This document shows, one piece after another, positions 1 through 64,000 of a stretch of DNA of 64,000 nucleotides. The notes under the pieces are model-generated. The model worked only from the letters and a program-made list of their open reading frames with translations, made no database searches and was not told where the DNA came from. Origin of the DNA: Geminicoccaceae bacterium (GTDB lineage: Bacteria > Pseudomonadota > Alphaproteobacteria > Geminicoccales > Geminicoccaceae). The stretch spans positions 124,001-188,000 of the forward strand of contig JANQPX010000018.1 in the NCBI GenBank assembly GCA_028285265.1, written 5' to 3'. Positions within the stretch are counted from its first letter, which is position 1; the number at the start of each line of letters is the position of its first letter. The translations under genes were made by a program, and so were the position numbers.

Positions 1-491
1 AGGTCAGCGGGAATCCAGATCGGTCTGGCACCTAGCAGATCCCAACCTTCGATCCATTTGAACGGATCGTCCTCCCTATAGCTGCTGCCTGGCGGTAGGT
101 CGAACCATTGTGGGCAGGCCACCGTCACACCAGATACCTGAAGGTTCCGGAAAGTGGTTTCCAAGCCATCTTCGGACACTTCTTCTGCGGAAACTCGCTC
201 GATCGCTTCCATCACGGCACTCGTGCGGGCGGCATCACGATCCAATCCCTTGCCGAGATGAGTCGTCAGGTCTTTTGCAAGTGGCGTAATAGCGCCAAAG
301 ACTGGTACACCCGCCGTGTCCAGCCTCGAAATCTCGGTGACGCGCGTGATTGGCACCCGTCGAAAAATCGACGCTGCCCGCTGGTACACTACATTCGCTG
401 CGCCCAGTCTTGCAGATGCTGGGCTTACCTTCTTGAAAATTTCGCCAGCCGTGAGCGGGCAGACGTCAAGCGCGCCGGCAGGCGCTATGTT
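1..491 (-). CDS. YcaO-domain protein, N-terminal part, cut by window edge
   Basis: Translating the minus strand by hand gives an open frame absent from the ORF track. It carries the signature of YcaO cyclodehydratase/thioamidation enzymes: TRVTEISRLDTAGVPVFGAI, then LGKGLDRDAARTSAVMEAIE, the ATP-binding N-terminal part of the fold. YcaO proteins activate backbone amides with ATP to make azol(in)es or thioamides in RiPPs, or act in ribosomal protein S12 modification. The frame is open from about 563 down to the edge but contains no ATG, GTG or TTG before a GTG at 389, which would cut into the family-like N-terminus. The end given is therefore only the point just after the neighbouring ORF. The true start could be non-standard, reached by frameshifting from the overlapping 72-residue ORF, or lost by mutation. 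The family call is firm; start and function are open. Confidence 0.8.
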
Positions 492-709
492 TAAAGGCCC
501 TGTACGATCATCCCAGTCGCGTGGTCTTTCAAGAAAAGGTGTGATTTCGTCTTCTTGGACAGGTCAATAAGATCCGCCAACTGTTGAGCGGTAAGATCGT
601 TTATGGCTTGTTTTACGTGATCACTAATGTGATCCGGATCTATTTCAGGAAGCGCACCACCCTTTTTCAGCGCATCGAAATTTGCCGCAAACTGGTTCTG
701 GCTAGCCAT
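491..709 (-). CDS. 72-residue small protein, possible RiPP precursor or YcaO partner
   Basis: The ORF starts with ATG after an AAGGA-like ribosome site and has a charged, helical look. The N-terminal half ends in a GGALPEIDPDHISDHVKQ stretch and the C-terminal tail contains KSHLFLKDHATGMIVQGL. Its 3' end overlaps the upstream part of the YcaO frame by about 70 bases. Small genes directly beside YcaO are often RiPP precursors, which is the inference here. However, the tail has no Cys and few Ser/Thr, so a heterocycle-rich core is not evident. No known leader family (Nif11, NHLP) is recognised. It could instead be a small accessory protein, or the separated N-terminus of the YcaO protein. Confidence 0.5.
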   Translation of the reverse strand: MASQNQFAANFDALKKGGALPEIDPDHISDHVKQAINDLTAQQLADLIDLSKKTKSHLFLKDHATGMIVQGL

Positions 710-1014
710 GTCAATTTTTTCCTTTTTTGCTCGGAACCTCTATACAAAGTACATTTCGGTCTAATTGACCTTTGCAAGGTACAACCACGACTATTTAATT
801 TGCATTTTAATAAAATCGCCGTCAACTCATTTCAGACTGGGCACAAGCTTCAACGGACGGTTGTCGTTCTCGACTTTGCCGTGCCTGATCAAGCGCTTTA
901 CTCACCCCTTCTTTGATAGCCGGAGGATGAGAGCTAGCTTGCGACCCTTGAAATCAATGATACCCAGATGTAATCGTCGGCCAATAATGCATCAACTAAG
1001 GGGGAGATCGTGCC
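710..1014. other. Divergent intergenic region of the YcaO locus
   Basis: This spacer lies between the minus-strand small ORF/YcaO pair and the plus-strand diiron protein. It is AT-richer than its surroundings, for example a T-tract just upstream of the small ORF and an ATTTAATTTGCATTTTAATAA-like stretch near 795. This fits a divergent promoter region. No palindrome or RNA motif was recognised, and the overlapping plus-strand ORFs in the track look like chance frames. Confidence 0.4.
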
Positions 1015-1731
1015 GTGGAGACGTTGAACACGAGCAGCGCCTTGATCCGGGCCAAGCTGCTGACCTATAGCGGCCCTCTGGCAGCAAGCTATGAGCAGCT
1101 TTGGAACAACGATCGCCTAGACGAGTTGATGCCGTCGTTCCTAGTGCTCATTCACCAGATCATGCGTGCATCGGTTCCTTTGATGGAGTGCGCCGTCAGA
1201 CGCTGCAACGAAGTCAATTCCAACGATCCGCTCTGTCCAGCACTGGCAGACTATTACGGCCACCACATCGAAGAAGAACGAGATCACGACGTCTGGGCGC
1301 TCGAAGACCTCGAAGCGGCAGGTTTTGATCCGAAGGTAGCTTTGGATGCGGTGCCATCACCAGCGGTCGCACAACTTGCCGGCAGGCAATACTATTGGAT
1401 TTTGCACCATCACCCGATCATGCTCTTGGGTTACATTATGGTCTTGGAGGCCTACCCGCCATCAAACACAACCATTGACAAGATCCGGGATTTGTCCGGC
1501 GTGTCGGACGCTGGGTTCAGAAATCTAAGAAAGCATGGAGAACTTGACGTTCACCATCGGGAAGAACTGGATCAATTCCTGGACTCCTTGCCTCTCGAAA
1601 AGAACCACATCGAAATGATCGGCATGAGCATGCTGCATTCGATAGAATCGCTGGTTGCTTGCCTGCAGACATTAAGACCAATCGATTGGCATCGTCCTGC
1701 CGATCGGGTGATGTCTTCATCGATCAGCTAG
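1015..1731 (+). CDS. Heme-oxygenase-like iron-containing redox protein
   Basis: The protein has 238 residues and starts at GTG, eight bases after a GGGGGAG ribosome site. It contains the motif HHIEEERDHDVWALEDLEAAG around residues 83-103 and KHGELDVHHREELD around 173-186. These match the ligand pattern of heme-oxygenase-like diiron oxidases (HDO; Haem_oxygenas_2/CADD/PqqC relatives): Glu and Glu-x-x-x-His in the early helices, then His-x3-Asp-x-His-His in the last. Such enzymes use O2 on amino acids, fatty acids or peptides. It is divergent from the YcaO gene, and HDO-like proteins are known from peptide-modifying clusters, so a role in the same pathway is a reasonable inference but is not shown. 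The actual substrate is unknown. Confidence 0.75.
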   Translation: METLNTSSALIRAKLLTYSGPLAASYEQLWNNDRLDELMPSFLVLIHQIMRASVPLMECAVRRCNEVNSNDPLCPALADYYGHHIEEERDHDVWALEDLEAAGFDPKVALDAVPSPAVAQLAGRQYYWILHHHPIMLLGYIMVLEAYPPSNTTIDKIRDLSGVSDAGFRNLRKHGELDVHHREELDQFLDSLPLEKNHIEMIGMSMLHSIESLVACLQTLRPIDWHRPADRVMSSSIS

Positions 1732-1761
1732 ACGATCGATGAGGTTGACTTCTTGTGCGGT

Positions 1762-1786
1762 GCTATCGCTATTTTCTCGCGATAGC
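1762..1786. terminator. Hairpin between convergent genes
   Basis: GCTATCGC and GCGATAGC form a perfect 8-bp stem around a 9-base loop, about 30 bases after the HDO stop codon and before the converging secreted-protein gene. There is no clear T-run on either side, so factor-independent termination is only tentative. Confidence 0.4.
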
Positions 1787-1888
1787 GGCCCGTACTAAAG
1801 CAAAGAGGTGAGACGAGGATCGGCTTAGATTAGTTTTCTGTCGGTGGTAGACTACGCGTCGGGAAGGACTTGCGCGCGCGCTCCTCTC

Positions 1889-2254
1889 TCAGTCGATGAT
1901 ATTCACGCAGCTACCGCCTTCACAACCGCCAGAGCCATCATAGACACCGCTCGGACTCACAATCGATCCACCTCCAAATGAACCACCGTAACTCTGTCGG
2001 CCGTTTCGCTGAGCGTCGCGATAGGTGTTGCCCTGATGCAATGGGTTATCGAGGTTCCACCAATTCCCGTTTGCGTCGGCTCCATAGCGTCCGGGAACCA
2101 CAGTGCCATAAACTTGAATTGCGAGGGCACATTCCTGTTGGGTCATGGGTCGCCCGTTGATCGAGGCGTTGCAGGCTGCAAAAGCCGTTTCACCTGTCGC
2201 AACAATCCCGAAGAACACAGCACATTGAAGCATCATCTTTCTGGTGTACCGCAT
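1889..2254 (-). CDS. Small secreted protein, unknown function
   Basis: The start was moved from the long ORF to the internal ATG at 2254, which has an AGGAGA ribosome site and gives a proper signal peptide (MRYTRKMMLQ, then a hydrophobic stretch ending in TAFA-A). The mature part is about 100 residues. It begins with a Cys-containing segment (CNASINGRPM) and ends in a Gly/Ser-rich tail with two CEGG/SCVN cysteines. Sequences of this style, with a WWNLDNP core and a glycine-rich end, occur as uncharacterised exported proteins in alphaproteobacteria. No domain is recognised. It is transcribed towards the HDO gene and appears monocistronic. Confidence 0.65.
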   Translation of the reverse strand: MRYTRKMMLQCAVFFGIVATGETAFAACNASINGRPMTQQECALAIQVYGTVVPGRYGADANGNWWNLDNPLHQGNTYRDAQRNGRQSYGGSFGGGSIVSPSGVYDGSGGCEGGSCVNIID

Positions 2255-2645
2255 GATTTCTCCTGCCTCTCTCAATGGTGGAAAGGACCGAACAAGTGGG
2301 CTCCCAATCTTAAGAACGATCCACTGACGGCGCATAAAATGGCCCAGCGAACTAAGGTATTGCCCACCGCAGTGGGACATCGTTTCATCCTCTTATGATC
2401 CATTACGGGATACACTTGTGACATCCATCACACCGTCGCTTCATTTAGCGTCGAGCAATCGCAAATCGTGCTCGTCATTGGCACGAATATCTACCGCCCT
2501 GCTTAAGCACCTTTAAAAAAAGCCTCCACTGCCTCTGTCCCAGCTTATGAACGAACGACTTCGTTTGGCGCCGTGACGCTTGCCACCTGAAACGCCAAGG
2601 CTGGACATGCCTTGTCGACGTTAGACTTCGCTCGATATCATTGCG
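2255..2645. other. Intergenic region, no gene supported
   Basis: This gap lies between divergent genes. ORFs 2036..2398 (+) and 2475..2753 (-) in the track have no protein-like features and overlap real genes antisense. Nothing else was recognised apart from presumed promoters. Confidence 0.4.
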
Positions 2646-3104
2646 ATGATGAAGCAAATCGAAATTCGCTACGCAACAGATGCTGACGCCGTTTCGCTTA
2701 GCAAACTGATCCAGCGCACGATTCTTGCGTCGAATTCCAAAGACTACAGCCACGAGTCGCTTGACTTGCTATGCTCAATATATGGACCGGAGCAAGTCGC
2801 CGAAAGAATTAAGAATGAGCATATTCTTCTTTGCTTTGAAGGCGTCAATCCTATCGGTGCAGCTGGGCTGAGAGGCGACTACCTGCGCTCGGTGTTCGTG
2901 GAACCCTTCCATCAAGGACAAGGCCTGGGAAAACTACTGGTTGGAGAGATTGAAGAGATAGCACGACAAAAGTCAGTCTCGTGCCTTATGGTTCATTCCT
3001 CGATTACCGCGCGACGCTTCTACCGTGCTCTCGGGTTCAACGTCGTAAAGTACCAATCTTCCCCTGAGGGACCCACTATCCTAATGAGCAAGTCATTGAG
3101 CTAA
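2646..3104 (+). CDS. GNAT family N-acetyltransferase
   Basis: The protein has 152 residues. The acetyl-CoA binding motif A is clear as VFVEPFHQGQGLGKLL (about residues 84-99), with the Q/R-x-x-G-x-G/A pattern as QGQGLG. It is followed by a C-terminal motif typical of the fold, SSITARRFYRALGFNVVK, where the Y-x-x-x-GF segment precedes strand 6. GNATs move an acetyl group from acetyl-CoA to an amine; the acceptor cannot be predicted. No ribosome site is obvious before the double ATG, so a slightly different start is possible. It stands alone and is divergent from the secreted protein upstream. Confidence 0.85.
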   Translation: MMKQIEIRYATDADAVSLSKLIQRTILASNSKDYSHESLDLLCSIYGPEQVAERIKNEHILLCFEGVNPIGAAGLRGDYLRSVFVEPFHQGQGLGKLLVGEIEEIARQKSVSCLMVHSSITARRFYRALGFNVVKYQSSPEGPTILMSKSLS

Positions 3105-3207
3105 CAAACGTCTCCCTTCAGCAAGAAATGTGAGCAAGCCGCCCTGCATAAAAAGGCAACGAGGCCTCAAATTCCTGCTGTTCCACTGATAGCTCTTCGC
3201 AAGATCA

Positions 3208-3546
3208 CTAACTCGTCTGGAGGTCGCAACGCTTCCAGGTCTCCTCGGTGCCATCGGGACGGCGAAGCACCATCGTCTGATCGTTGAGTTGCCTCATATT
3301 GATCTCATCACCGGCACGAGGATCATTATCCGGCACAACGTAACGGAAGGTGTGACGTGTATAGTCGCCTTTTGTGCTCGTCCCATTCGGGGTTACGATA
3401 TCGTCACCCTGAATATGCAAATTGCGACCATCATTCGGAAAACACCAATCGCCATCAATTTGATCGGCCAACAATAGGCCCGGCAGAGCAAACATGGCGG
3501 ACGTTGATCCGATCAAGACGAGGATCAACTTTTTCCAGGAAACCAT
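3208..3546 (-). CDS. Small exported protein, unknown function
   Basis: The start was taken at the ATG at 3546, with GGGGAG upstream, rather than the track start. This gives a 112-residue protein with a Lys-positive, hydrophobic signal sequence ending near LLADQ. The mature part opens with IDGDWCFPNDGRNLHI and ends in EETWKRCDL, with one Cys at each end that could form a disulfide. Repeated short beta-strand-like segments suggest a small beta-barrel or lipocalin-like exported protein, but no family is recognised. It is convergent with the GNAT gene. Confidence 0.65.
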   Translation of the reverse strand: MVSWKKLILVLIGSTSAMFALPGLLLADQIDGDWCFPNDGRNLHIQGDDIVTPNGTSTKGDYTRHTFRYVVPDNDPRAGDEINMRQLNDQTMVLRRPDGTEETWKRCDLQTS

Positions 3547-3899
3547 CACGAAGCGCTCCCCTGTCAGTTTGTTACGACACCAACTATGGCAGCACGTCGT
3601 CAAAGATAAAGCTACGACGATCATTGCGTGAGGATTACAGAGCTGGATGACATGGTTCACATGACCACAACGGATCAAAAGTGCAAACCAGCTCCCTGAC
3701 TGCCAGTGAGTCCCTCGTCACACTAGCCTGCTGTCGTTAAGGTGGTATTTCGCTTCCGCTATCCACTGGGCCGCTTCTCGCCGGAAGGTCATGCCGAGTG
3801 TCATCGCTCCAATGATCTTCTGCAACAGGTGCCGCAGTGAGAGGTTGATGAGCCGACCAATCTTCACGAAACGCTTTTGATCTACTTGGGGCATGGGTT
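3547..3899. other. Intergenic region, no convincing gene
   Basis: This stretch holds the promoters of the exported protein and the TauE/SafE gene. A 67-codon minus ORF (3718..3921) overlaps the TauE/SafE start and has no recognisable features. It is not called as a gene. Confidence 0.35.
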
Positions 3900-4637
3900 T
3901 TGGCCTTTGGTTTTCCGACAATCGATCTTGTGACGGCCCTGTTGATTGCTGCAGCGGCAGGGTTAATGCGTGGCTTCGCGGGCGTCGGCTCAGGGATGCT
4001 TATGGCACCCTTCTTCGCGGTGATATTCGGTCCGATCCATACAGTTGTGATCATTATCACCATGGAGATCGTGGTCACCGCACAGCTATTGCCGAGTGTT
4101 CGCAAACATATCGATTGGGGCGTTGTTGGGGGAATGGGAGCGACGGCAGCTATCTTTATGCCTTTCGGAACATGGCTGCTTGTATCGCTGGATCCGACTC
4201 TTATCGCCCGCGGCATTGCGGTGGTCGTCCTTGTTTTTTCGATGATCTTGCTGACTGGATGGCGCTACCACGGTCCCAAACGTTTACCAGCCACGCTGGG
4301 CGTGGGTGCCTTATCAGGCCTGTTGATGGGGTCCACCAGCTTGGGCAACCCGCCGGTCATGGTGTATCTGTTGTCCAGTCAAGACCGAGCAGAAGTGAAC
4401 CGCGCCAACTTCACAGGCTATTTTGCCATCACGTTGATGACACTCTTCGTTTTGATGTTTCTTCAAGGTCTTGTGGTCTGGCGACCTGTTCAGCTAGCAG
4501 CCATCTTGCTCGTTCCATTCATGACTGGCGCATGGATTGGGAGTAGGCTTTTTCGAAAGTCAAGCGAAGCGCTTTATCGACGTGTCGCCCTTGGCCTCTT
4601 GTTGTGCGCTGGCCTTTATGGGCTCCTTCGCCCTTGA
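3900..4637 (+). CDS. TauE/SafE-type sulfite/organosulfur exporter
   Basis: The protein has 245 residues and about eight hydrophobic segments. It has the family feature of two related halves, each opening with a small-residue helix: GLMRGFAGVGSGMLMAPFF in the first and GALSGLLMGSTSLGNPPVM in the second. TauE/SafE (DUF81) proteins export sulfite, sulfoacetate or related anions through the inner membrane. The start codon is TTG; an ATG seven bases upstream is out of frame. No sulfonate-degradation gene is adjacent, so the cargo is not inferable. It is followed by converging redox genes. Confidence 0.85.
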   Translation: MAFGFPTIDLVTALLIAAAAGLMRGFAGVGSGMLMAPFFAVIFGPIHTVVIIITMEIVVTAQLLPSVRKHIDWGVVGGMGATAAIFMPFGTWLLVSLDPTLIARGIAVVVLVFSMILLTGWRYHGPKRLPATLGVGALSGLLMGSTSLGNPPVMVYLLSSQDRAEVNRANFTGYFAITLMTLFVLMFLQGLVVWRPVQLAAILLVPFMTGAWIGSRLFRKSSEALYRRVALGLLLCAGLYGLLRP

Positions 4638-4730
4638 CGATCGATGTTGCGCTCTGATTGTTGAGCCATGCAATCCATCGAGAACAGTCTCGAAGGTTAC
4701 ATCCCGTTCAGTGTTGACCCTGTTGACTTC

Positions 4731-5354
4731 TCAATAAAGTCCACGTGCAGCCATCACGTCAGATTGCCGATCGTTTTCTTCAGGCGTCAGACCTTGCACA
4801 TGATCAAGGAGCATGGCTGCATAACTCGGTAGCTGCGCGCGATCGATATGCTTCGACACATCCCATAGGCCAGACCGGATGATCGCCTTTGGGCAATGCA
4901 AGAAGGCTTCCTCAACAGTGATAATCAAACCGACCTTGGGCGCCCTACCTTGAACGGCACTGCCTTCAAGAAGGCGCGCATCGTCGGTGATCTTGGCAGT
5001 TCCATTGATGCGCAGCGTCTCGCCCATACCCGGCACGAGAACCAGCAAGCCAATTCTCGAATTTTCCAAAAGGTTCATAAAGGCATCGAGTCGATTATTT
5101 CCAATCCGATCTGGTAGGAGCAATGTGCGCTCATTGAGTATGCGTAGAAATCCAGGAGGATCCCCACGCGGCGATATGTCTGCTCCATCCGGTCCCTGCG
5201 TCGAGATCACACAAAACGGCGAGAGTTCCAGTATGGCGCGACAATGCCTGTCGATGTGATTGAGGACCTTGTCTGTTGCACGCGACATTGGTGCTTGGTG
5301 CAAGGCGCGTAGATCAGCTTCGCTTGTGACAAGTGATACGTCCTGCAAGTCCAT
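4731..5354 (-). CDS. PPOX-type FMN-binding protein (MSMEG_1061-like)
   Basis: The ATG at 5354, with GGAG upstream, was chosen. The longer track start adds an unlikely charged leader. The 207-residue protein has the split-barrel pyridoxamine-phosphate-oxidase pattern: FCVISTQGPDGADISPRGDPPGF, then LLPDRIGNNRLDAFMNLLEN, then the I-GLLVLVPGMGETLRINGTA strand pair, and a late FLHCPKAIIRSGLW. This order is typical of the MSMEG_1061 subfamily, which binds FMN or F420 and reduces unknown small molecules. It lies just downstream of the DJ-1/PfpI gene on the same strand (about 120 bp) and probably shares its transcript. Confidence 0.85.
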   Translation of the reverse strand: MDLQDVSLVTSEADLRALHQAPMSRATDKVLNHIDRHCRAILELSPFCVISTQGPDGADISPRGDPPGFLRILNERTLLLPDRIGNNRLDAFMNLLENSRIGLLVLVPGMGETLRINGTAKITDDARLLEGSAVQGRAPKVGLIITVEEAFLHCPKAIIRSGLWDVSKHIDRAQLPSYAAMLLDHVQGLTPEENDRQSDVMAARGLY

Positions 5355-5473
5355 TCTGTTTTCTCTCCACGAAATCTGATACTTCGTCGCGGCGCCGGGG
5401 TGGTTACGAGCGACTCCTACGCTTGCTTGCTGAGCCTTGTCCTTGTCACGTGTTGACTGTGTCATGCCCAGGT

Positions 5474-6073
5474 TCAGGCATAGCCAAGAGCCGCTTCGTT
5501 CGCCGCTAGGGCACGTCGGTATTCCATGACCCGGGCGGTTTCGTCGGCTACTTCTTGTCCATGACTGCGTGCCAAACAGTAGAACATTGCGTCGATGCCA
5601 AGGGTAACGCCACCACTTGTGACAACATTCCGATCGTCGACGATCGCCGCTTTAATCGCAGTTATATTGCCGGAAAGCTGCGTTAGAGGCGATGTCTCGC
5701 CTTCGAAGGTCTCGTCCTTCGTCGTTGCCGATCGTCCATCCAACCGACCTGCTGCAGCAAGGATCATGGCACCCGTACAAATCGCTGTAAGACGGGACGT
5801 CGTACTCTCCACATACGCAAGCGTTTCCTGATCTCGGGCGGCCTTTTGCCATCCTGGACCACCGGTCACGATCAAGTCGCTAAAGTGCGGCGCGTTGGCA
5901 AAACCAAATTTGGCCTTCACTTCAAGACCGTTCGCACAAACAACAAGACCTCTTTCGCGTGCGACGCCGGCAAACTCGAGATCGGGACAGAGACGACGTG
6001 CCATTGAAAGCACACCAAATGCAGCCCCAACGTCAATCGGTTCCACGCCATCATAAAGCAGTATGCCGTACAT
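5474..6073 (-). CDS. DJ-1/PfpI family protein
   Basis: The protein has 199 residues, starting at ATG after GGAG. The nucleophile elbow is visible as AICTGAMILAAAGRLDGR, with the reactive Cys near residue 98. The N-terminal strand ILLYDGVEPIDVGAAFGVL carries the acidic partner typical of the ThiJ/PfpI fold, and VTSGGVTLGIDAMFYCL is the usual C-terminal segment of the isonitrile-hydratase/transcription-regulator-like branch. It lacks an AraC DNA-binding domain, so it is a stand-alone enzyme or stress protein. It is divergent from an NQO-like flavoprotein and upstream of a PPOX protein, which suggests a redox or electrophile-stress group. Confidence 0.85.
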   Translation of the reverse strand: MYGILLYDGVEPIDVGAAFGVLSMARRLCPDLEFAGVARERGLVVCANGLEVKAKFGFANAPHFSDLIVTGGPGWQKAARDQETLAYVESTTSRLTAICTGAMILAAAGRLDGRSATTKDETFEGETSPLTQLSGNITAIKAAIVDDRNVVTSGGVTLGIDAMFYCLARSHGQEVADETARVMEYRRALAANEAALGYA

Positions 6074-6382
6074 ACGGTCTCCACTGTAAAGGGCGTCATT
6101 CTACTTTGAGAGATAGGCCAATCTCTTCGATCGGCAAATGTGAACGGTATGATCGAGGCTATCTTTGCTCTCTATATTGGCCGATATACTAAACGGCTAA
6201 TTGTTGCAGGTCGAGTATCGTCCATCGTGTCATCCTCTCGATACCTGCGCGAGGCATGAACAATTTGCTGAATTTGGCCAAGCCAGCTTAGACTCATCTC
6301 TTGAGCCCCAGACTGACTGGAGCCCCTTGATGCCTCAAAACTATTTGGTCGCTCAGAGCGTTGCGCGACGAGGATAACCAAA
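6074..6382. promoter_or_regulatory. Divergent promoter region with a 16-bp imperfect palindrome
   Basis: This gap separates the DJ-1/PPOX unit from the NQO-like gene. At 6173-6188 lies TATATTGGCCGATATA, an inverted repeat with one central mismatch pair, a plausible operator for both promoters. No regulator gene is next to it. Confidence 0.35.
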
Positions 6383-7159
6383 ATGAAGGCCCATATCGTT
6401 CTCGCCCACCCCGAGGCAAAATCGTTCAACGGTCACCTATCGGATATTTCGCGAAGCGTATTGCGCTCTGCCGAATGGCAGCACACGATGTCAGACTTGT
6501 ACGCCATGGATTTTGATCCACGTGAAGGCGCGCATCATTATAAGTCTCGTCAAGATGCCAAGGCATTCCATCCTCAAACTGAACAGCGGTTCAACGCCGA
6601 CAACCAAACAACACCGACAGATGTGAACACTGAGGCACAACGCTTACTTGAGTGCGATCTGCTTATCCTTCACTTCCCTCTCTGGTGGTTTGGACCACCA
6701 GCGATCCTGAAGGGCTGGATGGACCGGGTTTTTGTCTATGGCCGCCTTTATCGAAGCACGATGCGTTATGACACTGGAATTTGCTCTGGGAAAAGAATGA
6801 TCGCCTGTGTGACCACGGGTGCGAGCAGCGACAATTGTGCTTACAACGGGCGAGAGGGTGATACACATCTCCATCTGTGGCCGGTCCTCTATCCCTTTAG
6901 ATATTTGGGATTTGATGTGCTGCAGCCGGAGATCTTTCACGGCGTTGGTAGCGCAGCATTCTTGGAGGGGCGCGAGGACGGTCTGAGCACGCTCGATACC
7001 TACGCTGATCGCTGGACAATCTCCCTCGAGACGCTCTCATCGCGATCTACAGTCCGCTACAACCGTGACGATGATTTCGATGAAACAAAGAGACTGCTGC
7101 CGGATGCTCGGGCCTACTCACCATTTATACGGCACAAGCCAGACGCGATGCCAGATTAG
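6383..7159 (+). CDS. NAD(P)H dehydrogenase (quinone), flavodoxin-like
   Basis: The protein has 258 residues and starts at ATG after GAGG. It has the KefF/MdaB/NQO1 flavodoxin-2 pattern: MKAHIVLAHPEAKSFNGHL for FMN/FAD phosphate binding, the LDL-like core CDLLILHFPLWWFGPPAILKGW (the family's PLWW...P...KGW motif), then DRVFVYGRLY and the glycine-containing TTGAS loop. Such cytosolic enzymes carry out two-electron reduction of quinones and other electrophiles with NAD(P)H. The divergent DJ-1 and PPOX genes support an electrophile-detoxification context. The C-terminal 40 residues are longer than in KefF and fit NQO1-like members. Confidence 0.9.
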   Translation: MKAHIVLAHPEAKSFNGHLSDISRSVLRSAEWQHTMSDLYAMDFDPREGAHHYKSRQDAKAFHPQTEQRFNADNQTTPTDVNTEAQRLLECDLLILHFPLWWFGPPAILKGWMDRVFVYGRLYRSTMRYDTGICSGKRMIACVTTGASSDNCAYNGREGDTHLHLWPVLYPFRYLGFDVLQPEIFHGVGSAAFLEGREDGLSTLDTYADRWTISLETLSSRSTVRYNRDDDFDETKRLLPDARAYSPFIRHKPDAMPD

Positions 7160-7295
7160 GCCTCTGGCACGCGCTCAGGGTCGAGTGCACAGCATGCAAA
7201 GAAACATAAAGTCGTGAACCTCATTGTGGGTTCCAAATCGCAAGCTCATGCGCGTCACATAAGCGATTGTCTGCCGTAAGCGCTTCGTTTCACCC

Positions 7296-7646
7296 TCATC
7301 GTTGCGTTGGAGCTGAAGTCGTTCTCTTCGACTTGATCCGTCTGAAGGCGATCGTAGCAAGCGCGAGAACGAGGAAGAATAATGAAAACACGGATAGAGG
7401 CAGCGTGACGAGGCTGAGCCATCCGATCACTGCCATGTTATAGAGAAGATCCCCATAGTCAGAACCACCGATCAAGCACGGGTTCTTGAAGCCTTCATGT
7501 AGTTTGCACCCAGCCCAATTTGCTATAGCTCCTGCAGTCAGCGCACTTAGGATGGGTGCCAGGCCGACAAAAAACAAGACCATCAAAAAGAGTACGGCGT
7601 ACCAATGCCGCCTTGTCCCCTTCTGCTCCCCAGTTTCCAAGTTCAA
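7296..7646 (-). CDS. Small two-helix membrane protein, unknown
   Basis: The protein has 116 residues and uses a TTG start shortly after AGAGG. It has two strong transmembrane segments (about residues 16-40 and 72-98). Between them is a conserved-looking exported loop, GCKLHEGFKNPCLIGGSDYGD, with two cysteines likely to form a disulfide. This loop pattern, Cys...EG...PC...G.D.GD, occurs in a family of uncharacterised proteobacterial membrane proteins. The C-terminus is basic (RRIKSKR), in keeping with the cytosol. No function is proposed. It is convergent with the NQO-like gene. Confidence 0.7.
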   Translation of the reverse strand: MNLETGEQKGTRRHWYAVLFLMVLFFVGLAPILSALTAGAIANWAGCKLHEGFKNPCLIGGSDYGDLLYNMAVIGWLSLVTLPLSVFSLFFLVLALATIAFRRIKSKRTTSAPTQR

Positions 7647-7773
7647 GTTCCTCTAATGCAAATCGGCATCCTCATCATCAGCCAATTGGACCCATTGGCG
7701 GTCCCTAATAACAATCATCGCGCACGAACCAGCAGCAGACAGGATACCACAAAGTCGAAGCTCGATCCGAAGC

Positions 7774-8364
7774 CTATCTTTTCACGAGAAAGATATCCGG
7801 AGCCTCGTAGAGCAACCCCTCAGTCGTCGTTTCCAGCGCAGCATGCCTACAGTCACCACCGGGCTGACTCAAGACACCGTCACCGGTGATGTAAAGCTGC
7901 GTAACCAACGGGGCATGAGCAGGCGCCGTGATGCGGTAGTGGAAATGACGTGGCCGCGGGAAATAGGCGCCTGGCACCAAGGTCTTCACCGCGTACTGCC
8001 CGTCCTCGTCGCTTAGCACTGTCCCGCGCAAATCAATCGCTTCATCTGCGTAGTCGCCATAGGCGCCATTATTGTCGGGGTGGTAATCGCCATTGCCATC
8101 AGTCTGCCAGATTTCGATCCGTGCATTGGCTATGGGCCGATTATCGCCTTCTGCCGATAGTATCCGGCCGGACAGGATCAATGGATCGCCGGATTTGCCA
8201 TGTCGGTTGAGATCATCAACGATGGGCGTATCGCTCACATAAAACGGACCCATGGCATCTGCCTCGGTTGGCGTGCATGCGAGCCCCTCCTCAGCAGGTG
8301 CTGCCGTACAGCTGGCAAGAACACCGGCGACGATCAGTACGGCATGGCGGTGAAACTGTGGCAT
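7774..8364 (-). CDS. Intradiol dioxygenase-like lipoprotein
   Basis: The ATG at 8364 gives a 196-residue protein with a lipoprotein signal: basic start, hydrophobic stretch, then lipobox VLASC. The mature domain has the protocatechuate/catechol 1,2-dioxygenase beta-sandwich signature: CTPTEADAMGPFYV at the front, IEIWQTDGNGDYHPD in the middle, and the C-terminal iron ligand segment YFPRPRHFHYRI with Tyr and the His-x-His pair. Intradiol enzymes cleave catechols using Fe3+. Exported relatives are poorly characterised. It sits about 80 bp downstream of an MsrQ-like haem membrane protein on the same strand, an arrangement that suggests a periplasmic redox function. Confidence 0.85.
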   Translation of the reverse strand: MPQFHRHAVLIVAGVLASCTAAPAEEGLACTPTEADAMGPFYVSDTPIVDDLNRHGKSGDPLILSGRILSAEGDNRPIANARIEIWQTDGNGDYHPDNNGAYGDYADEAIDLRGTVLSDEDGQYAVKTLVPGAYFPRPRHFHYRITAPAHAPLVTQLYITGDGVLSQPGGDCRHAALETTTEGLLYEAPDIFLVKR

Positions 8365-8446
8365 GAATTCCCTCGTAGTCTTGGCAGGGGTAATCGGAGT
8401 TGCGTCGAGACAGTGATGGCTTGACCTCGGGCATTGACCAGCGCAC

Positions 8447-9046
8447 TCACGCATTAACGAGAGCTTTCGATGTCTGCGCATTTCGAACCAAGCGATATCC
8501 TTCTAAGACCGCAAGGGGCACGAAATGGACGAGGGCGGCACCAAGCTCATACTCCAAAAAGATCCAGTGAGCCAAGGTGAAGACGGCAGCGACGTAGACC
8601 CAGCGCTGCAAGGGCTTCCAAGCCTGCCGGAGCTTTTTGACGGCGAAGTCATTACTTGTCAGAGCCAGCGGCACGAAGATCAAGAATGCGACCCACCCCG
8701 TCCAAATCGAGAGCTTGAGTGCATCAACCAGGACCTCTGACAACGTCCCGAGATCGATAACATAGAAGATCACATGAAGCATCGCATAACCGAACGCTGC
8801 GACGCCGAAATATCGGCGCCGGCTCATCAGCCAGAGAGGCCATCGATGTGTTGGAAACATCATGCGAAGCGGCGTGATCATCATGGCGATGATCATAAAC
8901 CGTGTCGCGAATTCACCAGTTGGGTGCAGCAGGTCGTGCGGTGATCCGCTGCCGCTCGCGAAGGCTGAAAGCATACCGATCGAAGGCAGAGCCAAAAGCG
9001 CCCAGAGGAAAAAGGGAGAATTGACAAGCCGTTGGATCCCGCCCAT
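8447..9046 (-). CDS. MsrQ-like ferric-reductase transmembrane protein
   Basis: The ATG at 9046, with AGGA upstream, gives 199 residues and about six membrane spans. Features match the MsrQ/YedZ branch of the ferric reductase-like family: P..HP.GEFATRFMIIAMMITPLRMMF at the second span, RRYFGVAAFGYAMLHVIFYVID (His haem ligand), then SNDFAVKKL..WK.LQRWVY...LAHWIFLE with another His. MsrQ passes electrons through haem to the periplasmic methionine-sulfoxide reductase MsrP. No msrP gene is nearby; the partner here appears to be the dioxygenase-like lipoprotein downstream. MsrQ homologues outside msrPQ operons are common and unassigned. Confidence 0.85.
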   Translation of the reverse strand: MGGIQRLVNSPFFLWALLALPSIGMLSAFASGSGSPHDLLHPTGEFATRFMIIAMMITPLRMMFPTHRWPLWLMSRRRYFGVAAFGYAMLHVIFYVIDLGTLSEVLVDALKLSIWTGWVAFLIFVPLALTSNDFAVKKLRQAWKPLQRWVYVAAVFTLAHWIFLEYELGAALVHFVPLAVLEGYRLVRNAQTSKALVNA

Positions 9047-9149
9047 TGGATTTATCCTACTCTTCGGCCGCGACCTATTCGCAGCAGCAATCAAGTGTCT
9101 TTCTCAGAACGTTATGCGGGATTTGTCGCAGGATTTTGTCGTGAGCAGG

Positions 9150-9165
9150 CTCTTTTGTAAAAGAG
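9150..9165. promoter_or_regulatory. Perfect 16-bp palindrome upstream of the MsrQ-like operon
   Basis: CTCTTTTGTAAAAGAG is two 7-bp arms around GT. It lies about 105 bp before the MsrQ-like start and about 65 bp after the cyclase stop, both on the minus strand. The 2-base spacer would not suit an RNA hairpin well, so an operator is the better reading. Confidence 0.45.
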
Positions 9166-9229
9166 TGTATCAACACGCAAGGGTCATGTATCTGATCGTT
9201 CGGTTGCTGCGATCACGGCCTGGCAACCT

Positions 9230-10576
9230 TCATTTCTTGCCATTTGTCGTAAAGACTGCGGCTTGTTCTGAAAATCCGCGAACATCAACGAGACCAATTT
9301 CGCGCGTTGGCAGATCTGAAAGACGATCAACTGTGGCTTTGTCCAGCAGTATGCGGGTCCCATACTCTTTGTTTAAGGCTTCGAGCCTAGCCGCTAGATT
9401 GACCGTATCTCCGTAGAGTGAATAATTCTGGCGGCCGCCACCACCGACGCTTCCGGCAATGACAGGGCCTGTCGCCACGCCGGCGCGGATGATCAATCGT
9501 TCACCTTCAAATGTGCGTTTTGTGGCCAGATCGATGATGTCCTGCGCCGCGCGGACGGCATTTGCGGCATGTTCTGGATCTCTAACAGGCAAGTTGAAGG
9601 TTGCCATAATGGCATCGCCAATGAACTGAGTGACAACACCGTCGTAGCGGGTGATGATCGCAGTTGCCTCATCAAAGAATGCGTTCAGCACGCCGACAAC
9701 GCTGCTCGGCCCGTTAGCCTCCGTCATTTTGGTAAAACCAGCAACGTCGATGAAGAGCACAGTCGCCGTGTCTTCGACCGGCTCCAGAAGGCCTCGATCG
9801 TTAATCAACGTATCGGCAATGGCCTTGGGAACATACTGCCCAAAGATCTCTGACACGTTGCGCCGCTCCTGGTCCAGCTCCCATTGGCGACGTACGGTGT
9901 CCCTGGCGCGCCACATCACGATGGCGATCAGAATCGCAACAAGCAAGTAGGCAATCGACTCCTGAACACGGCTGCCCGTGCCAACGAAATTGGGATTCAA
10001 GAAGGTTGACAGGAAGTGCTCAGTCGTCGGTGATGGTCCGATATCGCGCCACTCAAGGCGAACCGGCATGTCGTGGATGGCCCAAGCGAAAGCGCTTAAC
10101 CAACCGACAACACCAACAACGCCGGTCCAGATCACAAGTCCAGGTGAAAAGCTAAAGGCGGCCACACTCAGGATGAGGAAGTAAAAGGGAAAAGCGGCGT
10201 TTCGGAAGGTTATGACTTGAGGCACCTCGGTCGTCTCGAACAAAGGTTGCGTTGCCATGAGCATCGAGAGAACAGCGATATCGAAAACGACGAAGGCATA
10301 TTTGACCCATGGCCGATCAAACCGAGAACCGATGAGCGCAAAATGGAGGAGGCCCAGGGCTGTAAATCCTGCGATGCCAAGACCGAGTTCGAAAGCGTGC
10401 TCTGGATTGGCGCTACGCGACAGAACCAGGAAGGTGCCAAGCAACAGCAGGGCAATCGTTCGTCCCTTGATGGCAATCCTTAAACCAGCTTGTTCGGCTT
10501 GGCGAAACGTGTCGGCGAGAGGGTTTTCCGGCGTTTGCATTCCACTCGGCATTCCATGACCTTTGTCATCCGACAT
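9230..10576 (-). CDS. Membrane-bound class III adenylate/guanylate cyclase
   Basis: The protein has 448 residues. The N-terminal half has about five to six hydrophobic segments (residues roughly 35-245) forming a membrane anchor. After a short linker containing IFGQYVPKAIADTLI, the cyclase catalytic domain follows (about 265-440). It shows both metal-binding aspartates, in VLFIDVAGFTKMTE and TQFIGDAIMATF, the GVATGPVIAGSVG loop, and NYSLYGDTVNLAARLE with the transition-state Asn and Arg. It should make cAMP (or cGMP) from NTP at the inner membrane. The first Met region lacks a strong ribosome site. It stands alone, with no effector gene adjacent. Confidence 0.92.
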   Translation of the reverse strand: MSDDKGHGMPSGMQTPENPLADTFRQAEQAGLRIAIKGRTIALLLLGTFLVLSRSANPEHAFELGLGIAGFTALGLLHFALIGSRFDRPWVKYAFVVFDIAVLSMLMATQPLFETTEVPQVITFRNAAFPFYFLILSVAAFSFSPGLVIWTGVVGVVGWLSAFAWAIHDMPVRLEWRDIGPSPTTEHFLSTFLNPNFVGTGSRVQESIAYLLVAILIAIVMWRARDTVRRQWELDQERRNVSEIFGQYVPKAIADTLINDRGLLEPVEDTATVLFIDVAGFTKMTEANGPSSVVGVLNAFFDEATAIITRYDGVVTQFIGDAIMATFNLPVRDPEHAANAVRAAQDIIDLATKRTFEGERLIIRAGVATGPVIAGSVGGGGRQNYSLYGDTVNLAARLEALNKEYGTRILLDKATVDRLSDLPTREIGLVDVRGFSEQAAVFTTNGKK

Positions 10577-10828
10577 CTGGTCATCTAAATGGCGATCATT
10601 GTGTCATTCGCAACATGGAGCGAGGTCTGGATTGTGCCAATCACAACCAGCTGATCACGGCAGCAGCTACGACTTCTGCTTCACGTTCGCCAATGCCGTT
10701 CGGGTACCGGCGACGACATCATCAAATGTCTCCAGGCATCGTCTCCTAGAGGCGTTGACGGCCGTCGCGATCTTAGAATTCTTGCCAAAATTGGTCTCGA
10801 ACTACTGACACTCCGACCATCAGCCCGG

Positions 10829-11452
10829 TCACTTTTTGGCCACGATGAACGCGGTGTGACCATCTTTCGGGACCCAATGGTGGTCGATTTCGAAGCCAGC
10901 CCTGCTCAAGCTCTCGTCCAGCTCCTTGACGGTAAAAACCTTGAGCATCGGCATCAGGCCGACGAAACGACCGACTGGTGCGATAAACTTGAAAAACCAG
11001 AGTTTGTCGCCAAGACATGCCGTACTACTGACGAAGACGCCGCCCGGCTTCAACATAGTCCAAACCTTCTTGATAATCGCATCTTTGTCCTCGACGAGAT
11101 GTAAAATGCTGAGACCGAGCACGACATCGTAGCGCTCGTCTTTGGCCTCATATTCGTCGATTGCCGCCTTCTCGAACGTCACGTTGTTGGTGCCGGCTTC
11201 AGCAGCCTTGTTCTCGGCGATCTCAAGCATCTTCGCTGAGACGTCGATCGCGTGCAGATGCTGTACGAAAGGGGCATGGATGACAGCCGTCGTTCCAGTG
11301 CCGCAGCCAAACTCGAACACCTTCATATCTGGCGTGAAATAGCCTTGGGTGATCGCCAGTTTTTTCTGATAGACATCCTCGTCAGGCACGGGTTTTCGCG
11401 CGTAGCGCTCGGCAATTCTGTCCCAGATAGCGTGTGTGTCTGTCATGATCAT
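10829..11452 (-). CDS. Class I SAM-dependent methyltransferase
   Basis: The protein has 207 residues and starts with ATG after GGAG. The SAM-binding motif I is VFEFGCGTGTTAV (about 45-57). The acidic end of strand 2 is LHAIDVSAKMLEIA, motif post-I is YDVVLGLSILHLVED, and motif III is LKPGGVFVSS. The N-terminal segment IWDRIAERYARKPVPDE is typical of the UbiE-related small-molecule methyltransferases. It is preceded by a second, non-identical methyltransferase on the same strand (44-bp gap), so they are probably co-transcribed. Substrate unknown. Confidence 0.88.
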   Translation of the reverse strand: MIMTDTHAIWDRIAERYARKPVPDEDVYQKKLAITQGYFTPDMKVFEFGCGTGTTAVIHAPFVQHLHAIDVSAKMLEIAENKAAEAGTNNVTFEKAAIDEYEAKDERYDVVLGLSILHLVEDKDAIIKKVWTMLKPGGVFVSSTACLGDKLWFFKFIAPVGRFVGLMPMLKVFTVKELDESLSRAGFEIDHHWVPKDGHTAFIVAKK

Positions 11453-11496
11453 GATCCATTACTCCGATATGAAGGTGATGTCAGGTTCGCCCGTTC

Positions 11497-12258
11497 TCAA
11501 GCCAACGGCTTCCGGCCTATGCAAGCGAGACTGAGATTTCTGCAGCGGGTGTGTCCCTCGAACGCTAGGCAGCGGGTCCGTTCAAGACCGTGTTGGGCGA
11601 ACCAACCCTCAGCTTCCCTGGCGTTCACGCGATGGGTGCGCCACTTCAAATGGATGTACATCCCGAGTGATGAGCGTCGCGTCAGGCAGCCGAGCAAAAC
11701 CCCGCCAGGTTTGAGAACCCGAACCATCTCTTCAATCGCGTGATGGGGATCCACCAGATGCTCAAGCACATGAGCGGCCATGACTAAATCGAACGCGCCG
11801 TCGTCATATGGAAGGCTCTGGACGTCGCCAAGACGAAGATCCGCGCTGATCCCGCAGTCCTCAAGATTACGCTCCGCCTCAATAAGCATGCCCGGTGAAA
11901 TGTCGATCCCGTGAAAGGCAAATGGTCCAGCCTTCGTTCGAGAAAGCGCAACCGAAAGCCCGCCGGTACCCATACCGGCGTCAAGCACGCGCAACGGCAC
12001 CTTACGATCTTCGACAAAGTCATCCGGCAGCATCTGCTCAAGCATGGTTACGTAGGCATCGGCAAAACCGAGCCGCTTGATTGTCCGATCCCAGCCCGCC
12101 GCTTCGCGATCGTAGGCCTTCGCAAGTTCGGTCGTGCTGAGCGCGCGGCGCTGCACAGAAATTTTCCAGGACCCAAACCAACGCGCAAAGACGGGAATCG
12201 TCCCGCAATTGTCGCCGCTCTCGGGTACCATGATGTCGATCGGGGCCGCGTGCGCCAT
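11497..12258 (-). CDS. Class I SAM-dependent methyltransferase
   Basis: The ATG at 12258 follows AGGAGAGAG and replaces the over-long track start. The 253-residue protein has motif I LRVLDAGMGTGGLSVAL (about 98-115), FHGIDISPGMLIEA, FDLVMAAHVLEHL, and LKPGGVLLGC. Before the methyltransferase core is an unusual 90-residue N-terminus. It first enters a short VPESGDNCGTIPVF segment, then the SVQRRALSTTELAKAYDREA helix seen in methyltransferases of quinone and natural-product pathways. It is the first gene of a two-gene unit, divergent from a LysR regulator that probably controls it. Confidence 0.88.
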   Translation of the reverse strand: MAHAAPIDIMVPESGDNCGTIPVFARWFGSWKISVQRRALSTTELAKAYDREAAGWDRTIKRLGFADAYVTMLEQMLPDDFVEDRKVPLRVLDAGMGTGGLSVALSRTKAGPFAFHGIDISPGMLIEAERNLEDCGISADLRLGDVQSLPYDDGAFDLVMAAHVLEHLVDPHHAIEEMVRVLKPGGVLLGCLTRRSSLGMYIHLKWRTHRVNAREAEGWFAQHGLERTRCLAFEGHTRCRNLSLACIGRKPLA

Positions 12259-12314
12259 GTCTCTCTCTCCTTGTTTCGAAAGAGGATTTGCCCATGCGCA
12301 AACAAAAAGTGAAT

Positions 12315-12328
12315 TGCGAAAATTCGCA
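12315..12328. promoter_or_regulatory. Palindromic operator candidate between LysR and methyltransferase genes
   Basis: TGCGAA-AA-TTCGCA is a perfect inverted repeat in the 90-bp gap of a divergent LysR/target pair, 20 bp before the LysR start. The position fits autoregulation and control of the methyltransferases. The site is shorter than the usual T-N11-A box, so it is tentative. Confidence 0.5.
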
Positions 12329-12348
12329 CTTTTATTATACAAAAATGC

Positions 12349-13260
12349 ATGAGTTGGCAGAGCATTGCTTTCGACTGGAATCAAGCCCGTGCCTTTCTCG
12401 CAACCGCCGAGGAAGGGTCGCTTTCCGCCGCCGCTCGAGCCCTTGGTCAGACACAGCCAACGCTTGGCCGACAAGTGGCGGCGCTGGAGGAAGAACTCGG
12501 GGTGACCCTGTTCGAACGAGTCGGGCGGTCGCTTGTGCTCACGCCATCGGGGCTCGAGTTGCTCGACCATGTGCGGGCGATGGCGGATGCTGCCAATCTG
12601 ATCTCACTCACGGCATCGGGCCAATCGCAGGCAATCGAAGGCCATGTGAGCATCACGGCCACACCGGTTTTGGCGACCTATCATCTACCGGCCATTTTGA
12701 AGCGGCTACGTGACGAAGCACCGGGAATCGCGGTTGAGATCATCGCTTCGAATGAGGTGCGCGATCTCACCCGTCGGGAAGCCGATATCGCGATCAGACA
12801 TGCACGCCCAGAGCAGCCCGACCTAATTGCCAAGCTCATCCGTGAGACGTCGGCACATCTCTATGCATCGCGCGAGTACCTGGATAAGCATGGCCGACCG
12901 GAAACGCCCGCGGACCTCGCCGATGCGGACTTCATCGGCTTTGGCCATCCAGAACGTCAAGTGTCCTTAGTCAATGCCATGGGTATTCCGCTCACCAAGG
13001 ACAATTTTAAGTTCAATACCACGAGCGGCACCGTGATCCTGGAGCTGTTAAAACATGGTCTTGGCATCAGCTTCCTGACCAAAGACGCTGAGGCTCTGGT
13101 CCCGGACATCGAACCCGTCCTTCCCGACCTCGAACCCATCCCGGTGCCGGTCTGGCTCGTAACCCATCGGGAACTGCATACCAGCCGGCGCATTCGTCTG
13201 GTCTTCGACTTCTTGGCCGACGCCATTGCGCAAGCCCCCCTTGATCCATCGGCCTCCTAA
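12349..13260 (+). CDS. LysR-family transcriptional regulator
   Basis: The protein has 303 residues. The winged helix-turn-helix occupies about residues 7-66 with the classic run ARAFLATAEEGSLSAAARAL, GQTQPTLGRQVAALEEELG and LFERVGRSLVLTPSG. A linker helix follows, then the two-lobed periplasmic-binding-like effector domain (GHVSITATPVLATYHLP, DIAIRHARPEQPDLIAK, GLGISFL). The DIAIR-A pattern and TPVLATYHLP are typical of the LysR group acting on nearby small-molecule genes. It is divergent from two methyltransferase genes, its most likely targets. There is no clear ribosome site before the ATG; the upstream 90 bp is AT-rich. Confidence 0.93.
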   Translation: MSWQSIAFDWNQARAFLATAEEGSLSAAARALGQTQPTLGRQVAALEEELGVTLFERVGRSLVLTPSGLELLDHVRAMADAANLISLTASGQSQAIEGHVSITATPVLATYHLPAILKRLRDEAPGIAVEIIASNEVRDLTRREADIAIRHARPEQPDLIAKLIRETSAHLYASREYLDKHGRPETPADLADADFIGFGHPERQVSLVNAMGIPLTKDNFKFNTTSGTVILELLKHGLGISFLTKDAEALVPDIEPVLPDLEPIPVPVWLVTHRELHTSRRIRLVFDFLADAIAQAPLDPSAS

Positions 13261-13583
13261 GCTATCAGACCCAACACCGTCGGAGAGAGAGCAAGCCTGG
13301 ATCTGGTCAGTGTCCTGGTCAATGGCGCGTTTACAGGATCCTTACCGTGCGCAAAAGACACCACAACAATACTCATTGAATACAAAAGCCAATCGACAGC
13401 AGAATCACCAAAATACAATGAGATCAATATGTTACGTTCATAATATATATCATTAACAACTGCTAATGAAAAAAGTAAAACAGTCCTTAGGACTTTTGCA
13501 CTAGAATTTTGTGATTAGCCAAAGAAACCAAAAATTAACGAGATAGGCATACCGTGTTCTCAGATAAGCTTGGGAGCACGACA
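13261..13583. other. AT-rich gap with no gene
   Basis: This gap is clearly richer in A and T than its neighbours, for example the run CATAATATATATCATTAACA near 13440. It contains a small hairpin, AGTCC-TTA-GGACT-TTTG, near 13481-13497, which could terminate transcription from the LysR side. No protein signature is seen. Confidence 0.4.
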
Positions 13584-13787
13584 ATGCTTTTCGCCCTCGT
13601 TTTCCCGGTCGACCTTGCGACGGTCTCATCTGTTTTTGAAATGTTGGCCAATGGCGCTTCCGTGATCTCTGCTATTGCTGCCATCTTAGGACTTTGGCTG
13701 ACTTGGAAGTATCAGACGAAGAAGAAACACGCTTCGAGACCACTCCCGCCGAAGCCTTGCAAAAAATGCGTCGACAATAAGCGCTAA
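13584..13787 (+). CDS. Small single-span membrane protein
   Basis: The internal ATG at 13584 has GGGAG seven bases upstream, so it is preferred to the GTG at 13554. The 67-residue product has one or two hydrophobic segments (MLFALVF and SVISAIAAILGLWLTWKY). It ends in a strongly basic, Cys/Pro-containing tail, KKKHASRPLPPKPCKKCVDNKR, with CKKC. It lies in a region richer in AT than the rest, suggesting a recent origin or transfer. No family is recognised; it may be a real small protein or a chance ORF. Confidence 0.4.
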   Translation: MLFALVFPVDLATVSSVFEMLANGASVISAIAAILGLWLTWKYQTKKKHASRPLPPKPCKKCVDNKR

Positions 13788-13997
13788 CACTAGCGCATCG
13801 ATACAATCGAACTCAGGCCTAATGGGACCGTCTCTTTGACGTTCTGTAGACGAGAACCTTGATCTCGATTGCTGTCTTGGTTGACCGTTGACGCAATGTG
13901 ATGCCGTTGAGCCGTCAAAGGCGCCGAAGGGCTATTAGGGAAACGTCGCTTGCCTGCATCTTTGATGCGATCGCACTTCGGCAGGCAATCAACGCTG

Positions 13998-14483
13998 CTA
14001 CGCGTCGAACACCAAGCATGTCGTCGTGCCGAACGCATAAATCTTGCCGTCGTCTCCCCGAAGTTGGCCCTCAGAAGTGGCGATACGATTGCCGACCTGA
14101 ATAACGCGTCCTTCCGCGTAGAGAATATCCTCATCTGGTCGGATAGCACGCACCAAATTGGCCTTCACTTCCAACGTGGTATAGGCACGTCCTGCAGGCA
14201 GGGTTGAATGGATCGCACATCCCAAGCATGTATCGAGCACGGTCATCGCATAGCCTCCATGCACAATTCCCATGGGATTGAGCAAGTGCGCGGTCGGCCG
14301 CGTCTCCCAAACGATTCGTCCGTGCTCCACCTCTTTGATTCGCATCGGGACCGTACCGCAAATGGTCGGCAGCGGCAGCTCGCCGGCCATCGCTTTTTGG
14401 AAAAATTCCAGACCGGAAAGTCCGACCAGCTCCGATGACGGCAACTGTCCCAGATGGTTTTGCTGGGGCGGCAGGTCGACCAT
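13998..14483 (-). CDS. PaaI-family hotdog thioesterase
   Basis: The ATG at 14483 has GGAG eight bases upstream; the three codons before it in the track are probably not translated. The 161-residue protein has the hotdog signature HLLNPMGIVHGGYAMTVLD (about 70-88), with the HGG loop and the acidic residue of the 4HBT active site. It continues with LEVKANLVRAIRPDEDILYAEGRVIQVGNRIATSEGQL. PaaI-like enzymes hydrolyse acyl- or aryl-CoA thioesters in the cytosol. It stands alone between the AT-rich patch and an untranslated gap, so its pathway is unknown. Confidence 0.9.
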   Translation of the reverse strand: MVDLPPQQNHLGQLPSSELVGLSGLEFFQKAMAGELPLPTICGTVPMRIKEVEHGRIVWETRPTAHLLNPMGIVHGGYAMTVLDTCLGCAIHSTLPAGRAYTTLEVKANLVRAIRPDEDILYAEGRVIQVGNRIATSEGQLRGDDGKIYAFGTTTCLVFDA

Positions 14484-14882
14484 CCTCTTCACTCCTCGCT
14501 TGATACGTCGTTGTTCCTTCGGGGCATCCCGCCCAATCTTTATTCAGTTGGGACCGTTGGCCAACCCTGTCGTTGGTCACTGCCTCCGTTCGCGTCACCG
14601 CAACCGCGATACCGCGTTGCGCCACTGGCAATCAAGGAATGGCAGGGTTCTGCTGCGCGTTCCGGGTCAACAGCCCCGCGTCTCGTTCTTCTCATCGTCG
14701 TTCATTGACACGCGATGCCGAGGTGCGTTGCCAATAGATCTCAAAGGTCCCGCAATAAGGTCGTTCATCACGCCCCTGACAACCTGCGCCCAACCCGTTG
14801 CCTTTAGCACGTTCAGCGTCAATGCTGATGGAGGCGAATGCTCAAAACGCCCAAGCTCGGCTTTGAACGGGAACCTAGGATC
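14484..14882. other. Long intergenic region, no gene supported
   Basis: This stretch holds the divergent promoters of the thioesterase and the DUF6394-K+ channel unit. Track ORFs here (14131..14631 -, 14272..14886 +, 14454..14708 +) overlap real genes antisense or lack protein-like composition. No RNA motif was recognised. Confidence 0.35.
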
Positions 14883-15266
14883 ATGAATCTCGAAAAGGTC
14901 ATCTTCGGTTTCTTCATCATCCTGGCACTAACGCTCAACTTTGGATTTTTCATCGGCGAGATTGATAACCCCGATCATCACGGCGTCGTCGAGCTATTCT
15001 TGGTGATCATCGTCAACCTTGTGGCCACCGGACTGAAGTTGGGTGACCGCTCGCATCTCGGCGCGATCCTTTTGGCAACCAGCTTGGTCGCCGATTTACA
15101 GCTGATTGCAGCGGCTATCGTCTGGACCATCGCCGTCCATGTTACCGAGACCGGCCTCTCTCCGCCGGTGATGGCGACCATCGTCTCCCTTGCCGGAGGC
15201 GCCCTCCTCGCCAATGTCATTTCTGTATCGATGCTTGTGATCGAGACTCTGATGCTCCGCCGATAG
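14883..15266 (+). CDS. DUF6394 membrane protein
   Basis: The ATG at 14883 follows TAGGAT and starts the conserved block NLEKVIFGFFIILALTLNFGF; the track start 15 codons earlier is not needed. The 127-residue protein has four hydrophobic segments. It carries the family stretches EIDNPDHHGVVELFLV and GDRSHLGAILLATSLVADLQ, which I recognise as DUF6394. This family is commonly found just upstream of a TrkA-domain potassium channel, as here (10-bp gap). It is therefore likely a small partner or regulator of that channel, but its biochemical role is not known. Confidence 0.85.
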   Translation: MNLEKVIFGFFIILALTLNFGFFIGEIDNPDHHGVVELFLVIIVNLVATGLKLGDRSHLGAILLATSLVADLQLIAAAIVWTIAVHVTETGLSPPVMATIVSLAGGALLANVISVSMLVIETLMLRR

Positions 15267-15276
15267 GACCAACGCC

Positions 15277-17034
15277 ATGCGGACTGAGCCCGCAAAGACC
15301 GGTCGCGTCACCTTTATCATGCTGCGCTACATGCGTCGTCCGCTCATGGTATTGATTGCGGTCTACGCGGCGTCGATGGTTGGTTGGATTCTCATTCCCG
15401 GTGTCGGTGTCGACGGTAATCCGGAACAGCTCAGTCTGTTCCACGCCTTCTATTTCTTAACCTACACGGTGACGACAACCGGTTTTGGCGAGCTGCCTCA
15501 TGCCTTTACCGAGGGGCAGCGCATGTGGGGTATCGTTTCGCTCTACACGGGCGTGATCGCCTGGTTTTATGCGTTAGGTTCAATCGTCGGCCTGGTGCAG
15601 AACCCAGACTTTCAGCAGTCCCTTGCCGAGCGTGGCTTTGCCAAGCGCGTACGCCGTATCGCGGATCCATTTGTCATTGTCTGCGGCTTTGGCAATACCG
15701 GTGCGCTCCTGACCCGCGGGCTGAGCGATATGGGCTTGACGGTCATCGTCGTCGAGCGTGACCCGGAGCGGGTCAAAACGCTGAACCTGCGTGATTATCG
15801 ATCAGAAGTCTGTGGCTTGTGTGCGGACGCTCGGGTCCCGGAACATTTGATCGAAGCCGGACTCTTGAAGCCAAACTGCCGAGCGATTGTCGCGTTGACG
15901 CAGAGTGAGCAACATAATTTGAAGATTGCCGTAACCGCGCGCCTGTTGAGCCCCGACATTGAGATCGTCATCCAGTCAACGTCGGCCGTTTACGAAGACA
16001 CACTGGCTACGCTCGGCGACCATCTTCACATTATGGATCCGTTCCAAACCTATGCAAAATATCTCGGCGCCACGGTTAGCAATCCGGCGATTCACAGTCT
16101 CAATCAATGGCTGGCTGGAACGCCAGGCGCCACGCTGGATCAACGCATCGAACCACCGCGAGGTTCTTGGATCCTTTGTGGCTACGGTCGTATGGGACAT
16201 TGGGTAAGAGACGCACTTGAGTCTCAGGGGATATCGACCACCATCATCGAACCTAATCCTGGCGACGACACTAAGGGGATGACCAATCTTATCGTCGGGC
16301 GCGCCAATCAGGCACGTTTACGGGAAGCCGGCATCGAGAACGCTGTCGGCATCGTTGCTGGTACCGATGACGACGCTGACAATCTGAGTATTTTGATCAA
16401 TGCCAAAGCGCTGAATCCATCCTTGTTCCTGGTTGTTCGGCAAAATCGATACCGCAATCAGGTGGTGTTCGAAGCCGCTGCGGCCGACTTCAACATGATG
16501 CCAAGCTTGGTGACAGCCAGGCGCATCCTTTTCTTGCTCACTGCCCCCTTACTCAAGACTCTGTTTGAGACGATAGCTGCTCGAGGAGAGGAAGGGGATA
16601 GCCGGTTTGTCGATGAGATCGTCGAACAACTAAGAATATCCGTCGGTGGCGATCAACCTCATCTCTGGACACTCGATATCGATAGCGAGATGAGCGACGC
16701 TGTCGTCAAGATTCTGGATAAAGGTGGAGCCATAACACTCGGTCATCTGATCAGCGACCCGAGCGATCGGCAGCTGCGGTTAGCTTGCGTGCCATTGGTC
16801 TTGAAATCGAGAAGCGGAACGACAGTCCTGCCAGGGCCTTCAACGCCTGTGAGTGATGGTGATCAAATTCTTTTTTGCGGCAGCGGTTATGCGCATCGCC
16901 TTCTCAACGCAACGATCCATAATGAGTACACGCTACGCTACCTCATCAGTGGACGGGATGAACCGAGAGGCTGGATCGTAAAATGGCTTCTTCGAAAGAT
17001 GCCCGGGCTCGCCTCAGGAACCAATTCAAAGTAG
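15277..17034 (+). CDS. Two-TM potassium channel with two RCK/TrkA domains
   Basis: The protein has 585 residues. TM1 is MVLIAVYAASMVGWILI, the pore helix and filter are FYFLTYTVTTTGFGEL, and TM2 is WGIVSLYTGVIAWFYALGSIVGLV. Two TrkA-N Rossmann domains follow (IVCGFGNTGALLTRGL near 133 and ILCGYGRMGHWVRDAL near 295), each with GxGxxG and downstream acidic residue, then a TrkA-C-like end. It should conduct K+ gated by a nucleotide or cation bound to the RCK ring. The filter reads TTGFGE instead of the usual TVGYGD. It is the second gene of the DUF6394 operon. Confidence 0.92.
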   Translation: MRTEPAKTGRVTFIMLRYMRRPLMVLIAVYAASMVGWILIPGVGVDGNPEQLSLFHAFYFLTYTVTTTGFGELPHAFTEGQRMWGIVSLYTGVIAWFYALGSIVGLVQNPDFQQSLAERGFAKRVRRIADPFVIVCGFGNTGALLTRGLSDMGLTVIVVERDPERVKTLNLRDYRSEVCGLCADARVPEHLIEAGLLKPNCRAIVALTQSEQHNLKIAVTARLLSPDIEIVIQSTSAVYEDTLATLGDHLHIMDPFQTYAKYLGATVSNPAIHSLNQWLAGTPGATLDQRIEPPRGSWILCGYGRMGHWVRDALESQGISTTIIEPNPGDDTKGMTNLIVGRANQARLREAGIENAVGIVAGTDDDADNLSILINAKALNPSLFLVVRQNRYRNQVVFEAAAADFNMMPSLVTARRILFLLTAPLLKTLFETIAARGEEGDSRFVDEIVEQLRISVGGDQPHLWTLDIDSEMSDAVVKILDKGGAITLGHLISDPSDRQLRLACVPLVLKSRSGTTVLPGPSTPVSDGDQILFCGSGYAHRLLNATIHNEYTLRYLISGRDEPRGWIVKWLLRKMPGLASGTNSK

Positions 17035-17300
17035 TCGACAGCCTGAAAGGTGATCGGCACAACATACCGTTCCTCTTGTGGTGTTTTTACCCCAGGCCAT
17101 GGCATCATGATAGTGCAAGCCCTCCTTCCTGCACGTTCCTACTTGCAGGCCGTCACTGATCAATGCATAGGGTCGGAGGCGGGTTCGATCGGCGAGTTTT
17201 GAACCCGATCCTAAGGATGCGCTTCCTTGGTAAGGTGTCCGTACAGGTGTCGCAACGAAGGGTACCTTAGGTCCTTCGTCAATGGTGGTAGAGGTTGCAG

Positions 17301-17762
17301 ATGGCTGGGTTGATGCATGACGATTTGCTGGGGGTTTGTCAGGAAGGCTTGAGGCTCAAAGCTTCATGTCGCCGCCATTGCACGCAAACATCAACGGGCT
17401 CTTTTCTCAGCATCGCCATCATCGCTTTGTCGCTCTCAGCAGGATCCGTCACGGCTGAAGAGACTGTTGAATTTACTTGCAAGAGCGGCGATCTCGTTCG
17501 CCGTCTTGTCGTTGTCGAAACGAAACCCAGCACCGGTCAGTCCTGCGAGGTCGTCTATTGGAAAGATACAGAAGCCCCAGGTGTGCGACATGTTCTTTGG
17601 ACCGCCAAGCTGGATGCAGGCTACTGTTATTCGAAGGCGCTGGGCTTGGCGGGCAAACTCGGTGCTACGGGGTGGACATGCAACTCCGTTTCTTTGCCAT
17701 TTGACTCTTCCGAAGATCAGTCTCTGCTTGATCCCCTTCGGACGGACCTCTCTCGATCCTGA
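17301..17762 (+). CDS. Exported Cys-rich small protein, unknown
   Basis: The ATG at 17301 has GAGG six bases upstream. The protein has a long N-terminal region ending in a hydrophobic stretch (SIAIIALSLSAGSVTA-EE), which looks like a signal peptide with an extended n-region; a later start inside it is possible. The mature part has a CKSGDLVRRLVVVE opening, QSCEVVYWKD, LDAGYCYSKALGLAGKL and GWTC. This is a spacing of four cysteines seen in a family of uncharacterised alphaproteobacterial periplasmic proteins (two probable disulfides). It is not in an operon; a 7-bp inverted repeat at 17255-17279 lies just upstream. Confidence 0.6.
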   Translation: MAGLMHDDLLGVCQEGLRLKASCRRHCTQTSTGSFLSIAIIALSLSAGSVTAEETVEFTCKSGDLVRRLVVVETKPSTGQSCEVVYWKDTEAPGVRHVLWTAKLDAGYCYSKALGLAGKLGATGWTCNSVSLPFDSSEDQSLLDPLRTDLSRS

Positions 17763-18019
17763 GACCGCCCCCCTCCATCAGAGGCAAGGTCTGGACTTTC
17801 GATGGGCATGCGACGGCATGGAATGCTGACCCACGCCCCAAGAGCACCTGACTGGCAGGCCGCTTCCACCGGACCAAAGAAGCCAATTGAACAAAGCGTG
17901 TGGAGGCCTCTTGCGCCTTTGCTTATGGGCTGACCGGCATCTCGATCGTCGCCGCTCTTGACTTGCTATGCTCGCGACTGGCCGCCTATGGTTCTTTGAG
18001 GCGACGTTGGGGGAGTTCG

Positions 18020-18901
18020 ATGATCGACGCCAGAGAACCAGAGAAGCAGCGCCTGACAGTGCACGGCAAGACGATGGCCTATGTCGACCAAGGGAAGGGC
18101 GACCCAATCCTCTTGCTTCATGGCAATCCAACATCGTCGTATCTTTGGCGCAATATCATCCCTCACCTTCAACCGCTCGGACGATGCCTTGCGCCTGACC
18201 TCATTGGTATGGGCGATTCTGACAAGCTCGATGAAAGCGGGCCCGATCGATACCAGTTTGTTGAGCATCGCCATTATCTTGACGGTTTCCTCGACGCGCT
18301 CGGCATCAATAAGCGAGTAACGCTCGTCGTCCACGATTGGGGATCAGCGCTGGGATTTGACTGGGCCAACCGGCATCGAGACGCTGTCCTGGGCATTGCC
18401 TACATGGAGGCGGTCGTCCGGCCGATGACGTGGAACGAGTGGCCGGACGCTATCCAAAGTCTGTTTCAGGGATTCCGTTCGGAGGCCGGTGAGGGTTTGG
18501 TGCTGGAGAAGAACGTCTTTGTCGAGCGTGTGCTTCCGGGCTCGGTGCTTCGCGGGCTTACAGAAGCCGAAATGGCGGTGTATCGACGCCCCTTTCAGCA
18601 TCAAGGCGAAGATCGTCGACCGACACTCACCTGGCCTCGTCAAATCCCGCTTGGCGGCACGCCGACGGATGTCGTCGAGATTGTTCAATCCTATGCCGAC
18701 TGGTTGTCGACCAGCACTGAGCTGCCGAAACTGTTCATCAATGCCCAACCCGGCGCCATTTTAACCGGCGCACAACGCGACTTTTGCCGCACCTGGCCCA
18801 ATCAGACCGAAGTTACTGTTGCCGGTAGCCATTTCATCCAAGAAGACAGCCCGGATGATATCGGACACGCCATTGCCGGTTGGCGTCGCGGCATCGATTA
18901 G
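18020..18901 (+). CDS. Haloalkane dehalogenase (HLD-II-like)
   Basis: The ATG at 18020 follows GGGGGAG and gives 293 residues. The alpha/beta hydrolase nucleophile is Asp106 in [12 protein letters not shown], the catalytic acid fits Glu130 (AYMEAVVRP) and the base His271 ([14 protein letters not shown]). Halide-stabilising residues fit Asn36 in LLHGNPTSS and Trp107. These positions nearly coincide with those of the characterised subfamily II enzymes DhaA and LinB. The enzyme hydrolyses carbon-halogen bonds of haloalkanes in the cytosol. It stands alone, with no transporter or alcohol dehydrogenase beside it, so its natural substrate is unknown. The track start includes 40 unlikely upstream residues. 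Confidence 0.92.
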
Positions 18902-19374
18902 CCTTAGCGCTGATGAGACGCCATTGTCGATCGCTTGATCTCATCACAGGATTCAGATTGTCGTGGATATGGCGGTGTTTGCCCCATCCGTTCACAGTGC
19001 TTGGCACGCTGATCGAAACGATGACACATACTCCAAGCCGAGCCTTCGCTCGAATATCAAACGTCAATCATGCCGGAGATGATGGAGCGGTCAGGATCTA
19101 GTGAGCCCAGTTATGGGTCGTCACGGCATTTGGGCCTTTGCGACTGTGGTCGAAGCGACGATCCATCGACATTTGGAATACGCAGAGGCTGAGATCGAGC
19201 CCGCCGATTGTTGGTTGGATGTCTTGGCCTTGATGGTTTCTAGGGCTACTGATGCTGTTATCTGCCTCTCGACATGGGGCGCCTCATCAAACGCGTTAGC
19301 AGCGTTGAAAGCCCTCTAGGCATGGAGCCAGATTTCGACCAACGCTGCGACGCTAGCTGGGATCGTCAGACGTT
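18902..19374. other. Intergenic region, no convincing gene
   Basis: The gap contains a 72-codon GTG-started ORF (19101..19319) with a weak alanine-rich end and no recognisable family. It is not called as a gene. No RNA motif or clear terminator was found. Confidence 0.35.
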
Positions 19375-20751
19375 TTGAACCCCCAGAATACAAGCAAAGT
19401 CGACGCTATATCCGATAACACGCCCGAAGATCGCACCTCAGCGCCCTCGCTGACTAAGGGTTCGATCTTAGGACATATAGCTCGTCTATCCGTGCCTGCA
19501 TCGATGGGTATGCTGTTCAATACGTTCTACAATTTGACCGATTTTTGGTTCGCTGGGTTACTCTCTGATCAGGCACTGGCGGGCATGTCGATCGCAGGCA
19601 GTGTCTTCTTCTTACTCCTGGCGATTGGCATTGGAATCCAAACCGGGACATCCGCAATCGTTGCGCCTGAGGTGGGTCGCAATCGATTGAGCGATGTCGC
19701 CGTTTGGATCGATCAGGCCTTCGGCCTTGGCATTCTTTTGAGCCTTATCACGATGGCAGCCGGCTGGTTCTTGGCCGACGATTTGGTGCTGCTGCTCGGC
19801 GCCGAACCTAGTATCGCACCTTTGGCGAATACCTACCTGACCGTCACACTGGCGGGCACCGCAGCCTTTGTCTTGTCGTTTGCCGCGGCAGGCGCACTTA
19901 TGGCCCTGGGGGATACAGCATCCAATCGGAATGCGTTGGTTGTCGGATTCTTTTTGAATTTTGTGCTCAATCCACTGCTGATGTTTGGCTTCGGTCTCGG
20001 GATAGCGGGCCTTGCTCTTGCAACGGTTCTCATCAAGGCAGGGACAGCGGCTTATTTGTTTTGGGTTTTGGCGCGACGTCTCGGCCGCTGGAACAAGCCG
20101 CGTGCCGACTTGATACGTTGGTGGCATCTGCTGCAACAGGTTTTGCCGGCCAGCATGAATATGTTGACCATCATTCTTGGAGGGTTCGTCTCCGTTGCGC
20201 TGGTTGGGCGTTTTGGCAGCGAGCACGTTGCTGGCTATGCCGTCGGCTTGAGACTCGAGCAAGTCTTGCTCTTGCCAGCCCTAGGTTTGAATAGTGCCGT
20301 GATGGCAATAGCGGGACAAAACTTCGGCGCGGGGAACGGATCGCGCGTGGCCGAAACCTACGATAGAGGTTTGCAGATTGGGCTGCTTATGGCAGCTATT
20401 TCGATCCCCATCATGGTCTTTTTCTCACCATTGATGCTTGGATTTTTCGCGGAAAGCCAAACGATTCGCGATACGGGCGCTGCCTATTTGAGGATCGACG
20501 CCATCGCCTTTTATGGCTACGTCGTGATCTTCCTGAGCGTCGCTTTGCTCCAATCCATCAAACAGCCTCTCTTCCCGATGGCTTTGGGGATCGCAAGGCA
20601 GCTCGTTGTTCCTGCAACGATCAACTACCTGCTCATTGTGGTCTGGGGTTACCCGATGATGGCGATCTTTTACACGATCGTCATCGTCGTGGTCATAAGC
20701 GCTATTGTTGCCCATCTCTATACGAGGCATCAGTTGCGCTTGTTGAGCTGA
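19375..20751 (+). CDS. MATE family efflux transporter
   Basis: The protein has 458 residues and about twelve transmembrane segments. The first half shows LSVPASMGMLFNTFYNLTDFWFAG and the conserved Asn/Gly-rich GALMALGDTASN segment. The second half repeats the pattern with QVLPASMNMLTIILGGF, VGLRLEQVLLLPALGLNSAVMAIAGQNFGAG. This fits the NorM/DinF-type MATE family, which exports cationic drugs or other organics against Na+ or H+. The start codon is TTG and no good ribosome site is visible; a GTG or later Met could be used. No regulator is adjacent. Confidence 0.92.
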   Translation: MNPQNTSKVDAISDNTPEDRTSAPSLTKGSILGHIARLSVPASMGMLFNTFYNLTDFWFAGLLSDQALAGMSIAGSVFFLLLAIGIGIQTGTSAIVAPEVGRNRLSDVAVWIDQAFGLGILLSLITMAAGWFLADDLVLLLGAEPSIAPLANTYLTVTLAGTAAFVLSFAAAGALMALGDTASNRNALVVGFFLNFVLNPLLMFGFGLGIAGLALATVLIKAGTAAYLFWVLARRLGRWNKPRADLIRWWHLLQQVLPASMNMLTIILGGFVSVALVGRFGSEHVAGYAVGLRLEQVLLLPALGLNSAVMAIAGQNFGAGNGSRVAETYDRGLQIGLLMAAISIPIMVFFSPLMLGFFAESQTIRDTGAAYLRIDAIAFYGYVVIFLSVALLQSIKQPLFPMALGIARQLVVPATINYLLIVVWGYPMMAIFYTIVIVVVISAIVAHLYTRHQLRLLS

Positions 20752-20815
20752 CGGGTGAGCGAACACGAGAGTTCGACGATAGCCTGGCGATCACCATCTT
20801 GTGTCAAGGCGTTAG

Positions 20816-20864
20816 GAAGCCAGCCTGAACGATGCAGGGGGACGCAACAGTTCAGGCTGGCTTC
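20816..20864. terminator. 15-bp perfect stem-loop between converging genes
   Basis: GAAGCCAGCCTGAAC and GTTCAGGCTGGCTTC form a perfect 15-bp inverted repeat with a 19-base loop, about 65 bp after the MATE stop and about 135 bp past the MCP end. The stem is strong and symmetric, but no T-run follows on either strand. It may terminate transcription from both sides, or be a mobile/repetitive extragenic element. Confidence 0.5.
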
Positions 20865-20998
20865 TCCGTCTAGGCCACGACCAAACCTAGTGATGAATTG
20901 TTAAAGAAAGGTTGCCTGACACACACCAGGTCGTGGGCCTGTTACGTACCTCCATCGTCGATCGAAAGAGACCCAAAGGGCATGTTCGTCCGGATCGG

Positions 20999-23900
20999 CT
21001 ATGCTGCGACATTCGCGTTGTCCGACGCGCGTGCCGAAGCACGTGATGTCGCTTCAACCGACGTTTGCGATTCGGTCCCTTCGGTTTGAAAATAAGCCAT
21101 GAGTGTCTTGAGCTTGATCGACTGATCGCTCAACGCACGAGCAGCAGCCGTGCTCTCCTCAACAAGCGCTGAATTCTGCTGTGTCATCTCATCCATGCTA
21201 CCAATGGATCGACTAATTTCTTGAACGCCGTTGGCCTGTTCTTGGGAAGCGCTCGCGATATCACGAACGATAGCGGTCGCTTTATTAATGGCTTCAACAA
21301 TGTCGCCAAGAGCCTCGCCGGTTTCATTGACCAGCTGCACACCCCCATTCACTTGGACATTACTACTTTGAATGAGCACCTTAATGTCTGAGGACGCTTG
21401 CGCCGACCGCTGAGCAAGTTGGCGAACCTCTTGCGCCACAACCGCGAATCCCTTGCCTGCCTCCCCTGCCCGAGCAGCTTCTACACTTGCATTGAGCGCC
21501 AGCAGGTTTGTTTGAAAGGCAATCTCGTCGATAACGCCGATGATGTCGCTTATCTCCTTGGCCGAGCCCTCGATACCTGTCATCGCTTCGACAGCCCGCT
21601 TCACAATACTGCCACCAGCTTCGGCCGCCTGACTCGCAGCAGCTGCCAACGCATTGGCTTCATTGGCATTCTCTGCATTCTGCTTAACGGTGGCTGCAAG
21701 TTCGTGGGTTGATGCCGCCGTCTCTTCGAGATTGGCTGCTGCGCGTTCGGTGCGCTCGGAAAGATCACTGGTGCCGCTGCTTATCTCTTGGGCGGCATTG
21801 CCAACTTCACCGGTTGCCATTTGAATCTGTGCGACGACGTCACCAAGCTGATCAGCGGTCTGGTTGGCGTTTTCTTTAAGTTCGGCGAGAGAGCCTTCAT
21901 AGTTCTTGTGGATGCGCCGCGTAAGATCGCCTTTTGCCAATGATGCAAGCATCTGTCCAAGATCAGATGTTGCACCATCGACCAATTCTGCCAAATGATT
22001 GATGCCAGCTGCGAGGTCGGCCATGGTGCCTTCGACGCCTTTGGTCTCGACTCGCTTTGAGAAGTCGCCAGCATTCGCTGCATTGACAACCGAGCCAATC
22101 GCCTGCCTGAGCTGACGTTCATCGGTCTCATCTTGCCATTGCAGGACGGAACCAAGTCGTCGATCATCTGGCCCCCTAACCGGACTCGCCGCAAAGGAGA
22201 GGTAACGATTGCCGATCGTCAAGGATTGGCGGCAGGGTCCATCGAGTTGTTCGATCGTTGTCTTGAAATCACTATTTGAGTGATAGACAAAATCCAGCCC
22301 CCGACCGACAAGATAGTATGGATCAAAGTCCGGTACTTCCTTTCTGATGTCGGCTTGGGCCGTCATGAGCATCTGCGTGAGGCGCTCGTTGACATAAATG
22401 ACTTGATGCCTTTCGTCCGTCACCAAAACGGGTGAATCAGCGCTATCAAGCGCGAGTTTAATGCGCGTCGCCTCGATCGCCTGTTCATGGATGATACCCA
22501 GCGAACGCGCGAGTGCGCCGAGTTCGTCATTGCGGTCCGAACCTGACAAGACGACGTTCTCGCCCCGCGCCAAACGACCAACACTACGGCTGATCTCACG
22601 AAGAGGTTTGACAATGTTCGGTCCGACGTAGAGCGTCACCACGGCACCGGCAATGGCCAAGGAGCAAAGCGATAGGATGGCTAAAAGCCATCGGCCGTTG
22701 GTGATCGCTGCTTGGACAGCATCGCTACTATTGTGGACATCGGTATAGGCCAACCCAACAACTTCATTGACGGCCTGGGTTAGCCGGTCGGCAATGTCGG
22801 CCGTTAGTTCGACATCGGCTTGCTGCCTTCGCCAGATATCGAGTTCGGCGCTTCGCATCTCGACGACCGCTTCTGATCCCGCTGTCCTTGCTAACAACGG
22901 CTCCAGCCGTCCGCTAAGCTCCTGTTGCGCCTCTTCGGTCAGCCGGAGCATGCCCCGATAGACCTCAAGATGTTCGGTCGCGGCGTTGATCTGCTCGACG
23001 AGCGGTCCCAGTGCCGCATCATCCTGCTCCATGGATGCCTGATGCAGCAGACCAGCGAGCCAATTTGCATCCGCAGCGATGCCGAGCAGCCCTTGAAGAT
23101 TGCCGACGGAGTGATCAATCAGCTGATTGATTGTTTTAGCATTATCGGTAACCGCCGATTCGCTAAGAATGATGAGATCGAAACTTGCTTCGTCGACGAT
23201 GGGCGCCAGGAGATGCAGGATCGCCTCTCGAGGCCCATAAACACGCCTCGCCCAATCCAGTGGATCGATGTGCTTATCATCGCCACGTTTGAACGAGCTC
23301 TGTCGAGACGCAAAAATGCCATCCGGACCATCGCCTAACGCCGTGAGGGCGAGGACAGGTTCGTCCAGCGTCGTGATCGTGCCGTCTTCATTCAGAATCG
23401 CCAATTGTTCGTCAACACCGGCCTTAGCAGCCTCGAATCGATCGGCAGCCGCCGCAAGGGTGCCCTGATCTTGGGCAACCGCAGCTTCAATCAAGATACT
23501 CGCTAAAAGATTGACTTCAGCTTTTAGCGTCAATGCAGACTGTAAGCGATTAACGCCGTCGGTCATGAGCGATTCGATTTGGTTGCCTAGGCTATCTGTC
23601 GTGCTTTCGGTTTCGATGACGAGTTCAAAGCTGGCATCATCGATCTGGGGAACGAGCCAATTTGTCAGATTGCTATGGTCTTCGGTAATGGTTGCAATCG
23701 TGACGTCCCGTTGATCGGCCGCTTGGAGCCGCTCGAGAACATGGTCAGAGAGACCTTGAAGAGCGTTAAAGAGGTCGCGCTTAAGCGTCTGGATCGCAAC
23801 GATCTTTGCTTCTGGAATCGCGGACTCAGCCATGCCATCGAGGATTTTTTGCATATCCTCATTATAACTTTGGATCTCGGCCGTTGCGGCGGCATGATGG

Positions 23901-24145
23901 GCTTGGTTCGAAGCACTTGCCATGGTCGACGCAGACGAGCGCAAGGCCGTCGCTTGCTCGACCATATGAAATGCGTTTGCCATGGCGGGAACGCTTTCTT
24001 CGCTCACTTTGAGCGAAGCAGACTCAATACTGTCGTAGGAGAGAATACCGACGCCTCCGGCAAGGACTGTGGTCAGCGCAACCAGTCCGAAGGACAGCAT
24101 CAGGCGCCCCTTAATGCCGAGGCCCTTTTTGTTGCTGCTTGTCAT
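20999..24145 (-). CDS. Methyl-accepting chemotaxis protein with TorS-like sensor and PAS
   Basis: The protein has 1048 residues, about twice the normal MCP length. TM1 is at about 14-36. A long helical periplasmic region follows (37-485), containing two related modules (LVPQIDDASFELVIETE near 163 and LAPIVDEASFDLIILSE near 312). TM2 is near 485-510, followed by HAMP, a PAS domain (ALDSADSPVLVTDERHQVIY, about 562-675), a second HAMP-like stretch, and the MCP signalling domain. The hairpin tip EIAFQTNLLALNASVEAARA is near 872. The start VALTTV-type TM1 plus the VPAMANAFHM segment resemble TorS. It signals to CheA/CheW. The adjacent binding protein is a likely ligand carrier. No CheR-binding pentapeptide ends the chain. 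Confidence 0.92.
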   Translation of the reverse strand: MTSSNKKGLGIKGRLMLSFGLVALTTVLAGGVGILSYDSIESASLKVSEESVPAMANAFHMVEQATALRSSASTMASASNQAHHAAATAEIQSYNEDMQKILDGMAESAIPEAKIVAIQTLKRDLFNALQGLSDHVLERLQAADQRDVTIATITEDHSNLTNWLVPQIDDASFELVIETESTTDSLGNQIESLMTDGVNRLQSALTLKAEVNLLASILIEAAVAQDQGTLAAAADRFEAAKAGVDEQLAILNEDGTITTLDEPVLALTALGDGPDGIFASRQSSFKRGDDKHIDPLDWARRVYGPREAILHLLAPIVDEASFDLIILSESAVTDNAKTINQLIDHSVGNLQGLLGIAADANWLAGLLHQASMEQDDAALGPLVEQINAATEHLEVYRGMLRLTEEAQQELSGRLEPLLARTAGSEAVVEMRSAELDIWRRQQADVELTADIADRLTQAVNEVVGLAYTDVHNSSDAVQAAITNGRWLLAILSLCSLAIAGAVVTLYVGPNIVKPLREISRSVGRLARGENVVLSGSDRNDELGALARSLGIIHEQAIEATRIKLALDSADSPVLVTDERHQVIYVNERLTQMLMTAQADIRKEVPDFDPYYLVGRGLDFVYHSNSDFKTTIEQLDGPCRQSLTIGNRYLSFAASPVRGPDDRRLGSVLQWQDETDERQLRQAIGSVVNAANAGDFSKRVETKGVEGTMADLAAGINHLAELVDGATSDLGQMLASLAKGDLTRRIHKNYEGSLAELKENANQTADQLGDVVAQIQMATGEVGNAAQEISSGTSDLSERTERAAANLEETAASTHELAATVKQNAENANEANALAAAASQAAEAGGSIVKRAVEAMTGIEGSAKEISDIIGVIDEIAFQTNLLALNASVEAARAGEAGKGFAVVAQEVRQLAQRSAQASSDIKVLIQSSNVQVNGGVQLVNETGEALGDIVEAINKATAIVRDIASASQEQANGVQEISRSIGSMDEMTQQNSALVEESTAAARALSDQSIKLKTLMAYFQTEGTESQTSVEATSRASARASDNANVAA

Positions 24146-24246
24146 CGCTTCTAAACCTTTATCCCAATGGCAATGCCGTTGAAGTCCGACCCATCGAATT
24201 CAGAAAATCTGGCAGATGATGGCACGTGACCAAATAAGACTGTTAA

Positions 24247-24280
24247 AACCCGCCCCGGTCTTAATCTGCCGAGGCGGGTT
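24247..24280 (-). terminator. Factor-independent terminator after the binding-protein gene
   Basis: On the minus strand AACCCGCC and GGCGGGTT form an 8-bp GC-rich stem with an 18-base loop, followed by TTTAACAG. It starts a few bases after the periplasmic binding-protein stop. It separates that gene from the MCP, so the MCP probably has its own promoter in the remaining 100 bp. Confidence 0.65.
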
Positions 24281-24285
24281 CTAAA

Positions 24286-25461
24286 TCAGCTGGTTGGGCT
24301 CAAACGATCGACGGCACGGAAGCTTCCGTCGGACTGGATAACGGTCAAGAAGACCTGATCCGATCCCTGATTGTCGTCAGGACCGAAGGCCAACTGGACG
24401 CCGCCCAAAGAGAACTGGCCAAGATTGGCGACTGTCTTCAAGAAGTTGGCTCGAGTGAAGCTGCCGCCCATCTTCTCAAGGGCCATAACGGTGAGACGAC
24501 CGACCAAATAGCCTTCGAGGGAGACAAAACCCGGTTCGGCATTGCCATCGACAGCGCGGAGCGCATCTTGATACTGCGCCACGGCCGGGATCGATCGATC
24601 CCAAGGAAATGGCACGACCTGCGTTATGACCACGCCAGTACCGTCATCTCCAAGCTCTTTGGCGAGTGCCTTTGAACCGACAAACGAGATATTGACGAAG
24701 GTCGCATCAATACCGGTCTTTTTGGCGAGCTTGATAAATGCGGCAATCGGCTTGTAGGCGCCGACCATGACAACGGAGTCCGGCTTCGCTTTGCGAATCT
24801 TGAGCACAGCGGATTTGACGGCGGTGGTATTGCGCTTGTAGGTGCCCTCAGCGACTAACGACATGCCGCGCTTTTCCAGGGCCTTGGTTACGCCGGCAAG
24901 ACCGACACGACCAAAGGAGTCGTCCTGATAAAGGATGGCGATACGTTTGTGTCCCAGATCCTCGGTGAGGTGCTTGACCCAAGCCTCAGTCTCCTGCCCG
25001 TAGGTCGCACGATAATTGACGATGTTGCCGTGGCTAGCGTCTCGGAGAAAACCAGCACCAGTGAATGGGCCGATGAAGGGAACTTTGGCATCGGTTGCGA
25101 TCGGCTGGACTGCCTTCGATGTTGGCGTGCCAACTTCGCCGATGAGGGCAAAGACGTTATCCTGATCGATCAACTTTCTGGTGTTGTCGATCGCTCGATC
25201 TGGCTCATAACCGTCGTCATAGCTCTTGAGCTCAAGCTTGCGCCCGGCCACACCGCCATTGCGATTGGCTTCCTCAAAGGCGGCCAGAATGCCAGCCTGC
25301 ATACCTTGTCCAAGAGCGGAAGCGGGACCGCCAAGCGCGGTCGATTGGCCAAACAGGATCTTATCATTCGTAACGCCTGGCTCGGCTGCTGCTGTATTGG
25401 CAGCAACGCATGCGAGCATCGCTGCGAATGGCACAGCGATTAACTTAGACTTCGGCAGCAT
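24286..25461 (-). CDS. LIV-type periplasmic substrate-binding protein
   Basis: The protein has 391 residues with a signal peptide (MLPKSKL, then a hydrophobic run ending AAA-EPG). The mature protein matches the branched-chain-amino-acid binding family (Peripla_BP_6). It shows ILFGQSTALGGPASALGQGM at the ligand loop, AFEEANRNGGVAGRKLEL, ALIGEVGTPTSKAVQPIA, VPFIGPFTGAGFLRD and IAILYQDDSFGRVGL. No ABC permease or ATPase genes accompany it. Instead it lies between an MCP and a histidine kinase that share one type of sensor domain. This suggests it works as a receptor partner, as TorT does for TorS, rather than in uptake. Its ligand is unknown. Confidence 0.9.
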   Translation of the reverse strand: MLPKSKLIAVPFAAMLACVAANTAAAEPGVTNDKILFGQSTALGGPASALGQGMQAGILAAFEEANRNGGVAGRKLELKSYDDGYEPDRAIDNTRKLIDQDNVFALIGEVGTPTSKAVQPIATDAKVPFIGPFTGAGFLRDASHGNIVNYRATYGQETEAWVKHLTEDLGHKRIAILYQDDSFGRVGLAGVTKALEKRGMSLVAEGTYKRNTTAVKSAVLKIRKAKPDSVVMVGAYKPIAAFIKLAKKTGIDATFVNISFVGSKALAKELGDDGTGVVITQVVPFPWDRSIPAVAQYQDALRAVDGNAEPGFVSLEGYLVGRLTVMALEKMGGSFTRANFLKTVANLGQFSLGGVQLAFGPDDNQGSDQVFLTVIQSDGSFRAVDRLSPTS

Positions 25462-25617
25462 GGGTTCCCTTTCGGTTGAAGGTGGCTGAGTCTGCTATAC
25501 AGAAAAGCCATTCAGGAAAGGTGAATCCCACGCTTCCAAGTTCGCGTCTTTGTTAAGATTCCAGCAACCTAAAAGCAATAGATTGACATCTTGATTGTCG
25601 CGACCGGATTCTCATGA

Positions 25618-27765
25618 GTGGCTATGAGCGTTAAAGGTGTTATTGGCAGGCTTGGCCGTGCGATTGGTGCAGAAACACGACTGCTCGTCTCCTTTTTGAC
25701 GATCGCCGCTGCGGCCCTAGTCGCGGGCGGGGCAGGTCTCTTGTCGTTCGAGCGCATTGAGTCGAATTTTGAGCAATTCGCCGAGCAACGCGTTCCTGCA
25801 CTTGCCGATGCCTTGCTCATGGTTGAGCAGGCGGCGGCCGTCAATGCGCTTACATCCACACTTGCAGCAACGACGGATGACGCTGAGTATAAACTTGCGC
25901 AACAACGGGCTGAGGTCCATCGCCTGAAAGTCCGGCAAACCCTCGATAGCTTGTCAGCAAAAGGGCTCGACCAAGCGACATTGGCCAGCGTGGAGACGCT
26001 CTACGTCGACCTATTTAATGCACTGAGCGATCTCGAGCACCTCGTCGGGGATCGGCTGGAGATGGCCGCAGAGAGGCGGTCGCTCGTCGTTGAGACCAGG
26101 AAGGACCACCAAGCACTCTCCACCTGGCTAACGCCAAAGATTGATGATGCCAACTTCGACCTTGTTATTCATACGGAAGACGCTACCGCGAATCTGGGAG
26201 ATCAGCTTGAGGCATTGATGAGGGCAGGTGTCGATCGGCTGAACACTCTGCTTAGGCTCAGGTCCTATATTGATGAACTGACAGCAGTCCTGGTTCAGGC
26301 TTCGATCGCCGACGATCGTGAAGCGCTCAGGGTGCAAGAGGACACCTTCGGTACGATCCTTGAAAGCACGAAAACGATCACGAGCAAGTTTGGCCAGACT
26401 GTCTTACCTGAGGCGATCGAACGCGACATCGCATCACTTGCGATGCTCGGCATTGGGGATGACAGCGTCTTTCGAAAGCGCGATGCTATCTTGGATCGCG
26501 GTGCTACCAGCCCCCAGACGAATGACACGACAAAGCCCGACACCCTCCTACTTACAGTCGAGCGGCTTCGAAATGGAGCCCTTGGCCGGCTTGAGCCATT
26601 GATCACGTCAGCGCGCACTGACTTGATCAAGCTCAACGAGAGCGCCGTCGATGGTGCCTCTCTGAGGATTAACGGGCTCATCGAAGACTCCGTCATTGAA
26701 GTCACGTCGTATCTGAGCATCGCATCGGAGAGTAACTGGCTTGCGGGTCTATTACGTCAAGCCGCGGCCGAGCTCGATTCTGCGGCTCTCGGGCCTCTGG
26801 CCGAGGAAATCGAAACTGCTGTTCTGCACTTGATTGACATCAAGCGGGCGCTCGACCTCCCGGAGGCGACGGAGAACGATCTCGAACAGCATCTGCAGCC
26901 GCTGTTTGCCCAAGCCATCGGCGATGAGAGCCTAATTGCACGTCGCCGTGTCGAGCTGAAACTGCAGGAGATGCTCGAGCGTGCTGTAACGCTGACGCAT
27001 GATATCTCCCTAATTTTTACAAATGAAATCAATCATCTCGTCGATGAAACGCGCGCCGATGTCGTCGCTGAGAATACGTCGGTCAGTTCTGCGATTACGC
27101 AAGGTCGCTGGGTTCTTTTAGCCTTGTTGGCCACCGTTTTGACGATCACTGCATCGATCGTCTTGAGAGAGCGGATGTACCGACAAAGGCTTGAGGCGTC
27201 GGCAAATGAACTAAGGCGCCATCATGATCATCTGCAAGACTTGGTCGAGGAGCGCACGAAGACGATTACCGATCAGGCCGAAGAGCTTCAACATGCACTG
27301 GACGCTGAGAAAAAACTGACGGGGCTACAGCGCCAGTTCGTATCCATGGTTTGCCATGAGTTCCGCACGCCTCTTGCCATTATTGATGGCACGGCGCAAC
27401 GCCTCATACGACGCCAGAACAAAATTCCTCCAGAGGGTCAGAAGGATCGCTTAGGGAAGATCAGAACGGCCGTCATTAGGCTGACAGATCTGATGGAGAG
27501 CGTCTTGAGCGCCGCCCGTTTGGAAGCCGGCAGCATCACGTTTGAGCCGGCACCGTGCGATCTCGCCGGTATGATACGGGAAGTTGCCGACAACCATATG
27601 GAGGTCTACCCGAGCCATAAGATCATCGTTGATACAGACCAATTGCCCGACAGCTTCTTTGGCGACGTCAAGCTTCTTCGGCAGGTCATTTCGAACCTGA
27701 TGTCAAACGCCATCAAATACTCACCTGAAGGTGAGCGGATCTGGGTCCTCTGCTCGCCGAACTGA
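25618..27765 (+). CDS. Histidine kinase, TorS-like sensor; frameshifted before C-terminus
   Basis: The start is GTG, or ATG two codons later. TM1 is near 20-45 and the sensor region spans about 46-495. It contains two modules equivalent to those of the neighbouring MCP (LTPKIDDANFDLVIHTED near 170, LEPLITSARTDLIKLNESAV near 326, NWLAGLLRQAAAELDSAALG). TM2 is near 497-515, then a coiled coil, the HisKA domain with the phosphorylated His in VCHEFRTPLAIIDG (about 579), and the first part of the ATPase domain (NLMSNAIKYSPEGE). The frame then ends at a TGA; the rest lies in the next frame. No receiver domain or response regulator gene is adjacent. Confidence 0.85.
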   Translation: MAMSVKGVIGRLGRAIGAETRLLVSFLTIAAAALVAGGAGLLSFERIESNFEQFAEQRVPALADALLMVEQAAAVNALTSTLAATTDDAEYKLAQQRAEVHRLKVRQTLDSLSAKGLDQATLASVETLYVDLFNALSDLEHLVGDRLEMAAERRSLVVETRKDHQALSTWLTPKIDDANFDLVIHTEDATANLGDQLEALMRAGVDRLNTLLRLRSYIDELTAVLVQASIADDREALRVQEDTFGTILESTKTITSKFGQTVLPEAIERDIASLAMLGIGDDSVFRKRDAILDRGATSPQTNDTTKPDTLLLTVERLRNGALGRLEPLITSARTDLIKLNESAVDGASLRINGLIEDSVIEVTSYLSIASESNWLAGLLRQAAAELDSAALGPLAEEIETAVLHLIDIKRALDLPEATENDLEQHLQPLFAQAIGDESLIARRRVELKLQEMLERAVTLTHDISLIFTNEINHLVDETRADVVAENTSVSSAITQGRWVLLALLATVLTITASIVLRERMYRQRLEASANELRRHHDHLQDLVEERTKTITDQAEELQHALDAEKKLTGLQRQFVSMVCHEFRTPLAIIDGTAQRLIRRQNKIPPEGQKDRLGKIRTAVIRLTDLMESVLSAARLEAGSITFEPAPCDLAGMIREVADNHMEVYPSHKIIVDTDQLPDSFFGDVKLLRQVISNLMSNAIKYSPEGERIWVLCSPN

Positions 27766-28042
27766 CGTCGGACATATCAAAATCGATATCCGCGATGAAG
27801 GTGTCGGCATTCCTAGCGAAGAACTCGATAACCTGTTCGTCCGTTTTTTCCGGGCGAGCACGTCGACCGGCATCGCCGGCACCGGCATCGGACTCCACTT
27901 GGTCAAGACCCTGGTTGATTTGCATGACGGCAAGGTCAATGTTGCGAGTACCGTCGGGATCGGCACCACCTTCTCGATAACCCTTCCTGACACCAGCTCA
28001 CGCGAAAAGCCACCGGATAACCTGACATCCAAAGCTGCCTAA
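27766..28042 (+). pseudogene. C-terminal ATPase part of the histidine kinase, shifted frame
   Basis: This frame carries the missing kinase boxes: IDIRDEGVGIPSEELDNLF (G1), FVRFFRAST (F) and GTGIGLHLVKTLVDLHDGKV (G2), ending in a natural stop. It joins the previous ORF if one base is removed near 27759-27764: reading TCG CCG ACT GAC instead of CCG AAC TGA restores the chain. The break could be a sequencing error or a true recent mutation. With it, the kinase lacks G1/F/G2 and would not bind ATP. Confidence 0.8.
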
Positions 28043-28626
28043 CCTCGTTCGATCATCCCTATTCTCCGCACCTCGAGGCCTTAGCTCCTCATCACTGGAA
28101 GGGCCTGCTTCGACAGAAAGACAGATGTCGCGGCATCTGTTACCGAACAAACGCCTGAACGGCTCTATGGCTCTTCCTAGTAGCCGTGCTTTCATCGTCA
28201 GTGAGACGCCTTCGATCTAGCGAGCGTCAATCGGGCGCCGACTAGAACCGCGCATTGACAGGCCCGGTTACCCGCAGCTAAATAACTAAATAGTTACTTA
28301 TGAAGATGATAGAATTCCGTCCGGCAGGAAGGATCGTTTGCGTGCATTGTTATCCTTTGTCGCCATGCCCATCGGGTCCTGTTGAGTGGCCGGTCCTGCG
28401 CGAGCGAAGCACAAGCCCCTTATCTTTCATTGGTGGACCTCCGACGGCGAACCTGAGGCTGCCACGAGCACCGAACAAGCAGCCGTTGTGCTGCGAATTG
28501 CCCATGGCAAATTGGCCCGCCGGTCTGCATGTCAGCCTTCCAGGTCTATCCGCCTTTGGTTCGGGAACTAGCGATGCGGCAGGGCATGCTGCCGCTTCCC
28601 TTTTGATGTCAAGGAGAGGAAATAGG
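28043..28626. other. Intergenic region with operator copy and possible gene relic
   Basis: This 580-bp gap holds operator copy A (28283-28297), described separately. At 28407-28451 a plus-strand frame reads KHKPLIFHWWTSDGE, strongly reminiscent of the mature N-terminus of family-1 sugar-binding proteins (HWWTSGGE). It soon degenerates and breaks off. This suggests a decayed transporter gene, but the match is short. The ORF 28300..28950 in the track is an upstream extension of the Dabb gene. Confidence 0.35.
28283..28297. promoter_or_regulatory. Operator copy A (TAACTA-AA-TAGTTAC)
   Basis: A near-perfect inverted repeat, AATAAC-N6-GTTACT, is the same element found at five other promoter gaps up to 44.9 kb. 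It lies about 330 bp before the Dabb gene and directly before a stray ATG at 28300. A gene lost between the two would explain the distance. Confidence 0.65.
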
Positions 28627-28950
28627 ATGTCCGAAACGACAATGCTTCGTCACGTCGTCATGTTTGGATTCAAGGATGGCACGTCGGCAGCCGAAATCGA
28701 CGAGATCGTTCGCCGATTTGCTGGGTTGAAGGATGAAGTGCCAGATATCGAGGCCTTCGAATACGGCGAAAACAACAGCCCAGAAGGACTAAACGACGGG
28801 CTTAGCCATTGCTTCCTCTTAACCTTTCCTTCCACACAAGCGCGCGATGCCTATCTGCCACATCCCAGGCACAAGGCGTTTGCAGATTGGGTCGGCCAGT
28901 GGGTGGCAAAGGTTGTCGTGGTCGACTATTGGGCAGGGGACGGATCTTAA
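28627..28950 (+). CDS. Dabb (stress-responsive A/B barrel) domain protein
   Basis: The ATG at 28627 has GGAGAGG and AGG upstream, preferred to the track start at 28300. The 107-residue protein is a single alpha-beta ferredoxin-like domain of the Dabb family: LRHVVMFGFKDGTSAAEIDEIV with the typical initial H-VM-F, GLKDEVPDIEAFEYGEN, and LLTFPSTQARDAYLPHPRHKAF, where Y-x-HP-H is the hallmark. Dabb proteins are small enzymes or ligand-binding dimers often coupled to catabolic or polyketide genes. It belongs to the island by position and by operator A. Confidence 0.85.
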   Translation: MSETTMLRHVVMFGFKDGTSAAEIDEIVRRFAGLKDEVPDIEAFEYGENNSPEGLNDGLSHCFLLTFPSTQARDAYLPHPRHKAFADWVGQWVAKVVVVDYWAGDGS

Positions 28951-29238
28951 GCCCCCGCCGTTCCAGCTGCCGCAGACGGTCTTGATCACGTCGACTTCAC
29001 GGTGTCCGACATCGATAAGGCGGTTCGGTCCGTTGAAGCATGATCGGCTGCATCAAAGGTTTTTACTGGACGTTTCGATGTCGACGATGACTTGATAGCC
29101 GAGCAACGCGGTTCGAAGCCGACATTGCATCTTAAGGACCACGTGGTTCTATGCTGTGGCAACGATGCGACCATCGAGCTTCTCAAACATTTCGGCAATA
29201 AGGATGAGGGATTCGCCGTCCATCCCATACCGTTTTGA
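28951..29238 (+). pseudogene. VOC/glyoxalase-family pseudogene
   Basis: Directly after the Dabb stop, the same frame reads LDHVDFTVSDIDKAVRSVEA, the typical first strand and helix of a vicinal-oxygen-chelate domain. After an in-frame TGA at 29041 it continues VFTGRFDVDDDLIAEQRG and NDATIELLKHFGNKDEGFAV, the later VOC segments. The total length (about 95 codons) is much shorter than the usual 130-150, and the middle is missing. It appears to be a deleted and stopped gene of the island. Confidence 0.6.
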
Positions 29239-29318
29239 ATGGCTACCGCACCCATAGCTGCCCTCTCGTTCCGGGACGCCGATCGGCGTAGGTGCCGGCA
29301 CGACCGTACCGCCTCCCC

Positions 29319-30167
29319 TTAACAATCTCGTCGAAAACGATCGACCATGATGTCGAGGACGTCGCCCGGCTCGCGTTTCCACCAATGCTCGGCCGAAAAA
29401 ATCTCGACCTCACATGGCCCGGCATAACCTGCTGCCTCAACGGCCCGTCGAATGCTCTTCAGATCGGCGACGCCGTCCCCCATCATGCCACGATCGAGCA
29501 GCATGTCTCGGGTATCTTCTAGCCAGTCACAGAGGTGATAGCTGAGGATCCGCTTGCTGCCCGCCTGCATTAGGGATTCAGCGAGCGTTGTATCCCACCA
29601 TACATGGTAGACATCGACAGCGATGCCGACATTCGGTGAATCGACCATATCGCAGACGCGAAGCGCGTCACGCACCGTCATCAAACACGTCCGATTGCCA
29701 CCGAACATTGGATTGAGTGGCTCGAGTGCCAAACTTACGCCCCGTTGCTGCGCATAAGCGGCAAGCATGGCGACGCGGTCAGCTAAGCGCTTTTGGCTCT
29801 CCAAGACACCACGGGTCCCTGGCTCCGTACCACCGGAGACAACCGTCAAGGCCCGCGCCTCAAGCGCCGCCGCCATGTCGACGGCGGCTTTCGCTTCATT
29901 GAGATCGTTCGAGGTTCCTGTCCCGACAAGAAAGGGGGAACGACATAGCCCGACAACGTCCATGCCTGCCGCACGCACTCGCTCGCCGATGGCGACGGCG
30001 CGATCCCCGACCTCGCGTTGCCAGAACACGATACCGGCAAATCCGCGCGCTGCGCAGGCATCAATCACCTTCTCCGGGGACCAGCCGAAACCATGACCAT
30101 CGATCATGTGTCCCAGCGTTGCCGTGTTAAGGGCAAGGGCCGAGTGGTCGTTGGAAAAGTCGCGCAT
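29319..30167 (-). CDS. Sugar phosphate isomerase/epimerase-like TIM barrel
   Basis: The protein has 282 residues. The fold markers of the xylose-isomerase-like (AP endonuclease 2) family are clear: LALNTATLGHM at strand 1, RGFAGIVFWQREV, VSLALEPLNPMFGGNR with the metal-binding Glu, DSPNVGIAVDVYHVWWD with Asp-x-x-His, and YHLCDWLED and CEVEIFSAEHW with the last Glu. Such enzymes isomerise, epimerise or dehydrate sugar and keto-sugar derivatives with a divalent metal. Its ATG overlaps the stop of the DUF993 gene, so it is translationally coupled as the last gene of the four-gene minus operon. Confidence 0.88.
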   Translation of the reverse strand: MRDFSNDHSALALNTATLGHMIDGHGFGWSPEKVIDACAARGFAGIVFWQREVGDRAVAIGERVRAAGMDVVGLCRSPFLVGTGTSNDLNEAKAAVDMAAALEARALTVVSGGTEPGTRGVLESQKRLADRVAMLAAYAQQRGVSLALEPLNPMFGGNRTCLMTVRDALRVCDMVDSPNVGIAVDVYHVWWDTTLAESLMQAGSKRILSYHLCDWLEDTRDMLLDRGMMGDGVADLKSIRRAVEAAGYAGPCEVEIFSAEHWWKREPGDVLDIMVDRFRRDC

Positions 30168-31315
30168 CACACACCGTACACCGCAAGCAAGGTCCGCATG
30201 CGTTTGGCAGCAAGATCTGGGTCACGGAGCAGACCGCTTTGATCGGCAAGCTTGAAGCTCTCGACGAAGTAAGGAAGGGGTCGCATCGACTGAGCGCCGC
30301 CGAGCATCACGAAATGGTCCTGAAACCCGTTAAGCCAGGCAAGAAAGACCACACCTGTTTTGTAGTATTGCGTGGGCGCACGAAAGATAAGCCGAGCAAG
30401 AGGAACGGTAGGATCGAGGGTTGCGCGAAATCCGTCGACATCGCCTCGACCGAGTTGGCCGATGGCTTTACCAACAGCAACCGCCAAAGGATCAAAAATT
30501 CCAAGTAACGCGTGACTGTAGCCCCTGTCGTCACCGGCGATCAATTCAGGGTAATTGAAGTCATCGCCGGTATACATCTTGACGCCTTCTGGCAGGCGCC
30601 GACGCATGACGATCTCTTTTTCCTTGTCGAGAAGCGAGATCTTAATGCCGTCCACCTCGGAAACGTTTTCGTCGATGACGGCGAGCGCCGTTTCGAGCGC
30701 GCCCTCGAACGTCGACGATCCCCAATAGCCACGAAGCGCTGGGTCAAACATCTCACCGAGCCAGTGGAGAATGACGGGCTGATCGCAGACTGCGAGTACC
30801 TTGCGGTAGACCGTGCGGTAGTCATCAGGCGACCGCGCGACGTGGGCGAGTGCACGACTCGCCATGAGAATGATGCGCCCTCCGACGTTCTGGATGGCTT
30901 CAACTTGCTCCAAATAGGCGCGCACCACATCGTCGAGACTCGTCGCTTCTATAGGATCGAGCTGATCGGTACCGGCACCGTTAAACACCAGCGCATCAGG
31001 AAGCTCGGCACGAGTCCGTGTGATCAGTTCGAGCGCGCCCTGCCAATCGAGCCCCATGCCGCGCTGTGCCGTGTCCATCGCTTCAGCGATGCCGATACCG
31101 AGACCAGCGAGATGGCGCCGAAAAGCCATGGTCGCTTCCCAGTCCAGCGTGGCTCGACCTGAAGGATCATTGGCGGTGAACGGATCTGCGACCACATGCG
31201 CCGCGGAAAACACGACCCGAGCAGGATTAGGCTCGAGTGGGTCGGCTTCAATCGGCGTACCGATGAGCGTGTAGTCGTTGGGGAGACCATGTTCGTCAGG
31301 CAGGGTGATCTTCAT
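30167..31315 (-). CDS. DUF993 (dihydrodipicolinate-synthase-like) protein
   Basis: The ATG at 31315 gives 382 residues; the track start adds a spurious leader. The protein matches the DUF993 family, a TIM barrel distantly related to the DapA/N-acetylneuraminate lyase class. It shows RVVFSAAHVVADPF, DWEATMAFRRHLAGLGIGIAEAMDTAQRGMGLDW, LVFNGAGTDQL, QPVILHWLGEMFDP and DGIKISLLDKEKE, where IKISLLD carries the Lys position expected to form the Schiff base. Family members sit in sugar or inositol-like catabolic clusters and probably cleave or dehydrate a keto-acid intermediate. Here it is followed by the isomerase with a 1-4 base overlap. Confidence 0.82.
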   Translation of the reverse strand: MKITLPDEHGLPNDYTLIGTPIEADPLEPNPARVVFSAAHVVADPFTANDPSGRATLDWEATMAFRRHLAGLGIGIAEAMDTAQRGMGLDWQGALELITRTRAELPDALVFNGAGTDQLDPIEATSLDDVVRAYLEQVEAIQNVGGRIILMASRALAHVARSPDDYRTVYRKVLAVCDQPVILHWLGEMFDPALRGYWGSSTFEGALETALAVIDENVSEVDGIKISLLDKEKEIVMRRRLPEGVKMYTGDDFNYPELIAGDDRGYSHALLGIFDPLAVAVGKAIGQLGRGDVDGFRATLDPTVPLARLIFRAPTQYYKTGVVFLAWLNGFQDHFVMLGGAQSMRPLPYFVESFKLADQSGLLRDPDLAAKRMRTLLAVYGV

Positions 31316-31325
31316 TCTACATGTC

Positions 31326-32096
31326 TCAAAAGCGAGGAACGAGCATCCCGGCATCAGCCGAGATTGTCTGTCCTGTGGTATAAGGGAGCTTACCGGTGCA
31401 AAGCGCGGCAATGATCGCAGCGATCTCTTCCGGCTGTCCAACGCGTGGGAAAAGCGTCAGGCCGCCCTTTGCGCGTTCTTCATAGGTTTGGATGACAGGT
31501 GCGGTCATGTCCGTGGCGATGAGGCCCGGTTGCACGTCATAAACCGCAATGTTTTCCGTGCCGAGGCGGACGGCCCAAGTCTTCGAGACCATTGCGGCGG
31601 CCGCTTTGGATGCGCAATATTCAGCGCGCGGCACGGCGACAGCGATGGCGTTGGATGACGTCACATTGACGATCGCGTGGAAACGGCCAGCATCACGGTC
31701 GCGCGCCAACAATCTCTTGGCAAATGCCTGAGTCAGGAAAAACACGGCTTTCGCATTGACGGCCTGGCAGCGATCCCAGCTTGCCTCGCTCACGTCCATC
31801 GGATCGCCACGGCTCATCACCCCCACCCCGGCATTGTTGACCAACGTCGTCAGGGGGCCCAGCCTTTCCTCGATGGTCGCGAGATGAGCGTCATGTATGC
31901 CCAAATCGGCGACATCAAAGGGACTAGCCATCGCCGGAACATCCAATGCGCGGACGGCGTCCAATGCAGCCTGGAGTTCCTCGTCATCCTCTGGTCCATT
32001 GACGGCAATGGCAAAGCCCTCGCCGGCTAGCGCCATCGCTGTCCCCAGCCCTATGCCGCGAGTGGACCCAGTGACGAGCGCGACGGGACGAGTCAC
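31326..32096 (-). CDS. Short-chain dehydrogenase (3-ketoacyl-reductase-like)
   Basis: The protein has 256 residues. The cofactor loop is ALVTGSTRGIGLGTAMAL, the adenine region FDVADL, the structural LVNNAGVG, the catalytic Ser in NVTSSNA, and the Tyr-x-x-x-Lys in YCASKAAAAM. PGLIATDMT follows. It is closest in style to FabG-like 3-ketoacyl or polyol reductases named 3-ketoacyl-ACP reductase. It overlaps the acyl-CoA dehydrogenase gene by ATGA-type coupling, and DUF993 follows after 10 bp. It probably oxidises a hydroxyl formed in the island's pathway with NAD(P). Confidence 0.9.
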   Translation of the reverse strand: MTRPVALVTGSTRGIGLGTAMALAGEGFAIAVNGPEDDEELQAALDAVRALDVPAMASPFDVADLGIHDAHLATIEERLGPLTTLVNNAGVGVMSRGDPMDVSEASWDRCQAVNAKAVFFLTQAFAKRLLARDRDAGRFHAIVNVTSSNAIAVAVPRAEYCASKAAAAMVSKTWAVRLGTENIAVYDVQPGLIATDMTAPVIQTYEERAKGGLTLFPRVGQPEEIAAIIAALCTGKLPYTTGQTISADAGMLVPRF

Positions 32097-33238
32097 CAGG
32101 CCGCCCCATTTTTGATCAGTTCACGCGCGATAATCATGCGCTGGATTTGATTGGTCCCTTCATAAATCTGGGTGATTTTAGCATCACGATACAGCCGCTC
32201 GACCTCGAAGCCACGAATATATCCTGACCCGCCAAAGACCTGCACGGCGTCTGCCGTACGCGCCACCGCCATGTCACCGGCAAAGCATTTGGCCATCGAG
32301 CAAGCCTTGGTAGCATCTTCTCCCTTGTCAATCTTCATCGCCGCGGCGTGCACCAATAGACGTGCTGCCTCGATATCCTTGGCCATATCTGCCAAGAGCC
32401 ACTGGACGCCCTGAAACTCGGCGATCGCTTTTTGAAACTGTTTGCGCTGCTGGGCGTAATCGACGGCAGCCTCAAGGCCAGCCTGCGCGATGCCGACCGC
32501 GAGGGCTGCGATGCCAACCCGTCCTTTGTCGAGGACACTCATCATCATGTGAAAGCCGCGGCCTTCTTCACCCAGGAGGGCGTCCTGCGCCAGTCGTACG
32601 TCGGTAAAGGTCAACGCGCCGACCTGACTAGCCCGCTGACCCATCTTGTGCTCTTTCGGTCCTCGCTCGACACCGCCGGCATGCAGGTCGACGATGAAGA
32701 TCGACATGCCACGGTGGCCTGCTTCCTTATCCGTCCGTGCTAACACGAAGCCGACATCGGCCACGGGTGCATTATGGATCCAAATCTTGCCGCCATTGAG
32801 AACCCAGCCATCGCTGTCGCGCTTGGCCTCTGTCCGAATTCCCGAAACATCCGTTCCCGCTTCCGGCTCGGTAATGCAATAAGCAACTTTCGTCTTGGCT
32901 GCGATAACATCATCCAGCCAGCCCCCTCTCTGGCTCTCCGTGCCATGGCGCACCAACAGGGTCGATATAAGTTCGACGAGGCCGCACTGGTCAGCAATCG
33001 AGGCATAGCCGCGCGACAACTCCTCCATCACCAGGGCATAGGTAAGAGTATCAAAGCCTGGCCCACCCATTGTCTCTGGCACACCGATACCGAACAGCCC
33101 GAGCTCACCCATTTGCTCATAAATTTCGTTGGGGAACCGCTCGTCTCGGTCGAGCGCTTCTGCCACCGGCCGGACCACATCATTGGCGAAACTACGCGCC
33201 ATATCACGCACTTGGAGATGGGTTTCCGTTAGATACAC
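32093..33238 (-). CDS. Acyl-CoA dehydrogenase
   Basis: The protein has 381 residues and starts with GTG. All family parts are present: the N-terminal helical domain with FPNEIYEQMGELGLFGIGVPE, YCITEPEAGTDVSGIRTEA for flavin binding, GWVLNGGKIWIHNAPVAD, LDKGRVGIAALAVGIAQAGL, and QVFGGSGYIRGFEVERLYRDAKITQIYEGTNQIQR. In the last, the Glu of YEGT is the catalytic base. It removes two hydrogens from an acyl-CoA, passing electrons to ETF. It is the first gene of the minus operon, with operator B about 32 bp ahead. Its presence means the pathway has a CoA-thioester stage. Confidence 0.93.
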   Translation of the reverse strand: MYLTETHLQVRDMARSFANDVVRPVAEALDRDERFPNEIYEQMGELGLFGIGVPETMGGPGFDTLTYALVMEELSRGYASIADQCGLVELISTLLVRHGTESQRGGWLDDVIAAKTKVAYCITEPEAGTDVSGIRTEAKRDSDGWVLNGGKIWIHNAPVADVGFVLARTDKEAGHRGMSIFIVDLHAGGVERGPKEHKMGQRASQVGALTFTDVRLAQDALLGEEGRGFHMMMSVLDKGRVGIAALAVGIAQAGLEAAVDYAQQRKQFQKAIAEFQGVQWLLADMAKDIEAARLLVHAAAMKIDKGEDATKACSMAKCFAGDMAVARTADAVQVFGGSGYIRGFEVERLYRDAKITQIYEGTNQIQRMIIARELIKNGAAW

Positions 33239-33269
33239 ATCGATTTCCCGTGATCGAGGCGATTCATTT

Positions 33270-33287
33270 AGTAACCATTTAGTTACT
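33270..33287. promoter_or_regulatory. Operator copy B before the acyl-CoA dehydrogenase operon
   Basis: AGTAAC-CATTTA-GTTACT, a perfect 6+6 inverted repeat, lies 32 bp upstream of the GTG start of the minus operon. It matches copies A and C-F. Confidence 0.75.
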
Positions 33288-33360
33288 TTATGCGATATCC
33301 TGACGAGAGGTCAAGAGAAACGATGAAAATTCCCTTGCCGGGCTGCCATCCCAGAACTAA

Positions 33361-33378
33361 AGTAACCACACAGTTACT
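33361..33378. promoter_or_regulatory. Operator copy C before the aldo-keto reductase gene
   Basis: AGTAAC-CACACA-GTTACT, perfect in both arms, lies 29 bp upstream of the start at 33407. B and C thus guard the two divergent promoters of this gap. Confidence 0.75.
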
Positions 33379-33406
33379 TATAAAAATGCGCAAGGGAGAA
33401 GTTCGC

Positions 33407-34420
33407 ATGAAGCCCGGCACCAAGATGAAATTTGGTCGCGTCGACCTTGAGGTCACCGCGTTCAGCTTCGGCACGGCGCCGATCGGCAACATCTTTCGCG
33501 AGATTGACGAACAAACTTCCGACGGGATGATCCAGGCAGCCTGGAATGCGGGCGTTCGCTACTACGATACCGCTCCCATGTACGGCCACGGTTTAAGCGA
33601 GCTTAGAACGGGGCATTCTCTTCGTTGGAAGCAGCGCGACGACTTCGTCCTATCCTCCAAGGTCGGCCGGATCTTGAAGCCAGCGAAGCGTGAGACCATC
33701 GACTTTGCGCCCTGGACCAATGCCGGCGCCTTCACCATGCACTTCGACTATTCCTATGACGGCACGATGCGTGCCTTTGAGGACAGCCTGCAACGCATGG
33801 GGCTGGAGCGGATGGATATCTGTTTCATCCACGACATTGATCGTTTTACGCGTGGTGACGAGCAGCCCGAAGTCTTCGCGAAGGCGATGGAAGGGTCATG
33901 GCGCGCCCTATCGGATCTGCGGGACCAAGGCGTCGTCAAGGCGATTGGTGTCGGTGTCAATGAGTGGGAAGTCTGCCATGAGGCACTCAAACAACGGGAT
34001 TTCGACTGCTTCCTCCTTGCTGGACGATATACGTTGTTGGAGCAGGACTCCCTGAACGAATTCCTCCCGCTCTGCGAGGAGCGAGGTGCCGCCGTGGTGG
34101 TCGGTGGTGGCTTCAACTCTGGCATTCTGGCTACAGGTGCGATCGACGGCGCCAAGTACAATTACGCACCAGCTCCTGCCGACATCATGGAGAAGGTTAA
34201 GAAGATTGAGGCCGTCTGCGCCGATCACGACGTCCCGCTTCCCGCCGCAGCCCTGCAGTTCGTCGTCGCGCATCCCGCCGTGCCGTCCTTCATTGCTGGT
34301 ACACGCACCGTGGACCAATTGGAGCGAAATCTGGCCTGGTTCGACCATCCGATACCGTCTGCGTTCTGGACCGAACTGAAAGCCAAGGGCCTTCTACGTG
34401 AAGACGCACCAACGCCATGA
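33407..34420 (+). CDS. Aldo-keto reductase (aldose 1-dehydrogenase-like)
   Basis: The ATG at 33407 follows GGGAG by eight bases and gives 337 residues. The catalytic tetrad is visible: Asp in YYDTAPMYG, Tyr in the same motif, Lys in LSSKVGRIL and His in CFIHDID. The order resembles the D-threo-aldose 1-dehydrogenase/L-fucose dehydrogenase and pyridoxal 4-dehydrogenase branch, seen in RYYDTAPMYGHGLSE, YSYDGTMRAFEDSLQRMGL, GVNEWEVC and PAAALQFVVAHPAVPSFIAGT. Such enzymes oxidise aldehydes or lactols to lactones with NAD(P). It lies opposite the acyl-CoA dehydrogenase operon. Confidence 0.88.
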   Translation: MKPGTKMKFGRVDLEVTAFSFGTAPIGNIFREIDEQTSDGMIQAAWNAGVRYYDTAPMYGHGLSELRTGHSLRWKQRDDFVLSSKVGRILKPAKRETIDFAPWTNAGAFTMHFDYSYDGTMRAFEDSLQRMGLERMDICFIHDIDRFTRGDEQPEVFAKAMEGSWRALSDLRDQGVVKAIGVGVNEWEVCHEALKQRDFDCFLLAGRYTLLEQDSLNEFLPLCEERGAAVVVGGGFNSGILATGAIDGAKYNYAPAPADIMEKVKKIEAVCADHDVPLPAAALQFVVAHPAVPSFIAGTRTVDQLERNLAWFDHPIPSAFWTELKAKGLLREDAPTP

Positions 34421-34685
34421 TGCCGGGAACGCCGACAGGCATGGTCGACGCTGCCGCATCGACATATCCATTGCTGACATAACCCCGCAAGGGCGGGCGG
34501 GATCAGACGGTTGATCGGATCATACCGACTTACACGTCCGCGCGGCCAACTTCTGGAGGACGAGGTGACAACGTTGCATCGACCAGCGGGTCGTTGGCTG
34601 GACTAGGACTTCAGGATTCGCACCGCGCGACGCTTTGACCCTAAGATTGAAAGCTATTTCAGGAGCGTCATTGGCGCGGCTTGCA

Positions 34686-36251
34686 CTAGAGGCCGATCAG
34701 GCCTGGTTGAAAAAGCCGGGGATCCATCTCACGAAGATCGGAAGCAACGCCGAGTGGTGTCGCTGCCTGCTCCAACACGTCGCGCGCCAGATCGATGCCG
34801 GGCGCGATCTCCGTCACAATCAAACCCTGTTCTGTCAAGCGCATGACGCAACGCTCCGTGACATAGGTGGCGTTTTGTCCTTGGGCGACAGCGCGACGCC
34901 CCGAGAACGAAATTTGATCGACCTTGGGTACAATCTTGGGAATGCGTCCCTCTTGATCGATCACCAGCTTGCCGTTCTCAATATGCATCTTAGCGCCGGC
35001 ATTGAAGGTACCGGAAAAGATGATGCGCTTGGCGCGCGCGGTGATGTCGACGAAGCCGCCCGCACCTGCCGTCCGGTGTGGAGTCGCGGCGAGACGAGAA
35101 ACGTTCACCGAACCCTCAGCATCGATCTCCAGGAAGGACAGTAGGGAGGCATCGAAGCCACCCGCTTGGAAGTACGCAAACTGGTGGGGCGAGGCCACGA
35201 ACGCTTCGGCATTCGATGCGCAGCCAAACTTAAAGTCGAGTAGCGGCACGCCGCCGACCGCCCCCTGCTCAATCATCCAAGTCACGTCGCCATGGCGACC
35301 TTCCTCGATAAAAATCCGGGGCACATTGGCAGAGACTCCAAAGCCAATATTGACGGCCCAACCGACCTGCAGCATTTGCGCAACCCGACGCGCGATCACT
35401 TTCCCAACACCAAATTCTGGAATCTGAAAGCTGTCGAGAGGACGAATGAGCTCTCCCGATATCGCCGGATCGTAGTCTGTCTCTGTCGTCTGCAGCATGT
35501 CGGGAGCTTCGACTACGTGATCCACGAGAATGCCTGGCACATGCACATCCTTCGGCCGAATCGAGCCATTCTTAGCGACCCGTCGCACCTGGGCGATCAC
35601 AATTCCTCCGGCGTTGCGGGCGGCAAGCGCCATCTCCATCGCACCGAGATACGCCCCTTCCCCTTCAAAGCTGAGATTGCCACGCTGGTCGGATGTGGTT
35701 GCACGAATGATCGCCACATCGGGCTTGAGCGCTTCGAAATACAGCCATTCCTCACCAGCGAAATGCTCACGCCGGACGATGGGCTCGGCCGCCGCGGCGG
35801 CGTTCATTGCGCCACCTTCATGCACGGGATCAACGAAAGTCTCCATGCCGACTTTCGTAAGCACGCCGGGACGATGCCCTGCCCCTTCACGCAACATGTC
35901 GAAGATAATGCCGGACGGCAGATTGTAGGCTTTGACCTGATTGGCCGTGATCATCTGCCAGATCAGCGGTGGGTCGGCCTTTGTCGGGCCTGACGGATAG
36001 GAACCACCGATAATCTTGTCGATACAACCGGGCCGGGCGATATGATCGACCCCTTTGGTTCCAAAGAAATCACCGGCAGCAATCGGGTGGATCATGGTCA
36101 AACCGGCGGGGTGACCTGTCTCGTCGAAGCGGCCGCCCATTGCCTTCAACACAGCATCGGGACAGCAAAGCCCACTCGATGAGTTGACGGCAACCATGGC
36201 GGCGTCCGGGATTAGCGCAACCGCATCGGCTGCTGTCGTCTGTTTGGTCAC
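34686..36251 (-). CDS. Acyl-CoA:acetate/3-ketoacid CoA-transferase (fused subunits)
   Basis: The protein has 521 residues and starts with GTG after GGGGAAG. It contains both halves of a family I CoA-transferase: an N-terminal alpha part with VAVNSSSGLCCPDAVLKAM, a GxGGF-like region and RATTSDQRGNLSFEGE; and a C-terminal beta part with NIGFGVSANVPR. The catalytic Glu is in WMIEQGAVGGVPL, followed by FVDITARAKRIIFSGTF. It moves CoA between carboxylic acids, here probably activating or releasing an acid from the pathway. It converges with the aldo-keto reductase and is divergent from the second one. Operator D lies 31 bp upstream. Confidence 0.9.
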   Translation of the reverse strand: MTKQTTAADAVALIPDAAMVAVNSSSGLCCPDAVLKAMGGRFDETGHPAGLTMIHPIAAGDFFGTKGVDHIARPGCIDKIIGGSYPSGPTKADPPLIWQMITANQVKAYNLPSGIIFDMLREGAGHRPGVLTKVGMETFVDPVHEGGAMNAAAAAEPIVRREHFAGEEWLYFEALKPDVAIIRATTSDQRGNLSFEGEGAYLGAMEMALAARNAGGIVIAQVRRVAKNGSIRPKDVHVPGILVDHVVEAPDMLQTTETDYDPAISGELIRPLDSFQIPEFGVGKVIARRVAQMLQVGWAVNIGFGVSANVPRIFIEEGRHGDVTWMIEQGAVGGVPLLDFKFGCASNAEAFVASPHQFAYFQAGGFDASLLSFLEIDAEGSVNVSRLAATPHRTAGAGGFVDITARAKRIIFSGTFNAGAKMHIENGKLVIDQEGRIPKIVPKVDQISFSGRRAVAQGQNATYVTERCVMRLTEQGLIVTEIAPGIDLARDVLEQAATPLGVASDLREMDPRLFQPGLIGL

Positions 36252-36281
36252 ACACTTCCCCTAGGTCGTTCCGCGACACAA

Positions 36282-36299
36282 AGTAACTAGTTGGTTATC
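36282..36299. promoter_or_regulatory. Operator copy D before the CoA-transferase gene
   Basis: AGTAAC-TAGTTG-GTTATC has one perfect and one near-perfect arm. It lies 31 bp before the CoA-transferase start on the minus strand. Confidence 0.65.
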
Positions 36300-36382
36300 T
36301 CACTATGCCAAGGCCTATTGCTCGAATCAAGCATCGAAAACGTCAACAAAATCAAGCTTTCCAAGCGAAGGGCTTTCCTCTA

Positions 36383-36400
36383 AGTAACCATTGAGTTACA
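36383..36400. promoter_or_regulatory. Operator copy E before the second aldo-keto reductase gene
   Basis: AGTAAC-CATTGA-GTTACA lies 29 bp before the ATG at 36429, the same spacing as copy C from its gene. Confidence 0.7.
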
Positions 36401-36428
36401 AATGAAGGCGGTGATGAGGGAGTCTATC

Positions 36429-37247
36429 ATGAACGTCTATTTCCAAAATACGAACCAACGCGCGTTTGGCACCTTCCCGCTGAAAGGCGACGAAGCCCAG
36501 CACGCCATCCAGACAGCAGCAGAGGTCGGTTACCGTGCGTTCGACACTGCCCAAATGTATGGCAACGAAGCAGAAACCGGCGAAGCGCTGAAAGCCACTG
36601 GCATTGCGCGAGACGATCTCTGCATCACGACAAAAGTCCATCCCGACAACTTCGATGACAGCAAATTTCTCACCTCAGTGGAACAAAGTCTGAAGGCCCT
36701 TCAGGTCGATTATGTCGACGTGCTGTTGCTCCACTGGCCACCAATCGGAGGCGATATCGCCCCTTCGCTGCAACGACTTCAGCAGGCTTATGACAAAGGC
36801 TTTGCGAAGAATATCGGTGTGTCGAACTACACGATTGCCATGATGCGCGATGCCGTTGCGATCGTCGACGCTCCGCTCGTCACCAACCAGGTCGAGTTCC
36901 ACCCACTTCTCAATCAGGACGCGCTGCTTAAGGGTGCCAATGACGCTGGGATTCCTCTTTCATCCTATTGCTCAGTCGCCCGCGGCGAGGTGTTCAGGCA
37001 TCCCGAATTCGCCGAGATTGGCAGGGGCTACGGCAAAAGCGCGGCTCAGGTGGTGTTGCGCTGGATCCTTCAAAAGGGGGTGAGCGTCAATACGATGTCC
37101 ACCAAACCCGACAATATCCGCGCCAATTTCGACATTATGGATTTCACGCTTTCTAACGTCGATATGGCCCGGATCGAAAGGCTGACCCACACAGGCTATC
37201 GCATTGTCGGCCAGGACCTGGTGCCTTGGGCTCCGGACTGGGATTGA
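36429..37247 (+). CDS. Aldo-keto reductase (2,5-diketogluconate reductase-like)
   Basis: The ATG at 36429 follows GAGGGAG by six bases. The 272-residue protein has Asp and Tyr in AFDTAQMYGNEAETGEAL, Lys in TTKVHPDN and His in LLLHWPP, plus IGVSNYTIAMM and VTNQVEFHPLLNQ. It lacks the long loops of the large aldo-keto reductases and fits the short 2,5-diketo-D-gluconate reductase group, using NADPH on ketones or keto-sugars. It is unlike the first reductase of the island in sequence branch and size, so they are not simple duplicates. Confidence 0.9.
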   Translation: MNVYFQNTNQRAFGTFPLKGDEAQHAIQTAAEVGYRAFDTAQMYGNEAETGEALKATGIARDDLCITTKVHPDNFDDSKFLTSVEQSLKALQVDYVDVLLLHWPPIGGDIAPSLQRLQQAYDKGFAKNIGVSNYTIAMMRDAVAIVDAPLVTNQVEFHPLLNQDALLKGANDAGIPLSSYCSVARGEVFRHPEFAEIGRGYGKSAAQVVLRWILQKGVSVNTMSTKPDNIRANFDIMDFTLSNVDMARIERLTHTGYRIVGQDLVPWAPDWD

Positions 37248-37281
37248 TCCGAGCCAACTTGATCAGTGCGAGCGCAAAGCT

Positions 37282-38886
37282 CTATTGATTGCCGCGGATC
37301 AAGTCGCTCGCTTTCTCAGCGATCATGATGGTCGGCGCGTTTGTATTGGAGCCGATCAAACTAGGCATGATTGAGCTGTCGCAGATGCGGATCCCATCGA
37401 GACCGCGGACTCGGAGCGTGGGATCAACGACGGCCATGTCATCGACGCCCATCTTGCAGGTACAGGTGGGGTGGTACGATGTCCGACCATATTGGCGGGC
37501 GTAGTCCTCAAAGTCCTTTTGTGTCTTGACCTCATCGCTGGGGTAGCGCAGCGCCTTTACGTATTTCTGCAGGCTTCGCTGAGCGAAAATCTCGCAGCTG
37601 ATCTTCACGCCCTCAACCGACGTCTTGAGGTCGTCCGGTTCAGCGAGGAAGTTCGGATCGACGATCGGGAGATGAACGGGATCGGCTGAGCGCAGGCGAA
37701 CGGTGCCACGGCTCTTGGGCCGGAGCGTATACGAGTTAAGCGTGATGCCCGAAGATCCCGGCGGCACGCTTGGTACGCCAGCCTCGGCGCCGGCGCCGGC
37801 CAGGAAGTGAAATTGCAGGTCAGGCATTGGGTTCGCACGATCTGCATACCAAAAGGCACCTCCTTCGACGATGTTTGACGTGACCGGACCCGATTTGAAG
37901 AGATAGTACTGAAGGCCTGCCAGAGCTGCCCAATGCCACTTGTTATACTTGTCGAGGCTGTAATGCCCGCTCAACTCGGCGACGATATCAATGCCGAAGT
38001 GGTCGTTCAGGTTCTCACCGACACCCGGCAGGTCATGGACGACATCGATATCATGCTCTTTCAAATGCGCGGCTGGCCCAACGCCTGACAGCATCATGAC
38101 TTTGGGCGTTCCAATCGCGCCTGCGGTCACGATCACTTCGCTATCCGCGCGAACCAGGACACTTTCTTTGCCATTGAAATAGCGGACGCCCGTCGCACGT
38201 GTCCCCTCGAAGACGATACGCTCGACAAGGCAATTCATTTCGATCGTCAGATTTGGTCGCGACATCACCGGCTTCAAATAGCCGACGGCAGCCGAGCACC
38301 GCCGATAGTTCCTTGTCGTGGTTTGATAAACGCCCGAACCGGCCTGCTGCTCACCGTTGAAGTCGGGGTTGTAGGGAATGCCGAGTTCCTGGCAGGACTG
38401 CACAAACGCACGCGTCATGGGCTGCGGGTCCGGGATATTCGAAACGCCCAGCATGCCGTCTGTGCCATGCCAATCGCCCGCAAGAATGGTGTTGCCTTCA
38501 GATCGGATAAAGTACTGCTGGACGTCTTGAAACGCCCAGCCATCGCATCCCTCCTCATGAGCCCAGCGATCATAATCTGCTGGATTCCCACGCGTGAAGA
38601 CTTCGGCGTTGATTGAGCTGCCACCACCGATCACACGCGCCTGTGCATAGGGGATCTCACGATTGTTGGCGTGCTTCTGCGGAGCTGTCGTAAGACCCCA
38701 GGTATGTGGGCCATCGGTCATCTTGGCGAAACCCACGGGCATATGGATGAGGTAGTGGTTGTCATCGCCGCCCGCTTCCAAAAGCAGCACGTTGACATCA
38801 TCATTCTCACTCAGCCGATTTGCCAGCACACAGCCTGCCGATCCTCCGCCGACGATCACATAGTTGTAGCCCTTATCCGCCATCAT
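37282..38886 (-). CDS. GMC-family FAD-dependent oxidoreductase
   Basis: The protein has 534 residues. The FAD-binding N-terminus is YNYVIVGGGSAGCVLANRLS, followed by ARVIGGGSSINAEVFTRGNP (signature 1), AGAIGTPKVMMLSGVGP (signature 2), and the C-terminal active-site block TSYHPTCTCKMG, ending SLIGSNTNAPTIMIAEKAS. It is nearest in layout to choline dehydrogenase-like and alcohol-oxidising GMC enzymes and should oxidise an alcohol, passing electrons to FAD and then oxygen or the respiratory chain. No secretion signal is seen. It is the last gene of the transporter operon, about 94 bp after the zinc dehydrogenase. Confidence 0.93.
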   Translation of the reverse strand: MMADKGYNYVIVGGGSAGCVLANRLSENDDVNVLLLEAGGDDNHYLIHMPVGFAKMTDGPHTWGLTTAPQKHANNREIPYAQARVIGGGSSINAEVFTRGNPADYDRWAHEEGCDGWAFQDVQQYFIRSEGNTILAGDWHGTDGMLGVSNIPDPQPMTRAFVQSCQELGIPYNPDFNGEQQAGSGVYQTTTRNYRRCSAAVGYLKPVMSRPNLTIEMNCLVERIVFEGTRATGVRYFNGKESVLVRADSEVIVTAGAIGTPKVMMLSGVGPAAHLKEHDIDVVHDLPGVGENLNDHFGIDIVAELSGHYSLDKYNKWHWAALAGLQYYLFKSGPVTSNIVEGGAFWYADRANPMPDLQFHFLAGAGAEAGVPSVPPGSSGITLNSYTLRPKSRGTVRLRSADPVHLPIVDPNFLAEPDDLKTSVEGVKISCEIFAQRSLQKYVKALRYPSDEVKTQKDFEDYARQYGRTSYHPTCTCKMGVDDMAVVDPTLRVRGLDGIRICDSSIMPSLIGSNTNAPTIMIAEKASDLIRGNQ

Positions 38887-38980
38887 TTCGGTCCAATGGT
38901 CATGTTGGTTGATGTGTCACGGCACCCGCACGCAAGTTGCCGATCTCTTCAACGGCGCCAACGATCTGGCCACACAGTTT

Positions 38981-40012
38981 CTACATCACGATCTGCGTCT
39001 TTAGATCCTCTGGCCGTTCAGCGAAACTATCGAACGCGGCCTGGATCCGCTCGAGGGGATAGGCGGCATGCGTGAAGCGAGCTGTGTCGATCCGACCATG
39101 CACGAGCAAAGTCAGCGCGTCGTGCATATCCTCGCGCATCCCGGCGACCGATCCCTTAACTGAATTCTCCTCTAAGATCGTCGTTAGGATATCGAGTGAG
39201 AGAGTCTCCTTCGGTCCCGTCAAACCGAAGGCTGCGAGGTGGCCTCCCTTGCGCATCAATTCGCTCGCCTTAGCGTAGAGCCCGGCATTTCCAACACTCT
39301 CGATCACACAATCGGCGCCGCGGCCATCGGTGGCGTCAAGAACCGTTTGCTTTAAAGCACTCGGATCGCTGACGCCGTAATCGGCGCCTGCTTCTATTGC
39401 CATGTGAACCCGTTCGGTGCTGATGTCAGCCGCGATGATTGGGGCCGCCCCTATCGTGCGCATGAGCTGAACATGCAGATTCCCGATAGGACCGACGCCC
39501 AGGACGAGAACCGATTGGCCGAAGGTCACACGCGCCTTGCGCGCAGCACGAACCACGCATGCAAGCGGTTCGGTTAGCGCCAAAACCTCCACAGGCACCG
39601 ACGTCGGTGCTGGTATCACGAGCTTCGCCGGGACGGCGATGTAATCAGCGAAGGCGCCGTCGATGGTGATGCCCATCTGCTGCATCTCTGGGCAATTCAA
39701 GATCTCGTGGCGGCGGCACCAATAGCAGTGGTCACAGCCGATATTCATGTCGACCACGACGGGTTGACCCTCGTCGAGTCCAACGACATCTGAGCCCAAC
39801 GATGCAACGTGCCCCGTGAACTCATGTCCAGGAATCATCGGCAGCTTGTCGGCAGCGTAGGCGCCATGGAAGATATGCAAGTCGGTACCACAGATACCGG
39901 TGCGGGCCACTTTGATCAGCGCCTCATGTCTTGCGGGTTCGGGACGCGGCACCTGCTTGACCTCGAACCTTCCGGGTTTGATCAAGACAGCTGCCCGCAT
40001 CGTCGCCGTCAC
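38981..40012 (-). CDS. Zinc-dependent alcohol/polyol dehydrogenase
   Basis: The protein has 343 residues. The catalytic-zinc residues are Cys in RTGICGTDLH and His-Glu in PGHEFTGHV. Four structural-zinc cysteines follow in GCDHCYWCRRHEILNC. The cofactor site is VLVLGVGPIGNLHVQL. It fits the sorbitol/threonine dehydrogenase-like MDR group and should oxidise a secondary alcohol of a sugar or polyol with NAD(P). Its start overlaps the permease stop, so it is coupled to uptake. The following gene is the GMC oxidoreductase. Confidence 0.92.
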   Translation of the reverse strand: MTATMRAAVLIKPGRFEVKQVPRPEPARHEALIKVARTGICGTDLHIFHGAYAADKLPMIPGHEFTGHVASLGSDVVGLDEGQPVVVDMNIGCDHCYWCRRHEILNCPEMQQMGITIDGAFADYIAVPAKLVIPAPTSVPVEVLALTEPLACVVRAARKARVTFGQSVLVLGVGPIGNLHVQLMRTIGAAPIIAADISTERVHMAIEAGADYGVSDPSALKQTVLDATDGRGADCVIESVGNAGLYAKASELMRKGGHLAAFGLTGPKETLSLDILTTILEENSVKGSVAGMREDMHDALTLLVHGRIDTARFTHAAYPLERIQAAFDSFAERPEDLKTQIVM

Positions 40013-40953
40013 TTGACCACACCTCGGAGCTTGCTTCGATCAATCGTAAGCGCGATTGCCACGATCAGGACGACACCAAACACCATTTGCTGCTGCGTAG
40101 CATCGACTTCCAGATAGACCATAGCGGCGCGGATCACCATGACAATTAACGTGCCGATAGCTGTGTTGAGCACACCACCGACCCCTCCCGTCAGCGGCGT
40201 ACCGCCGACCAGGACCGCAACAATAGCCAGGAGTAAAAAGCCGTTTGCAAGGTTGGCGTCACCGCCAGAAAGCTTCACCGAGAACATCAATCCTGCGATC
40301 GCTGCGAACGTACCGGAGATAGCAAAGGCGAGGATCTTCACGCGATCGACATTGAGACCAGACGCAACCGCAGCAAGCTCCCCCGCACCAACCGCCTTAA
40401 GCGAACGGCCGAAGGTGGTGCGAGTCTGCAGGAACCAGGCCAGGGCCAACAAAAGACCTGCGATGACAAGAGGATGGGGGATGCCGGCGGTCGAGCCAAA
40501 CATCCAGCCGAAGCTTTCGTTGCGTGCTGTCGCATCCATCGAGAGCGCCCGCTCCCCGGAGAGATATTTTGCCGCCGAAAGGGCAACGAAACCCATGGCC
40601 AGGGTTGAGACGAAGGACGGAACATAGAGGCGCGTGGTCACAAAACCGGATATGGCGCCGATGAGAAAACCCGCGAGCACACACACCATCGCGACACCGA
40701 TACCCAAATGGGCGAGATAAACGGTAGCGATGACGGTGATCATATTGGCGACCTGTTGGGCGGAAAGATCAATGCCGCCGATATAAATCGCAAAAGTCAT
40801 ACCGAGCGCCATAATGAAGAGCGGCGCGATATCGGTCACGAGTGACAAGAGGCCCCTTGGATCGAAAAAGCTCGGATTGGCGATGCCGACGATCACCACG
40901 AGCGCTACCAGCGTGATCCAGGGCAGATGCGGCTTGATGGTTTCGAAGTTCAT
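40009..40953 (-). CDS. RbsC-type ABC sugar permease
   Basis: The protein has 314 residues and about nine to ten membrane spans. It has the family's conserved interior: TFAIYIGGIDLSAQQVANM (the GGIDLS motif), GAISGFVTTRLYVPSFVSTLAMGF, LKAVGAGELAAVASGLNVDRVKILAFAISG (the EAA-like loop), and VAVLVGGTPLTGGVGGVLNTAIGTL. It forms half of the channel, together with a second, different permease. It lies between the ATPase gene (9-bp gap) and the alcohol dehydrogenase (4-base overlap). Confidence 0.92.
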   Translation of the reverse strand: MNFETIKPHLPWITLVALVVIVGIANPSFFDPRGLLSLVTDIAPLFIMALGMTFAIYIGGIDLSAQQVANMITVIATVYLAHLGIGVAMVCVLAGFLIGAISGFVTTRLYVPSFVSTLAMGFVALSAAKYLSGERALSMDATARNESFGWMFGSTAGIPHPLVIAGLLLALAWFLQTRTTFGRSLKAVGAGELAAVASGLNVDRVKILAFAISGTFAAIAGLMFSVKLSGGDANLANGFLLLAIVAVLVGGTPLTGGVGGVLNTAIGTLIVMVIRAAMVYLEVDATQQQMVFGVVLIVAIALTIDRSKLRGVVK

Positions 40954-40962
40954 GAACCTGCC

Positions 40963-42468
40963 TCAGATCATGTGATGGACGAGATCATAGAGCGACGGCT
41001 TGTCACCGGGGTGACCGTCGAAGCGCTTTTGAAACGCGCCATCTTTGATAACGATGATCGTGTGGCTGAGCCCGATTGCCTCCTCTAGCGTATCGGCAAT
41101 CAGGATGATGCCGATCCCGGCCTCGGACATCTCACGCACCATCTCATAGACATCCTCCTTGGCGCCGATGTCGAGGCCACGTGTGGGATGATCGAGGAGG
41201 ATGATATCGGAGCCGCCGGAACGCCATTTTGCCAGGACCACCTTTTGCTGATTGCCGCCTGAAAGCCCACCACAGTCCTTGTATTCGTTTGGGGTCTTGA
41301 TACCCAGCCGCTCGATCCAACTTCGCGCGAGCTTCTTCTCTTCCCCCATGTGCAGCACACCGCCGCTTGCATAGTTGTCCATTTGGCTGAGCGTCATGTT
41401 TTCATAGACGTTCATACCGTTGACGATGCCTTCGACTTTGCGCTCGCGCGGAACGTATCCGACACCACGCTCAACGCCGCCGCTGGCGGTGAAGCGGCTG
41501 ATCGCTTCGCCCTTTATCGTCACTTTGCCGGCACTCGGGGTTTCTAAGCCATAGATCGTACGCAAGATCGCTTCTCGGCCAGAACCCTCCGTGCCGACCA
41601 AGCAGAGCACCTCACCCGCATGCAACGAAAAGCTGATGTTTTTGAAACGGCTACCATTGCTGACATCATCGAACTGCAGCAACACTGTCTCTGAATCATA
41701 GGCACGTTGCTTTTGCTCGCGGTAGTATTCCTTGTCGACGTCGCGACCAACCATCTTGTGCTGAATTACATCGACATCGGCATCATCATGGCCGACCACG
41801 TCGACGACCTCACCATCTTTCATAACGTAGATGCGATCGCTGAGCTCGAGGACCTCATCCATGCGGTGGCTCACGAAAATGAAGGACGCTCGCTTCGTGA
41901 GGTCGCGCACGAGTCGAAAGAGGAGTTCGACTTCCTCTTTCGCAAGAACGGAGGTGGGCTCATCCAGAAGGATCACGAGATCGCCGTCGACCCGTTCCTC
42001 CAATGTCAGAACTTTAGCCAACTCAACCAATTGTCGCTGCGCAAAGGAAAGTTTCGAGGTGACTGTGGCGGGGTCGATGTCAAGTTTAACCTTGGCAAGC
42101 TGCTTACTTGCAGCTCCGGCCATTGTCTTCCAGTCAATCACGCCGAACTTTACGAATTGCTGCTCGAAGCCGAGAAAAATGTTCTCCATCACCGTGAGAT
42201 TGGTGATCAGAGATTGTTCTTGAAACACCATCCCGATGCCATGATCCATGGCCTGGCGCGGATTCTGGAATCGCACGGTGGTGCCGTCAATTGTGATGCT
42301 GCCGCCATCGGGTTGATAGGCGCCGTAGATCACTTTCATGAGTGTCGACTTGCCAGCGCCATTTTCGCCGACGAGGCCGACGATCTCACCACGATTGACT
42401 TTGAAGTCAACTGCCTTCAGCGCGTGCACGCCTGGGAAATGTTTGTCGACCTTCTTCAGTTCATACAT
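40963..42468 (-). CDS. RbsA/MglA-type ABC sugar ATPase
   Basis: The protein has 501 residues with two fused nucleotide-binding domains. Domain 1 has the Walker A GENGAGKSTLMK, a FAQRQLVELAK signature and the Walker B/H-loop region LVILLDEPTSVL and FVSHRMDE. Domain 2 has a degenerate Walker A (GTEGSGREAIL) but a good LSGGNQQKVVLAKW signature and IILLDHPTRGLD, the usual asymmetry of RbsA. It powers uptake through the two permeases. Its gene begins 10 bases after the first permease. Confidence 0.93.
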   Translation of the reverse strand: MYELKKVDKHFPGVHALKAVDFKVNRGEIVGLVGENGAGKSTLMKVIYGAYQPDGGSITIDGTTVRFQNPRQAMDHGIGMVFQEQSLITNLTVMENIFLGFEQQFVKFGVIDWKTMAGAASKQLAKVKLDIDPATVTSKLSFAQRQLVELAKVLTLEERVDGDLVILLDEPTSVLAKEEVELLFRLVRDLTKRASFIFVSHRMDEVLELSDRIYVMKDGEVVDVVGHDDADVDVIQHKMVGRDVDKEYYREQKQRAYDSETVLLQFDDVSNGSRFKNISFSLHAGEVLCLVGTEGSGREAILRTIYGLETPSAGKVTIKGEAISRFTASGGVERGVGYVPRERKVEGIVNGMNVYENMTLSQMDNYASGGVLHMGEEKKLARSWIERLGIKTPNEYKDCGGLSGGNQQKVVLAKWRSGGSDIILLDHPTRGLDIGAKEDVYEMVREMSEAGIGIILIADTLEEAIGLSHTIIVIKDGAFQKRFDGHPGDKPSLYDLVHHMI

Positions 42469-42478
42469 CGCCCGCCCC

Positions 42479-43522
42479 CTATTTCACGAAGCTGACGGAT
42501 TTGCGATCCGTAGAAAGCACGACCGCAATGATGACGAGGAGGCCAAGCACGCCGTCTTGGATGTAACCTGGAAGGCCGATCACCACCATGCCGTTGTTGA
42601 TGACATTGACGACCAGAACGCCGACCAACGTGTTCCAGACGCCGCCGATACCCCCCCATAGAGCCGTGCCGCCGACGACAACAGCCGTGATTGAGATGAA
42701 CATGAAGTTGTTGCCTGTCGCGGTCTCGGCAATCCCGATGCGACCGACCGCAAGGAGGGCGCCAACGGCGAAGAAGATGCCGGCGAGCGTAAAGCCTAAG
42801 ATACGCACGCGCTCGACGTTCAAGCCACTCGCATGAGCGAGCTCCTCACCGCCGCCAACAGCATAGAAGTTGCGGCCAAGTGTTGTTCGCGACTGGATGA
42901 ACCAGGCGATGACAAGAAACGCGAGCGCCACATAGCACATGATCGGAAAGTTGAACCAGCGCTCGGTCAGCAAGGCGCGGAAGAGTTCATCTTCCACACG
43001 AATGCGGTCGCCGCCGGTCAAGAGCAGAGCAAAGCCGGTGCCGACGAAGCCCATAGCAAGGCTAGCCATGAAGGATGGGATCTTGAGCCGGACGTGAATC
43101 AGCCCGTTGATGAACCCCATGACCGCACCGACCAACATGGCGAGCGGAATTGCGAAAATAGCGAAGCTTGCAACAGTCCCACCCCAGGCGAGGAAGGCGA
43201 AGGCGAAGATAACGGCGCAGACAGAGATCGTGCCTTCCATACTGAGATCGATCGAACCCATGATAATAATGAAGGTGACGCCGACAGCCACCATCAGGGC
43301 TGGGCTCGCCGCGACGAAGATGCGGGCGGCATTGCGGATCGAGAAAAACCGACTGTCGATAAGATAAATGTGGTCTTTACCCTCGCGGACGTCCTCGAGC
43401 CACTCGAAGAAGGGAAAAAGCAGCATCAAAACGGCGAGAACGAGCAGTGGTGCCCATTTGATGATCCGTTCTCTTGTCAGGAACGTGTCCATCTGCGGCG
43501 ACTGGATCGCGATGTCGGTCAT
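42479..43522 (-). CDS. RbsC-type ABC sugar permease
   Basis: The protein has 347 residues. It has a longer N-terminus than its partner and an extra loop (EWLEDVREGKDHIYL). The same family motifs are present: VTFIIIMGSIDLSMEGT, GFINGLIHVRLKIPSFMASLAMGF, NFYAVGGGEELAHASGLNVERVRILGFTLAGI and AVVVGGTALWGGIGGVWNTLVGVLVV. The two permeases probably form a heterodimer. The gene is separated from the binding-protein gene by about 115 bp containing strong hairpins, and is followed directly by the ATPase. Confidence 0.92.
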   Translation of the reverse strand: MTDIAIQSPQMDTFLTRERIIKWAPLLVLAVLMLLFPFFEWLEDVREGKDHIYLIDSRFFSIRNAARIFVAASPALMVAVGVTFIIIMGSIDLSMEGTISVCAVIFAFAFLAWGGTVASFAIFAIPLAMLVGAVMGFINGLIHVRLKIPSFMASLAMGFVGTGFALLLTGGDRIRVEDELFRALLTERWFNFPIMCYVALAFLVIAWFIQSRTTLGRNFYAVGGGEELAHASGLNVERVRILGFTLAGIFFAVGALLAVGRIGIAETATGNNFMFISITAVVVGGTALWGGIGGVWNTLVGVLVVNVINNGMVVIGLPGYIQDGVLGLLVIIAVVLSTDRKSVSFVK

Positions 43523-43560
43523 GGTCCGGGCACCCCAAAGGGCTATCCTTTAGAGGACGA

Positions 43561-43631
43561 AAGGTCGTCTTCGACCTTGGAAAAATACCGGTTGGCCAAG
43601 GTAGGACGCGGCCGAGGTATCGGCCGCGTCC
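43561..43631 (-). promoter_or_regulatory. Tandem hairpins between binding-protein and permease genes
   Basis: On the minus-strand transcript three structures follow each other. First is a 12-bp GC-rich stem (GGACGCGGCCGA/TCGGCCGCGTCC, tetraloop, 43604-43631). Then come two mutually exclusive 7-bp stems: ACCTTGG/CCAAGGT (43574-43602) and AAGGTCG/CGACCTT (43561-43578). Such elements after binding-protein genes commonly stabilise the upstream message and reduce downstream expression. The alternative pair could add switching. Confidence 0.65.
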
Positions 43632-43637
43632 ACGATC

Positions 43638-44744
43638 TTACTTGTACTGAATCTGGCCGTTCGAAGGACCCCAAAAATCGGTCCAGTCATAGGTCGGCAC
43701 ATTGTCGAGATAGTTCGCCTTAAAGTCCAAGGCATCTTCTGGCGTGACCATGATCGTCGGACCATAGAACTCACGATGTTCGTTCGGTTCTTCCGACGGC
43801 TTAAAGGCGCCCGTAGCCGCATGATAAGCGAGCGATGCTGTGACACCACCGCCCCAATGCGGGTTCGTGAAGACCGTCGCTAGAATCTTTCCCTCGGCGA
43901 CCAAGCCAACCGCTTGTGGATTGCCATCATACGTCACGATCGGGATGTCCATCCCTTCGGCGCGCAAGGCCTCAAGCACGCCATAACCGATGGTGTCGTT
44001 GGCGCAATGCACACCCGTAATCTCGTCGCCATACCGTGTGATAAATGACGACATGATCTGATTGGCTTTCTGGGTGTCCCAATCCGCCGGCTGCGAGTCG
44101 AGAAGTTCGACATCAGGGTAGTCCTTGAGCGCATTCTTCAGGCCGTCAAGTCGCTCGATCGCTGGGTTGTTTGAAGCGATCCCGCCAAGATGAACGACGC
44201 CGCCTTTCCCGCCCATGGCATCCAATAGAATGCGCGCGGTCTGCTCAGCAGGCTTTTCGTCTGACCAGGTCATGTGGCTGACATAGTTGTCGCCGAAATC
44301 CCAGGGATGTAGATCGTCCGTCTTGTTCCAAAGAGTCGAAACATAAGCACCAGCTTCGACACACGCTTCAACGACGGGACGCGCGTTTGGCGCATCATTG
44401 GTGTCGATCGCAAGGGCCAGATCGCCATTGGTTTTAGCCAATAAGGCTTTGACGTCGGCAAGCGACTTTTCAGACGAACCTTCATTGATCAGGTGCGTAA
44501 GGGCGTCTTTGGATTTGCCAAGGCTTTCGATGAAGGCTTCGCCACCCGAGACAATCTCATTCCAATAGGGATTGGTACGATTACGATAGCTCCAAGCGAT
44601 CGTCGGATCGGCGATGGCTGCCCTGGCCATGCCTGGGCCCATGAGGCCGGTGGCGGCTAGACCGCCCACGCCATAGGCTGAGGCAAGCAAGAGATTGCGA
44701 CGATTGATCGTCTCCTGCTCGATATACTTCTTAATAAACGACAT
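43638..44744 (-). CDS. Sugar ABC transporter substrate-binding protein
   Basis: The protein has 368 residues with a twin-arginine-like signal (NRRNLLLASAYGVGGLAATG, then MARA-A). The mature protein is a Peripla_BP_4 sugar-binding protein: TIAWSYRNRTNPYWNEIVSGGEAFIESL, DLALAIDTNDAPNARPVVEACVEAG, HLGGIASNNPAIERLDGLKNAL, and VHCANDTIGYGVLEAL followed by IVTYDGNPQAVGLVAEG. It delivers the sugar or polyol to the RbsABC-like importer. It starts with ATG after GGGAGG and is the first gene of the minus operon, divergent from the TetR regulator. Confidence 0.93.
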   Translation of the reverse strand: MSFIKKYIEQETINRRNLLLASAYGVGGLAATGLMGPGMARAAIADPTIAWSYRNRTNPYWNEIVSGGEAFIESLGKSKDALTHLINEGSSEKSLADVKALLAKTNGDLALAIDTNDAPNARPVVEACVEAGAYVSTLWNKTDDLHPWDFGDNYVSHMTWSDEKPAEQTARILLDAMGGKGGVVHLGGIASNNPAIERLDGLKNALKDYPDVELLDSQPADWDTQKANQIMSSFITRYGDEITGVHCANDTIGYGVLEALRAEGMDIPIVTYDGNPQAVGLVAEGKILATVFTNPHWGGGVTASLAYHAATGAFKPSEEPNEHREFYGPTIMVTPEDALDFKANYLDNVPTYDWTDFWGPSNGQIQYK

Positions 44745-44855
44745 AGAGAACCTCCCATTTCCACGCAGCCTCCATTCGAGGCCTCAGTCTCGTTTCCCTG
44801 ACAGTCGGTCACCAAGCGACGCTCTTGAAGAAGAAATTGCGCCGTTGATTCGATC

Positions 44856-44877
44856 GGTAACGCACCAGTTAGTTACT
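44856..44877. promoter_or_regulatory. Operator copy F between the TetR and transporter genes
   Basis: GGTAAC-GCACCA-GTTAGTTACT contains one left arm and two overlapping right arms of the AGTAAC-N6-GTTACT element. It sits 112 bp before the transporter operon and 115 bp before the TetR start. Confidence 0.6.
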
Positions 44878-44991
44878 TTTAATTTCTTTTCCGTGTCAAG
44901 TCCACTATAACTGTGCCTGCAAGGTTTGGACTCGGAGTATGGAAACTAGATGCAGACCGCTCGGAACAAGATCGAAAGGGGCGAGGCACCT

Positions 44992-45624
44992 ATGCCAAGA
45001 AAGAAGCCGCGCGCTCGCGATGCGGATGCGACCAAGGCTCGTATTCTGGCTGCCGCCAAATCAGAATTTGCACGCCTCGGCCTGGCTGGCGCTCGGGTCG
45101 ACGAGATCGCAGAGAAGGCAAGCGCCAACAAACGGATGATCTATCATTATTTCGGCAGCAAAGAGGACCTTTTCCAGGTCGTGCTGGAAGAAGCTTATCT
45201 AGACATACGTAGCGCCGAACAGGAGCTTGACCTTGATCATCTAGCCCCGCGTGACGCGTTGGAAACGCTGGTACGCTTTACCTGGGACTACTATCTCGAC
45301 AATCCTGAATTCATTACGCTCGTCAACAGCGCTAATCTGCACAGAGGCCGTCATCTGGAGAATTCGGAACGCCTGCGTACGGCAAGTCGTCGCTTCGTCA
45401 ACATGGTGCGCAGCATTTTGGACCGTGGCGTCGCAGAGGGTGTGTTCCGTCCTGGCATTGATCCCGTGCAGCTCAATATCACCATCGCCGCTATCGGCTA
45501 CTACTATCTAACCAACCGTTTCACAGGTGGCATTTTGTTCGAACGCAACTTTATGGCCAAGAAGGCCCTCGGTCAGCGGCTTGACTTCAACATCGATACT
45601 GTCATGCGGCTGGTCCAGGCTTGA
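44992..45624 (+). CDS. TetR-family regulator, probable controller of the island
   Basis: The ATG at 44992 has GAGG five bases upstream; the track start 14 codons earlier is possible. The 210-residue protein has the TetR DNA-binding domain at the N-terminus: KARILAAAKSEFARLGLAGARVDEIAEKASANKRMIYHYFGSKEDLF, ending in the typical YHYFGSKEDLF. The C-terminal ligand domain, with LEDRGVAEGVF-type helices, resembles the RutR/PfmR-like group. It is divergent from the sugar transporter operon and is the only regulator in the island. All six operator copies have the inverted-repeat layout expected for such dimers. Its inducer is probably the imported compound or a CoA ester. Confidence 0.9.
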   Translation: MPRKKPRARDADATKARILAAAKSEFARLGLAGARVDEIAEKASANKRMIYHYFGSKEDLFQVVLEEAYLDIRSAEQELDLDHLAPRDALETLVRFTWDYYLDNPEFITLVNSANLHRGRHLENSERLRTASRRFVNMVRSILDRGVAEGVFRPGIDPVQLNITIAAIGYYYLTNRFTGGILFERNFMAKKALGQRLDFNIDTVMRLVQA

Positions 45625-45775
45625 ACGAGCACCGGTAAGAACAGACAGAAATGACCCACTCACGACCATGCGTTTACCCCCCGGAGCCTCCTTCATCGAT
45701 CGAAGCCTACGGGACCCGGCAGCATGTCCAGGTTTGATGAGCCCCTCAACACTTAACATCGAAGAGAAGTGGCAT

Positions 45776-46027
45776 TCATCCCCAGCGCATCAGGCCCAAA
45801 ATCGCCGATGCTGCGTAGAAGAACCGGAGCGTGAGAAACGCCCAACGCCGGTCAATGACGCCCCAGGCTGCAAAGAGACCCGATGAAACAAGGAGGAGGG
45901 TGAAGCCCATCACTTCATTGCCGGTGTTTGAGGCGATCAAGAGCGCATAGGCCATGGCGAGCAATGACCCCGTCACCTCAAACGTGGTGATCAAACGGCG
46001 CTGGTAACGAGCTGCTTCTGGCATCAT
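45776..46027 (-). CDS. Small three-span membrane protein, unknown
   Basis: The start was placed at the ATG at 46027 instead of the TTG used in the track. The roughly 83-residue protein has three hydrophobic segments (TTFEVTGSLLAMAYALLIAS, MGFTLLLVSSGLFAAWGVID and WAFLTLRFFYAASAILGLMRW). The short loops and C-terminal RFFYAASAILGLMRWG suggest a small integral membrane protein of the kind often annotated as a conserved hypothetical. It is convergent with the TetR gene and may share a transcript with the hydrolase upstream. Confidence 0.6.
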   Translation of the reverse strand: MMPEAARYQRRLITTFEVTGSLLAMAYALLIASNTGNEVMGFTLLLVSSGLFAAWGVIDRRWAFLTLRFFYAASAILGLMRWG

Positions 46028-46063
46028 GCGCTGGTCCGTAATGCTGATTGCTAGAGACAACAG

Positions 46064-46918
46064 TCACGTCGCTGCTTGAGATGCCAAGAAATCGACGAGG
46101 TGTCGGCCGATCTCATCGGGCTTATCCTCCATCGCGAAATGCCCACAGTCCTTGAGAATATGAAGCTTGGCGTTGGGAATGGCATCGTGGAGTTTTTGGG
46201 CCCAAGCCACGACCTGCCAAGCGTCGTCCTCCCCCCAGATGATCTGCACAGGCAACGCCGCAAGCTCGTTCAATCGGTTTGAAATCTCGAGCGTGTGTTT
46301 TGGGTCGTAGTGTCTGATCTGATGCTGGAACAGGCTGCCCTGCCCGATCGGACCTGAGATATAGCTGAGATAGACCTCCAGAGCCGATTCCTTCAGGTTC
46401 TGTTTGTCGTTCACTGCGGAAAGAAGCCATTCGCGAAAATGCTGCCGGTGCTCCACGCCGGGCTTCGCGATTAAGGTTTCCACCCCCTCCTGCATCTGCT
46501 CATGGGTGCGCTTCGATGGCCAGCTATCGAAACTGCAGACATCGATCAAGGTAAGAGATCTCAAACGTTCCGGCGAAAACACTGCATATCGCTGGGCGAT
46601 CGCACCCCCGATATCATGCGCGATGATATGGGCATCCTTCAGGCCCCAATGCCCCATCAATCCTTCTAGAATAGGTACCTGTCCGGTCACAGATGTGTCG
46701 ACGTCACCGCTCCAGGGACGTTCGGAAAGGCCAAAACCGAGCAAATCATAAAGGTGAACCCGATAACCTGCCTCAATCAGGGCCGGGAGATTGTTTCGCC
46801 AGATGTAGGACGACGACGGTGTGCCATGGATAAGGACCACCGGTTCGCCCTCGCCATGCACACCGAAGGCGATGCGAGCATTGTTGATAAGGACATGGCT
46901 GTCGACGAGAGGCGTCAT
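46064..46918 (-). CDS. Alpha/beta hydrolase, haloalkane dehalogenase-like
   Basis: The ATG at 46918, with GGAG upstream, gives 284 residues. The nucleophile is Asp102 in IIAHDIGGAIAQRYA, the oxyanion site is in LIHGTPSSSYIWRNN, and the base is His260 in KDCGHFAMEDKPDEIG. The acid could be Asp in IIWGEDDAW. An Asp nucleophile with HGTPSSSYIWRN is typical of haloalkane dehalogenases, fluoroacetate dehalogenases and epoxide hydrolases. Compared with the other dehalogenase in this window, the Trp after the nucleophile is replaced by Ile, so the halide pocket differs and substrate is uncertain. It is divergent from a LysR regulator. Confidence 0.85.
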   Translation of the reverse strand: MTPLVDSHVLINNARIAFGVHGEGEPVVLIHGTPSSSYIWRNNLPALIEAGYRVHLYDLLGFGLSERPWSGDVDTSVTGQVPILEGLMGHWGLKDAHIIAHDIGGAIAQRYAVFSPERLRSLTLIDVCSFDSWPSKRTHEQMQEGVETLIAKPGVEHRQHFREWLLSAVNDKQNLKESALEVYLSYISGPIGQGSLFQHQIRHYDPKHTLEISNRLNELAALPVQIIWGEDDAWQVVAWAQKLHDAIPNAKLHILKDCGHFAMEDKPDEIGRHLVDFLASQAAT

Positions 46919-46970
46919 GGATCGGACTCCGTGTCTCAAGGGATGACAGCAGTGTGGTTCAGCAAGCACT

Positions 46971-46998
46971 AATCATCAAATGAATTGATTTGATGATT
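46971..46998. promoter_or_regulatory. 28-bp palindrome between hydrolase and LysR genes
   Basis: AATCATCAAAT-GAATTG-ATTTGATGATT has two perfect 11-bp arms around a 6-bp centre, lying 52 bp from the hydrolase start and 48 bp from the LysR start. It is a very good candidate for the LysR binding site controlling both genes. Confidence 0.7.
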
Positions 46999-47045
46999 TC
47001 ATCGAAATTTGTCATGTTCAATCGATCCAGAGGAGGATCACACCG

Positions 47046-47921
47046 ATGTCCCGTCGTCTTGATATCGATGCGCTGAGAGCGCTTCAGGCGATTGCTGTGC
47101 GTGGCGGTGTCACGCGAGCAGCCGACCATCTGTCGCTGTCGCAGTCCGCCGTCAGTCACAAAATCAAACGTCTGGAGGAGAGTCTTGGTTGCAACCTGCT
47201 CAACAGGAAACCTGGAACGCCTCTGCTCACGGAGGCTGGTCAACGTTTGCTCGGATACGCAAGTCGGATTCTCAGTTTGCACGACGAAGCGCTTCAGGCC
47301 CTAAGCAAGCGAACGCTATCGGGAAAAATCCGCCTTGGCATGACCGAAGATACCACCAGCAGCGGCCTTGCCCGTGTTCTAGGTCGGTTCACACGGCTCT
47401 TCCCCGAGGTTTCGGTTCGGACCCAGGTTGCACAAAGCCTAACGCTTCAAGGCGACTTGAAAAGTGGGACAATCGACCTTGCGGTCATGCAGGTTTTTAC
47501 CCGGGATATTGGTCCACGAGATCTCGTACTCTATCGAGACCGCCTGGTATGGGCCAAGTCGATCGATCTGGAGCTCGATTGGGATCACCCTATTCCATTT
47601 CTGTCTTACGACAACGCGTGTTTCTATCGACAGTGGATGCTAGAGCAGGAAGCGTCGACTGGTCTTGCCTTCGAGACCGTTCTTGAGTGTTCGAGCAATG
47701 CCGGCATCATCGCGGGAGTCGATTCCGGCTTGGGCGTTGCGATCCTCAATCAAAGGCATGTTAGCAAGGAGATGGACGTGTTGATTGAGCGCTTACCTCA
47801 ACCACCGGACATCGCCTACATCGTGCGGATATCTGAAATCGCTGCATCGATCGCGGTTCAAGCTCTCGCAGAAGAAATCCAACGAGAAGCGGCCGATACC
47901 ATGCAGCGCGATGCTGCCTGA
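47046..47921 (+). CDS. LysR-family transcriptional regulator
   Basis: The protein has 291 residues and starts at ATG after AGAGGAGG. The helix-turn-helix is LRALQAIAVRGGVTRAADHL with SLSQSAVSHKIKRLEESLG and the wing LLNRKPGTPLLTEAG. The effector domain follows with GKIRLGMTEDTTSSGLARVLGRF and GLGVAILNQRHV. It is divergent from the dehalogenase-like hydrolase, which is its likely target. The next gene is a drug/metabolite exporter on the other strand, so an unrelated target there is also possible. Confidence 0.93.
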   Translation: MSRRLDIDALRALQAIAVRGGVTRAADHLSLSQSAVSHKIKRLEESLGCNLLNRKPGTPLLTEAGQRLLGYASRILSLHDEALQALSKRTLSGKIRLGMTEDTTSSGLARVLGRFTRLFPEVSVRTQVAQSLTLQGDLKSGTIDLAVMQVFTRDIGPRDLVLYRDRLVWAKSIDLELDWDHPIPFLSYDNACFYRQWMLEQEASTGLAFETVLECSSNAGIIAGVDSGLGVAILNQRHVSKEMDVLIERLPQPPDIAYIVRISEIAASIAVQALAEEIQREAADTMQRDAA

Positions 47922-48031
47922 CGTCGGGTCAGGTCTCGATATCCCCCCCCTTTGAGAAGTGATGTGAACGATCCAAGGCGACCGTCATGCCGGTTCTATC
48001 TTCGCTGCAACAGTACCCCCGCTATTGCCAC

Positions 48032-48943
48032 TCAATGTTTCCTGGCCTCCTTACGCGGCTGAACCAGTGCCAATCCAGCAACCATGATCAACATGGCGGT
48101 CCAAATCCAATGTGAGTGTTGCTCACCGAACATGACGATGCCCCAAGCCACGCCAGACACGGTCACGAGATAGCCCATTTGACTAGCGAAAACAGGACCG
48201 GCTGACGTGACGAGGTAAATGAAGGCGCCATAGGCCAAGGCGTTGATAGCAGCCATAGAAATGATGGCACCTTCGACCATCGTGAACGATATGACGGGAG
48301 GTAGAAGGTGGCCAGTAGCAAGCGCGACGATCCCTGTCATAAGAGATCCTGTCAAAAACATACCACATAACACCGTTAAGGCATCGCTCCCCGGCGGCAT
48401 GCGCAACGCGATGTAGAGGCTCTCCGAGGCATAGCAAAACGCTGCGATAACGGCGATCAACACCCAAAAGGTCGAGCCTGAGTTGGGCAGACTGTCGTCT
48501 GGGGCGACAATGACCACAACCGCGATGGCACCGAGCAAGATGCCGAGAAATCTGGAAGATGCTGCCTGCTCGATGCCGATTGCGAAAGCAATGGCAGTCG
48601 TCAGAATGGGAACAAGCGCGATCACAATCGACAGAACACCTGCCGGAAGTGACGCGGCGGCAAAGAACAGCAACGTCCCAGGCAAGGCCGTACCGAGCAA
48701 GCCGCATATGGCATAGAAAACCAGATGGTTTGAAGTCAGCGGCAGCTGATCACCACGGAACGCAAGATAGAGGCGCAGGAAGATAAACCCAAGAAGGGAT
48801 TGCCAAAAGTTAAGGCCGATCGGATGCATGCCGCCAGCCGTTGCAAATTTCGCCAGCGAAAATGTCACACCCCAGATCGAACCGGCAGCAATCAGAAGCA
48901 CCCATGAGATCACCTTATCGTGCCGCATCAACAACGTTACCAA
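48032..48943 (-). CDS. EamA/DMT-family transporter
   Basis: The protein has 303 residues and about ten spans in two repeats. The first is SWVLLIAAGSIWGVTFSLAKFATAGGMHPIGLNFWQ with the EamA F-R/W motif, and the second begins near FWVLIAVIAAFCYASESLYIAL and continues EGAIISMAAINALAYGAFIYLV. The gene starts at TTG in the track; an ATG five codons later (48928) is equally possible. DMT proteins export amino acids or other metabolites. It converges with the LysR gene and has no operon partner. Confidence 0.9.
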   Translation of the reverse strand: MVTLLMRHDKVISWVLLIAAGSIWGVTFSLAKFATAGGMHPIGLNFWQSLLGFIFLRLYLAFRGDQLPLTSNHLVFYAICGLLGTALPGTLLFFAAASLPAGVLSIVIALVPILTTAIAFAIGIEQAASSRFLGILLGAIAVVVIVAPDDSLPNSGSTFWVLIAVIAAFCYASESLYIALRMPPGSDALTVLCGMFLTGSLMTGIVALATGHLLPPVISFTMVEGAIISMAAINALAYGAFIYLVTSAGPVFASQMGYLVTVSGVAWGIVMFGEQHSHWIWTAMLIMVAGLALVQPRKEARKH

Positions 48944-49150
48944 GTCGATGAAAAAGGATGCCTAAGGCACTGAACACACGCGTATTTCGAACAACTTCTC
49001 ATGTTGGATTGCCGCGTGCCTATTCCTTTGGCTCGTATCGCTAGTCTACGACGGACGAGCTCCCTAGTGACGAGAACTGATTTGCCACTATTTCTGTGAA
49101 AACAAAATCATAATCAGCCTTCTTCATGTATCTTCGCAGGCAATTTTGGA

Positions 49151-49981
49151 TCAACGATCCGCTTTCCGGAAGATCGCTGCAGGTGACTGCCCTCGATGGG
49201 TGCGGCAAGCCCGGTAGAAGCTCGAGTAATCGCCAAACCCTGCATCAAACGCGGCCGTAAGCAAGGGAAGTCCTGGCGTCGATCGTAAGCGACGTTCGAC
49301 CAGGTCAAGTCGTCGGCCGGTTCGATAGGCTTGCATCGTCATGCCGGCCTCCTGCCGAAAGGCCTGACCCAGCCGACTGAGACTGAGCCCTGCGCTTTTG
49401 GCAACGGCGGTCAACGATAAGGCAGGATCAGCGCGAATGGCGGCCAAAGCGTGGGCAACGGCTGGATGGGTCGCTGTGATGTCGCCAATTTCGGCCGCCG
49501 TCCAGTGGGACCAAGCACGGTGCAGCCACCAGGAGAGGCCAATCTTGAGAGCCTCGGGCTCGTCATAGGCAATCAACTGGTCGGCCAGCGTTAAGAGTTC
49601 GTCGCGCGCATCAACGGTCAGCACGCGGCAGTCAGCGCCACTATCTGCTCTTGTGGCTCGACATGTCGGAGGATGCAGGCCGTTAGGGTTGAGGATTTCG
49701 GGCGCCAGCACAGCGACGACCATGTCGAAGTTGGGGGAATCGTCGACCAAAAAATGCGCTTGGTCGGCATGGGCGAACAAAAGAGATCCCGCGCCAAAGG
49801 CCACCAAAGCACCGTCAATAAAGTAATGCATCTGTCCTGAAATGCCGAAGAGAACCACCAACTCTGCATGGCGACGAGGTTCGACGTCATAGCGGCGCCT
49901 TTGGCTCCGTCGCCAGATGCGTCCGGGTTCACCTCGATCCAGATATCGAACTGGTGCCGTCGTCAAGATGGTTTCGTTCAT
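49151..49981 (-). CDS. AraC-family transcriptional regulator
   Basis: The ATG at 49981 was chosen because the longer track start would run through the direct-repeat binding site in the divergent gap. The 276-residue protein has an N-terminal cupin-like sensing part (RRHAELVVLFGISGQMHYFIDG, SLLFAHADQAHFLVDD). The C-terminal double helix-turn-helix is LSLTAVAKSAGLSLSRLGQAFRQEAGMTMQAYRTGRRLDLVERRL and AFDAGFGDYSSFYRACRTHRGQSPAAI. It probably regulates the divergent PhyH gene and the TRAP transporter downstream of it. Confidence 0.92.
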   Translation of the reverse strand: MNETILTTAPVRYLDRGEPGRIWRRSQRRRYDVEPRRHAELVVLFGISGQMHYFIDGALVAFGAGSLLFAHADQAHFLVDDSPNFDMVVAVLAPEILNPNGLHPPTCRATRADSGADCRVLTVDARDELLTLADQLIAYDEPEALKIGLSWWLHRAWSHWTAAEIGDITATHPAVAHALAAIRADPALSLTAVAKSAGLSLSRLGQAFRQEAGMTMQAYRTGRRLDLVERRLRSTPGLPLLTAAFDAGFGDYSSFYRACRTHRGQSPAAIFRKADR

Positions 49982-50004
49982 TTCGGCAGATTGCCGGCGT
50001 GATG

Positions 50005-50041
50005 GAGAAAAACGCAAGGAGTTTCGAGAAAAGCGCCAAGA
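50005..50041. promoter_or_regulatory. Direct repeat of 16 bp spaced 21 bp, AraC-type site
   Basis: GAGAAAAACGCAAGGA and GAGAAAAGCGCCAAGA match at 13 of 16 positions and start 21 bp apart (two helical turns), in the gap between the AraC and PhyH genes. This is the arrangement bound by AraC-type dimers next to a promoter. Confidence 0.6.
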
Positions 50042-50095
50042 ACTCGACCTCACTCCTCGCTATGATCGATGAAATCGCAATGAGGGAGCAGACCC

Positions 50096-50809
50096 ATGAA
50101 GTCCATTCCAGCATCGACCAGGGACACCTATCTGAGCACTGGTTATGTCGTCTTGCGCGACCTGCTCGCTGACAATGAGCTTGCCGACCTGCAGGAGGTC
50201 TGCGATAGCCTCCTCATGGAGCCACCGGACGACGACAATGGCGGCAAGTCCCACGACATCGGTCGAGGCCATGATCGGCGCTTCTTGAGGCATCGCCACG
50301 AGGACCAGCCTGCCCTTCGCGATTTTGTACTCGGCGCCCAAATGAAACGTCTCGCATCCACCTTTGTTGGCGGCCACCCGCACCTTTTTAATGAACAGTT
50401 TGTCGTCAAGGGTCCGAAAACTGGCGCGTCCTTCGCCTGGCATCAGGACAGCGCCTATGTCGGCTTTGCTCACGAGCCGTATGTGACGTTGTGGATGGCC
50501 CTTGACGACACCACGGTCGAAAATGGCGCCGTCTTCATTCTACCGCGGGATCTCAATGAAGACCGATCGATTGTCGCCCATCTTTGGGATTCGGAAGGAA
50601 AAGAGCTTGTCGGCTATAGTGGTGATCATCCAGGTGAGCCTGCCCTGGTTTCAGCCGGCTCCGTTGTCGCCTTTTCGTCGGTCACACTCCATCGATCGTC
50701 GGCGAATGTCACCGATCGACCGAGGCGGGGCTTCATCGCGCAATATTCGAGCGAACCGATTCTCGATCCCAAAACCGGCAAACCGAAGACCTTCGCGAAA
50801 CCGCTTTAG
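50096..50809 (+). CDS. PhyH-family 2-oxoglutarate/Fe(II) dioxygenase
   Basis: The protein has 237 residues, ATG after GGGAG. The iron site is His116 and Asp118 in FAWHQDSAYVGF and His199 in VTLHRSSANVTD, with the 2-oxoglutarate-binding Arg in TDRPRRGF. The double-stranded beta-helix continues through LWMALDDTTVENGAVFILP, where N-G-x-x is the family hallmark. It should hydroxylate a small molecule in the cytosol. It is shorter than human PhyH and fits bacterial natural-product or ectoine-like members. It is divergent from the AraC gene, with the TRAP genes next on the same strand (about 250 bp). Confidence 0.9.
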   Translation: MKSIPASTRDTYLSTGYVVLRDLLADNELADLQEVCDSLLMEPPDDDNGGKSHDIGRGHDRRFLRHRHEDQPALRDFVLGAQMKRLASTFVGGHPHLFNEQFVVKGPKTGASFAWHQDSAYVGFAHEPYVTLWMALDDTTVENGAVFILPRDLNEDRSIVAHLWDSEGKELVGYSGDHPGEPALVSAGSVVAFSSVTLHRSSANVTDRPRRGFIAQYSSEPILDPKTGKPKTFAKPL

Positions 50810-50820
50810 GCTCTAGCTCG

Positions 50821-50837
50821 TCGACAACTTTTGTCGA
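50821..50837 (+). terminator. Small hairpin after the PhyH gene
   Basis: TCGACAA-CTT-TTGTCGA is a perfect 7-bp stem, 11 bp after the PhyH stop. It has no T-run after it, so it is a weak terminator candidate; the TRAP operon may have its own promoter in the 220 bp that follow. Confidence 0.4.
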
Positions 50838-51061
50838 ACCCGGCATCAAACAGCTAATCCAGGGATTCCGAGTTTTCTCGAGCGAGCATTTTAGGTTGGG
50901 ATAAGCGGTTTCGTTATAGGTCGCGCGAGCTCGACATCCGGGTTTTGCACCTCGATCCATCAACTTTCGCTAAGCGTCACACCAACGCCCTTTACAGATT
51001 GCTCTTGAACGCTGAGAGTGATGTATAAATCCCCACCAAAAAGGGTGATGGAGGCGGTTTG

Positions 51062-51646
51062 GTGTCTGTGTTGAGGCTTCTTCTCACACCGTTTCAGGCT
51101 TGGAACGACGTGACGCTTCGCGTCGGGTGGTGGATCTCTGTGGTCGCCATTGGTTTGATGGTTCTGTCGATTCTTCTCCAAGTCTTTTTCCGCTACGTCC
51201 TTGCCGCTCCCCTCCCCTGGTCTGAAGAAGCCGCTCGGTTTTGCATGCTTTGGATGACGGGCTTCATGGCGCCGCTTGCTTATCGCCGAGGCGGGTTCGT
51301 CGCCATCGATATGGTGGTCCAAATGTTGTCCCGGCGTGTTGGCCAGATCCTTTCGCTCATCTTATTGCTCATCGCCTTTGTCGTCTTGGTCGCGGCACTC
51401 CCTATCGGATGGGGCGAGGTGACGGGCTTTTCGAGCAAGTTCGCCACAGCCTCACTCTATTTTCCTAATCTTGAGGGTGGCTGGAGCAAGGTCCCGCGCT
51501 ATTGGATGATGTGGTCACTCCTGGTCTGCGTCATCCTCCTGCTCACCGTTAATATCGAGCTGACGCTTCGCACAATCATTCAATTGTTGGGTGGCGGCGA
51601 CAGCTTGCGACCGATCCCCGGTGCCGTGACAGTGGACGTCGATTGA
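51062..51646 (+). CDS. dctQ: TRAP transporter small permease
   Basis: The GTG at 51062 has GGAGG seven bases upstream; the TTG three bases earlier is the track start. The product has 194 residues and four transmembrane segments. The DctQ family pattern is present: RVGWWISVVAIGLMVLSILLQVFFRYVLAAPLPWSEEAARFCMLWMTGFMAPLAYRRG, shown here in parts (FRYVLA..LPWSEE.AR). It anchors and couples the large permease. The gene ends one base before the large-permease ATG. Confidence 0.9.
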   Translation: MSVLRLLLTPFQAWNDVTLRVGWWISVVAIGLMVLSILLQVFFRYVLAAPLPWSEEAARFCMLWMTGFMAPLAYRRGGFVAIDMVVQMLSRRVGQILSLILLLIAFVVLVAALPIGWGEVTGFSSKFATASLYFPNLEGGWSKVPRYWMMWSLLVCVILLLTVNIELTLRTIIQLLGGGDSLRPIPGAVTVDVD

Positions 51647-51647
51647 G

Positions 51648-53123
51648 ATGTTGATCTGGTTTCTTCCCGTCTTCTTATTCTTCCTCATGATCGGGCTGCC
51701 GATCGTCTTTGGCCTGGTGGCAGCGCCGGGACTGCTGCTCTTCCTCGACGGCCAGGATAAGGCGATCAATCTCCTATATCGCAATGTTTATAACGGGATG
51801 GACAGCTTTCCCCTGATGGCGATTCCGTTTTTCATGCTCGCAGGTGAACTCATGAACCGGGGCGGCATCACCACACGTTTGGTGGAGTTTGCCCAAGCCT
51901 TGATGGGTCATTTGCGTGGCGGGCTTGCGCATGTGAACGTGCTGTCTTCGATCCTCTTTGCCGGCCTCTCAGGCTCGGCGGTCGCGGATACGTCTGCTTT
52001 GGGATCGATGCTCATTCCGGCGATGGAAAAGCAGGGGTACACCCGACGTTTTGCAGCGGCGATCACCGCCGCGTCCTCGGTGATCGGCCCCATTATCCCA
52101 CCGTCGGGGATCATGATCATTTATGCCTACGTCATGGGCGAGAGCGTCGCTGCATTGTTCCTGGCAGGCATTGTTCCTGGCATTCTTGTCGGTGTCGGGC
52201 TGATGGCCATGGTGCGCGTCTTAGCTGACCGCTATGACCTGCCGAAGGCTGAGCGCATTGTGCGCCAGGACCAGTCCATCACCGGCGTGGAATACTGGTT
52301 TTCCTTCATCCTGGCGCGCGCCAATTTTGGTGGTCTGATATATCTTCTCGCACCACTCGGCGATGCTGCCTCAGCCACAACGAAGTTCTTGGTTTTCGCC
52401 GGCGGCGTGTTGGCTGCGCACGCGCTTCTGCTGGCGCTTCGTCGCTTTATCAGTCATGACTTTCGCCTGGTCTGCAAACGTGCCGTGGTGCCGTTGCAAA
52501 CGCCGATACTGATCCTTGGCGGTATTCTTATCGGCATTTTCACCCCGACTGAAGCGGCCGCCGTCGCGGTCGCCTACGCGCTAATTGTAGCCTTTTTTAT
52601 CCTGCGCAGCATGCGACTTTCAGATCTACCCGAGATCTTCGGTCGATCGGCGCTGACATCGGCGGTGGTTCTTTTGTTGGTCGGGGCGGCGATCGCATTC
52701 AAGACCGTGGTTTCGCTGTCTTATGCACCACAGATTTTGGCAGAGTTCATTCTGTCCCTATCGGAGAACCCGCTCATCCTCCTGTTTTTGATCAACCTTT
52801 TGCTCTTCATCGTCGGGATGTTCTTGGACGCTGGCCCCGCGATTATCATTCTCGGCCCGATTTTGGGACCGATCTTCGTCGACCTCGGCGTCCATCCCGT
52901 ACATTTCGCGATCATCATGAGCGTAAACCTGACCGTCGGACTCGCAACGCCGCCTATGGGATTAGTGCTGTTTGTTGCGTCGTCCGTATCAGGGGAGCGC
53001 GTCGAAACCATCGCCAAGGCAATTTTACCCTTCCTTGCTGTTGAAATTCTGGTGATCTTCCTGATCACTTATGTTCCAGCGATATCCATGACGATCCCGC
53101 GCTTAACAGGATTCGTGAACTAA
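51648..53123 (+). CDS. dctM: TRAP transporter large permease
   Basis: The protein has 491 residues and about twelve to fourteen membrane segments, somewhat longer than the usual 430. Family features are MAIPFFMLAGELMNRGGITTRLVEFAQALMGHLRGGLAHVNVLSSILFAGLSGSAVADTSALGSMLIPAM, given here only as landmarks GLSGSAVADTSALG and ITAASSVIGPIIPPSG, then a later VGLATPPMGLVLFV. It moves the solute with Na+ using the extracellular binding protein. There is a 28-residue extra loop around residues 190-230. It is the middle gene of the QMP operon. Confidence 0.93.
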   Translation: MLIWFLPVFLFFLMIGLPIVFGLVAAPGLLLFLDGQDKAINLLYRNVYNGMDSFPLMAIPFFMLAGELMNRGGITTRLVEFAQALMGHLRGGLAHVNVLSSILFAGLSGSAVADTSALGSMLIPAMEKQGYTRRFAAAITAASSVIGPIIPPSGIMIIYAYVMGESVAALFLAGIVPGILVGVGLMAMVRVLADRYDLPKAERIVRQDQSITGVEYWFSFILARANFGGLIYLLAPLGDAASATTKFLVFAGGVLAAHALLLALRRFISHDFRLVCKRAVVPLQTPILILGGILIGIFTPTEAAAVAVAYALIVAFFILRSMRLSDLPEIFGRSALTSAVVLLLVGAAIAFKTVVSLSYAPQILAEFILSLSENPLILLFLINLLLFIVGMFLDAGPAIIILGPILGPIFVDLGVHPVHFAIIMSVNLTVGLATPPMGLVLFVASSVSGERVETIAKAILPFLAVEILVIFLITYVPAISMTIPRLTGFVN

Positions 53124-53156
53124 CACCAAACGTGAGACTAGAAATGGAGAATGACG

Positions 53157-54221
53157 ATGCTTAAACGAACTGTCACGTCGCTGCTTATGGCGACCATGCT
53201 GGTCGGGGCACCGCTCGCCGCATCCGCGGCCGACTTTGCGATTCGCGCCACAGCAAACTCGAATGAGAACGACGAAGACTATGACGGCCTCGTCGTCTTC
53301 AAGAACCATGTCGAGCAGGCCTCAAATGGCGCGATCGAGGTTGAGCTGTTCATCGGTACACAGCTCTGTTCCAATGGCTCCGAATGCCTTGCCGGTGTTG
53401 CCGATGGCAATATCGACGTCGTCATTCAGACGTCCGGCGGCACGGCCAACATCTTTCCGTTCGTCCAGGTTCTCGATCTGCCGTATTTGATGTCCGATGA
53501 TCGGGTCGCTGAGGCGGTCCTTGAGAACGGCTCGCCTTTTGTTGCCAAGCTGCAGGAGATGGTTGCAGAGACATCCGGCGGTGCCGTTCGCCTGATGACA
53601 ATTGGCAATACCGGTGGCTGGCGCAATTTCGCCAACACGCAGCGCCGTGTGCAGGGGCCTGGCGATCTTGCCGGTCTTAAGATCCGTACGGTGGTTGCTG
53701 ACTTACCCCAAGAGCTCGTCAAGGCTCTAGGCGCCGCGCCAACGCCTATCCCCTGGCCCGAGCTGTTTACCTCGTTCCAGACCGGTGTCGTCGAAGGGTC
53801 CAAGAACGGCATTACCGACATCATGAGCATGAAGTTTCCTGATGCCGGACTGCAGTATGTCACGCTCGATGGCCATGCCTATATGGGCGCCCTTTGGTTC
53901 ATGAATAATGAGAAGTTCATGTCGATGCCGGAGAACCTTCGTCGCGTCATCGTCGACGGTTTCTATGCGCTGCAGCAAGCCACCTTCGCCTCTCCAAAGC
54001 GGAAGTCCATCCAAGCCTACCAAGACTTTGTGGCTGGCGGCGGCGACATCTATGTGCCGACGCCGGAAGAAAAGGCTGCGTTCAAGGAAGCAGCTCAACC
54101 AGTTTACGACTGGTTCAAGGCTAACGTCGAGGGCGGTGAAGCGGTTTTCGACGCGCTAACAGCATCTGTCGCCGACGTCGAAGCCGAACTTGCCGATAGG
54201 CTCGCCGGCGACTTGAACTGA
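53157..54221 (+). CDS. dctP: TRAP transporter substrate-binding protein
   Basis: The ATG at 53157 has GGAG seven bases before; the track start two codons earlier is possible. The 354-residue protein has a signal peptide (MLKRTVTSLL...ASAADF). The mature part matches the DctP family: VFKNHVEQASNGAIEVELFIGTQL, VADGNIDVVIQTSGGTA, LAGLKIRTVVADLPQELVKALGAAPTPIPWPELFTSFQTGVVEG, with the conserved Arg in KIR and the usual EL-TSFQTGVVEG. Its specificity for an organic acid is normal for DctP, but the ligand cannot be named. The adjacent PhyH enzyme may act on the imported substrate. Confidence 0.93.
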   Translation: MLKRTVTSLLMATMLVGAPLAASAADFAIRATANSNENDEDYDGLVVFKNHVEQASNGAIEVELFIGTQLCSNGSECLAGVADGNIDVVIQTSGGTANIFPFVQVLDLPYLMSDDRVAEAVLENGSPFVAKLQEMVAETSGGAVRLMTIGNTGGWRNFANTQRRVQGPGDLAGLKIRTVVADLPQELVKALGAAPTPIPWPELFTSFQTGVVEGSKNGITDIMSMKFPDAGLQYVTLDGHAYMGALWFMNNEKFMSMPENLRRVIVDGFYALQQATFASPKRKSIQAYQDFVAGGGDIYVPTPEEKAAFKEAAQPVYDWFKANVEGGEAVFDALTASVADVEAELADRLAGDLN

Positions 54222-54338
54222 TCGTCAGCGATTTTGGTTGAACGGGGTGTTTCCTACGATCGGGGCACCCCGTGCAACTCGCTAGACGTCATGATCTCCA
54301 CACGGATCGACGAACTCGCCGCTCGGTTTCGACGCCGT

Positions 54339-54827
54339 TCAACGAAACGGGTACATCCAGACCCTGTAATCGTCGATCAGGACCTGCGCCCTTTCGATCT
54401 CTTCGGCGGTCATTTTCTTGACGACTTCTTCCAAGCTGATCGCAGCATCTGGATCTCCACCGATTGCCGAGAGGACATACCAAAGATAGGCCCTGACCAG
54501 ATCGGGAGCCGGCATGCCGAGGCCCAGTTCATAGTACCAGCCCACACCCGATTGCGCGCCTGGATGTCCTTTCATCGCCGATCGCAAATACCACTCGAAG
54601 GCCCTAACGGGGTCGGCCTCGACGCCGAGACCAAGCGCGTACATCACGCCTATAAGCTCTTCCGCATCGGCATTTCCCGAACGTGCCGCCGGCCAAAGTG
54701 CCTCGCGCGCCTCGACAAATTGCCCTGCCTCCATCAAATCACGCGCCTCTTCAATGTCCGCAAACACTGGAGACGTCGCAAGGAGCAAGGCGACCAAAGC
54801 CGTATAGAGTTGGCCAAACTTTCGCAT
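54339..54827 (-). CDS. Exported Sel1-like repeat protein
   Basis: The protein has 162 residues with a signal peptide ending at VFADIEE. The middle has two Sel1-like repeats (IGVMYALGLGVEADPVRAFEWYLRSA and VGWYYELGLGMPAPDLVRAYLWYVLSA), each about 36 residues, in the A-x-x-x-LG-x-x-Y pattern. Sel1 proteins bind partners in the periplasm or envelope. Its start overlaps the di-haem peroxidase start region on the other strand by about 18 bp, which implies divergent transcription from a shared short promoter area. It converges with the TRAP operon. Confidence 0.8.
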   Translation of the reverse strand: MRKFGQLYTALVALLLATSPVFADIEEARDLMEAGQFVEAREALWPAARSGNADAEELIGVMYALGLGVEADPVRAFEWYLRSAMKGHPGAQSGVGWYYELGLGMPAPDLVRAYLWYVLSAIGGDPDAAISLEEVVKKMTAEEIERAQVLIDDYRVWMYPFR

Positions 54828-56129
54828 GCTGTCTGCATCTCCCTAGTTATCACCATCAGCTCGTTTGCGGCCGAAGGGTCGGAGCAGCTGGGTTCGGGCG
54901 ATTTCCATGCCGTCGATCCCGCCAAAGCGAAAATCGGTCAGCTTCTCTTTTATGACAAGATCCTTTCCGGTAATCGCAACATCGCCTGCGGCACCTGCCA
55001 TCACCACGAGCATGCCGGGGGTGACGGCGTTTCGCTTGGCATCGGCGAAGGTGGCCAAGGTATAGGGCCTGCGCGCAAAGCGGGTTTGGGCTCTGATCGC
55101 ATCTTAAAGCGAATCCCGCGCAATTCGCCGGCACTTTGGAATCTCGGCCACAAGTCCGTAACCGTCATGTTTCATGATGGGCGGCTCTCTCAATCCGAGC
55201 GATACGGCAATGGCTTCGATTCGCCAGCGGAAGAGTGGCTTCCTTCGGGACTTGATACAATTCTAGCCGCTCAGGCTCTGTTTCCTTTGGTTGCCCCTTT
55301 CGAGATGGCAGGCAATCCCCGGGAAAACGAGGTTGCTGGCGCCGTCAATGATCGCATTGACGCTGCTTGGCCCATTTTGGCCAAACGCGTTCGGACGATT
55401 CCAAAGTACGGCCAAATGTTCGTCGATGCTTTCGCAACGATCGAGAAGCCAGAAGACGTGACCATCGTAGACATTGGCAACGCGCTCGGCGCCTTCATGG
55501 CAAGTGAGTGGCAAAGTTACGATAGTCCCTATGATGCATGGTTGGCGGACGGCATTCCTTTGCCAAAGGACGCAGAGCGAGGTCGGAAACTCTTTTTCGG
55601 CAGCGCCCGTTGTGCTGACTGCCATGGCGGCCCTCTATTGACAGACCACGACTTTCACGCTCTTGGCCTGCCTGCTTTTGGTCCTGGTCGAACCCGGCGT
55701 TTCGACCCCTATGCCCGCGATGTCGGGCGCATGGCCGAGACAGATCGGCTTGATGACGCCTATCGATTTCGCACGCCGTCTTTGCGTAACGTCGCACTGA
55801 CGGCACCCTATGGACACAACGGCGCTTGGCCAACGTTGGAGGGAATGATCCGCCAGCATCTCGATCCGGCCGTAGCACGAGCCTCGTGGACACCAGCAAT
55901 GGCAAGACTGCCAGCGGTTCCCTGGCTCGCATCGGTTGACTTCGTCATCCAGGAGGACCGCCGTGAAATGGCACGGCAAGCGGCCAAGACCGACATTGAA
56001 CCAGTCGCTCTCGACGATCGCGAGATCGGCGACATCGTCGCATTCCTTAACGCTCTGACAGGCGAAACTGTCTATCAACGCCCGTTTGGTCGACCGGAAC
56101 ATGTGCCCAGCGGCCTGCCCGTCGACTGA
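54810..56129 (+). CDS. Di-haem cytochrome c peroxidase/MauG-like protein
   Basis: The track ORF begins at 54234, but that part lies antisense over the Sel1 gene. The likely start is TTG at 54810, giving a signal peptide (AVCISLVITISSFAAEG) and 439 residues. Two haem c sites are visible: CGTCHHH near 50 and CADCHGG near 273. The MauG/CcpA pattern is seen in KIGQLLFYDKILSGNRNIACGTC, VMFHDGRLS, LFFGSARCADCHGGPLLTD, RTPSLRNVALTAPYGHNGAWPTL, and IVAFLNALTGE. It is a periplasmic peroxidase or protein-modifying di-haem enzyme. No mau or sulfur-oxidation genes are adjacent. Confidence 0.88.
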   Translation: MAKLSHAVCISLVITISSFAAEGSEQLGSGDFHAVDPAKAKIGQLLFYDKILSGNRNIACGTCHHHEHAGGDGVSLGIGEGGQGIGPARKAGLGSDRILKRIPRNSPALWNLGHKSVTVMFHDGRLSQSERYGNGFDSPAEEWLPSGLDTILAAQALFPLVAPFEMAGNPRENEVAGAVNDRIDAAWPILAKRVRTIPKYGQMFVDAFATIEKPEDVTIVDIGNALGAFMASEWQSYDSPYDAWLADGIPLPKDAERGRKLFFGSARCADCHGGPLLTDHDFHALGLPAFGPGRTRRFDPYARDVGRMAETDRLDDAYRFRTPSLRNVALTAPYGHNGAWPTLEGMIRQHLDPAVARASWTPAMARLPAVPWLASVDFVIQEDRREMARQAAKTDIEPVALDDREIGDIVAFLNALTGETVYQRPFGRPEHVPSGLPVD

Positions 56130-56325
56130 CGCTTCCGCGTCCAAATAGAAGTCGACCGGATGCCCAAACCCGGTTTGAATCCAATAACTTGAAAGAAAAA
56201 CGGACCACGGTCTTTAGGAAGCATCGTCGGTCGAATTGGCAAACGCCTGCTGGTGTTAACGTTCTAGTTAATCCGATCGATTAGATTTTGTGGCGGATCT
56301 TCAGCGCAGATGATGAAAGGGGACA

Positions 56326-58137
56326 ATGATCTCTTCAAGCGTAAGCAGCGCGAACGGTCGGTCATTGCTGCAGCGCTACGCAACAATGCTCGCAGGCTTT
56401 CAAGCGGACAATTACGTTAATGTCGCTTTGGAACAACGTGCCAAGTTGCAGCGCCTCGATCTGCTCATGCGCAACATCGTCGAGCAAAGTTTTGATGGCA
56501 TCATCGCCTTTGATGAGAAGGGCCTTCTAAGGACGACCAACGAAGCCGCCTGCGACCTATTTCGCGGCACCCACGACGACTTGGTCGGTTTGCATTTGAC
56601 GGCTTTGTTTCCTGATGTCAGCACCTTTCGCCCATCGGCACATGCGGACCGCGGTGATCTTGAGGGCCGCGGAAGTCGGCTTGAGGGTTGGGCCAAGCGC
56701 CTGGATGCCAGCACCTGCCCGATCGAACTTGCCTTGCGTCGTGTATCATTTGATCAGACTCACTGGCTGATTGCCATTGTTCGCGACATCACTGTTCTCA
56801 AGGCGCATGAAGACAAACTCAGACGGCTTGCCCTCTATGACGCCCTCACGATGCTACCTAATCGCGTCTTGCTGAAAGATCGAATGGCTCAGGCGCTTAA
56901 CATAGCAAAACGTTCGGGCGAACCGGTTACGCTTGCGATCCTTGATCTCGATCGATTCAAGGAAGTGAACGATACGCTCGGGCATCATGTCGGTGACGCC
57001 TTATTGGTGGATGTTGCCAGACGCCTATCCGAATGCATGCGTGATGGCGATACGGTCGCCCGTCTGGGGGGCGATGAGTTCGCCATTCTGCTGCCAAGAG
57101 ATGGCAAGGCCCAATCAGCCCTTGATGTCGCAAAGCGGCTTGTAGAGACCATTCATCAACCGTTTTCAGTCGCAGGATGTATGGCACTTGAAGTTGGCGT
57201 CAGTATCGGCCTCGCAATGTATCCGGATGATGCCGAGGATGCCAGTAAGTTGATGCAATGTGCCGATATCGCGATGTATAGCGCCAAGCAGCGTGGGACG
57301 GCTGTTGAGCGCTATGATCCCGCCAAGAACAGCAATTCCATTAGAACCCTCATGCTCTCGGGCGGCTTACGCCAGGCTATTGAAAATAATCAGCTTTTCC
57401 TCGTTTTCCAGCCCAAGCTGGATTTGGCGACAGGTCACATCAAATCGTTCGAGGTTCTAACACGCTGGCGTCACCCAGATCTCGGCTTGATACCGCCTGA
57501 CGAGTTTATTCCTCAAGCAGAGCAAAGCGGCAACATCATTCCGTTCACCCGATGGACGCTCGAGCAAACCGTCGGCAGCATGATCAAATGGACGGAAGAA
57601 GGACTCGATTTCAGTTTGGCATTGAACCTGTCACCAAGAAGTCTGCATTCGAAGGAAATCTTGGCATATCTCGAAGAGCTCTTGAAGCAGTCAAAGCTGC
57701 TGCCGTCTCGACTAACGCTAGAACTCACCGAAACGGCGGTCATGCTCGACCCGGAAGGCGCCATGGCAAAGCTGAAGCAGCTGCATCAGTTAGGCTTGAA
57801 GCTATCAATCGATGACTTTGGTACCGGCTATTCATCGCTCTCACTCCTGCGTCAGCTGCCGCTCGACGAAGTCAAAATCGATAAATCATTTGTCGAGACC
57901 ATGATGGAGAATTCTCAAGATCACGTCATCATTGATTCGACCATTCGCCTCGCACACAATCTTGGTCTCGAGGCAGTTGCCGAAGGTGTGGAGACGGAAG
58001 CCCAAATGGAGACATTGCGGGATCTAGGGTGCGATGTCATTCAGGGATTTCTCGTTGCCGAACCCTTCCTGAGCCAGGATCTCGCGACTTGGACAGAGCA
58101 AGCAAGATGGCCACTAAAAAGGCTCGACGCGGCCTAG
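56326..58137 (+). CDS. PAS-GGDEF-EAL cyclic di-GMP enzyme
   Basis: The protein has 603 residues. After a short helix, a PAS domain (about 45-165, LLMRNIVEQSFDGIIAFDEKGLLRTTNEAA) precedes GGDEF with ARLGGDEFAILL near 246-256, an intact catalytic motif, and an RxxD inhibitory site (RDGD) just before. EAL follows, as EVLTRWRHPD near 375, with LNLSPRSL, LELTETAVM, DDFGTGYSSLSLLRQLPLDEVKIDKSFV and AEGVETEAQ, so all metal and water ligands appear present. It can probably both make and break c-di-GMP. It starts with ATG after AGGGG and stands alone. Confidence 0.93.
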   Translation: MISSSVSSANGRSLLQRYATMLAGFQADNYVNVALEQRAKLQRLDLLMRNIVEQSFDGIIAFDEKGLLRTTNEAACDLFRGTHDDLVGLHLTALFPDVSTFRPSAHADRGDLEGRGSRLEGWAKRLDASTCPIELALRRVSFDQTHWLIAIVRDITVLKAHEDKLRRLALYDALTMLPNRVLLKDRMAQALNIAKRSGEPVTLAILDLDRFKEVNDTLGHHVGDALLVDVARRLSECMRDGDTVARLGGDEFAILLPRDGKAQSALDVAKRLVETIHQPFSVAGCMALEVGVSIGLAMYPDDAEDASKLMQCADIAMYSAKQRGTAVERYDPAKNSNSIRTLMLSGGLRQAIENNQLFLVFQPKLDLATGHIKSFEVLTRWRHPDLGLIPPDEFIPQAEQSGNIIPFTRWTLEQTVGSMIKWTEEGLDFSLALNLSPRSLHSKEILAYLEELLKQSKLLPSRLTLELTETAVMLDPEGAMAKLKQLHQLGLKLSIDDFGTGYSSLSLLRQLPLDEVKIDKSFVETMMENSQDHVIIDSTIRLAHNLGLEAVAEGVETEAQMETLRDLGCDVIQGFLVAEPFLSQDLATWTEQARWPLKRLDAA

Positions 58138-58275
58138 GCGGCCTATCGAAACCGCCAAACGACACCCGAAGCGCCAAATTCTGAGGAGAGGATCGGCGGT
58201 CTCGATGAACGGAAAATTTACCATTCGCATTTAGGCTCCTCGTGCTGACGTCAGTGGCATTAAGGAGCTTCCCCA

Positions 58276-59871
58276 TTGGACCATAATGACATCCAACTCG
58301 GCCGCGTGGTTTGCGTGTCAGGATCACATGTCGTCATGGTCTGGGAGCAGCATGACATTGCCAAGCTTGATCCTGAACGATCGCGCCTGCAGAAGGGATC
58401 TTTGGTCAAGCTGAGAACGCCCAATAGTCTCGTCTTTGGTTTGGTAACAGGTCTCACAATACCAAGCCCGACGAAATCGCTCAGTCCCGAAGCGGCGTGG
58501 TTAGCCGAATTGGAACTCATTGGCGAAAGCACCAACGACAATGTCGGATTTCGTCAAGGTATTTCGGTATTTCCCACCTTGGGCGACCCTGTTTGGTCGA
58601 CGAATCGCCAAGACCTGAACGCGATTTACGCGCGTTCGGGCGACAGCACGATCGCACTTGGTCAACTCTACAATGACCCCGAAGAGCGAATCTGCGTCGA
58701 GACCGACCGTCTACTTGGCAGACATTTTGCCATTCTTGGAACGACGGGATGCGGCAAGTCTTGCGCGCTTACCCTAACGTTGCAAAAGCTTCTGGAGAAG
58801 CACGAAGACGCCCACGTCGTACTGCTCGATCCACACGGCGAATACCATTCAGCGTTCGATGACCAGGGTGAAGTCTTGGGGCCAGAAAAGCTCCGTCTAC
58901 CCTACTGGATTTTGAACTCTGATGAAATCGACGTCATCATCTTTGGTACCAACACGACGATACAAGATCGTCCGACCATCGCCGGCATCCTTCACGACTT
59001 GATTGTCGAAGCCAAGAATACCTATCAAGGAGAGCCCGCGGAGACCCGGCCCATTACCGTCAACACGCCGGTACCGTACCGTTTAAGCGATATCAATCGA
59101 CTCATTGACGAAGCCATGGGCCGTCTGGACAAGCCGGGCAGCCTTGCCCCCTATCGATGGCTGAAGAACCGTCTCGAAGCACTTAGTTCAGATCCGCGGT
59201 TTGCGTTTATGTTCGGCGGAATTAGCGTCTACGACAATTTTGCCGAAATCTTGTCGCAAATCCTTCGCATTCCGGGCAATGGCAGACCGATCAGCATCAT
59301 CGATCTTTCCGCTGTTCCCTCGGAGGTTATCAACGCCGTCGTATCGGTGATCTTACGTCTGATCTTCGATTTTGCGCACTGGAGCCGCGGCACACAACCG
59401 ATTCTTCTGGTATGCGAAGAGGCACATCGATATGCGCCAAACGACTCAAACTTGGGCTTTGAGCCTACGAAAATTGCCCTCGCGCGAATCGCAAAAGAGG
59501 GTCGAAAATACGGCCTCTCTTTATGTTTGGTCAGCCAAAGGCCAGCTGAGCTCGCGACATCGGTCTTATCTCAGTGCAATACGTCGTTCGTCTTTCGTAT
59601 CACTAGTCTCCGCGACCAGGACATTATTCGTGGTATCGTTGCCGACAACGCCTATGGCTTGTTGGACTTCCTCCCGCTATTGAGCAACGGAGAGGCCATT
59701 GTCGTGGGCGATGCGGTTTCAATGCCACTGCGGGTACAATTTGACCGATTGCCAGAAGCTCAGCGCCCCCACAGCATGACGGCCAAGTTTTCCGAAGCGT
59801 GGCGCTCCGCCGCGGTCGATAAGGCATTCCTTGCAGAGGTCGTCGACCGCTGGCGGATTCATCAACGCTGA
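58276..59871 (+). CDS. HerA-like ATPase/helicase
   Basis: The protein has 531 residues and starts with TTG after GGAG. The N-terminus is a HAS-barrel-like region (LGRVVCVSGSHVVMVWE, VKLRTPNSLVFGLVTG). The RecA core has Walker A at 155 (GTTGCGKSCA), Walker B with the catalytic acid in ILLVCEEAHRYAP, and the motif LVSQRPAELATSVLSQCNTSF, typical of HerA-FtsK. The partner nuclease NurA is not visible nearby. In other bacteria, HerA homologues also serve in anti-phage systems or with other nucleases. Here it is alone, between the c-di-GMP protein and a noncoding gap. Confidence 0.9.
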   Translation: MDHNDIQLGRVVCVSGSHVVMVWEQHDIAKLDPERSRLQKGSLVKLRTPNSLVFGLVTGLTIPSPTKSLSPEAAWLAELELIGESTNDNVGFRQGISVFPTLGDPVWSTNRQDLNAIYARSGDSTIALGQLYNDPEERICVETDRLLGRHFAILGTTGCGKSCALTLTLQKLLEKHEDAHVVLLDPHGEYHSAFDDQGEVLGPEKLRLPYWILNSDEIDVIIFGTNTTIQDRPTIAGILHDLIVEAKNTYQGEPAETRPITVNTPVPYRLSDINRLIDEAMGRLDKPGSLAPYRWLKNRLEALSSDPRFAFMFGGISVYDNFAEILSQILRIPGNGRPISIIDLSAVPSEVINAVVSVILRLIFDFAHWSRGTQPILLVCEEAHRYAPNDSNLGFEPTKIALARIAKEGRKYGLSLCLVSQRPAELATSVLSQCNTSFVFRITSLRDQDIIRGIVADNAYGLLDFLPLLSNGEAIVVGDAVSMPLRVQFDRLPEAQRPHSMTAKFSEAWRSAAVDKAFLAEVVDRWRIHQR

Positions 59872-60265
59872 TCCGACAACAGTTGACATCGTGGCGCTTC
59901 GACAAAAAGGGGCGACCTTAGGCAAGATGGCTGGTCTTGCCGAAGACAACCGGTCAATCGTCTAACGTGTCGATTCTTGTTGGGCTCGATGTCTTGTTGG
60001 CACGTCGAACAATGTGTTCAAATAGAGCTGGCAATCCGGATAGGATTCATCGAGTAATCCCTATCTCTACTCGAATCCAAGGTCCGCGACATTTGTTTTG
60101 GAACCTGGAAAATATAGGCTGATGCCTCGCTTGCCAGCCAGGTAATCTCTTGAATTATGCCCCAATTTCACGACCCAGCATGACGCTAAACGATCCGGTC
60201 GGAAAGGCGCCATCCCCTACGGTATGATCTTGCAACTGCGGAATGCGACTAAGCGTGATCTTTGA
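59872..60265. other. Converging intergenic region, no gene found
   Basis: This 390-bp spacer lies between the HerA-like gene and the converging diguanylate cyclase. One 61-codon plus ORF (59937..60122) has no protein features. No hairpin with a T-run was found. Confidence 0.4.
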
Positions 60266-61309
60266 CTAAGCAACAGCGGACTGATGCGGGGAGGCGGCGA
60301 TTTTGATTTGGTTACGTCCGGCTTGTTTTGCATGATAAAGTGCCTCGTCAGCTCGCTCGACAACATCGCTGAACCGTTCACCCGGTTCATAGAGGGCGCA
60401 GCCCCCTGATAGCGTAATGTTGCCTATATCCTCACCGGTTGAACGCTTTCGGATACGAGAGCGCATAATCGCCTCGCGGATTTGGTTGCCAACCACCACG
60501 GCTCCATCCAGATTGGTTCTCGGTAAAATAACCGCAAACTCTTCACCGCCATACCTGCCGACAATGTCCACACCCTTGACGCATTTGGTCATCGTCTTCG
60601 CAACCAGCTTCAGAACCTGATCACCGATTTGATGACCGTGAGTGTCGTTAAACGTCTTGAAGTGATCAACATCGATCATGAGTAAGCACAGAGGTTCGCC
60701 GGTTTCTCTGCCTTCCGCTGACGCGGCAACGAACTCAGCTTCCAGCCGGCGTCTGTTGGCGATACCCGTGAGACCATCCGTTTGCGCCTGATGTGTCTTA
60801 AGCGCCAGGTCCTTGTTGAGTTCGGCAATTTCCCTTGTCGAACTGGCAAGGGCAGACTCAAGCGCGATCGTGTTCTCCTGCATTTGCTGTGTCTCGGTCA
60901 AAACATCCTCGACAAGATGGCGCACTTCCCGAAGCTCGGATGAATGACCGAGGTGGCCCTTAAACTCTGAAAGCGATTGACCGAAACTCTTGGATCCCTT
61001 GCCGACATCTGAGATTTGGAGCAGGACCCGGTCCATCGTCTGTTCAAGCTTCGAGCAAGCCTCATCGATAGCCTTTGTCCGTTGGTCCGACCCGAAGAAA
61101 CGCTCGTAGATCTGCTCACAGATTTCAGCGGTAAAAGGCTCTCCCTTCGCCACAAGGCGTCGCAGCATTTGGCTGAGGTCGGTATGATCTCCCGCAGCGT
61201 CATGATACCAGATCATGTAGTTCCTAGCACTTGGCGGTACGCCAAGTTCAGCCATCGCCTTAGTCGCAGCATCATGTAGCTTTTGCGACTTTATCATGTC
61301 GTCGATCAT
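60266..61309 (-). CDS. Diguanylate cyclase with N-terminal regulatory domain
   Basis: The protein has 347 residues. The N-terminal 170 residues are the helical domain seen in DgcB-like alphaproteobacterial cyclases (VPPSARNYMIWYHDAAG, ICEQIYERFFG). A coiled-coil linker leads to GGDEF with the active-site motif RYGGEEFAVILPRT near 253. The inhibitory position normally RxxD reads KGVD, so product feedback is probably altered. It makes c-di-GMP at the membrane or cytosol. It is divergent from a small periplasmic molybdopterin-fold protein. Confidence 0.93.
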   Translation of the reverse strand: MIDDMIKSQKLHDAATKAMAELGVPPSARNYMIWYHDAAGDHTDLSQMLRRLVAKGEPFTAEICEQIYERFFGSDQRTKAIDEACSKLEQTMDRVLLQISDVGKGSKSFGQSLSEFKGHLGHSSELREVRHLVEDVLTETQQMQENTIALESALASSTREIAELNKDLALKTHQAQTDGLTGIANRRRLEAEFVAASAEGRETGEPLCLLMIDVDHFKTFNDTHGHQIGDQVLKLVAKTMTKCVKGVDIVGRYGGEEFAVILPRTNLDGAVVVGNQIREAIMRSRIRKRSTGEDIGNITLSGGCALYEPGERFSDVVERADEALYHAKQAGRNQIKIAASPHQSAVA

Positions 61310-61573
61310 GAATCGTGTCCGTAACGATTGAGCCGGTCTAAACTCATCTTACGTGATCCAGGCCCAAAATTTCGTAAATGCCAAGTTGTGCCGGACAATC
61401 ATAACTGACGCGGCTCACAACGGGTCTTGCTAGACCGAGGACTGGCATAAGAACACGCAACGCCTTTCTTGTGCGCAGGAACAGCTCTGTCCTTAACTTC
61501 CTGATAACGACACTTCATTACCATGAAGGAGTCACAAACGATCGGCTCAATCCCAACAATATCGGCAAAATCG

Positions 61574-62086
61574 ATGCGTTTAATTGTTACACTCCTGTTC
61601 GGCCTTGTTTTCACCATGGCAGCGTCTGTTTCAGCGGATGCGCTGACTGCTCTCAAGAAGCCGTCAGGACGCGTCATTCTGTCAGTGACTGGCGAAATTA
61701 AGCGCACTAATGCTGACGGCCGAGCAGACTTCGATCGCGCCATGTTGGAAGCGATTGGCATGGTGGAACTCAAGACCATGACCCCGTTCACCGAAGGCTC
61801 GACCGTGTTTCGCGGGATTCTCGCACGCGATTTGCTCAGCTATCTTGGGGCGACAGGTAGCCAGGTCGAGGCGGCAGCGATTGACCTTTATGAGGTGACG
61901 ATCCCCATCGAAGACTTCGAGCAGTTTGATGTTCTGATTGCTTTGGAAGCCGATGGAAAAAAACTTCGCGTGCGCGATCATGGGCCAACTTGGATCATCT
62001 ATCCTTGGTCGCAACACGAAGAACTTGGTAAAGAGATCTACAGCCGCCGAAGCATTTGGCAGATGAACACCATTAATATTCAGTGA
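61574..62086 (+). CDS. Small periplasmic molybdopterin-fold oxidoreductase-like protein
   Basis: The ATG at 61574 starts a signal peptide (MRLIVTLLFGLVFTMAASVSA), preferred to the track ATG 17 codons earlier. The mature 150 residues match the single-domain oxidoreductase molybdopterin-binding family: GEIKRTNADGRADFDRAMLEAIG, TPFTEGSTVFRGILARDLLSYLGA, VTIPIEDFEQFDVLIALEADGKKLRVRDHGPTWIIYPWSQ. It lacks the larger SUOX-type dimer domain and the usual Cys ligand, so cofactor binding is doubtful. Such small proteins often accompany sensor kinases or GGDEF proteins, here the divergent cyclase, and may act as sensors. Confidence 0.82.
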   Translation: MRLIVTLLFGLVFTMAASVSADALTALKKPSGRVILSVTGEIKRTNADGRADFDRAMLEAIGMVELKTMTPFTEGSTVFRGILARDLLSYLGATGSQVEAAAIDLYEVTIPIEDFEQFDVLIALEADGKKLRVRDHGPTWIIYPWSQHEELGKEIYSRRSIWQMNTINIQ

Positions 62087-62514
62087 GCGACATCACTCGA
62101 CAACAGAACAAAGGATCTTTTTAGCGATTTTCTCGCTGATTCCTCAATCTGGTCGTTAGCGACAGAGGCGCAAACGGCAGCCTCACGAATCAATACCTTG
62201 GCTGGATCTGAGCAAGTTCGGGCGCATCAAGTTCATCATTGCCCTTAAAAGAGATACGGTGACAATCAAGACACGGGTCGAGCAAGATAAATCGGCAGCA
62301 CTAACGAGCCTACGAGAAGTGCTATAACATTGTCCTGGATAGAAATACCGCATCAAGCCATTCGTTCGTCACGCTCGATCATCACGGGCATTGCAGATCG
62401 AGCCGTGATGAGGTTGGCTGCATCTTTGCCATTGGTCTTAACGAGGCTCGTTTTTGGTGACATTGCCGATGTATTGGGCCTACAGCTCGAGAATCTGAGA
62501 GACGGGAGGCCTTC
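62087..62514. other. Intergenic region before the sulfur transporter
   Basis: A plus frame ending at 62329 (LDLSKFGRIKFIIALKRD) is open but has no start or known pattern. The TTG ORF 62330..62572 overlaps the transporter start and lacks support. Promoters of the transporter are expected here. Confidence 0.35.
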
Positions 62515-63609
62515 GTGGTCGAGCCTGGTACGCTCGTTGTCATTTCGGGATTTCTCCTTGGCGCCATCATAGGTGCTGCTTCGCGCTGGACACTATTTTG
62601 CACCCTTGGCGCCATTGCCGATGCGGTTGTTGTCGGTGATAAGACTCGCCTGCGCGCATGGGCCCTAGCGATTGCCATAGCGATTGCAGGAACCCAAACC
62701 CTCCAGATCATTGGCGCCGTTGATATCAGCCAGTCTGTCTATCTTCGTGGGTCTTTGGGCTGGCTCGGTGCCTTGTTCGGCGGCGGTTTGTTCGGCTTCG
62801 GCATGGTGTTGGTCGGCACCTGCGGCTATGGCACCTTGATCCGGCTCGGAGGCGGCGACCTTCGCTCTCTAATCGATCTCTTGGTGCTTGGCGTGTTTGC
62901 CTATCTTACACTAAGCGGCCCGTTGGCCTATCTCAGGACCACCACGATTGAACATACGGACATCGACCCGTCCGTTATGGCGGCCCCAGGCATTGCCGAG
63001 CTGGTAGCGCTCGCTTCCGGTCTTCCGGAGAACCTATCCAGGGTGGTCGTCACATTGGCGATCGTCGGCTCGCTCCTCTACTATTGCTTTCGCGATCGAA
63101 CGTTTCGAACACGCCAAAAGGAGATGGTGGCAGCGGTCATTATGGGCCTGGCCGTCTGTGCTGCTTGGCTGGCAACGGGGCATCTGGCCTATGATGAGTT
63201 CGATCCAAAGCCGCCGGCCTCGTTCACCTTTGTCCGCCCGTTGGGTGATAGTATTCTCTACGCGATGCTATCAAGCGGAATGGCGCTGAATTTCGGCATT
63301 GCCTCGGTGGTTGGCGTTCTTGTCGGCGCTCATCTCGTCGCCCGCGCTAAAGGGGAAGTGCACCGCGAAGGTTTCGACGGCGACAAGGAAATGGTGCGTC
63401 ATCTGACGGGATCGGCCTTGATGGGAACAGGTGGCGTGCTGGCGCTCGGCTGTACGATCGGCCAAGGTATGAGCGGCATCTCAACACTCTCCCTAGCAGC
63501 ACCTCTGGCCATGGCCGCCATTTTCACCGGCGCTGCGTTCGGACTCCGCTATTTGGAGGAAGGCAGCCTCGCCAACGCGTTCCGAGTGCTGACCAATCGC
63601 AATACCTGA
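62515..63609 (+). CDS. YeeE/YedE-type sulfur transport protein
   Basis: The protein has 364 residues, GTG start with GGGAGG five bases upstream, and about nine to ten membrane segments. It has the conserved Cys positions of the thiosulfate-transport family: RWTLFCTLGAI near 29, VLVGTCGYGTLIR near 103, and GVLALGCTIGQGMSG near 323, with repeated G-rich helices (GGGLFGFGMVL). The closest characterised relative is TsuA/YeeE. It takes up thiosulfate or related sulfur species. A thioredoxin-like gene follows after about 75 bp on the same strand. Confidence 0.9.
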   Translation: MVEPGTLVVISGFLLGAIIGAASRWTLFCTLGAIADAVVVGDKTRLRAWALAIAIAIAGTQTLQIIGAVDISQSVYLRGSLGWLGALFGGGLFGFGMVLVGTCGYGTLIRLGGGDLRSLIDLLVLGVFAYLTLSGPLAYLRTTTIEHTDIDPSVMAAPGIAELVALASGLPENLSRVVVTLAIVGSLLYYCFRDRTFRTRQKEMVAAVIMGLAVCAAWLATGHLAYDEFDPKPPASFTFVRPLGDSILYAMLSSGMALNFGIASVVGVLVGAHLVARAKGEVHREGFDGDKEMVRHLTGSALMGTGGVLALGCTIGQGMSGISTLSLAAPLAMAAIFTGAAFGLRYLEEGSLANAFRVLTNRNT

Positions 63610-63684
63610 TGAAGACCCAAGCGGCTGGTGATCGCCATGGCCCGACCTATGTAACATGAAGATATATGGCTAGAGGAATGCGCC

Positions 63685-64000
63685 ATGATGAAGAGGCTCT
63701 GCAGCAACGTGATCGCGCTGTTGATGAGTATGGCGACACTCGTCGTTGCGCTAACCCCTGTCCAAGGCGCAGAACTTGTCATGTTTGAAAGCAAGATCTG
63801 TGAATGGTGCGACGCCTGGCATGCCGAAATCGGCCCGATCTATCCGAAGACCGATGAGGGCAAACGCGCTCCGATTCGCACGGTCGACATTCACGACACC
63901 AGGCCTGCCGATCTCACCGATATCGATGGGATTCGTTTCACCCCGACGTTCGTCTTGCTGGCCGATGATGGGAACGAGATCGGACGCATAAATGGTTATC
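63685..64000 (+). CDS. Thioredoxin-like SoxS-type protein, cut by window end
   Basis: This frame is not in the ORF track because it runs off the edge. It starts with ATG (63685 or 63688) after GAGG, has a signal peptide (MKRLCSNVIALLMSMATLVVALTPVQGAE) and then FESKICEWCDAWHAEIGPIY with the CEWC active-site pair. The continuing RTVDIHDTRPADLTDIDGIRFTPTFVLL is the thioredoxin-fold order with the cis-Pro loop FTPTF. Periplasmic thioredoxins of this kind (SoxS) keep sulfur-oxidation proteins reduced. With YeeE upstream, it suggests a thiosulfate-oxidation locus beyond the edge. Confidence 0.8.
   Translation, partial: MMKRLCSNVIALLMSMATLVVALTPVQGAELVMFESKICEWCDAWHAEIGPIYPKTDEGKRAPIRTVDIHDTRPADLTDIDGIRFTPTFVLLADDGNEIGRINGY

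Follow-up and report, generated by a model that had tools for sequence, protein, structure and literature searches.

The initial annotation of this stretch of DNA described an open YcaO frame with no ATG, GTG or TTG ahead of its conserved N-terminal region, lying between the left edge of the stretch and a 72-codon open reading frame that could be the precursor of a ribosomally synthesized and modified peptide (RiPP). What the locus makes, and how its YcaO protein is translated, are the questions that we address here. The stretch, referred to below as the window, comprises 64,000 nucleotides (G000:C76:124001-188000) of an 8.5-Mb genome. When the contig was extended leftwards, a five-gene cassette of RiPP type was found to be cut by the edge of the window, and its remainder was read on the adjoining part of the contig (L003). 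The minus strand carries, in this order, the precursor, YcaO, TfuA and a cyclase/STAND/TPR protein, and the gene for a heme-oxygenase-like diiron oxidase (HDO) is divergent (Table 1). The locus is very probably a RiPP biosynthetic gene cluster that makes a small modified peptide. We further consider it probable that YcaO and TfuA thioamidate this peptide, that the HDO oxidizes its core, and that YcaO synthesis is coupled to that of the precursor through a start at an AUA codon.

Table 1. Features of the cassette, in window positions unless a locus is named
Feature	Position	Strand	Remarks
Precursor, 72 aa	491..709	-	Leader-like N-terminal part; putative C-terminal core region with the end ...HLFLKDHATGMIVQGL
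Precursor ribosome-binding site, AAGGA	710..731	-	Anti-SD duplex -5.6 kcal/mol
YcaO N-terminal part, thioamidation-type	1..488	-	Extends left beyond the window to G000:C76:123238
Candidate YcaO start ATA	486..488	-	2 nt past the precursor stop TAA
Conserved YcaO N-terminal segment CPLTAGEIFKKVSPASARLGAANV	390..461	-	Upstream of the sole canonical start
GTG, sole canonical in-frame YcaO start	387..389	-	Conserved segment would be lost; no clear SD
TfuA	L003:11947-13152	-	PF07812, 3.7e-37; next gene after YcaO
Cyclase/NB-ARC/TPR protein, 881 aa	L003:9314-11959	-	After TfuA
HDO (heme-oxygenase-like diiron oxidase)	1015..1731	+	PF14518, 5.5e-10; divergent

The YcaO frame does leave the window at its left edge, on the minus strand. 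It is open for 441 codons from stop to stop, starting at window position 563, and the PF02624 domain (E = 4e-66) begins at residue 104. Its best curated model was TIGR03266, which describes the YcaO that thioamidates McrA (234 bits, under the cut-off of 365), and its closest solved structure was MJ1094 (3.3e-49), whereas the S12-associated model NF040716, with its cut-off of 700 bits, gave 19 bits, and an S12-type YcaO structure 1.6e-4. The score of TfuA for the curated thioamidation model was also under that model's cut-off. The archaeal system for thioamidation of a McrA glycine (TIGR03266, NF033432; MJ1094) thus supplies the nearest curated models for both enzymes, but both fall below the equivalog cut-offs and the window locus differs in having a dedicated small precursor. 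Judged by its sequence, the window YcaO resembles thioamidating YcaOs and not the S12 type. Adjacent ycaO and tfuA genes and a small precursor gene conserved beside them, two features that mark TfuA-associated thioamidated RiPP clusters, are both present. The outcome that had been named as contrary to a RiPP locus, a plain S12-type YcaO without biosynthetic neighbors, was not seen; the RiPP reading is supported by the TfuA neighbor, by the poor S12 score and by conservation of the cassette in other taxa. The earlier suggestion of a thioamide in place of an azoline likewise agrees with the presence of TfuA.

The HDO, precursor, YcaO and TfuA genes also occur together in a second genome of the same family (G031), in Aliishimia ponticola, in a genome obtained by searching the family of Aliishimia (G524), and on plasmids of Sinorhizobium fredii (YcaO match, 1e-124), of which four records carry the cassette at identities of at least 99%. 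An HDO ortholog was found in every YcaO-TfuA cassette. Behind TfuA, each of the five cassettes has the cyclase protein (the S. fredii protein was matched by phmmer, 5e-286); by Pfam scan, four of these proteins have an ATPase domain and those of G000 and G031 have TPR repeats. The protein is likely to be a regulator. Such cassettes are uncommon: in the Aliishimia family search, 2 of the 397 genomes had a YcaO at E ≤ 1e-60, although such genome sets are samples and not censuses. Neither YcaO nor TfuA was found within about 1.5 kb of twelve weaker alphaproteobacterial HDO matches (L111-L122), and a Rhizobium tropici ORF (L062:9964-10692) considered as an HDO was discarded, having no Pfam match. 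In G031, ORFs judged by eye to be S41-peptidase-like and then dipeptide-ABC-transporter-like follow the HDO gene (L027:13075-15114 onward).

The 72-codon ORF exists as annotated and is preceded by a clear Shine-Dalgarno sequence. In Aliishimia (E = 1.8e-11), G524 (1.4e-17), S. fredii (1.7e-9) and G031, YcaO is immediately preceded by a homolog of this ORF. The N-terminal part of the protein is the more conserved, and the C terminus is variable; in the wider family of such precursors it ends in xGIxI, TGVAF, IVQGL, ALGL or AGF. Comparison of these proteins supports the view that the ORF encodes a RiPP precursor, in which the N-terminal part would serve as the leader and the C-terminal 15-20 residues or so as the core. 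The core is too little conserved between branches to name a modified residue. YcaO and TfuA would exchange one or more backbone amide oxygens of the core for sulfur, giving a thioamide.

The divergent gene had been assigned to the HDO-type diiron proteins with the ligands of that family, and the assignment held up. The residues E88, H91, E145, H174, D178 and H181 were invariant in all 22 aligned HDOs (17 from cassettes and 5 more distant); we take them to be the metal ligands on the basis of the CADD/UndA motif, so that a site of three His and three carboxylates, as in the HDO superfamily, is read from the sequence. The AlphaFold model (pLDDT 86) has the all-helical heme-oxygenase-like fold predicted for a member of that superfamily, and the nearest solved folds in Foldseek were 3dde, CtCADD and UndA, with AetD also among the structural matches. 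The presumed six-residue metal site is the same in the oxidases UndA, CADD, AetD, MboA and VarO. The predicted substrate of the window HDO is a ribosomal precursor, for which VarO alone among these five offers a precedent in the literature surveyed. MboA desaturates a peptide side chain in a non-RiPP pathway (PMC13185094).

VarO belongs to the thiovarsolin cluster (varA-varY-varT-varO) of Streptomyces varsoviensis, in which the compounds depend on the YcaO-TfuA pair and the desaturation of the Arg adjoining the thioamide depends on VarO, the desaturated products being lost upon deletion of varO (PMC6511847). We found no other RiPP HDO in searches of an open-access library, and among the papers found there VarO is the sole HDO tied to RiPP biosynthesis by genetics. 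Thiovarsolin is the closest characterized system and provides the one characterized precedent for an HDO acting together with a thioamide. Like the window locus it combines a precursor, YcaO, TfuA and a heme-oxygenase-like protein, the last likened by family and fold and not by the sequence of VarO. By this analogy, the divergent HDO would act as an oxidase on a residue of the core, desaturation being the likeliest reaction. The two loci differ in other respects. The APR/GPR repeat core of thiovarsolin is absent from the window precursor in alignments, and the precursor sequences are not alike by eye; no amidinotransferase, ATP-grasp or MFS gene was seen beside the window locus, whose HDO gene is divergent and which has the cyclase/TPR protein instead. 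A thiovarsolin-like precursor with APR/APK repeats lies beside YcaO-TfuA in Nocardiopsis sp. TSRI0078 (L034:5373-5840), where no HDO was found within the stretch examined. Malit et al. (2021, PMC8120280) had already noted a heme-oxygenase-like gene in TfuA clusters of Sinorhizobium; these are probably the same as the S. fredii cassette found here, so that the architecture would already be catalogued. Their main text makes no mention of the start codon, of the pairing of the HDO with this precursor family, or of loci lacking YcaO-TfuA.

The open YcaO frame overlaps the 3' end of the precursor ORF, as had been described. The statement that no canonical start precedes the conserved region has to be qualified, given that translation from the in-frame GTG at 389 would keep the whole Pfam domain. 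The puzzle nevertheless stands, because the protein segment ahead of this GTG is itself conserved. The 24-residue segment CPLTAGEIFKKVSPASARLGAANV (CPLTxGE…) aligns without gaps with the Aliishimia and G524 proteins; its score was reached in none of 100,000 shuffles (p ≤ 1e-5 against both), and was 79 as compared with 13 for the best other register or frame within the strand's first 900 bases. From the precursor stop to this segment the YcaO frame contains no ATG, GTG or TTG, and the sole near-cognate codon is ATA 486-488. A GTG located four bases past the precursor stop in S. fredii is in exact register with this ATA (the protein score is 27, against 1 for the next register; 22 of 36 nucleotides are identical, shuffle p = 4e-5). 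S. fredii carries two further candidate GTGs, three in all, and its true YcaO start is therefore also one that we infer. The G031 TTG is not counted as further evidence for this register, which did not rank among the best-scoring ones there.

Among three explanations offered earlier, a rare start codon, a start lost by mutation and a -1 shift, the first is the best supported, since the S. fredii GTG is in exact register with the ATA. Across the five loci, the start codons assigned to YcaO are ATA, GTG, TTG, GTG and GTG, with ATG in none, and in Aliishimia the start overlaps the precursor stop (GTGA). The YcaO starts pair weakly with the anti-Shine-Dalgarno sequence (-1.1 to -3.3 kcal/mol in the four loci measured, S. 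fredii being left out), whereas the precursor start sites pair at -5.6 to -10.7 kcal/mol. The weak pairing, set against that of the precursors, and the GTGA overlap fit coupled translation, although random sites pair as weakly (median -2.4 kcal/mol). Comparison of these sequences makes translation of YcaO coupled to that of the precursor, from a weak start, the likeliest arrangement. In the window, ribosomes that end the precursor would reinitiate two bases downstream at the weak AUA codon, and such a start would hold the enzyme low relative to its substrate. AUA starts have been documented in Staphylococcus aureus (infC, ccpN and citZ), and those assayed with reporters gave some 10-30% of AUG activity; the documented starts have strong extended Shine-Dalgarno sequences (PMC13009471), which ATA 488 lacks.

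The lack of a strong Shine-Dalgarno sequence at ATA 488 (-3.1 kcal/mol, as compared with -2.6 kcal/mol for GTG 389) also speaks for a rival reading of the same RiPP locus, in which a point mutation or sequencing error has turned a canonical codon at 486-488 into ATA, or YcaO now starts at GTG 389 without the N-terminal segment. We give these possibilities together somewhat less than an even chance. The S. fredii GTG in register with the ATA is compatible with a lost or misread start, the window species is known from one sequence, and a start at GTG 389 would leave the catalytic domain whole. However, the reading frames of YcaO, TfuA and the HDO are unbroken and conserved, and the relatives, none of which has ATG at this site, suggest that weak starts are usual here. 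A -1 frameshift at the precursor end, yielding a precursor-YcaO fusion, is very improbable. In G000 the YcaO frame is indeed the -1 frame and a heptamer, TTTAAAC, sits at the junction, but it is out of register with the precursor codons (CTT TAA) and no slippery site is common to Aliishimia and G524. Moreover, the relatives have GTG or TTG starts of their own around or after the precursor stop, and in G031 YcaO lies in the precursor's own frame, behind the precursor stop codon.

The HDO and the precursor extend beyond the cassettes that contain YcaO. When 399 genomes of the phylum were searched with an HDO profile, G1366, from the same class, and G1355 emerged. The genes at the G1366 locus run HDO, precursor, cyclase protein (L133:7865-11576), and neither YcaO nor TfuA was matched in 18 kb of sequence. 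At the G1355 locus, where the stop codon of the precursor and the start codon of the HDO overlap (TAATG), 19 kb likewise gave no match to either. Among 170 genomes of the gammaproteobacterial family of G1355, 16 contained a total of 18 HDO loci, and a related precursor of the same leader type lay directly upstream in 16 of these (14 genomes; E of 1e-11 or better with a profile that included G1355 itself). The sixteen loci are L139-L152, L155 and L156, several of them with a stop/start overlap. The YcaO and TfuA queries gave no match in the gammaproteobacterial loci of about 3.6 kb, nor did they when eight longer stretches (14-18 kb) were searched. The other two loci (L153:2222-2506 and L154:1018-1278), with more distant HDOs, have an unrelated small ORF upstream, that of L154 being a weak NHLP/Os17 match, which suggests that HDOs may also pair with other RiPP leader types. 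A papain-like peptidase lies within the short stretch in nine gammaproteobacterial loci, and a radical SAM group is present in several longer stretches (TIGR03975 in the three tested, L142, L152 and L155); L162 and L163 have neither near the HDO. G1466 and G1516 each have two HDO copies side by side. By ORF list and BLAST grouping, most of these gammaproteobacterial HDO loci (L157-L164, L134) also have beside them response-regulator-like ORFs and a protein of about 2000 residues that falls into a single BLAST group. Two Pseudoalteromonas plasmid HDOs (L136, L137) were set aside as another context, having no precursor match and, by eye, an adjoining AMP-ligase-like ORF.

Conservation of the small ORF as a whole, leader-like part included, together with the absence of a dedicated protease from the conserved alphaproteobacterial cassette, which has no dedicated exporter either, could mean that the product of the ORF is a stable small protein that partners or regulates the HDO, and that YcaO-TfuA modify another protein, as with McrA in archaea. 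We consider this unlikely, given that the C terminus varies behind a more conserved N-terminal part and that gammaproteobacterial loci carry genes for a papain-like peptidase and for a RiPP radical SAM C-methyltransferase. Model NF045560, for peptides of a sacti-type cluster (aroma-sacti cluster domain), also matched the G1366 homolog at 33.2 bits against a cut-off of 30; the G1355 precursor scored 19.9 bits, and the window precursor gave no match.

Because 16 of the 18 gammaproteobacterial loci and one alphaproteobacterial relative (G1366) have precursor and HDO without a YcaO or TfuA match, the HDO appears as the constant partner of the precursor, and YcaO-TfuA as an addition in the alphaproteobacterial branch. 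An HDO-defined RiPP class may exist, with the HDO and the shared leader family as its core, alone in minimal loci such as L162 and L163; other lineages would have gained YcaO-TfuA, a papain-like peptidase or a radical SAM C-methyltransferase in addition, the window YcaO being reinitiated at AUA. This wider proposal we regard as evenly balanced. Loci that pair an HDO with a precursor and have no other recognized modifying gene would allow HDO chemistry on ribosomal peptides to be tested with two genes, and those with YcaO-TfuA could reveal how thioamide formation and oxidation combine. A biosynthetic enzyme started at AUA right behind the stop codon of its substrate would, if borne out, be a simple natural control of the enzyme-to-substrate ratio.
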